A stretch of 22,648 nucleotides of DNA from a virus. The stretch lies in the IMG/VR virus record IMGVR_UViG_3300045999_009805, positions 1-22,648 of that record; one strand, written 5' to 3'. A model generated the notes under the pieces. The model worked only from the letters and a program-made list of their open reading frames with translations, was not told the DNA's origin and searched no databases. Both the position numbers and the translations under genes were made by a program. Each line of letters opens with the position of its first letter. Within the stretch, counting starts at the first letter, position 1. This document shows positions 1-22,648 of the stretch, piece by piece.

Positions 1-19
1 AGGTATCAACTATCAACGC

Positions 20-42
20 AAAAAAATGCCCCTTTCGGGGCA
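20..42 (-). terminator. Rho-independent terminator after the 44-aa gene
   Basis: On the minus strand a TGCCCC/GGGGCA stem closed by a GAAA loop is followed by a run of seven T. It starts a few bases after the stop codon of the small gene at 50-184. The bases to its left (1-16) hold two TATCAAC motifs like those at the upstream edge of the promoter repeats at 991-1050 and 1421-1476, so the window probably begins inside another such repeat. Confidence 0.8.
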
Positions 43-49
43 AATTCTG

Positions 50-184
50 TCAATTTGTGTCGATCAGGTAGCCTTCCGAATCGCAATCGTCGGGGTAGTC
101 GTCCGATTCGGGCTCACCGTCAAGCCATTCGGGCGATTCTTGCCATTCGTAGGGCACGATCCAGCCGAGATAGGGTGAATGCAT
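50..184 (-). CDS. Small acidic hypothetical protein, 44 aa
   Basis: An open frame of 44 codons starts at ATG 184 and stops at TGA 50. A good ribosome site (GAGGAT, six bases before the ATG) precedes it, and a canonical terminator follows the stop at once. The product begins MHSPYLGWIVPYEW and its second half is rich in Asp and Glu (DGEPESDDYPDDCDSE); it has no basic cluster or membrane segment. I do not recognise a family. It is probably co-transcribed with the upstream gene at 235-915, as only a short hairpin and about 50 bases separate them. The ribosome site, acidic codon content and terminator argue that it is real despite its size. A DNA-mimic or inhibitor role would be pure speculation. 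Confidence 0.6.
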   Translation of the reverse strand: MHSPYLGWIVPYEWQESPEWLDGEPESDDYPDDCDSEGYLIDTN

Positions 185-212
185 TGTGAGATCCTCAGAA
201 TTTGGGTGAAAT

Positions 213-228
213 GGGGGCCGCAGCCCCC
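213..228 (-). terminator. GC hairpin between two minus-strand genes
   Basis: A GGGGGC/GCCCCC stem with a four-base loop lies just beyond the stop codon of the gene at 235-915. On the minus strand no T run follows, so it may be an RNA-stabilising or partial termination hairpin rather than a full terminator. It matches the other GGGGCC-type hairpins of this cluster. Confidence 0.45.
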
Positions 229-234
229 GGATTG

Positions 235-915
235 TCAGCCGCAGGCCGTGGCTGCAGTCTTGGCACGGACACCGTGCACCGGGAACGTGATCACAAAGTC
301 GCGATCAGCCCGAGCACAGAGGGGGATGCCTCCGCCGCAGCTGGCGCACTGGGTTGGAGACCCTTCAAAAGTGGCGGGGCACTGCCGGAAGGTCACGCCC
401 TGGTGTTCGAACTTAGCGGGGGAATCACCAGGAACCACGCAAACCACGGGCAGGCCCCGCTTGGCAAGCTTGGCAGCCTCAGATTTGACCTCAGTGGAGA
501 GATTGACCGTGAATCCGCGACGGATCGCCGAACGGATCGCGGCCACGTTGGCTGCGGTGCGCAGATGGTGAGTGTAGGTCCAACCCGTGAGACCCTTGGC
601 AGCATCCGCCAGTTTGCGCAGCAGATCGCCACGGATCACGCCGGCATCGTGCCACAGATCGCCGGCCACGTTGTGGCGGAACCGGGATCCGGGCTTGATG
701 CGCGCCACGGCAGCGATAAAGTCGGCCACCGGTAGGCCACGGGTGCCAGCGGTCACGGCATCCCAATGCATCCGAGTGTAGTAGCCAGCTTCCGCGTAGC
801 ACCCGCCATCACCAGCCAGTGGGCAGGTTGACGGGCAGCTGACCCGGCTTGTGGTGCTGACCGGGATCGGCCCGGTCTTGTCGTTGCTGGACTTAAGCGT
901 GAGTGCAGTGTTCAT
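235..915 (-). CDS. Cysteine-rich phage protein with radical-SAM-like cysteine motif
   Basis: A 226-aa protein starting at ATG 915 (AGGAC six bases upstream). Near the N-terminus it has KTGPIPVSTTSR, then a C27-x3-C31-x7-C39 cluster ending in GCYAE. A second cysteine set lies near the C-terminus (C179, C190, C193, C200). The middle contains HNVAGDLWHD and GWTYTHH. This layout belongs to a family of uncharacterised proteins common in phages and plasmids, and it recalls the Gp37/Gp68 (DUF5131) proteins, whose three-cysteine cluster is radical-SAM-like; both parallels are from memory. Binding of an iron-sulfur cluster at C27/C31/C39 is inferred and the substrate is unknown. The gene follows promoter repeat 991-1050 and precedes the 44-aa gene. 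The family call is fairly good; the biochemical role is open. Confidence 0.75.
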   Translation of the reverse strand: MNTALTLKSSNDKTGPIPVSTTSRVSCPSTCPLAGDGGCYAEAGYYTRMHWDAVTAGTRGLPVADFIAAVARIKPGSRFRHNVAGDLWHDAGVIRGDLLRKLADAAKGLTGWTYTHHLRTAANVAAIRSAIRRGFTVNLSTEVKSEAAKLAKRGLPVVCVVPGDSPAKFEHQGVTFRQCPATFEGSPTQCASCGGGIPLCARADRDFVITFPVHGVRAKTAATACG

Positions 916-1008
916 CGCGTCCTAAGTGCGAAGTGAATCGGGTTCGAGCCCGATGAGCAAATCCTAGGCCATCGGCGCCCACCGAAACCAAAAAGTTATA
1001 ACTCTTCA

Positions 1009-1039
1009 TATGTAACATTCCTTCGTTAAACACTATCAA
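1009..1039 (-). promoter_or_regulatory. Candidate promoter for the cysteine-rich gene
   Basis: On the minus strand TTGATA (1039-1034) is followed, after 19 bases, by TACATA (1014-1009) and then GAAGAGTTATAACT. It lies in a segment of about 60 bases (991-1050) that closely matches 1421-1476. It sits after the terminator of one gene and upstream of the next. A spacing of 19 is long for sigma-70, but it recurs in three copies. AGTTATAACT is a perfect 10-bp palindrome just downstream and could be an operator. Confidence 0.5.
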
Positions 1040-1065
1040 CAACTATCAACTTTATAAAAGTTGAT

Positions 1066-1086
1066 GAAAAGGGGGCCGAAGCCCCC
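1066..1086 (-). terminator. Rho-independent terminator with UUCG loop
   Basis: On the minus strand a GGGGGC-TTCG-GCCCCC hairpin is followed by TTTTC. It starts a few bases after the stop of the gene at 1093-1365. Confidence 0.75.
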
Positions 1087-1092
1087 TGGTGG

Positions 1093-1365
1093 TCAAGCCG
1101 GCAGTGGGCAAGCCAGCGCCTTGCGGATGCCCTGAGAGCTGCGCAGCTTGGTGCCGATATATCGGCCACGCGCGCACCCGCTTGCCCAACCCCAACCCTG
1201 GCCGCGCCAATCGCAATCGTTGACATTTGCGCACCACGCGACCCACGCGCTGTTCCACTCCGCAGCCCAGGCGTCGCTCACCGGCAACGCGCAGACGTAC
1301 CCAACGCCCGCGTTCAGCTCCGCGCTGCGCAGCATGCGGTACTCGCTTGTGTTCATGATCAGCAT
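1093..1365 (-). CDS. Trp-rich hypothetical protein, about 90 aa
   Basis: An open frame runs from ATG 1365 (90 aa) or ATG 1356 (87 aa, MNTSEYRML...) to a stop at 1093. Neither start has a strong ribosome site, so the choice is unsure. The product is unusually rich in Trp, including AAEWNSAWVAWCANVNDCDW and GQGWGWASGC, with four Cys and a basic C-terminal part (TKLRSSQGIRK). It has no clear membrane segment or known motif, and I do not recognise it. Its reality is supported by context: a promoter-like repeat lies upstream at 1421-1476 and a clean terminator directly follows, so it looks like a single-gene transcription unit. Other frames across the same bases (for example 1052-1402) are open because the region is GC-rich. 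Confidence 0.55.
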   Translation of the reverse strand: MLIMNTSEYRMLRSAELNAGVGYVCALPVSDAWAAEWNSAWVAWCANVNDCDWRGQGWGWASGCARGRYIGTKLRSSQGIRKALACPLPA

Positions 1366-1438
1366 CGCTTCTATGGCGAACTACCCCATCACTGTAGACC
1401 ATCGGCTGCCCCTGGCGCCGAAAAGTTATAACTCTTCA

Positions 1439-1469
1439 TATGTCACAAAACTTCGTTAATCACTATCAA
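1439..1469 (-). promoter_or_regulatory. Candidate promoter for the Trp-rich gene
   Basis: On the minus strand TTGATA (1469-1464) and GACATA (1444-1439) are 19 bases apart and are followed by the same GAAGAGTTATAACT as at 991-1014. It is the second copy of the left-arm promoter repeat. Confidence 0.5.
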
Positions 1470-1478
1470 CTATCAACT

Positions 1479-1499
1479 TAAAAAAGGGGCCGAGGCCCC
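1479..1499 (-). terminator. Rho-independent terminator after the 88-aa gene
   Basis: On the minus strand GGGGCCTCGGCCCC is followed by six T. It lies seven bases past the stop of the gene at 1506-1772 and directly before the next promoter repeat. Confidence 0.8.
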
Positions 1500-1505
1500 T
1501 GCTTA

Positions 1506-1772
1506 TCACACTCCCTGGCTGTCCAGCCAGTCCCGGATGTCAGCGGGGTGCGTTGCCCAGGCCTCCAGCGCAGTGGCCAGGAGTGAGCACTCCAGGTAGC
1601 CGCAGGGTGTGGCCCATACGGTGCCGCCTTCCATGTTGTCGGTCAAGCTGAGAAACTTAGCGAACGTGCTGCTATTGGGGTTGCGGCCCTCGTTGTCCTG
1701 CCAGCTCAGCAGTCGGTCGACCGCGTAGATGGCCTGCTCAACAGTCAGGCGGTGCTTGTTTGCAGTGGTCAT
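1506..1772 (-). CDS. Hypothetical protein, 88 aa
   Basis: Starts at ATG 1772 with GGAG seven bases upstream, inside a leader duplicated before the next gene. The product begins MTTANKHRLTVEQAIYAVDRLL and ends IRDWLDSQGV. It looks like a small soluble protein with helices at both ends and a single Cys-containing centre (WATPCGYLECSLLATALEAW). I do not recognise a family. It is the last gene of a probable three-gene unit (2607 down to 1506) that ends at the terminator 1479-1499. Coding is supported by the leader, the start and the terminator position. Confidence 0.65.
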   Translation of the reverse strand: MTTANKHRLTVEQAIYAVDRLLSWQDNEGRNPNSSTFAKFLSLTDNMEGGTVWATPCGYLECSLLATALEAWATHPADIRDWLDSQGV

Positions 1773-1799
1773 TGATTGTCTCCGTACTAGGTGGGTGGA
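1763..1799 (-). repeat. Translation leader repeat, copy A
   Basis: These 37 bases match 2122-2158 with a single difference. On the minus strand the repeat holds CCACCTAGTACGGAG (ribosome site) and continues through ATGACCACTG, the start and first codons of the gene. A shorter third copy (TCTCCGTACTAAGTGGA on the + strand) is at 2611-2627. Confidence 0.85.
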
Positions 1800-1800
1800 T

Positions 1801-1816
1801 GGGGGCCGAGGCCCCC
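1801..1816 (-). terminator. GC hairpin between the 102-aa and 88-aa genes
   Basis: On the minus strand GGGGGCC-TC-GGCCCCC begins a few bases after the stop at 1823 and runs straight into the next gene's leader. There is no T run, so it may limit rather than stop readthrough, or protect the upstream message. Confidence 0.45.
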
Positions 1817-1822
1817 TGGTGA

Positions 1823-2131
1823 TCAGTCAGCGGTCAGGCAGTTGTCAGGGTCCTGGCTCCGGAACTCAAGAGCCGCGTGGATGTCCTCCACAACGGATTC
1901 CAGGAGCTCCTGCCAACGTGCGGCGCTCAGCTTGCGGTCAAAGGTCTGATTCAAGAACCGCACCGGGCTGCTGGCTGGGCGGAACGTCATGCCTTTGGCG
2001 GCCAAGCCCAGCAGCCGATAGGCGGTCAGGACCTGGACCGCGTACAGCGTGACGTCGCGGCCGTCTTTGTGCCAGCCCTGCGATGCAGGGAAAGCCACAG
2101 GAAAGTCGGTGGGGTTGATCACAGTGGTCAT
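1823..2131 (-). CDS. Hypothetical protein, 102 aa
   Basis: I take the start as ATG 2131 (MTTVINPTDFPVAF...), not the more upstream ATG at 2167. The reason is that the duplicated leader (2122-2158) puts GGAG directly before 2131, exactly as for the 88-aa gene. The product has an aromatic, Asp/Lys-containing N-terminal half (GWHKDGRDVTLYAVQVLTAYRLL). An amphipathic C-terminal helix follows (ARWQELLESVVEDIHAALEF). No known motif or membrane segment is visible and I do not recognise it. It is the middle gene of the 2607-to-1506 unit. The first three residues (MTT) are shared with the downstream gene because the repeat extends into the coding region. Confidence 0.65.
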   Translation of the reverse strand: MTTVINPTDFPVAFPASQGWHKDGRDVTLYAVQVLTAYRLLGLAAKGMTFRPASSPVRFLNQTFDRKLSAARWQELLESVVEDIHAALEFRSQDPDNCLTAD

Positions 2132-2158
2132 TGGTTGTCTCCGTACTAGGTGGGTGGA
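2122..2158 (-). repeat. Translation leader repeat, copy B
   Basis: Near-identical partner of 1763-1799. It supplies the ribosome site and first codons of the 102-aa gene. Copies A and B lie about 360 bases apart on the same strand, a possible site for recombination and deletion of one gene. Confidence 0.85.
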
Positions 2159-2205
2159 CTCCGTCATCTTAGCCCAGGACGGTGTTGGGCGGTTGGCTCG
2201 GGTGC

Positions 2206-2607
2206 TCAGTCAGCAAGCACCATCGCGATGAGCTCAGCCTTGCGCGCCCGGGATGCTTTGCACCTGGCGCCAGCCAGCACACGCAGCTGGCCGCAGCTCA
2301 GCACTTCCAGGTCGGCCGCCAGCTCAGCGAGGGGGTGCGGCTGCGGTACCAGCCTGACGGGCGCTGGCTTGACCGTGATCGGGGCGGCTGCAGGCTCGGT
2401 GCCTGGCACCCACAAGCGGCGCCACATTGCAGCGAGCTGATCGTTGCGGGTGTGCACTGCAGTGCCGAGCTGGAAGCCCAGGTCGTAAGCCAGCTCAGCC
2501 AGCAGGCCTGTGCACGTGATCACCAGCGCGATGGCTGGCGCAACCACGCGTGCGGTGCGTTCGAGGTTCTGCGCGATCTGCGCAGCGGTGGGGACTGTGA
2601 GGGTCAT
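2206..2607 (-). CDS. Membrane protein with Rho-N/SAP-like C-terminal domain
   Basis: A 133-aa protein starting at ATG 2607, with GGAG five bases upstream in the third leader copy. Residues about 20-50 form a hydrophobic stretch (VVAPAIALVITCTGLLAELAY) long enough for one membrane helix. A Pro/Ala-rich linker (about 70-90) follows. The last 40 residues, including LSCGQLRVLAGARC and SRARKAELIAMV, match the pattern of a Rho-N/HeH/SAP-type helix-extended-loop-helix (LxxLxVxxLRxLA...RKAELI), a fold often used for nucleic acid binding. A membrane-tethered nucleic-acid or protein contact is inferred; the role is unknown. It is the first gene of the leftward unit, opposite the + strand structural block. 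Confidence 0.6.
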   Translation of the reverse strand: MTLTVPTAAQIAQNLERTARVVAPAIALVITCTGLLAELAYDLGFQLGTAVHTRNDQLAAMWRRLWVPGTEPAAAPITVKPAPVRLVPQPHPLAELAADLEVLSCGQLRVLAGARCKASRARKAELIAMVLAD

Positions 2608-2702
2608 GGTTCTCCGTACTAAGTGGATGCGCGGCTTCTATGGCCGCTTCTCTCACATTAGACCATCACCGGCCCATCCGGCCAGAATGTAGCAACTCTT
2701 CA

Positions 2703-2733
2703 CATACAGCTTCTTTTTTTCCTGGTATGTAAA
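2703..2733 (-). promoter_or_regulatory. Candidate promoter for the three-gene leftward unit
   Basis: On the minus strand TTTACA (2733-2728) and TGTATG (2708-2703) are 19 bases apart and are followed by GAAGAGTTGCTAC, a diverged form of the sequence after the -10-like box in the other two copies. A GACCATC block at 2661-2667 also matches one left of 1421. Confidence 0.45.
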
Positions 2734-2869
2734 CTTTTGTGACAAGCCAGCCAGATAGTAGCCGGAAAATTTCCCCCAAATTGACCTTTTTATTGAGCAG
2801 GTAGGGGGACAAATTTAACGTATTTAGTCACCCTAAAATCACTTATATCTAGATAATGTGTGTATAAAA
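2734..2869 (+). promoter_or_regulatory. Upstream region of the rightward structural block
   Basis: An AT-rich, gene-free stretch between the divergent transcription units. TATATCTAGATAATG (2844-2858) is a plausible -10 region, but I see no convincing -35 at normal spacing. The TTGACC at 2781 and TTGAGC at 2793 do not line up well. A start for rightward transcription is expected here from gene layout alone. Confidence 0.35.
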
Positions 2870-4483
2870 ATGCCTGTATCTCCGCAGGACTACGCGCTCT
2901 GGTCTGACCTTACAGGCAACTCTTATCCGCAAACGCCTGCTGAGCGAATGGCGTTGGCTCCAGAGGTTTATAGTTTTACGCGGGATGTAAATCAAGGTAA
3001 GCGTCCACCTGGAGCAATCCGACGTGCAGTCGATGTTATCGGTAAGACTGCACTTGCTGCTGGTGCAATTGCGGGAGGCGTTTATCTTGCAAAGAATTTT
3101 GGCACTCTTGAACTTGATGATGAACCTCATATTGGTACTCCTCCGCAACCTCAAGGATTTGCTACCGCGAGTACGGATGTAACACCACCTACAACTTCTG
3201 ATCGTTACGGACAAGATATTGTTCCACATCAGACGGCAGTCATGGGCTTGTTGCGTGGCACGTCTCCTGGAAAACCTACTGTTGTTGATTCCGAAGAAAA
3301 ACCAGCAACTCAAAGCCACGTAATTACCTCAAGCCAATCATTTGGTCCTGGCTCAGAGATTGCACAACTTGCTGCAAGTACTACTCCACATTCGCCTGTT
3401 CGTGACCGTGCAGATGATTTAATTTCGGAGTACCTTGGTGGGGTTGCTGCCGAACAACGTGCTCAAAAACGGATTGATCAGTCTGTTGCTGAATACGGCG
3501 CTATGGTTGCAGGTAAAGCTGCACCTGTTCTTAAGCAAGTATTAAAAGAAGGTCAAGAAGAGGGTATTAGTCCAATTGGACGTAGTTCTGTTACTGCAGC
3601 AGAACGTTTCCGTGGAACGCCTGCTTATACTGCAATGATGCAGGCTGCAGGCGCAAGCATGGAGCCAGACGAGCTGGTCGGTGCACCTGGTACAACCCCT
3701 GTATTTACTGAAGTTCGTGCAACTCCGCAAACACGAATTGCGCCTATAACATCAGCACCTGCGTCTGTCCCTACGCCCGCACCTACACAGGAAGTCGGAA
3801 CTGCTGCTGTTCCTGCAGCCTTTTCGGCCCCGCCGCGCCGTTCCTCAGAATCTGAAGAAGCGTCGGCATTTGCCGCCAAGGCTCTCGCACTGTTGCCTAG
3901 GGCGCAACGTGAAGCTCTTCTTAGTGGACAGGCTGATGCTCCAATTGTCACGCAGCAGCCAGAAGCTGTTCGTGTAGGCAAGCCGGTTAAAGTAAGAACA
4001 AACGAATTTCTCAGTGCCATGAGCCAAGATCAGGGTCCTCTCGCCAGTTACGAGATCGCCCCAGAACGGAGTAAAGCTGTTTCGGGTCTGACCTTTTATC
4101 CTGGCGGCGAACTTGGCGTAGAAATGAGGAGTCGCAATAAACCGGTCGAATATGCATACGCTACGACTGACCCCTATCGCTTAGCGATGCGTGACTATGC
4201 TGATGCAGGCTTTCCCGATGAAATGGGTAATATCGCTGGCATTGCTGCTAATAACGCTCTCGCTCACCAAATGGGGCTTCAGAAAGCAGTCGAACGTGGT
4301 GGCACCATCCGGGAAAAGCGTCAACCTATTTATACAGGTTTGATGAGCGAATCTGACATTGTTGCAGCCGGGATGGGTAAAAATGCCCGCGCTAAAGAGC
4401 AAGCTGAACGTCACTTCGAGACCAGACAAATTATGGAAGAATTAGAACAACGCGCGGCTGCTCGTCGCGCAGGCTTACTTTAA
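2870..4483 (+). CDS. Probable minor virion protein, 537 aa
   Basis: I choose ATG 2870 (MPVSPQDYALWSDLTG...); an in-frame GTG at 2858 would add four residues. Neither has a ribosome site, so this first gene may be translated from a very short leader. After a soluble N-terminal 50 residues comes one hydrophobic segment (about 57-77, GKTALAAGAIAGGVYLAKNF). A long Pro/Ala/Thr/Ser-rich low-complexity middle follows. A more ordered C-terminal region includes SGLTFYPGGELGVEMRS and YAYATTDPYRLAMRDYA, and the last 50 residues are charged and helical. The region around 400-450 faintly recalls a KTSC domain (small beta domain found near phage genes), a weak call. I do not recognise the whole protein. 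Its place at the head of the structural block suggests a virion component. Confidence 0.75.
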   Translation: MPVSPQDYALWSDLTGNSYPQTPAERMALAPEVYSFTRDVNQGKRPPGAIRRAVDVIGKTALAAGAIAGGVYLAKNFGTLELDDEPHIGTPPQPQGFATASTDVTPPTTSDRYGQDIVPHQTAVMGLLRGTSPGKPTVVDSEEKPATQSHVITSSQSFGPGSEIAQLAASTTPHSPVRDRADDLISEYLGGVAAEQRAQKRIDQSVAEYGAMVAGKAAPVLKQVLKEGQEEGISPIGRSSVTAAERFRGTPAYTAMMQAAGASMEPDELVGAPGTTPVFTEVRATPQTRIAPITSAPASVPTPAPTQEVGTAAVPAAFSAPPRRSSESEEASAFAAKALALLPRAQREALLSGQADAPIVTQQPEAVRVGKPVKVRTNEFLSAMSQDQGPLASYEIAPERSKAVSGLTFYPGGELGVEMRSRNKPVEYAYATTDPYRLAMRDYADAGFPDEMGNIAGIAANNALAHQMGLQKAVERGGTIREKRQPIYTGLMSESDIVAAGMGKNARAKEQAERHFETRQIMEELEQRAAARRAGLL

Positions 4484-4516
4484 GTAAAGTAAAAACATTG
4501 TGACGTGGAGTAAGCG

Positions 4517-4906
4517 ATGACCTTCCTGGAACCCATCATTGCTAGCTTGATTGGTGCAGCTACTGTTGCAGTTGCTGTCTTTTTAAAAAAGAACCTAACA
4601 GTTCAAACTTTTTTAAAATACGGACCAATCATTAAAAAAGCCTACGACATTATCGATCCTGTCCTTGACCAAAACCTTAGTCGCTGGGACGGATCAAAGA
4701 TTGATAAGGCATTCGAACTTTCAGTAGAATCTGTTGCTGACGGTAAGCTTTCTCCGGAAGAGATTAAGCATCTTGCTTTTGAAATGGCTAAGCACTGGTT
4801 GCCCCAGAAAGCTGCCGATAAAGTCCGTGCGTTTCAGGCATCTTCTCCTGAGCTTCGGTCCGCTGCAATTGTTGCAGCTAAAGTAGAGGCTATGAGTGCA
4901 AATTAA
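4517..4906 (+). CDS. Holin-like small membrane protein, 129 aa
   Basis: ATG 4517 is preceded by GGAG at a good distance (GTGGAGTAAGCGATG). Residues 3-23 form one strongly hydrophobic segment (FLEPIIASLIGAATVAVAVFL) followed by KK. The remaining 100 residues are soluble and helical, including YGPIIKKAYDIIDPV, LSPEEIKHLAFEMAK and a C-terminal Ala/Glu helix. One N-terminal membrane helix plus a cytoplasmic helical tail is the layout of LLH-type phage holins. It could equally be an unrelated virion or membrane protein. The lysis-type enzymes of the window lie 17 kb downstream, so context does not decide. Next gene starts 15 bases after its stop. Confidence 0.65.
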   Translation: MTFLEPIIASLIGAATVAVAVFLKKNLTVQTFLKYGPIIKKAYDIIDPVLDQNLSRWDGSKIDKAFELSVESVADGKLSPEEIKHLAFEMAKHWLPQKAADKVRAFQASSPELRSAAIVAAKVEAMSAN

Positions 4907-4921
4907 ATTGAGCTGAGTTAA

Positions 4922-5122
4922 ATGCCTGGCGACAATTGGATTCAAGAAGCTGTCAGTAAGAACCCAGGTGCTTTTTCTCGTAAAGCAGAAAAGCGCGATA
5001 TGAGTGCGTCTCAGTTTGCTTCAAAAGTTACAGCAAATCCAGACGAGTACTCTGATAAAACTGTCAAACAGGCAAACTTGGCAAAGACACTTGCAAAACT
5101 TCGTAATCGTCGCAACAAGTAA
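4922..5122 (+). CDS. Small basic conserved phage protein (WIQ-type), 66 aa
   Basis: Starts at ATG 4922 and its stop overlaps the next start by one base (TAATG). The sequence opens PGDNWIQEAVSKNPGAFSRK and ends QANLAKTLAKLRNRRNK. The order WIQ.A....GA...KA, a Ser-x-x-x-Phe/Tyr helix, and a closing LAKTL.KLR basic tail is one I know as a short conserved protein found near structural genes in phages and also in large eukaryotic viruses; no function is established. The ribosome site is weak (GAG eight bases upstream), so translation may be coupled to the gene before it. The very basic C-terminus suggests nucleic-acid or acidic-surface contact, which is inference. Confidence 0.7.
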   Translation: MPGDNWIQEAVSKNPGAFSRKAEKRDMSASQFASKVTANPDEYSDKTVKQANLAKTLAKLRNRRNK

Positions 5123-5589
5123 TGTCAGAGCCGTTATTCACCTCAAATTTCACTAAACCTTTCGATAAAGCTTTTCGAGAAGGTAAGCGTCCAGATAGCG
5201 GCACCCTTGGAGTATATCCGAGATCGGCGTCTGAGGACCCGAGGGGTAACATGTGGCGTTCGCAGCTTTTGGATAATCCAAACGCTCCTGATTTTTTTAC
5301 ACGCGCACAGTTTGGTAATGAGAGTGCGGCCGAAGCTTACGACAGTCTTCGCGATTTAAGCGTAAATCCTTATTCATCTTTTCAAAATCCCAACGTTCGG
5401 AGTCAAGCGGATAGTTTTCTCGACAAGTACGCTCTTGGTGTAGGGCGTATAATTGATCCTAAGACAGCGGTATTACCAGAAAATATTGCTCTTCGCTATG
5501 GAATTGATTCGTCCGGCGATTATTTCATTGAAGATGCAAAAAAAGGTAACGCGAACATCTTCCCAAGCCGTGGCCCCGGAGTAGCTTAA
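5122..5589 (+). CDS. Hypothetical virion-block protein, 155 aa
   Basis: Starts at ATG 5122, sharing one base with the previous stop, and ends in TAATG with the next gene, so translation of the three is probably coupled. The protein is soluble, with many aromatic, Asn, Pro and Asp residues (PNAPDFFTRAQFGNESAAEAYDSLRDL and onward). It closes with a Gly/Pro tail (NIFPSRGPGVA). No membrane segment or catalytic motif is visible and I do not recognise it. The packing with neighbours and its composition fit a minor structural or assembly protein. Confidence 0.7.
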   Translation: MSEPLFTSNFTKPFDKAFREGKRPDSGTLGVYPRSASEDPRGNMWRSQLLDNPNAPDFFTRAQFGNESAAEAYDSLRDLSVNPYSSFQNPNVRSQADSFLDKYALGVGRIIDPKTAVLPENIALRYGIDSSGDYFIEDAKKGNANIFPSRGPGVA

Positions 5590-6164
5590 TGAATCCCGCA
5601 GCAGGTAAATTAGCGCAAGAGCTACTAAAAAAGTACGCATCTGCGGTAATGTCTGGTGGTGGAACCGGTGTTAAAGCCGCGCTTGAGAATAGCGCGAGAC
5701 TCGGAACCATTGCTCAAGGTACACCTGAAGTAGCCGCTAAGGCGCTTTCACAAATCCCAGGGATTGGTAGAGCTGCTATGGGCCTGCCTTTAAGTATGGA
5801 TACTATTCAAGCAGGTGCACGCGCACTACCAGCTGTCGCGGGTGGTGCAACCACACTTGGACTTGGGGCTGGTTCTGTTATTGCCTCCAACATGCTTGCT
5901 AATGCTGTAACTAATCCTGTGAGGCCGACTGCTTTTAGCACTCAACAATATACTCCAGGTCGTTCGCCACTTACAAATGAAATGGCGGCAGAAGCGATTT
6001 TAGATCAGCAGCGCTTCATGCACCAGATGCAATTGATTGAAGCACGGAATGCTGCAGCTGCTGGATCCGGATCACTACAAAGTGGGATGTCGAGTAACTT
6101 TGATATGATGAAGATGGCGAACCAAGCCGCGAATCAAATGTTTACTACTCCTAATTACGCTTGA
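5589..6164 (+). CDS. Ala/Gly-rich hydrophobic virion-type protein, 191 aa
   Basis: Starts at ATG 5589, overlapping the previous stop by one base. A helical N-terminal part (KLAQELLKKYASAVM) is followed by a long Ala/Gly/Leu-rich region. The stretch ALPAVAGGATTLGLGAGSVI (about 78-97) could cross or insert into a membrane. The C-terminal third is Met/Gln/Asn-rich and helical (ILDQQRFMHQMQLIEARNAA; FDMMKMANQAANQMF). No family is recognised. It is the first of several neighbours with this Gly/Ala-hydrophobic plus helical layout, which I read as possible internal or ejected virion proteins, by analogy only. Confidence 0.7.
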   Translation: MNPAAGKLAQELLKKYASAVMSGGGTGVKAALENSARLGTIAQGTPEVAAKALSQIPGIGRAAMGLPLSMDTIQAGARALPAVAGGATTLGLGAGSVIASNMLANAVTNPVRPTAFSTQQYTPGRSPLTNEMAAEAILDQQRFMHQMQLIEARNAAAAGSGSLQSGMSSNFDMMKMANQAANQMFTTPNYA

Positions 6165-6170
6165 TACGCC

Positions 6171-6662
6171 ATGTCTTCTTATTACGGTACTGGGCCTGAT
6201 ATTGATGACATTTCAGATGCCATGCGCAGTGGCAGGTACTATGCTGCGGAAGATAGCCCAAATCCCCTTGCTCCTGGCTCAAACATTGGTGATCCAGATG
6301 AAGAACGTAGGGGTGGTGGATTTGGCGAGGCTCTTGTAAAAGGTCTTGATTTTCTGAACAAATACACTGAGAAAAATTTCGGTCAAAGCGGAAAATATAC
6401 GCAAGCTGCTCAAGATGCAGCACAGCGTCGTCGCGAAAGTAGCAGCCCCTACGGAACAAAAGAAGTATTTGATAACTTTGCTATTTACACCCCGCCACTA
6501 CCTCAAATGGGTGCTCAAACAGCATCAGGCAGTAGTGGTAGCGGTTTGTTTAAGGATATAGGCGGACTTGCTGGAAGTCTTGGAGCTGCGGCGGGTGTAT
6601 TTGGTCCTCTTGGAGTACCAATTGGTATGGGTGTTGGTTCACTTATCGATAGGTTTGCTTAA
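6171..6662 (+). CDS. Gly-rich virion-type protein with hydrophobic C-terminus, 163 aa
   Basis: Starts at ATG 6171, six bases after the previous stop. The N-terminal half is polar and acidic (YYGTGPDIDDISDAM; DPDEERRGGGFGEALVKGLDFL). The final 40 residues are Gly-rich and hydrophobic (GGLAGSLGAAAGVFGPLGV, then IGMGVGSLIDRF), a likely membrane-interacting tail. No known domain is seen. Its short spacing to both sides marks it as part of the same operon. Confidence 0.65.
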   Translation: MSSYYGTGPDIDDISDAMRSGRYYAAEDSPNPLAPGSNIGDPDEERRGGGFGEALVKGLDFLNKYTEKNFGQSGKYTQAAQDAAQRRRESSSPYGTKEVFDNFAIYTPPLPQMGAQTASGSSGSGLFKDIGGLAGSLGAAAGVFGPLGVPIGMGVGSLIDRFA

Positions 6663-6706
6663 TTTGATTTACAACCTATAAAATAAAAGACAAAGAGTAA
6701 AGAATT

Positions 6707-7426
6707 ATGTTGCTGCCACTTATCGGCGCCGCCACTGGGGGCTACACAGCATATCAGAAGAGTGGTGGCAACCTAGGTGCTACCGCACTTGGAGCAGGTT
6801 TAGGTGCACTTGCCCCAGGGGCTTTCCGCATGGCGGGAACTGCCCTGGCAGGCACCCCTGTTGGCGCAGCAGGCTTGTCCGCGTTAAACCAAGCTTTAGG
6901 TAAAGTTGGAGTTGAAGCCACCGCCAAAGGAATTGGTAATATCGCTGCTCTTGGCGGTACCACACTCCTTGGCGGACTTCCTGGTACTCTCGCAGCCTCT
7001 GCTGCTCCTGTCGCCTCACGAGGAGCTGGCGGTGCAGCTAATTTAGCTGTATCGGCAAGTCAGCCTGGCCAAGCAATCTATGACGCAGGTGGTGCTGTCC
7101 CGCAGACACCATATCGCCAAACGCCTTATGATTCGCTTTCAGTTGCCGATCCCAGTGGTCAAATCGGCGCCGCTCGTCTTAACGAATTGTTAATGCAAGA
7201 TGTGCAGCTCGCTGGCATCCGTAAACTGATGCCCGAACTGTTTAAATCCGCTGAAGCACGTTCTAAGACTGAGTTCCAACGTCAGATGGCTGCCGCTGGC
7301 ATCCGGCAGAACATTGCAACTGCTGCAAACATGTTAGAGCGTAGCCAGCAAGCAGCGCAGCAAATGGGTCAGACCGCTGCCCAGCAAATGGGTAACGCTC
7401 TTACCAGTCAGTATCAGTATTCGTAA
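6707..7426 (+). CDS. Gly/Ala-rich virion-type protein, 239 aa
   Basis: Starts at ATG 6707 (AAAGAG 11 bases upstream, a weak site). Residues 1-115 are almost entirely Gly, Ala, Leu and Thr, with several hydrophobic segments (MLLPLIGAATGGYTAY; GATALGAGLGALAPGA; LGGTTLLGGLPGTLAASAAP). Residues 150-239 are a polar, Gln- and Ala-rich helical region ending in repeated QQMG motifs (AAQQMGQTAAQQMG). It shares this two-part design with its neighbours. No family is recognised. A membrane-active virion protein is a reasonable guess but only that. Confidence 0.7.
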   Translation: MLLPLIGAATGGYTAYQKSGGNLGATALGAGLGALAPGAFRMAGTALAGTPVGAAGLSALNQALGKVGVEATAKGIGNIAALGGTTLLGGLPGTLAASAAPVASRGAGGAANLAVSASQPGQAIYDAGGAVPQTPYRQTPYDSLSVADPSGQIGAARLNELLMQDVQLAGIRKLMPELFKSAEARSKTEFQRQMAAAGIRQNIATAANMLERSQQAAQQMGQTAAQQMGNALTSQYQYS

Positions 7427-7427
7427 G

Positions 7428-8006
7428 ATGTTCAACCCCAACGCGTCCTTCTACCAGTTACCTAAAACTGGTACATTCTCATATCAACCGTTCGCCGTTG
7501 GGGCCGACTATAAGTTTCCAGATTATTTTAGCTCTGTCTTTAAACCGACAGAAGCTCAAATACAAGCAAAAGGCGTAAACCTCACATCCGGCGGGAGGGA
7601 TCAGCCTGCGTTTGAATATCAGTCAAAAAGTGGTGCTGTACCAGGTATCGATCCAACTATTCAACAGTGGATTGATTTTACTCGCGCCATTTCTCCGATT
7701 CGTATGCAAGAACAGGCTCAAGCGGCCCAGCTTAGCCAGCAACTAACAGAGCAGCAGTTAGCTTCTGCGTATCCATTTTTGAGTCAAGCTGCACGTGAGG
7801 CTACCGAGCGTAACTTACTGGCTAGTCAGACCTATGCTGATTTCAAAGAGCGGCTTCCCTCCAGCATGCAAAATATTGCTGCATCTCAACAGGCACAGGC
7901 TGGTGCTGCCGCCTCAGGTGAAGCCGGAATGATTAACGCCTTGGCAAATTTGCAGAACGCGCAGAGGCGGATGAATTATCGTGGCAGCACTTTTGCCGTT
8001 GGTTGA
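7428..8006 (+). CDS. Gln/Ala-rich virion-type protein, 192 aa
   Basis: ATG 7428 lies one base after the previous stop, so translation is probably coupled. The N-terminal 80 residues are aromatic-rich and polar (NASFYQLPKTGTFSYQPF; DYKFPDYFSSVF). From about residue 85 the protein is helical and rich in Gln and Ala (RMQEQAQAAQLSQQLTEQQL; MQNIAASQQAQAGAAASG). It ends NYRGSTFAVG. No known motif is visible. It is the last gene of the tightly packed block before the SET gene. Confidence 0.7.
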   Translation: MFNPNASFYQLPKTGTFSYQPFAVGADYKFPDYFSSVFKPTEAQIQAKGVNLTSGGRDQPAFEYQSKSGAVPGIDPTIQQWIDFTRAISPIRMQEQAQAAQLSQQLTEQQLASAYPFLSQAAREATERNLLASQTYADFKERLPSSMQNIAASQQAQAGAAASGEAGMINALANLQNAQRRMNYRGSTFAVG

Positions 8007-8057
8007 TTTGCAACTGTATTCAGAAGCGGTAAGTTAGGGCATCTTGAGTTACAGGTC

Positions 8058-8459
8058 GTGTACGCGTCCCTATTTTTGATGCCCGTTGAAGAGCTGTTCA
8101 AAAGCAACAAAATTTGTGTGCGGCGCTCTGAAATTCATCGTTGGGGCGTGTTTGCCTTGGAGCCGATTAAAAAATTTGAGGTAATAGAAGAATCTCCGTA
8201 TATCTCCATTACTTTTGAAGAGCTCGGTAATGCACCTTCTTGCAAGCCCTATGCTTATTGGTTAGAAGATGATCGCAGCTTGATTGGAATGGGGTATGCC
8301 GGTCTTTACAATCACTGTTTCGACTCCAACGTTGATTATCAAGTGGATAAAGTTAGTGAGTTGATTCGTCATTATGCCACAAAAGATATTGCAGAGGGAG
8401 AAGAGCTGCTCCTCAACTACGGTAAAGACAACGTCAAATCTATTGAGAATTTGAAGTAA
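8058..8459 (+). CDS. SET-domain protein (putative protein lysine methyltransferase)
   Basis: A 133-aa protein; start taken as GTG 8058 (CAGG upstream), with ATG 8079 as alternative. SET-domain landmarks appear in order. SEIHRWGVFA (24-33) matches the S.I.G.GvFA opening. GYAGLYNHCFDSN (79-91) corresponds to the NH(S/C)..pN cofactor-pocket motif. IRHYATKDIAEGEELLLNYG (103-122) corresponds to the a.rdI..GEEl..dYg ending with its Tyr. SET enzymes transfer methyl groups from S-adenosylmethionine to protein lysines. The length suits a minimal SET domain without pre- or post-SET parts. The target is unknown; a virion or host protein is possible. It sits between two virion-type genes, but its codon use is ordinary for the block. 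The fold call is good; activity is unproven. Confidence 0.8.
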   Translation: MYASLFLMPVEELFKSNKICVRRSEIHRWGVFALEPIKKFEVIEESPYISITFEELGNAPSCKPYAYWLEDDRSLIGMGYAGLYNHCFDSNVDYQVDKVSELIRHYATKDIAEGEELLLNYGKDNVKSIENLK

Positions 8460-8571
8460 GTATAATGTAATCACAGAAATTTTAATCTTCCTACTTTGAC
8501 GTGTGTCGCTTTGAGTAGGTCAATTAAACTGGAATCAACAAGCTATCCACTTAGTCTAAGGAGTTAAAAGA

Positions 8572-11478
8572 ATGGGCGGCGGAATGGGCGGCGACGGCGG
8601 AATGGGCGGCGGCGGTGGCGGCGGCGGTGCAATGGGTGGTGGCGGTGGCGGCGGATCAGCAGGTGGCGGTGGCAGTAGCGGCAGTGCAATGGGCGGTGGC
8701 GGCGGCGGTGGAGCAGCAGGTGGCGGCGGTGCAATGGGTGGTGGTGGCGGAATGGTCCAAGCGGTTGTTCCGCCGCCACCGATCATTGGAATGGGTGGTG
8801 GCGCAGTATCCCGACCGACTGTTCAACCGACGCCGAGCATTGGAATGGGTGGTAGCCGTATGGCCGGAGATGCTGTACAGCAAATCGTAGGAACTGGCAA
8901 AATTTCTGGTCAAGATATCCGAGATCTCCGTGATGCAGGGATTAGTAACCAAAGAATTGGAAATTTAATCGAGAATCGTGGGGCTGGTAATAATGCATCT
9001 ACCGTAGCCAATCAATTTGGAATAAATATTCCAGGTAGTGGAATGGGCGGTGGGATGAGTGGTGGAGCAGCAGGTAGTGGAGCAGCAGGCGGTGGGGCAG
9101 CAGGTGGTGGAGGAGGTGGCGGCGGAGCAGCGGGCAGCAACATTGTCACAAATATCCCAACTCAAAGTCTCGATTTACAAACACTTCTTTCTGCTCTTAA
9201 CACGCAGCAAAGTCAACAAGATCTTCTTTTTGCATCTCAACTAGATAGACAAAATTCTGAATACTTTACTGGGCAAAGTCTGCGCCAGATTGAGGCGCTT
9301 GGCGCAGAGAATCGCCTAACAGAAAGGGTTCAAGGTGAAGAGCAACGTGCTGGGTTTGCCGCACAAGGTGCGCAACAGCGTCTAGGAATCGAAGCCACTG
9401 GGGCGCAAGAACGCAAAACACAGCAAGAACGCTTTATTGGTGAGGCAGGCCTTATTGGTGCACGCGGTTTTGAAGAACGCCTAGGAATTGAAACGACAGG
9501 AGCTCAGCAGCGCCTCACACAAGCTGATTTATTAGCTGGACAAAGAGAGCAAATTATTGAAACAGGAGCTCAGCAGCGCCTGACACAAGAAGAGCTCCTT
9601 GCGGGTCAAGAACGGCAAATTGGATTAACTGGAGCACAAGAACGTCAGACGCAAACAGAACGTTTTGCTGGTGAAACAGGACTTATTGGTGCACGCGGCA
9701 TCGAAGAACGTCTTGGGATTGAGACCACTGGAGCACAACAACGTCGAACACAAGAAGAGCTCCTTGCTGGACAAGAACGGCAGATTGGTTTAACTGGCCG
9801 AGAACAGCGGGCCACTCAAGCTGAACTTCTTGCCGGACAAGAACGACAAATTGATTTAACTGGAGCACAAGAACGTCAAACCCAGCAAGAACGTTTTGCG
9901 GGTGAGACAGGACTTATTGGTGCACGTGGGATTCAAGAACGTCTTGGGATTGAAACCACTGGGGCGCAACAGCGCCTAGGAATTGAAGCTACTGGAGCAC
10001 AGGAACGTCAAACCCAGCAAGAACGTTTTGCTGGCGAAACAGGACTTATTGGCGCACGCGGAATTCAAGAACGTCTAGGCATCGAATCCACTGGTTTACA
10101 ACAGCGTTTAGGTATTGAAGCTGCTGGTTTACAGGAACGTCAGACACAGACAGAGCGTTTTGCAGGTGAAACAGGGCTTGCTCGTATTCGCGGTGAAGAA
10201 GAGCGGCGTGGGATTGAGACTACCGGAGAACAACAACGCCGGACACAAGCCGATTTACTTACAGGTCAAGAACGGCAGATTGGTTTAACCGGCGAACAGC
10301 AGCGTCTTGGGATTGCAGCTACAGGCCGTGAAGAAAGAGCTACACAGCAAGAACGTTTTGCAGGTGAAACAGGTTTAACTCGTGTTCGCGGTGAAGAAGA
10401 GCGTGCAGGAATTGCGGCCACTGGCCGAGAGCAACGCGCCACACAGGCAGAACTGCTTGCTGGACAAGAGCGACAAATTGGGCTAACCGGACGTGAAGAA
10501 CGCCTAGGTATTGCAGCACGTGGACTTGAAGAGCGTTTAGGTATCGCTACTACTGGGCAAGAACAACGTGCTACTCAAGCCGAACTTCTTGCCGGACAAG
10601 AACGGCAGATAGGCTTAACAGGCCGAGAGCAGCGGGCCACTCAAGCTGAACTTCTTGCTGGACAGGAACGGCAGATTGGTTTAACTGGACGAGAGCAACG
10701 TGCTACCCAAGCTGAACTTCTTGCCGGACAAGAGCGACAGATCGGTCTAACCGGACAAGAAGAACGTCTGGGCATTGCAGCACGTGGACTTGAAGAGCGT
10801 TTAGGTATTACCACTACAGGCCGAGAACAGCGGGCCACTCAAGCTGAACTTCTTGCCGGACAAGAACGTCAGATTGGTTTAACCGGTGAGCAACAACGAC
10901 TCGGAATTGCAGCTACTGGAGCACAAGAACGTCAGACACAAACAGAACGTTTTGCTGGTGAAACAGGACTTATTGGTGCACGTGGAGTTCAAGAACGTCT
11001 AGGCATTGAAACGACAGGAGCTCAACAGCGGCAAACACAAGCTGATTTACTTGCCGGACAAGAACGTCAGATTGGCTTGACGGGAGAGCAACAGCGACTC
11101 GGAATTGCAGCTACTGGCGCACAAGAACGTCAGACGCAAACAGAACGTTTTGCTGGTGAAACAGGACTTATTGGTGCACGCGGTGTTGAAGAGCGCCTAG
11201 GCATCGAAACTACTGGAGCTCAACAGCGGCAAACACAAGCTGATTTACTTGCCGGACAAGAACGTCAGATTGGCTTGACGGGAGAGCAAGAGCGTGCAAC
11301 ACAGCGTGAACGGTTCGCTGGCGAAACAGGTCTCACTCGTGCTCGCGGCGAAGAAGAGCGTGCTGGAATTCGTGAAACCGGCAGTGAGCAGCGGCAAACC
11401 GGCTTGCAGCAAGAGATGTTCAGGCGCTATAAAGAAGAGCGTGATTATGAGCAGGCTCAGCGCCAGTACCGAGTATGA
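8572..11478 (+). CDS. Giant repeat protein: Gly-rich blocks plus hendecad-like repeats
   Basis: A 968-aa protein starting at ATG 8572 with a strong AAGGAG site. Residues 1-61 are nearly all Gly with Met, Ala and Ser. About 62-95 are Pro/Gly. About 96-152 look like a small helical domain (GKISGQDIRDLRDAGISNQR). A second Gly/Ala block spans about 155-190. From about residue 245 to 950 the protein is a repeat array built from GREQRATQAELLA + GQERQIGLT (22 residues) and 33-residue units such as GAQERQTQTERFA + GETGLIGARGIEERLGIETT. All are multiples of 11. Roughly a dozen AGQERQIGLT-type and eight ERFAGETGL segments occur. Eleven-residue periodicity with Gln, Arg and Glu suggests a long helical or coiled-coil rod. 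A fibre, tail-spike stem or internal rod is inferred; no catalytic motif is seen. Confidence 0.8.
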   Translation: MGGGMGGDGGMGGGGGGGGAMGGGGGGGSAGGGGSSGSAMGGGGGGGAAGGGGAMGGGGGMVQAVVPPPPIIGMGGGAVSRPTVQPTPSIGMGGSRMAGDAVQQIVGTGKISGQDIRDLRDAGISNQRIGNLIENRGAGNNASTVANQFGINIPGSGMGGGMSGGAAGSGAAGGGAAGGGGGGGGAAGSNIVTNIPTQSLDLQTLLSALNTQQSQQDLLFASQLDRQNSEYFTGQSLRQIEALGAENRLTERVQGEEQRAGFAAQGAQQRLGIEATGAQERKTQQERFIGEAGLIGARGFEERLGIETTGAQQRLTQADLLAGQREQIIETGAQQRLTQEELLAGQERQIGLTGAQERQTQTERFAGETGLIGARGIEERLGIETTGAQQRRTQEELLAGQERQIGLTGREQRATQAELLAGQERQIDLTGAQERQTQQERFAGETGLIGARGIQERLGIETTGAQQRLGIEATGAQERQTQQERFAGETGLIGARGIQERLGIESTGLQQRLGIEAAGLQERQTQTERFAGETGLARIRGEEERRGIETTGEQQRRTQADLLTGQERQIGLTGEQQRLGIAATGREERATQQERFAGETGLTRVRGEEERAGIAATGREQRATQAELLAGQERQIGLTGREERLGIAARGLEERLGIATTGQEQRATQAELLAGQERQIGLTGREQRATQAELLAGQERQIGLTGREQRATQAELLAGQERQIGLTGQEERLGIAARGLEERLGITTTGREQRATQAELLAGQERQIGLTGEQQRLGIAATGAQERQTQTERFAGETGLIGARGVQERLGIETTGAQQRQTQADLLAGQERQIGLTGEQQRLGIAATGAQERQTQTERFAGETGLIGARGVEERLGIETTGAQQRQTQADLLAGQERQIGLTGEQERATQRERFAGETGLTRARGEEERAGIRETGSEQRQTGLQQEMFRRYKEERDYEQAQRQYRV
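9307..11422 (+). repeat. Coding tandem repeat array inside the 968-aa gene
   Basis: Imperfect direct repeats of 33, 66 and 99 bp run through about 2.1 kb. Some blocks are nearly identical at DNA level, for example CTTGCCGGACAAGAACG-type segments around 10590, 10720, 10860, 11060 and 11250. The array could expand or contract by recombination and may be collapsed in short-read assemblies. Confidence 0.85.
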
Positions 11479-11960
11479 TTTCGTGGCTTGAAACCCTAAC
11501 CGATAAAGATCGGGAGGTTTTTCTTAACTTCTGCAAAAGGACGAACTCACCCGTTCAGATGTACCTGTATGCCAGATTTCTTGGTTTTACAGGAGGCATT
11601 ATTGAGTGCGACGAATGGGCAAATCGCAAGCATAAAAAACGCGATTTCAGTGCTCTATTGGAGGACGAGATCGATTCTATGCAACAGGATATTTTAAAAT
11701 TACGCGAAGCCATTGACATGGGGATGGTTAAGCAAGATATGGGCACTGCTCGAATTGCTATGTTGCAGAAGGAATTACGCGGAACTATTAAACAACTAAG
11801 TGACGAGCGCGTCTTGTTAGATAAACAAGGTTTGATTCTCGCTGGTGCCGATAGAGCTTTGCGTGAAATGTTATCGATTTTCCGTGATGATCCTATTGAA
11901 GGGCCGCTCACTGAAGCCTCTATGGGCGTCTGGACTAAAATCCTACAAGAAGAGTCGTAA
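11475..11960 (+). CDS. Putative terminase small subunit, 161 aa
   Basis: Starts at ATG 11475, overlapping the previous stop by four bases (ATGA). The N-terminal part is compact and helical (LTDKDREVFLNFCKRTN; MYLYARFLGFTGGIIECDEW). A long charged helix of coiled-coil type follows, about 60-130 (LLEDEIDSMQQDILKLREAI; MLQKELRGTIKQLSDERVLL). A short C-terminal tail (GPLTEASMGVWTKILQEES) ends the protein. The size, the helix-rich N-terminus plus coiled coil, and the place immediately before the large terminase fit a small terminase, which recognises phage DNA for packaging. The call rests on context and layout, as I see no conserved signature. Confidence 0.6.
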   Translation: MISWLETLTDKDREVFLNFCKRTNSPVQMYLYARFLGFTGGIIECDEWANRKHKKRDFSALLEDEIDSMQQDILKLREAIDMGMVKQDMGTARIAMLQKELRGTIKQLSDERVLLDKQGLILAGADRALREMLSIFRDDPIEGPLTEASMGVWTKILQEES

Positions 11961-12001
11961 GCTGAGTGCGCTAAGCTACGGCTTAGTGATGTTGAAAGGA
12001 C

Positions 12002-13525
12002 GTGGCCGGGACAAGTCTTTATTCAGTTTATAGGCGTACGGCGCGAGCAGCAGCTCAAAAGCGAGTAGTTAAGCAAACTAGTAGCGTCGATATTGCGCGG
12101 GCACGTACGGATTTTGCTTATTTTTGTGATGTAGTTGGAGACAAACCGCCGGCAGCCCATCACCTTGAATGGCACAAGCACTTATGTACTGATGAAGACT
12201 CGGTCTGCCTAAAAGGTATTGCTGGCCCAAACATAGATATTCTTGCCCCACGTGGCAGCGCAAAATCCAGTGTTTTAGGTTTATTCACTGCCTGGACTAT
12301 TGGCGTGCACGCGCTGCATAAAATGCCGTTGAAGATCCTTTATATTTCGTACACAATTGATGTTGCACGCCCAAAAAGTGCAGCGATCAAAAGAATTATT
12401 GAAGAGAGTAAAACTTATAACGAAATTTTCCCAATGGTTAAAATTGCCAAAGGGATTAACTCTAACGAGTATTGGAGCATTGATTGGAAATTCGCTGGAA
12501 TTAAATCAACCGGTGAAGAGGAATTTACTGTTTGTTGTGCAGGCTTGAAAGGCGCTGTGACCTCTAAGCGTTCACATCTTTGTATTATTGACGACATCTG
12601 TAAATCTGCTGACGAAATTAAAAATAGAGATATTCGAACAGCAATGGAAGATAACTGGAATTCCGTTATTGTTCCAACTATGTTCGAAGGTGGTCGCGCT
12701 ATCTGCTTAGGTACACGCTTCCGGCATGATGATATGCACGGCACCACCTTTATTCCAGCTAACGATTGGGTCCAACTGGTGCAGTCGGCGATTGTCGTTG
12801 ATCAGGAAGGTGAAGAAATCTCCTATTGGCCCGACATGTGGTCTTTAGAATATCTGCAAGATCGACGACGACAAGCACCAATTGCTTTTAGTTTCCAGTA
12901 CCAGAACCAAATTGTACAAACTAGTGAGCTATCGCTCTCTCCTGACCTAATTGTGAAGGGCACAATTGCCACACAATTTGATGCTATGGGTGTCGGTGTC
13001 GATCTTTCTGCTGGTGTTCGAGAGCAAAATGATTACACCGCGTTCGTGATGGGTGGTCGCGTCAAAGATAAAATTCACATTATTGACTGTAAACGGATCC
13101 GCATTATGGGCAACCTAGAAAAGCTGGAAGCCCTTATGGAGATGATGGAGGAGTGGGGCGTCATCCATAAGGACGGCGGGCGCTATTTCCCCACCGGAAG
13201 TAATATTGATATCTGGTCAGAGGCTGTTGCCTACCAAGCCTCGTTAGAAGCTGATTTTAAACGAATCTGTCTTGGTGACCACGGACTTTATAATATGCAC
13301 TGGCATGCGGTCAAAGGTTTTCGGGGTGATAAGGTTGCACGCTTCCGCGGCATTATGGGTTTGTTCGAGCAGCGTAAGTTAATTTTCAATAAATATCGCC
13401 GGTTCGGGCCGTTAACAGACGAGATTATCAATTTTGGCGTTAGCTCCCATGACGACACAGTCGACGCATTGGTATGGCTTTGTAACGGCCTAATGACACG
13501 TGGCAAATTGGAGCTAGCGTTTTAA
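12002..13525 (+). CDS. terL: Terminase large subunit (packaging ATPase/nuclease)
   Basis: A 507-aa protein; the start is GTG 12002, the first possible start after an in-frame stop. AAAGGA lies almost directly before it, so the start is slightly unsure. The ATPase domain shows a Walker A-like APRGSAKSS (82-90), Walker B HLCIIDDI (192-199, Asp pair) and the coupling segment LGTRFRHDD (236-244). The nuclease domain shows GVDLSAG (332-338, metal-binding Asp334), followed by DYTAFVMGG and a late SSHDDTVDAL (481-490) supplying the second acidic site. This enzyme cuts the DNA concatemer and drives it into the prohead through the portal, powered by ATP. Length and motif order are normal for the family. 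It lies just upstream of the AbrB-like gene and the portal. Confidence 0.95.
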   Translation: MAGTSLYSVYRRTARAAAQKRVVKQTSSVDIARARTDFAYFCDVVGDKPPAAHHLEWHKHLCTDEDSVCLKGIAGPNIDILAPRGSAKSSVLGLFTAWTIGVHALHKMPLKILYISYTIDVARPKSAAIKRIIEESKTYNEIFPMVKIAKGINSNEYWSIDWKFAGIKSTGEEEFTVCCAGLKGAVTSKRSHLCIIDDICKSADEIKNRDIRTAMEDNWNSVIVPTMFEGGRAICLGTRFRHDDMHGTTFIPANDWVQLVQSAIVVDQEGEEISYWPDMWSLEYLQDRRRQAPIAFSFQYQNQIVQTSELSLSPDLIVKGTIATQFDAMGVGVDLSAGVREQNDYTAFVMGGRVKDKIHIIDCKRIRIMGNLEKLEALMEMMEEWGVIHKDGGRYFPTGSNIDIWSEAVAYQASLEADFKRICLGDHGLYNMHWHAVKGFRGDKVARFRGIMGLFEQRKLIFNKYRRFGPLTDEIINFGVSSHDDTVDALVWLCNGLMTRGKLELAF

Positions 13526-13584
13526 CTCTGGATATGAACAGAGATAAAGTATTTTGGATCTAAACTAAAAAGGTCCTATTCCCA

Positions 13585-13767
13585 ATGTCCACCAGCTATT
13601 ACACTCTAGAGCTTGAGCAGGATGCCTACGGCTCTGCCGTCATTCCTCTGCCAGACGAACTGTGTCACGACATGGCGCTCCAACCTAATGAGCGATTTGA
13701 AGTCGAAGTGGAGGATGACACCATCACGCTCAAACGCGTTGCTGCTGGCTACGATATTGAACAATAA
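13585..13767 (+). CDS. AbrB/SpoVT (MazE-like) domain protein, 60 aa
   Basis: ATG 13585 has AAAAAGG ten bases upstream. The whole protein is one small beta-rich domain: YTLELEQDAYGSAVIPLPDE, then LGLxPG-like MALQPNERFEVEVEDDTITL, then KRV. This is the swapped-hairpin AbrB/MazE pattern (polar strand, P-x-E-L, hydrophobic-x-x-hydrophobic-x-x-x-G/N-D/E, strand). Such proteins usually form dimers that bind DNA and act as regulators or antitoxins. No toxin gene is next to it, so a regulator, or a virion-adapted copy, is more likely than an antitoxin. Its position between terminase and portal is unusual. The call is from sequence pattern only. Confidence 0.7.
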   Translation: MSTSYYTLELEQDAYGSAVIPLPDELCHDMALQPNERFEVEVEDDTITLKRVAAGYDIEQ

Positions 13768-13787
13768 GCTGAATTCCCAGATTGACC

Positions 13788-16046
13788 ATGAGCGATAGTA
13801 AAAACGTTCTAGATTCTATGCTCAAGGCGGTCATTTCCCGCGATGGTAGCGATCAAACCGATACCATGCTGGTAAATGCCCACCTCTCCCAAATGAAGAT
13901 GTTTGGGGTGCGTCAGGGTGTTGAGTTCTACCCAGCCCAAGATAACTTGGGCACACAGCGATTTGATTTTATTCAGCAGGTCATCAAGTTTAATAAACTG
14001 GATGCTCGTCTGGACTCGATCTGGGATCGCTTTTTGGCCTATGGTAAAGGTCTTTTTTATATTCGACCGACTAAGAAAACATATCGACTCTACTGGTTCG
14101 ATAAAGATGCGTATCGAACTTACTACTCTACAGAGGGAGATTTAGAAGAAGTCATCATTATTTATCCGTACAAAGTAAAGTCTACGAAAGGCTTTCAAGG
14201 TGTTGGTTTAAGTACGGATAAACGTTATATGCGTCTTCGTATTACAGCGACTGAAATTGAAGAGTTCCACAGCGAACAAGAAATTTCTTTCGACATGCCG
14301 TCACTGGAAGCTGGCGCTTTCGAAAAGAAGACCGTTGTCAACAGCATGGAATTTATTCCATGTGTGGAAGTATTTAACAATCCAGATGCTTTTGGCACCG
14401 AAGGTAGCGGTGAATTTGATTGGATGGCTAACCAGATCATCGCTCACGATGAAATGGTTAAAAACATTCGAGCAAACCTTTCATTTTTCGGCAATCCCAC
14501 ATTACTCTCTTCCAGGCCAAAACAAGATATTGTCGAGAGCAACGACACCGATGTAGCACAGCGTCCCAGTATTTCCAGTCAGTCTGGATTCCAATCTGAG
14601 TTCTTCTTATCTAGCTCAACCTTTAAGCAGGATAACGTCACACGGCAGCCTCCAGGCTATATCGGAAAGCCTGGCTCCGGCATGCGCGTGCCTCGAGTCA
14701 TCGCGAACCTGGAGCCAACAGATCGTGTCGGTTTTATCACCCCAAACGCAGTTAGCACAGATCAGGCGCGGTATGCAGAACAGCTTCGTAGTGAAATCCG
14801 CTTAGCACTTGGTGGTATTGATGATTTAAGCATCACCAACGTAACTGCAACCGAGATCAAATCGGCTTATGGACGTGTCAGTGCTACAGCCAAGAAGAAA
14901 TGCTTGATGCTCTATACATACGGCATTTGTCGTTGCTTCGAGTTGATGATCTTCCAGGAAGAGCAAATCTTCCGTAAATCGTTAGCCTACTCATTGGGCA
15001 TTAAATATCCAATTCCTCCCGAAGATACAGAGGACGAGGCTGCTGTAACTAAGTACGAAAAACAGTTGGTAACTTATGAGAAGAAACTTCAAAAAGCTCT
15101 AGATGCTGTTATCGAGAACCGCGAGATTCCCAGTGGCGTTTTAGGTCTTGCCCCAGACGGTGATCGTGCTGTTATGTGGCGCTGGATGGGACCTGTATAC
15201 GAAGATACGGCACAAGATAAACTTAACCAATCTATCTTCACGAGGAACCTACAGGAATTAGGGGTTGATAGCATTGAAGCACTGAAGTATTTATTCCCTT
15301 CTAAAACGGATGATGAAATCGCGGGGATGCTCTCCGGTTTCCCATTCCGAATGGTAGGGGAAGTACAGAGGGCCTACTCAGCATTTATTGATCTAATCAA
15401 TCAAGAAATGCGAACACCACATCCACAGCAACCGAATTTACCGATGGCTGCGGATCCGAGATTAGATCTCACTCCCTTCCTTTACCGAACACTCGAAAGC
15501 CTACAAAAAGAGGTAACTTATGCAGGCCGATACCGCAATGCCGACCCAATCGGCACCCCAAGCATCCCCGATCCAGCCGAGCAGCTACGGGGCTCCGGTG
15601 GCGCAGACGGCGGCACAAGCGCCAACGGTTTCAACGACGTCCCAATGGGTGGCGCCCTACCAGCAAGCGGTGGCCCCAGCCCCGCAAATGCAGGCCCAGA
15701 TGGGGGTCAATCCGTACCTGTCAACCCCTACAGCGTCATACCCCCAAGCGTACCAGGCAGCCCCACAAGCGGAGAACCCTTACAAGGAGGCGTTCAACAA
15801 GGTAGTGGGGCTCCTGAGTTCGCCCGTCCAATTCCCATTCCAGGGTCAACAGTACAGTCAGAACCAAGCCTACGACCAGGCCAATTACGCTTCCCAACAG
15901 GGTCTCCAGTACAACAATTTGGCGACGGAGACCTATACGCCTTCGAACAACAGCAACCAGGCGTATTACAACGACTATTCCCAAACTTCTCCGGTAATAA
16001 CGGAGGAAATGCTGCTGGACAACGGGGTAAGCGAGCAAAGTCTTGA
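13788..16046 (+). CDS. Portal protein, 752 aa
   Basis: I start at ATG 13788 (MSDSKNVLDSML...); an in-frame TTG at 13782 would add two residues. Portal proteins form the twelve-subunit ring through which DNA enters the head. The support is position directly after terminase plus a typical layout. There is an N-terminal wing (residues 1-180 with FDFIQQVIKFNKLDARLDSI), a conserved centre (NQIIAHDEMVKNIRANLSFF; QLRSEIRLALGGIDDLSITN; TATEIKSAYGRVSATAKKKC) and then long helices (AAVTKYEKQLVTYEKKLQKA). From about residue 578 the chain turns Pro/Gly/Gln-rich and ends in a basic RGKRAKS. This tail overlaps the next gene for 527 bases in another frame. A terminase-adjacent protein of this size and helix pattern is very likely portal, though no short signature proves it. 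Confidence 0.85.
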   Translation: MSDSKNVLDSMLKAVISRDGSDQTDTMLVNAHLSQMKMFGVRQGVEFYPAQDNLGTQRFDFIQQVIKFNKLDARLDSIWDRFLAYGKGLFYIRPTKKTYRLYWFDKDAYRTYYSTEGDLEEVIIIYPYKVKSTKGFQGVGLSTDKRYMRLRITATEIEEFHSEQEISFDMPSLEAGAFEKKTVVNSMEFIPCVEVFNNPDAFGTEGSGEFDWMANQIIAHDEMVKNIRANLSFFGNPTLLSSRPKQDIVESNDTDVAQRPSISSQSGFQSEFFLSSSTFKQDNVTRQPPGYIGKPGSGMRVPRVIANLEPTDRVGFITPNAVSTDQARYAEQLRSEIRLALGGIDDLSITNVTATEIKSAYGRVSATAKKKCLMLYTYGICRCFELMIFQEEQIFRKSLAYSLGIKYPIPPEDTEDEAAVTKYEKQLVTYEKKLQKALDAVIENREIPSGVLGLAPDGDRAVMWRWMGPVYEDTAQDKLNQSIFTRNLQELGVDSIEALKYLFPSKTDDEIAGMLSGFPFRMVGEVQRAYSAFIDLINQEMRTPHPQQPNLPMAADPRLDLTPFLYRTLESLQKEVTYAGRYRNADPIGTPSIPDPAEQLRGSGGADGGTSANGFNDVPMGGALPASGGPSPANAGPDGGQSVPVNPYSVIPPSVPGSPTSGEPLQGGVQQGSGAPEFARPIPIPGSTVQSEPSLRPGQLRFPTGSPVQQFGDGDLYAFEQQQPGVLQRLFPNFSGNNGGNAAGQRGKRAKS

Positions 16047-16518
16047 TGTCATCAACCACTTCGGTGCTGATGCTCCAGCCCTTCTGAACCAGTACGCTTG
16101 TTCTGTAGAAGACACGCTGCTCGCCACCAACGCGCAGCTTCAAGAGGCTATCGGTCTGCTTCAGGAGCTTTCTCATGAGCACCGCGCTTATGAGGCTATC
16201 CTGACGGATCCAGATATCCTGGCCGATTACACCTGCGAATTCTTTGGCGAGAACGGTCCTTATCCAATCCCCGATTCGGAAATTGGTTACGGCCGTCCCC
16301 AGGGCCAGGCAATTGGTACTCAGTATCAGCGCCCCACTGCTCCTGAGCGTCCTCAGATGCCTGTTCCTCCTCAACCCCAGATGCAAGGCAACCCTGCCGC
16401 CTTCTGGAACAATTTTGGAGCCCTGGCTGAGCGTGATCCCGCAAACGCCTGGCGTTATCTGAACTCTGCACAACAGAACCCTGACGTGTTCCGCCAGAAA
16501 ATGCTGGTGATGGAGTGA
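15520..16518 (+). CDS. Putative scaffold protein, 332 aa
   Basis: ATG 15520 has an excellent ribosome site (AGAGGT, five bases away), so this start inside the portal gene is convincing. The first 170 residues are disordered and rich in Gln, Ala, Pro and Tyr. Residues about 165-235 are helical and acidic (SEQSLDVINHFGADAPALLN; LLATNAQLQEAIGLLQELSH). The C-terminal part is Pro/Gln-rich and ends in a helix (DPANAWRYLNSAQQNPDVFR). Scaffold proteins guide capsid assembly and leave the head before or during packaging; they are typically helical, acidic and flexible and are encoded between portal and capsid genes, as here. No protease is fused to it. The call is from context. The first 527 bases are shared with the portal frame (+1 relative). 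Confidence 0.7.
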   Translation: MQADTAMPTQSAPQASPIQPSSYGAPVAQTAAQAPTVSTTSQWVAPYQQAVAPAPQMQAQMGVNPYLSTPTASYPQAYQAAPQAENPYKEAFNKVVGLLSSPVQFPFQGQQYSQNQAYDQANYASQQGLQYNNLATETYTPSNNSNQAYYNDYSQTSPVITEEMLLDNGVSEQSLDVINHFGADAPALLNQYACSVEDTLLATNAQLQEAIGLLQELSHEHRAYEAILTDPDILADYTCEFFGENGPYPIPDSEIGYGRPQGQAIGTQYQRPTAPERPQMPVPPQPQMQGNPAAFWNNFGALAERDPANAWRYLNSAQQNPDVFRQKMLVME

Positions 16519-16519
16519 T

Positions 16520-16611
16520 ACTCGTAATCCTAATAAACGACGTTTATTAGGAAAACGAGTAAACGACGTTTATTAGGAAAACGAGTAAACGACGTTTATT
16601 AGGAAAATGAG
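16520..16611. repeat. Large palindrome followed by two more 26-bp repeat units
   Basis: A near-perfect palindrome of 41 bases is centred on 16540 (ACTCGT...CCTAATAAACG-A-CGTTTATTAGG...ACGAGT); the inner 23 bases are perfect. The right half continues as three direct 26-bp units at 16534-16559, 16560-16585 and 16586-16611, the last with one change. Each unit keeps the small palindrome AAACGACGTTT. It lies between the scaffold stop and a terminator. It could fold into a strong RNA hairpin (processing, stability) or present three binding sites to a protein. Confidence 0.9.
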
Positions 16612-16623
16612 TAATTGTAAAAT

Positions 16624-16652
16624 AAGGGGTAGCAATGCTACCTCTTTTATTT
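16624..16652 (+). terminator. Rho-independent terminator after scaffold
   Basis: An AAGGGGTAGC/GCTACCTCTT hairpin with a three-base loop (one G-U pair) is followed by TTATTT. It would end transcripts from the terminase-portal-scaffold unit, or reduce readthrough toward the capsid genes. Confidence 0.7.
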
Positions 16653-16665
16653 AGCGGATTTTATT

Positions 16666-17097
16666 ATGGCAGCCCAAAAGAGTAGTGCTAGAGCACGAGC
16701 TGAGCAATTTTTGATTAATGTAGGAACCGCAGGTGGGCCGGTCGGATCAGCAGCTCTGTATACTTTTGGCGCTGCCAACTTAGCCTCTCAAGTGCAGGCT
16801 GGCAGAGTTGACCAGTATGCCACTATGCGTGACGCTACTGCCGGTCGTGTGATTGGCACGACAAATGCACCCGCACCTGCGATGCCGCGAGACCTCGATA
16901 GTGCTTACTTAAAGTTAAATCTTCCAGGATCTCCGTTACCGGGCAATGCGTTGCTTTCGGCTCAAAATCAAAGTGCTGCTGAAGTGACACAGAATAATAT
17001 CCTCACAAATGAGCAATATGCACGTTTGCAGGGAATGCCAGCGCTTGGAATGTTATCTATGGGTTTGTTAGCCGCCAACAACTCTAAAAAAGGTTAA
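16666..17097 (+). CDS. Hypothetical head-region protein, 143 aa
   Basis: Starts at ATG 16666, 14 bases after the terminator; the ribosome site is weak. The N-terminus is basic and Ala-rich (AAQKSSARARAEQFLINVG). An Ala/Gly-rich central part (GSAALYTFGAANLASQVQAG) and a Pro/Asn-containing part (PAPAMPRDLDSAYLKLNLPG) follow. The end is hydrophobic with a Lys tail (ALGMLSMGLLAANNSKKG). I do not recognise it. Placement between scaffold and capsid genes suggests a head component; composition resembles the Gly/Ala-rich genes at 5589-7426. Confidence 0.65.
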   Translation: MAAQKSSARARAEQFLINVGTAGGPVGSAALYTFGAANLASQVQAGRVDQYATMRDATAGRVIGTTNAPAPAMPRDLDSAYLKLNLPGSPLPGNALLSAQNQSAAEVTQNNILTNEQYARLQGMPALGMLSMGLLAANNSKKG

Positions 17098-17102
17098 AAG
17101 TA

Positions 17103-17366
17103 ATGAAAAAAGAAAAAGCCGTTAAGAAAGCTAAGGCGCGTAAACAGCAGGCTGGGGCACGCACTCTCGAGCTTGAGGCTGCTCTTCAGATGGCGCAAGC
17201 GCAACTAATTGATCCTGAAATCCAAGCAGAACGAGTGGATATGCAGCCAGCAGATGGCTACGTTAATCCATATCGTGCACTTGGTTACATGGCGCCAATG
17301 GCTTATTCCCCTGGCAACATGGTCAGCGGCTACAACTTTGGTCAGATGGTGAATCCGGAAGCTTAA
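17103..17366 (+). CDS. Hypothetical head-region protein with basic N-terminus, 87 aa
   Basis: ATG 17103 has AAAGG about ten bases upstream and lies five bases after the previous stop. Residues 1-20 are very basic (MKKEKAVKKAKARKQQAGAR). An amphipathic helix follows (LELEAALQMAQAQLI). The tail is rich in Pro, Tyr, Met and Asn (GYVNPYRALGYMAPMAYSPG). No family is recognised. It stops with a double TAA at the edge of the region in which the first capsid exon should lie. A fusion of its 5' part to the capsid exon by splicing cannot be fully excluded but seems unlikely, as it has its own clean stop. Confidence 0.65.
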   Translation: MKKEKAVKKAKARKQQAGARTLELEAALQMAQAQLIDPEIQAERVDMQPADGYVNPYRALGYMAPMAYSPGNMVSGYNFGQMVNPEA

Positions 17367-17375
17367 TAATCCGGA

Positions 17376-17393
17376 TTGATAAACACAGGGTAT
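17376..17393 (+). other. Candidate first exon of the major capsid gene (tentative)
   Basis: TTG-ATA-AAC-ACA-GGG-TAT is open and in frame with the main capsid exon if splicing joins 17393 to 18330. The spliced start would read MINTGY-ENDFPKLL. Its last six bases, GGGTAT, can pair fully with GTACTC at 18102-18107 in the intron, with a terminal U-G pair as group I introns require. Against it: no ribosome site, and a TTG start for a highly expressed gene. Treat as a hypothesis. Confidence 0.3.
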
Positions 17394-18329
17394 AATTTTA
17401 TCAATGGGACGGAAGTTCCAGGCCCGCAGTAGCACCGAATTTTTTCGTTGGCTTCTGCTCCAGGGATCTTCCAGATCCTGGTTTCAGCCACATACCCCGC
17501 TGAATTACCAACATGTTCATCGATAGCTAACTCAGATCCTGATAGGTGCTCCCTTTTATGATTTGATAAACGGCTAAATGGTTGCAACCAAACTTCTCTG
17601 CTATTTTTCTATACGAAAGACCAGCAGACCTAAGTTGTTTGATTAAAGCCACATCTTCTTCGGAAAACCTCCTAAGAGATTTTTTTGCCGAGCCTTTGCT
17701 GGCATAACCGTTTTTTGAGTACCGACCGGCCTTTAAGGCTCTGTCATAGTTCTCCTTTTTGGTAACGACCTCAAGATTGCTAAGAGAATTATTTCTTTTA
17801 TTGCCATCTTTGTGATCTACCTGAAGCGAATCAGATTTAATTCCATGCAGAGTTAAATCTAGATCGAGGAATGTTATAGCCATCAAAACATGCACGTGGT
17901 AGCGAATCTTTTTCCCATCAACGGATACAGAGACGCGATCATAAGTACTTGTTGAGCTGATGGTGAGTTTCACAAAGCAATCACCTTCTTTTTGGTACGG
18001 TTGCCCAAGCTCATCTAGGCAAAGGTTTTCAAATCCAGGAACCAATTTCGGCTTCACGTTGTTCATAAACAGCTGTTCCGATACTGTAGCACTTAACCTG
18101 AGTACTCAACGTTGTCGCCTGATTAGGCAACTGATCAGTGAAAACCGGGTGAATTCAGGGAAGCCCTAACGTAAAGACGAGGGTAATCCTGAGCCAAGCC
18201 AACTAAGTTCGTAGTTGGAAGGTGCAGAGACTAGGCGGTGAATGACGCTTCATTCGTAATACGCCATTAGCGCCCGGCACCCTTACAGGGTGAAGAGATA
18301 GTCCACCCCTTCAAGAAATTGGAGATCAG
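17394..18329 (+). ncRNA. Group IA self-splicing intron in the capsid gene
   Basis: The catalytic core can be folded by hand. P3 is CCGGGT 18145-18150 with GCCCGG 18272-18277. P4 is TCAGG 18155-18159 with CCTGA 18188-18192. P5 is GCCCT 18163-18167 with AGGGT 18180-18184. P6 is GCC 18193-18195 with GGT 18221-18223; P6a is CCAACT/AGTTGG. P7 is GACTA 18229-18233 with TAGTC 18299-18303. P7.1 is GGCG/CGCC, P7.2 is GAATGA/TCATTC, and P8 is CACCC/GGGTG 18278-18292. P9 (18309-18324) is CTTCAA and TTGGAG around a GAAA tetraloop. P7.1/P7.2 mark subgroup IA. The 3' splice site is probably at 18324-18330 and the 5' site is less sure. An HNH gene lies antisense between the 5' end and the core, so it probably sits in the P1 or P2 loop. 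Confidence 0.85.
17527..18066 (-). CDS. HNH homing endonuclease, encoded antisense within the intron
   Basis: A 179-aa protein from ATG 18066 to a stop at 17527. The N-terminal 60 residues form a beta-rich region seen in phage HNH proteins (YDRVSVSVDGKKIRYHVHVL). The HNH core follows: the H-x-H region at YHVHVLMAITF, then LQVDHKDGNKRNNSLSNLEV with VDHKDGN, and then TKKENYDRA. A C-terminal DNA-binding helix-turn-helix (EEDVALIKQLRSAGLSYRKI, then AEKFGCNHLAVYQII) resembles NUMOD-type tails. Homing endonucleases nick or cut intron-less alleles so that the intron is copied across. The domain set is complete and looks functional. The odd point is its orientation, opposite to the host gene and intron, so it cannot be translated from the capsid message and needs its own leftward promoter. 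Confidence 0.9.
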   Translation of the reverse strand: MNNVKPKLVPGFENLCLDELGQPYQKEGDCFVKLTISSTSTYDRVSVSVDGKKIRYHVHVLMAITFLDLDLTLHGIKSDSLQVDHKDGNKRNNSLSNLEVVTKKENYDRALKAGRYSKNGYASKGSAKKSLRRFSEEDVALIKQLRSAGLSYRKIAEKFGCNHLAVYQIIKGSTYQDLS

Positions 18330-19466
18330 GAGAACGACTTTCCCAAGCTGTTGGGTGCGGAGCTGTACCGCCCCCATCCAGCTTATATCGTGGAGATGGC
18401 TTGCGAGCCAGTAGTCGTCCACGACTTCACCAAACAGCCGGGTCAAACCGTTCAACTTGACCGTTATCGTTTCTGGGGTAGCCCTGGAACGAAGACTAGC
18501 CGTGAGCGTACCCAGGATCAAACCATTGGTACTGCTAATAGCCGGTCTATCGTAAAGGACAAGGTGCTGGTGTCTCTGCGTGAGTACACCGGTCCCGCTG
18601 ACCCGAACAACACCAACCTCCCGAGCACCTTTAAGATTGCTCGTGAGACTCTGATGACCGCTCAGCGTCTGCTGCTGGACACCGGGAACCTTAACATGTT
18701 CCACCAGTCCATCGGTTCGCTGACCCTCCTGGACGACTATCGCCGCTGGCGCGACCGTGTGTTCCTGGACGAGCTGTTCAAGGCTGAGTCTCGCGGTGCC
18801 GCTTCTGATAGCCAGGGTGGTTACTACTACCCCAACGGTAAGACCAAATCTTCCGCGACTGCTCTCAACAACTACACCGCTACCGAGTACGCTTCTGAGC
18901 GGTTCAAGTTCAACGTCAAGACCGACCTTCTTGAGGTTGTAAAGCAGCTGCGTAAGCGTAACACCCCCGTGTTCGCTGACGGCTACTACCGTTGTATCGC
19001 CGATCCCTCTTTCATGAAGGATCTGCGTGCTGACCAGGGCTTCCGCGAAGTGGCCCGCTATCCTGGCACTGGTGTTCCTAATCCCCTGATGGGAATGATG
19101 GCCCCCAACGCTGCTCTGTACGGTGGCGGTCAGTTCGGTCAAGCTCAGTTCGTGGCTGGTGAACCCGTCATGCCTTCTGGCTTTGTGTTTGAAGGTGTGC
19201 GTTTCTTCGAATCCACCAACTTCCCCGACAAGAGTATTTCCGTCGACATCGGCAGTGGCGGCGGCTCTGCAACTCGCACTACTCCTGCTGGTCTGTTCTT
19301 CGGTCCTCAGGCTGTCGGTGTAGGTATTGGCGGTCCCAATGCTCAGGTTCTCATCAATAACAATGATGACTTCAGCCGCTTTATCATCCTGATTTGGCAG
19401 CTGTACGCCGGTTTTGCTAACCTGAATAAGGACTTCATTACCACTGCCTTCACCATCGTTGAGTGA
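18330..19466 (+). CDS. Major capsid protein, main exon
   Basis: The frame is open from just after the intron and reads ENDFPKLLGAELYRPHPAYI for about 378 residues to a TGA TAA double stop. Later segments are typical of the N4-gp56-like capsid family: a DGYYRCIADPSFMKDLRADQ stretch, GVRFFESTNFPDKS, and a final LYAGFANLNKDFITTAF. The protein forms the icosahedral shell. Codon use is strongly biased to C-ending and preferred codons (AAC, TTC, CTG, CGT, GGT), unlike the genes upstream, as expected for the most abundant virion protein. The N-terminus must come from a first exon upstream of the intron; without splicing the only start is TTG 18351, which lacks a ribosome site and would cut off conserved-looking residues. 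The identity is good, the N-terminus open. Confidence 0.85.
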   Translation, partial: ENDFPKLLGAELYRPHPAYIVEMACEPVVVHDFTKQPGQTVQLDRYRFWGSPGTKTSRERTQDQTIGTANSRSIVKDKVLVSLREYTGPADPNNTNLPSTFKIARETLMTAQRLLLDTGNLNMFHQSIGSLTLLDDYRRWRDRVFLDELFKAESRGAASDSQGGYYYPNGKTKSSATALNNYTATEYASERFKFNVKTDLLEVVKQLRKRNTPVFADGYYRCIADPSFMKDLRADQGFREVARYPGTGVPNPLMGMMAPNAALYGGGQFGQAQFVAGEPVMPSGFVFEGVRFFESTNFPDKSISVDIGSGGGSATRTTPAGLFFGPQAVGVGIGGPNAQVLINNNDDFSRFIILIWQLYAGFANLNKDFITTAFTIVE

Positions 19467-19485
19467 TAAAGGAGGTACTTAACCA

Positions 19486-20304
19486 ATGGCTGCTTACAAA
19501 GAAGAAGCCGGTGCAATCCTGCAACCCGGTAACCAAATCAACCGCCTGTCCTCCTATAACACCGAAGGTGTATACGGCTGGCCTGGCGTAGAAGCTTTCG
19601 AGCTGATTGGCTACGTCAAGATTGATAACCTTGCCGCAGACAAAGCTTCGTTTAAGAGCTTCGATATTATTGTTCCCTCGCCTGATCGTCGTCCTGATGA
19701 CCGGGTGCGCGACAATCGCACCTCCCTGGTGGTGCAAGCCTCCTCTGCTCGTCCTGCTTATGTTTACGGCGCTTCTATCGCCGTGGCTCAGGACCTGCCC
19801 GCTGGTGGTCTGGCTGGTTTCCCTGCCTCCCCTGTGACCGCTGATATTGGTGGTACTTCTACCGAAGGTCTGCTGCTTGGTCCTAACAACGCTGGCGCTC
19901 CTTTCGGCGTGCCTTCGACTCAAGCCAACGGTCTTGCTGCTGCTAGCGCCATTGTGAGCGCTACTAGCTCGCTGTTTGCCCAAGGTCTGAGTGACACCAC
20001 TGTTGCTGACCTGCCGTTCTGGACTGCTGTTACCACTGCTGGTATCGACGATCAGGATGCTGCCAACTCGATGTTCTACCGCGTCACTGCGGACACCACC
20101 TTCAAGGTGTTCAACGTGAACGGCGTGACCTCCACCTCCGTGGATGGCGACGGTGTGTTCATTAGCTCCACCGATAAGGATGCCGGCAAGGCTGGCTACT
20201 TGGTGTGCCGTGTGAACTACCTCCGTCCTGCCGCTGCGGCCACTTGGGAGTCCATCAACGAGTACATCGACTTCGTCTCGCAGGTGGGCGGAGACGACAT
20301 CTGA
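19486..20304 (+). CDS. Abundant virion protein, possible capsid partner or decoration, 272 aa
   Basis: ATG 19486 follows a near-ideal ribosome site (AAAGGAGGT, ten bases) 20 bases after the capsid gene, and a strong terminator follows. The protein is soluble, beta-type by composition, rich in Ala, Gly, Asp, Thr and Val, with no Cys until residue 248 (GYLVCRVNYLRP). Segments include YNTEGVYGWPGVEAFELIGY, SASSARPAYVYGASIAVAQ-like strands and a central Ala/Gly-rich region. I do not recognise a family. Codon use is as biased as in the capsid gene, pointing to very high expression. Its position makes a decoration/cement or minor capsid protein the best guess; a tail tube protein is another option. 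Confidence 0.75.
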   Translation: MAAYKEEAGAILQPGNQINRLSSYNTEGVYGWPGVEAFELIGYVKIDNLAADKASFKSFDIIVPSPDRRPDDRVRDNRTSLVVQASSARPAYVYGASIAVAQDLPAGGLAGFPASPVTADIGGTSTEGLLLGPNNAGAPFGVPSTQANGLAAASAIVSATSSLFAQGLSDTTVADLPFWTAVTTAGIDDQDAANSMFYRVTADTTFKVFNVNGVTSTSVDGDGVFISSTDKDAGKAGYLVCRVNYLRPAAAATWESINEYIDFVSQVGGDDI

Positions 20305-20326
20305 TCGTAACTCCAAGATGCAACGA

Positions 20327-20352
20327 ACGGACCTTTCGGGGTCCGTTTTTTG
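20327..20352 (+). terminator. Rho-independent terminator after the capsid pair
   Basis: ACGGACC/GGTCCGT stem with a six-base loop, followed by six T. It ends the capsid transcription unit 23 bases after the stop codon. Confidence 0.9.
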
Positions 20353-20408
20353 TGTCTAGGCATCTAGGATTTATTTTGATAAGCTAAGCGAAGGTTCAAC
20401 TAACAAAA

Positions 20409-20849
20409 ATGCTGTATCAATACCGCCTGACTGGGGGTCTTGTAGAGATGATCTCCAAACATGGTGAAGACATTGTGATGTGTATTGACTCGCAAGATGA
20501 GGTTCTATACGTCAATGAAGCCGATTTGACACCACATCTGGAGGCTACCAATGAAAAAATTCGCACCGAAGAGCGCCTGACCGTTCAACTTGAATCGGAA
20601 GGAGTTAAGCCGCCGAAACCCACTCAACGGGAAACGTTCCCTCTTGATACGCGTATCAATATCAATACTGCAAGCGCTCGACAGATTGCTGATGCCCTTC
20701 CAGGTGTTGGACTTAAGACAGCGCGTGATATTAAAGATTTACAGCTTTCTCTCCCTGGCGAGAAATTCACTCGATTGGATCAACTGAAATCGATCAAGCG
20801 AATTGACTGGGACGAGATGTTCAAAGATAGTCTTGTTCGCGTTGAGTGA
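20409..20849 (+). CDS. Helix-hairpin-helix protein, 146 aa
   Basis: ATG 20409 has only a poor ribosome site (AGG 15 bases away). The N-terminal 45 residues form small beta strands (YQYRLTGGLVEMISKHGEDI). A charged helix (about 45-65) and a Pro-rich linker follow. Residues 82-112 are a ComEA-type helix-hairpin-helix: RININTASARQIADALPGVG then LKTARDI. The GVG hairpin contacts the DNA backbone without sequence preference in known HhH domains. The C-terminal tail is EKFTRLDQLKSIKRIDWDEM, also usual in this family. A DNA-binding part of the head or connector, or a DNA-handling protein delivered with the genome, is possible. Placement in the structural block is from the sequence; function is inferred. 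Confidence 0.75.
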   Translation: MLYQYRLTGGLVEMISKHGEDIVMCIDSQDEVLYVNEADLTPHLEATNEKIRTEERLTVQLESEGVKPPKPTQRETFPLDTRININTASARQIADALPGVGLKTARDIKDLQLSLPGEKFTRLDQLKSIKRIDWDEMFKDSLVRVE

Positions 20850-20867
20850 TAATTTGCGCGTGCTAGT

Positions 20868-20907
20868 GTGTTATTGGGTATAACTAGAGAGTTGTATCCA
20901 ATAACGC
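20868..20907 (+). terminator. Long hairpin after the HhH gene
   Basis: A 17-bp stem (20868-20884 with 20891-20907, three G-U pairs) has a six-base TAGAGA loop and is followed by ATTTCTTTTG. It is a probable terminator or message-stabilising hairpin. The next gene starts only 14 bases downstream, so it could also affect that start. Confidence 0.55.
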
Positions 20908-20921
20908 ATTTCTTTTGAGTA

Positions 20922-21401
20922 ATGCAACTCGATAACTTCCTCAAGTCTAAAGTTCGCTGGCACCTTGGTTATAACACCACGTCTATTCCGGCAGGTGACT
21001 TAGCGCGTCTTGAAGAAGCTGTCAACAACATCCCAGATTCTTTCTGGTATTCGAAAATTGTCGAACAAGTCAGTCGGTGCGACGAAGCTGAAAAGCGCAC
21101 TGACATGACTGGAAGTGTGAACAACAATACTGTTCCCAGGAGTCGTATCGAAAGCATAGCCGGTGACGTCGATCGTACGATTGCAACCTCTGATTTTAGA
21201 GACACGCTGAAAACCTGGACGGCAATTTACCTATACGAGACGGATCGATTAGCCCTACATTTGTATGTTCCGAATTACCGAAACCCCGAGCAAGCCCGGT
21301 ATCGGTTTAATCGCGAAGGTGCTGAATTTATTCAAGCCCTTCCAGGCCCTGCCGACGTCGCTGTTGGCACTCGCCTTATGCTCTCAAACGATTTCCGTTA
21401 A
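20922..21401 (+). CDS. Putative head-completion/connector protein, 159 aa
   Basis: Starts at ATG 20922 just after the hairpin; the only Shine-Dalgarno-like bases are GAG three bases upstream. The protein opens with MQLDNFLKSKVRWHLGYN, has a helix AGDLARLEEAVNNIPDSFWY, a polar middle with SRCDEAEKRTDMTGSVNN, then a beta-rich C-terminal half (KTWTAIYLYETDRLALHLYV). No catalytic motif or membrane helix. I do not recognise a signature. Its size and its position after the capsid genes suit a head-tail adaptor or head-closure protein, and that is the whole basis of the call. Confidence 0.6.
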   Translation: MQLDNFLKSKVRWHLGYNTTSIPAGDLARLEEAVNNIPDSFWYSKIVEQVSRCDEAEKRTDMTGSVNNNTVPRSRIESIAGDVDRTIATSDFRDTLKTWTAIYLYETDRLALHLYVPNYRNPEQARYRFNREGAEFIQALPGPADVAVGTRLMLSNDFR

Positions 21402-21423
21402 CGCCAAGCAGTCTAGTTCTGTC

Positions 21424-22020
21424 ATGTCGCAGCTAAATCCACAGCAAATTGCGGACCTGTTAAAACAACAAGGATTTCCGCAGGACAAGATACCGACGAT
21501 GACTGCCATTGCAATGGCGGAATCAGGAGGACGCACGCAGGCATTCAATCCCGAAGGACTTGACAAATCTTATGGATTGTTTCAAGTCAACATGCACGGT
21601 GGACTTGGACCTGCACGGATGAAGCAGTTTGGCCTTCAAAAAGAGAGCCAGTTATTTGACCCAACAACTAACGTCAAGGTTGCTAAACAAATTTTAGGTA
21701 GTCAAGGTCTTGGCGCTTGGTCAGTTTATAAAAGCGGCAAGTACAAAGAATTTTTACCCCAAGCACAGCAAGCCGCGCAGGCTACACAAGCTACGCCGCA
21801 GCAACCACAGCAACAACCACAAGATGTAGCAGCTGCACCAGGTGGCCGCACTTTTATTTTGTTTGGAGGCATGCAGCCACAGGTCGACCCCAAAGAGAAT
21901 TTAGATCGCTTCATTTTAAAAACTATTCTTGATCCAGATACACCAAAAATAGATGCAGGTCTGAATTCTCTTGCGCTGCTAAGTAAAGCTTTTGGCTTAG
22001 ACCAAGCACCGCAATACTAA
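21424..22020 (+). CDS. Lytic transglycosylase (SLT-type), 198 aa
   Basis: I start at ATG 21424 (MSQLNPQQIADLLKQQGF...), 22 bases after the previous stop; an upstream in-frame start at 21265 would lie inside the preceding gene. Residues about 20-120 form a goose-lysozyme/SLT-like domain: TAIAMAESGGRTQAFNP with the catalytic Glu33, then KSYGLFQVNMHG (48-59, the S.GL.Q signature), and LFDPTTNVKVAKQIL. The domain cuts the glycan strands of peptidoglycan by forming 1,6-anhydro ends. A Gln/Ala/Pro linker (about 120-140) joins it to a C-terminal tail with GGRTFILFGG and a final helix. No signal peptide, so it is more likely a virion-borne entry enzyme than an endolysin. The next gene is also a wall-enzyme-like protein with a similar tail. 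Confidence 0.85.
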   Translation: MSQLNPQQIADLLKQQGFPQDKIPTMTAIAMAESGGRTQAFNPEGLDKSYGLFQVNMHGGLGPARMKQFGLQKESQLFDPTTNVKVAKQILGSQGLGAWSVYKSGKYKEFLPQAQQAAQATQATPQQPQQQPQDVAAAPGGRTFILFGGMQPQVDPKENLDRFILKTILDPDTPKIDAGLNSLALLSKAFGLDQAPQY

Positions 22021-22029
22021 CCACGTACC

Positions 22030-22648
22030 ATGGCGAAAACAGCAGCACAAGACTACTTGGACGTCGGCCGTATTGCCACCACTGCGGAAGATATTTATCC
22101 GACTACAGGAGCGCACCTAGATGTGCGGGTTCTGAAAGACGGACAATATATTGACCCAGGTACAATCCGCTCGCTTTTAACTCGCCTAAAAGTAGATAAA
22201 GACCGTGAAGCTTTGTGGCAACAACAAGGCAAACAATGGCATCCTGCGTATCCAATCACTTCTGGCTATGGTAAACGTGTCGCACCCACCAAGGGTGCAT
22301 CGACGTTTCACTTGGGCCAGGATTATGGTATTGGCGCAGGAGTACCTTTAGCCTGGGAAGGTCCAGGAACATTCACTCCTGGTCGTGGTTACGGCAGCAT
22401 CAAAACAACTGATGCTCAGGGCACTCCATATGAGATTCGTCTTCTTCATACTGTCGGGGGTAAGCAAGGAGAACAGGCTGCAATGCAGCCACAAGCTGTG
22501 CAACCTTCCACACAACAACAACCAAAACAGGGAGACACTTATATCATTCTCCCTGGCATTGGAGAAACTCAAAAACAAGGTGGTGATGATTTTCTGGCCG
22601 CGTATGCAAAACAGCTAATGTCTGGAGAAACATCGCAAATTAAATCCT
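22030..22648 (+). CDS. M23 peptidase-like protein, truncated by window end
   Basis: The open frame starts at ATG 22030, nine bases after the previous stop, and is still open at 22648 (at least 206 codons). It reads MAKTAAQDYLDVGRIATTAE and onward. Residues about 76-140 resemble a LytM/M23 metallopeptidase: ITSGYGKRVAPTKGASTFHL with HLGQDYGIGAGVPLAW (the H-x-x-x-D zinc motif and Gly-x-Pro-hydrophobic strand) and a later RLLHT. M23 enzymes cut peptidoglycan cross-links. The usual HxH near the end is only partly present (single His in LLHT), so it may be inactive or serve as a binding domain. The Gln-rich linker and the GDTYIILPG tail echo the tail of the transglycosylase. Confidence 0.7.
   Translation, partial: MAKTAAQDYLDVGRIATTAEDIYPTTGAHLDVRVLKDGQYIDPGTIRSLLTRLKVDKDREALWQQQGKQWHPAYPITSGYGKRVAPTKGASTFHLGQDYGIGAGVPLAWEGPGTFTPGRGYGSIKTTDAQGTPYEIRLLHTVGGKQGEQAAMQPQAVQPSTQQQPKQGDTYIILPGIGETQKQGGDDFLAAYAKQLMSGETSQIKS

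Follow-up and report, generated by a model that had tools for sequence, protein, structure and literature searches.

Capsid group I introns with an endonuclease gene on the opposite strand are already known from the mycobacteriophage LittleE (JF937101), whose capsid gene carries an 819 bp group I intron with a bottom-strand endonuclease ORF (Pope et al. 2013, PMC3706429). Splicing of this intron was shown by RT-PCR and protein sequencing, and a capsid intron is mentioned for the lactococcal phage Tuc2009 (PMC3706429). Our search of the open-licence literature yielded LittleE as the sole example of a phage capsid intron with an antisense endonuclease. The cyanophage Pf-WMP3 carries a group IA2 intron with an HNH nicking enzyme, I-PfoP3I, for which splicing has been shown (PMC3428280). 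I-HmuI (1u3e), from an intron in the DNA polymerase gene of phage SPO1, is likewise a nicking homing endonuclease. In the Didymium rDNA introns of I-DirII and I-DsqI, the endonuclease gene is antisense to the intron and the endonucleases are expressed from their own transcript (PMC9548176, PMC3073962). Translation of intron ORFs is known to disturb splicing, and introns commonly have an in-frame stop shortly downstream of the 5' splice site (PMC3073962, PMC3984707).

The window, by which we mean the whole 22,648-nt stretch analysed, is a 22.6-kb virus record which, as judged from its capsid gene, is an S-EIV1-like cyanophage: exon 2 of this gene shows 71% DNA identity to cyanophage S-EIV1 over 98% of its length. 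We conclude that its major capsid gene very probably contains a mobile, self-splicing group IA-type intron. As in LittleE, where the HNH gene is annotated on the minus strand of the record, a group I intron in the major capsid gene is combined with an antisense HNH gene. The window intron represents a well-populated family with a layout of its own. In LittleE, the HNH gene lies 3' of the core (core 559-762, HNH 765-1298 of L210), whereas in the window it lies in the P1 loop. The LittleE insertion is far within the gene at nt 496 (PMC11855218), that of the window at codon 4. The two endonucleases have no detectable similarity (BLASTP E 46), and the LittleE core reaches only 30.7 bits against RF00028. 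The Pf-WMP3 intron shares P7.1/P7.2, a 4-bp P10 and an HNH enzyme with the window, but it sits in a DNA polymerase gene, has no P2, and its ORF begins within P6a and forms part of P6, P7 and P7.1/P7.2. The Didymium introns differ in being eukaryotic nuclear rDNA introns of group IE (L2066) with His-Cys enzymes and, for I-DsqI, an insertion in P9.2. Related cores are found in the psbA group I intron of cyanophage S-CBWM1 (70% DNA identity) and in Klebsiella jumbo phage introns (77-79%; 243-nt query, 67-73% covered in both cases), which unlike the window intron occupy other genes or unannotated positions. A phage collection searched with the whole cassette gave no similarity.

The host gene encodes the major head protein (PHROG 1357, E 4.7e-16), in agreement with the capsid assignment of an earlier note made from the bare sequence. 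It is split after codon 4 (MFID / NDFPK, ATG at 17513): ATG TTC ATC GAT is followed by 808 nt and then by AAC GAC TTT CCC from 18333. Intronless alleles in relatives, which the earlier note had named as a check, do exist and have the exact empty site ATG TTT ATT GAT / AAC GAT TTT CCC. The spliced frame of the window has 381 aa, begins MFIDNDFPKLLGAEL and has the same MFID/NDFPK join as these relatives. From the empty sites and the P1/P10 pairing, the intron is placed at 17525-18332 on the plus strand. The interval 17394-18329 given in the earlier note is wrong at both ends: 17394 sits within the TATAAT box, so that some 130 nt belonging to the capsid leader and exon 1 had been included, and 18329 falls 3 nt before the 3' splice site. 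Read without splicing, the window gives MFIDS and then UAA at 17528-17530. Of the 68 distinct introns, 64 have an in-frame sense stop at intron nt 4-6, among them introns that lack the HNH gene. In S-EIV1 itself (KJ410740, 60784-62010), the capsid frame has 383 aa with a GTG start and reads MFIDTDFPK; in its place the record shows an antisense ORF and a C-terminal fragment. The annotation of both genomes is thereby corrected, where automated gene calling had missed the capsid gene or broken it up.

Table 1. Features of the capsid intron locus, in window positions.
Feature	Position	Strand	Basis or detail
Possible capsid transcript start	17376..17396	+	TATAAT 17391-17396
Capsid leader, co-converted with the intron	17397..17512	+	flank comparisons
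Capsid exon 1, ATG TTC ATC GAT (MFID), 12 nt	17513..17524	+	intronless relatives; spliced ORF
P1 5' strand, exon CGAU	17521..17524	+	last U wobbles with G18114; exon -4/guide covariation 68/68
HNH homing endonuclease gene, 176 aa	17527..18057	-	probable start GTG 18057, stop TAG 17529-17527; within P1 loop
P1-extension 5' strand ACUCAG	17530..17535	+	partner CUGAGU 18098-18103; L050 has GCUCAG/CUGAGC
Internal guide sequence CGUUGUCG	18110..18117	+	18110-18113 in P10, 18114-18117 in P1
P2 hairpin, GCAA tetraloop	18119..18138	+	double changes in 7/8 pairs
Catalytic core P3-P4-P5-P6-P6a-P7(5')-P7.1/P7.2-P3(3')	18145..18277	+	Rfam match, covariation
P7.1/P7.2 (IA hallmark)	18234..18265	+	double changes in 3/4 and 6/6 pairs
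P8, P7 3' strand (18299-18303), P9 with GAAA loop (18309-18324)	18278..18324	+	Rfam, covariation
Capsid exon 2 (NDFPK...IVE-stop)	18333..19466	+	AACG 18333-18336 in P10; PHROG match

In the guide CGUU-GUCG, the GUCG half pairs with exon CGAU, forming a U-G wobble at the splice site; the CGUU half pairs with the AACG that opens exon 2. A T at the end of exon 1 and a G at the end of the intron are found in 68/68 distinct introns. At exon position -4, the pair with the guide partner is T-A in 43 and C-G in 25 of them, with no exceptions. P1 is 100% paired with a compensatory change; for P10, 94% of cells are paired, as AACG/CGUU or as wobble or compensated variants, with position +4 unpaired in a few introns. 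The P1 loop of the window intron houses both the P1 extension and the HNH gene. L122, the minimal intron with 230 nt, has P1 reduced to the simple hairpin CGAU|AGC-UAAC-GUUGUCG. A candidate guide at 17542-17548 (GAUAGGUG against the exon) was rejected for its imperfect pairing and is also countered by the ACUCAG/CUGAGU extension and the L122 hairpin, which put the guide at 18110-18117. With splicing at AUC|GAG (intron end 18329) the frame would be kept, but exon 1 would then end in C and both P1 and P10 fail.

The ribozyme matches Rfam RF00028 at 18098-18325 on the plus strand with 97.1 bits (E 2.8e-24, gathering threshold 50), and this is the sole group I core in the window record. In an alignment of 21 distinct cores of relatives with the HNH gene omitted, every helix is 94-100% paired and 32 pairs are changed on both sides. 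When the partners are slid by 1-3 columns as a control, only 29-43% are paired and 3-10 pairs show double changes. P2 to P9 are paired and covarying, including P7.1/P7.2 with double changes in 9/10 pairs, and the fold is kept in seven distinct introns that lack the HNH gene. The P3-P9 fold with P7.1/P7.2 and a GAAA P9 loop pairs as the earlier note had described, and its group IA assignment is borne out by the covariation of P7.1/P7.2. By these pairings the intron is of group IA type, an assignment made at the level of IA as a whole.

The minus-strand ORF in the P1 loop matches Pfam HNH_3 with 1.6e-10. Its product combines an HNH motif, with the active-site region intact, and a helix-turn-helix-like C-terminus. 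The best PDB match is I-HmuI (1u3e), both by sequence (E 7e-7) and by an AlphaFold2 model of pLDDT 82 (E 6.9e-8); the HNH region and the helix-turn-helix-like part are common to both proteins, which are about 23% identical in the structural alignment and belong to different host genes. A genome collection searched with the HNH protein gave only two weak bacterial matches of 34-39% identity. Relatives have ATG, GTG or TTG at the position matching 18057, which probably is the start, and ATG 18066 was set aside for this reason. The dN/dS values of 0.05-0.10, for pairs with unsaturated dS, indicate that the HNH protein is under strong purifying selection, and with the Pfam match they uphold the antisense HNH gene proposed before. 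Its stop overlaps the sense stop, as CTAA or CTAG is a stop on both strands, and the antisense TAG is present in 62/68 distinct introns. HNH-less introns of 230-271 nt are found in L050, L107, L121, L122, L086, L104 and L105; between L121 and L113, the P1 loop differs by the clean absence or presence of a 539-nt HNH segment.

The distribution of the intron is patchy. In the capsid-based sample L001-L080, it is present in 10 loci and absent in 65, always at one identical site and with intronless alleles in close relatives. On a tree of 77 exon 2 sequences, intron state must have changed at least 10 times to account for the well-supported branches. The nearest capsid neighbour of the window, L001, is 99% identical in exon 2 and has no intron and a different leader. 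Between the window and L001, identity is about 92-100% from -800 to -140 and again in exon 2, and drops to 30-65% in the 100 nt before the ATG. Against the intron-containing L010 and L128, the window is 90-100% identical from -140 to +120 (mostly 97-100%), compared with 38-81% upstream and mostly 79-93% downstream of this block. Intron-containing alleles share a block of about -140 to +120 around the site, with the capsid leader swapped. Among pairs with at least 96% identity in exon 2, leader identity is 99.8% when both have the intron, 94.9% when neither has it and 53.3% for mixed pairs, and the difference between the first and the last was matched by none of 500 label shuffles. Exceptions are L040, intronless with an intron-type leader, and L122, with the intron and an intronless-type leader. 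We use co-conversion for the joint movement of intron and flanks by recombination, a term that does not by itself imply the HNH protein as initiator. The state changes on the capsid tree and the co-converted flanks argue strongly for a mobile intron, as had been suggested at the outset.

The swapped block may contain the capsid transcript start. TATAAT lies 79-153 nt ahead of the ATG in 59/68 distinct leaders. TTGATA at 17376-17381 is only 9 nt upstream of it in the window, too near for a normal -35 box. In most leaders, scored promoters were not above shuffles, and no consistent capsid -35 box was found. The window leader folds with a z of -2.3 and has a hairpin TTCAGC/GCTGAA at 17483-17504, 8 nt before the capsid ATG; most relatives have a TCAGC/GCTGA-type hairpin 7-9 nt ahead of it. 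No Shine-Dalgarno-like motif was found near the capsid ATG in the window leader or in those of relatives. Further upstream, between two genes, the window has three tandem copies of a partly palindromic 26-bp unit, TAAACGACGTTTATTAGGAAAACGAG, at 16534-16614. Elsewhere, at 8572-11478, it encodes a 968-aa protein with a glycine-rich start and long 66/132/198-bp repeats.

Additional introns and endonuclease genes were observed in relatives. One capsid gene, L092:2600-7329 (IMGVR_UViG_3300001847_000509), has five interruptions, after residues 4, 31, 54, 88 and 148, all of which gave group I matches (E 5e-23 to 1e-7). An antisense HNH gene lies in its intron 1 and a sense LAGLIDADG gene in intron 4; the ORF of intron 5 is antisense and shows LAGLIDADG-like motifs. 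In L089, L105, L112, L114, L115, L120, L123, L173 and L202, the capsid gene has further insertions after residues of about 18, 39-50, 90 and 285, which make this gene an intron hot spot. In L089, L105, L112, L114, L115, L120 and L123, a LAGLIDADG-type gene lies just upstream of the capsid leader, outside the intron, and points away from the capsid; the Pfam match is on the L089 protein. In L087 and L097, related introns lacking an ORF sit immediately past the start codon of a different phage gene, judging by eye at MALVVP|DVGE and MPMVTP|NAGE. Upstream of them, L087 has a LAGLIDADG-like ORF pointing away and L097 another minus-strand ORF. On another viral contig (L102:437-1031), a tmRNA gene shares its 3' part with a group I core of the window's type.

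The antisense orientation is kept throughout the family. Among 30 distinct introns found via the core, the ORF is antisense in all 23 that have a long ORF. In a separate search by the HNH protein alone, the best 80 loci were taken and 79 examined; the HNH gene is antisense and upstream of the same core in 79/79. This capsid gene adjoins wherever the contig reaches, which is in all but three of the 79; these three (L168, L185, L191) have short flanks. No other insertion site for the HNH gene was seen among its best 80 matches. This uniformity in every long-ORF intron and all 79 HNH loci suggests that the orientation was fixed early and kept. The earlier note held that the HNH gene must have its own promoter; a consensus promoter scan found none just upstream of the HNH start, and its sole minus-strand match, at 17816, is inside the gene. 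In several relatives, a weak element of the form TTGA(C/G)T-15/17-TAnnnT, some 50 nt ahead of the HNH gene, scores above most shuffles, while in the window 43% of shuffles score as high. We do not claim a minus-strand sigma-70 promoter from this element, suggestive in relatives and weak in the window. A leftward message from just upstream of the HNH gene would span the P1 loop and the 5' splice site, and if it continued would reach the capsid start and leader; the catalytic core at 18111-18332 would lie outside it.

Three other explanations have to be weighed. The capsid protein could be made from an internal start, with the segment as a mere intergenic insertion and no spliced intron, and an ORF from TTG 18351 does exist. 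Intronless relatives, however, encode MFIDNDFPKLLGAEL in one frame and S-EIV1 does likewise, P1 and P10 covary with the exons, and the whole ribozyme covaries, which makes this explanation extremely improbable. An intron that still splices and is no longer mobile would leave the HNH protein as a relic or with another use, for example as a repressor, and the patchiness as ordinary leader recombination. General recombination could indeed yield a joint block of intron and leader, and some alleles lack the HNH gene. The shared block is nevertheless centred on the insertion site with both sides included, the low dN/dS and intact active-site region speak against a relic, and the confinement of the HNH gene to one site among its best 80 matches is as expected of a site-specific endonuclease. 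We regard a loss of mobility as quite improbable; most likely, the endonuclease spreads the intron.

It is also conceivable, along the lines of the antisense tuning of splicing raised in the earlier note, that the leftward HNH transcript has been recruited as a regulator. It would bind the capsid RNA from its start region through the 5' splice site into the P1 loop and delay capsid splicing or translation until late infection. The strict conservation of the orientation would fit this, as would the HNH stop 2 nt inside the intron, owing to which read-through covers the capsid start and leader. No minus-strand terminator-like site was found between this stop and about 16642, and an antisense RNA linking psbA with an endonuclease gene is reported for cyanophage (Millard et al. 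2010, as cited in PMC3428280). The orientation is, however, explained equally by one inherited ancestral insertion or by avoidance of a conflict between ribosome and ribozyme, and the seven distinct HNH-less introns keep the ribozyme fold. Recruitment of the transcript as a regulator is unlikely. We likewise give little credence to a broader view, in which the leftward transcript is kept as useful, separating translation from folding and timing the capsid by antisense RNA, and homing, by replacing the capsid leader and TATAAT box at each event, spreads a capsid expression cassette along with the intron.

For the mobile intron that we favour, the capsid pre-mRNA would self-splice by the usual two guanosine-initiated steps, and on unspliced RNA the stop at intron nt 4-6 would halt ribosomes after five codons. 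The HNH protein would act on capsid genes without the intron, cutting or nicking them at MFID|NDFPK, and their repair would copy the intron together with about 140 bp of upstream flank, including leader and TATAAT box, and about 110 bp of exon 2. With the HNH gene antisense, HNH ribosomes would never enter the intron RNA and the HNH frame would be absent from the capsid message. The placement probably avoids ribosomes entering the ribozyme; it would resolve the conflict between endonuclease translation and splicing and would need a separate leftward transcript. On the capsid side, exon 1 has only 12 nt, and a ribosome initiating there would already lie over the 5' splice site, for which reason splicing and initiation should compete.

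From these sequence comparisons, the intron family is large, conserved and recently moving, and its 68 distinct introns provide a large natural data set. With it, one can test whether an endonuclease gene placed antisense escapes the clash of its translation with splicing, and how splicing proceeds with a 12-nt coding exon under an initiating ribosome. It would also allow testing whether homing rewires capsid expression through the leader swap.
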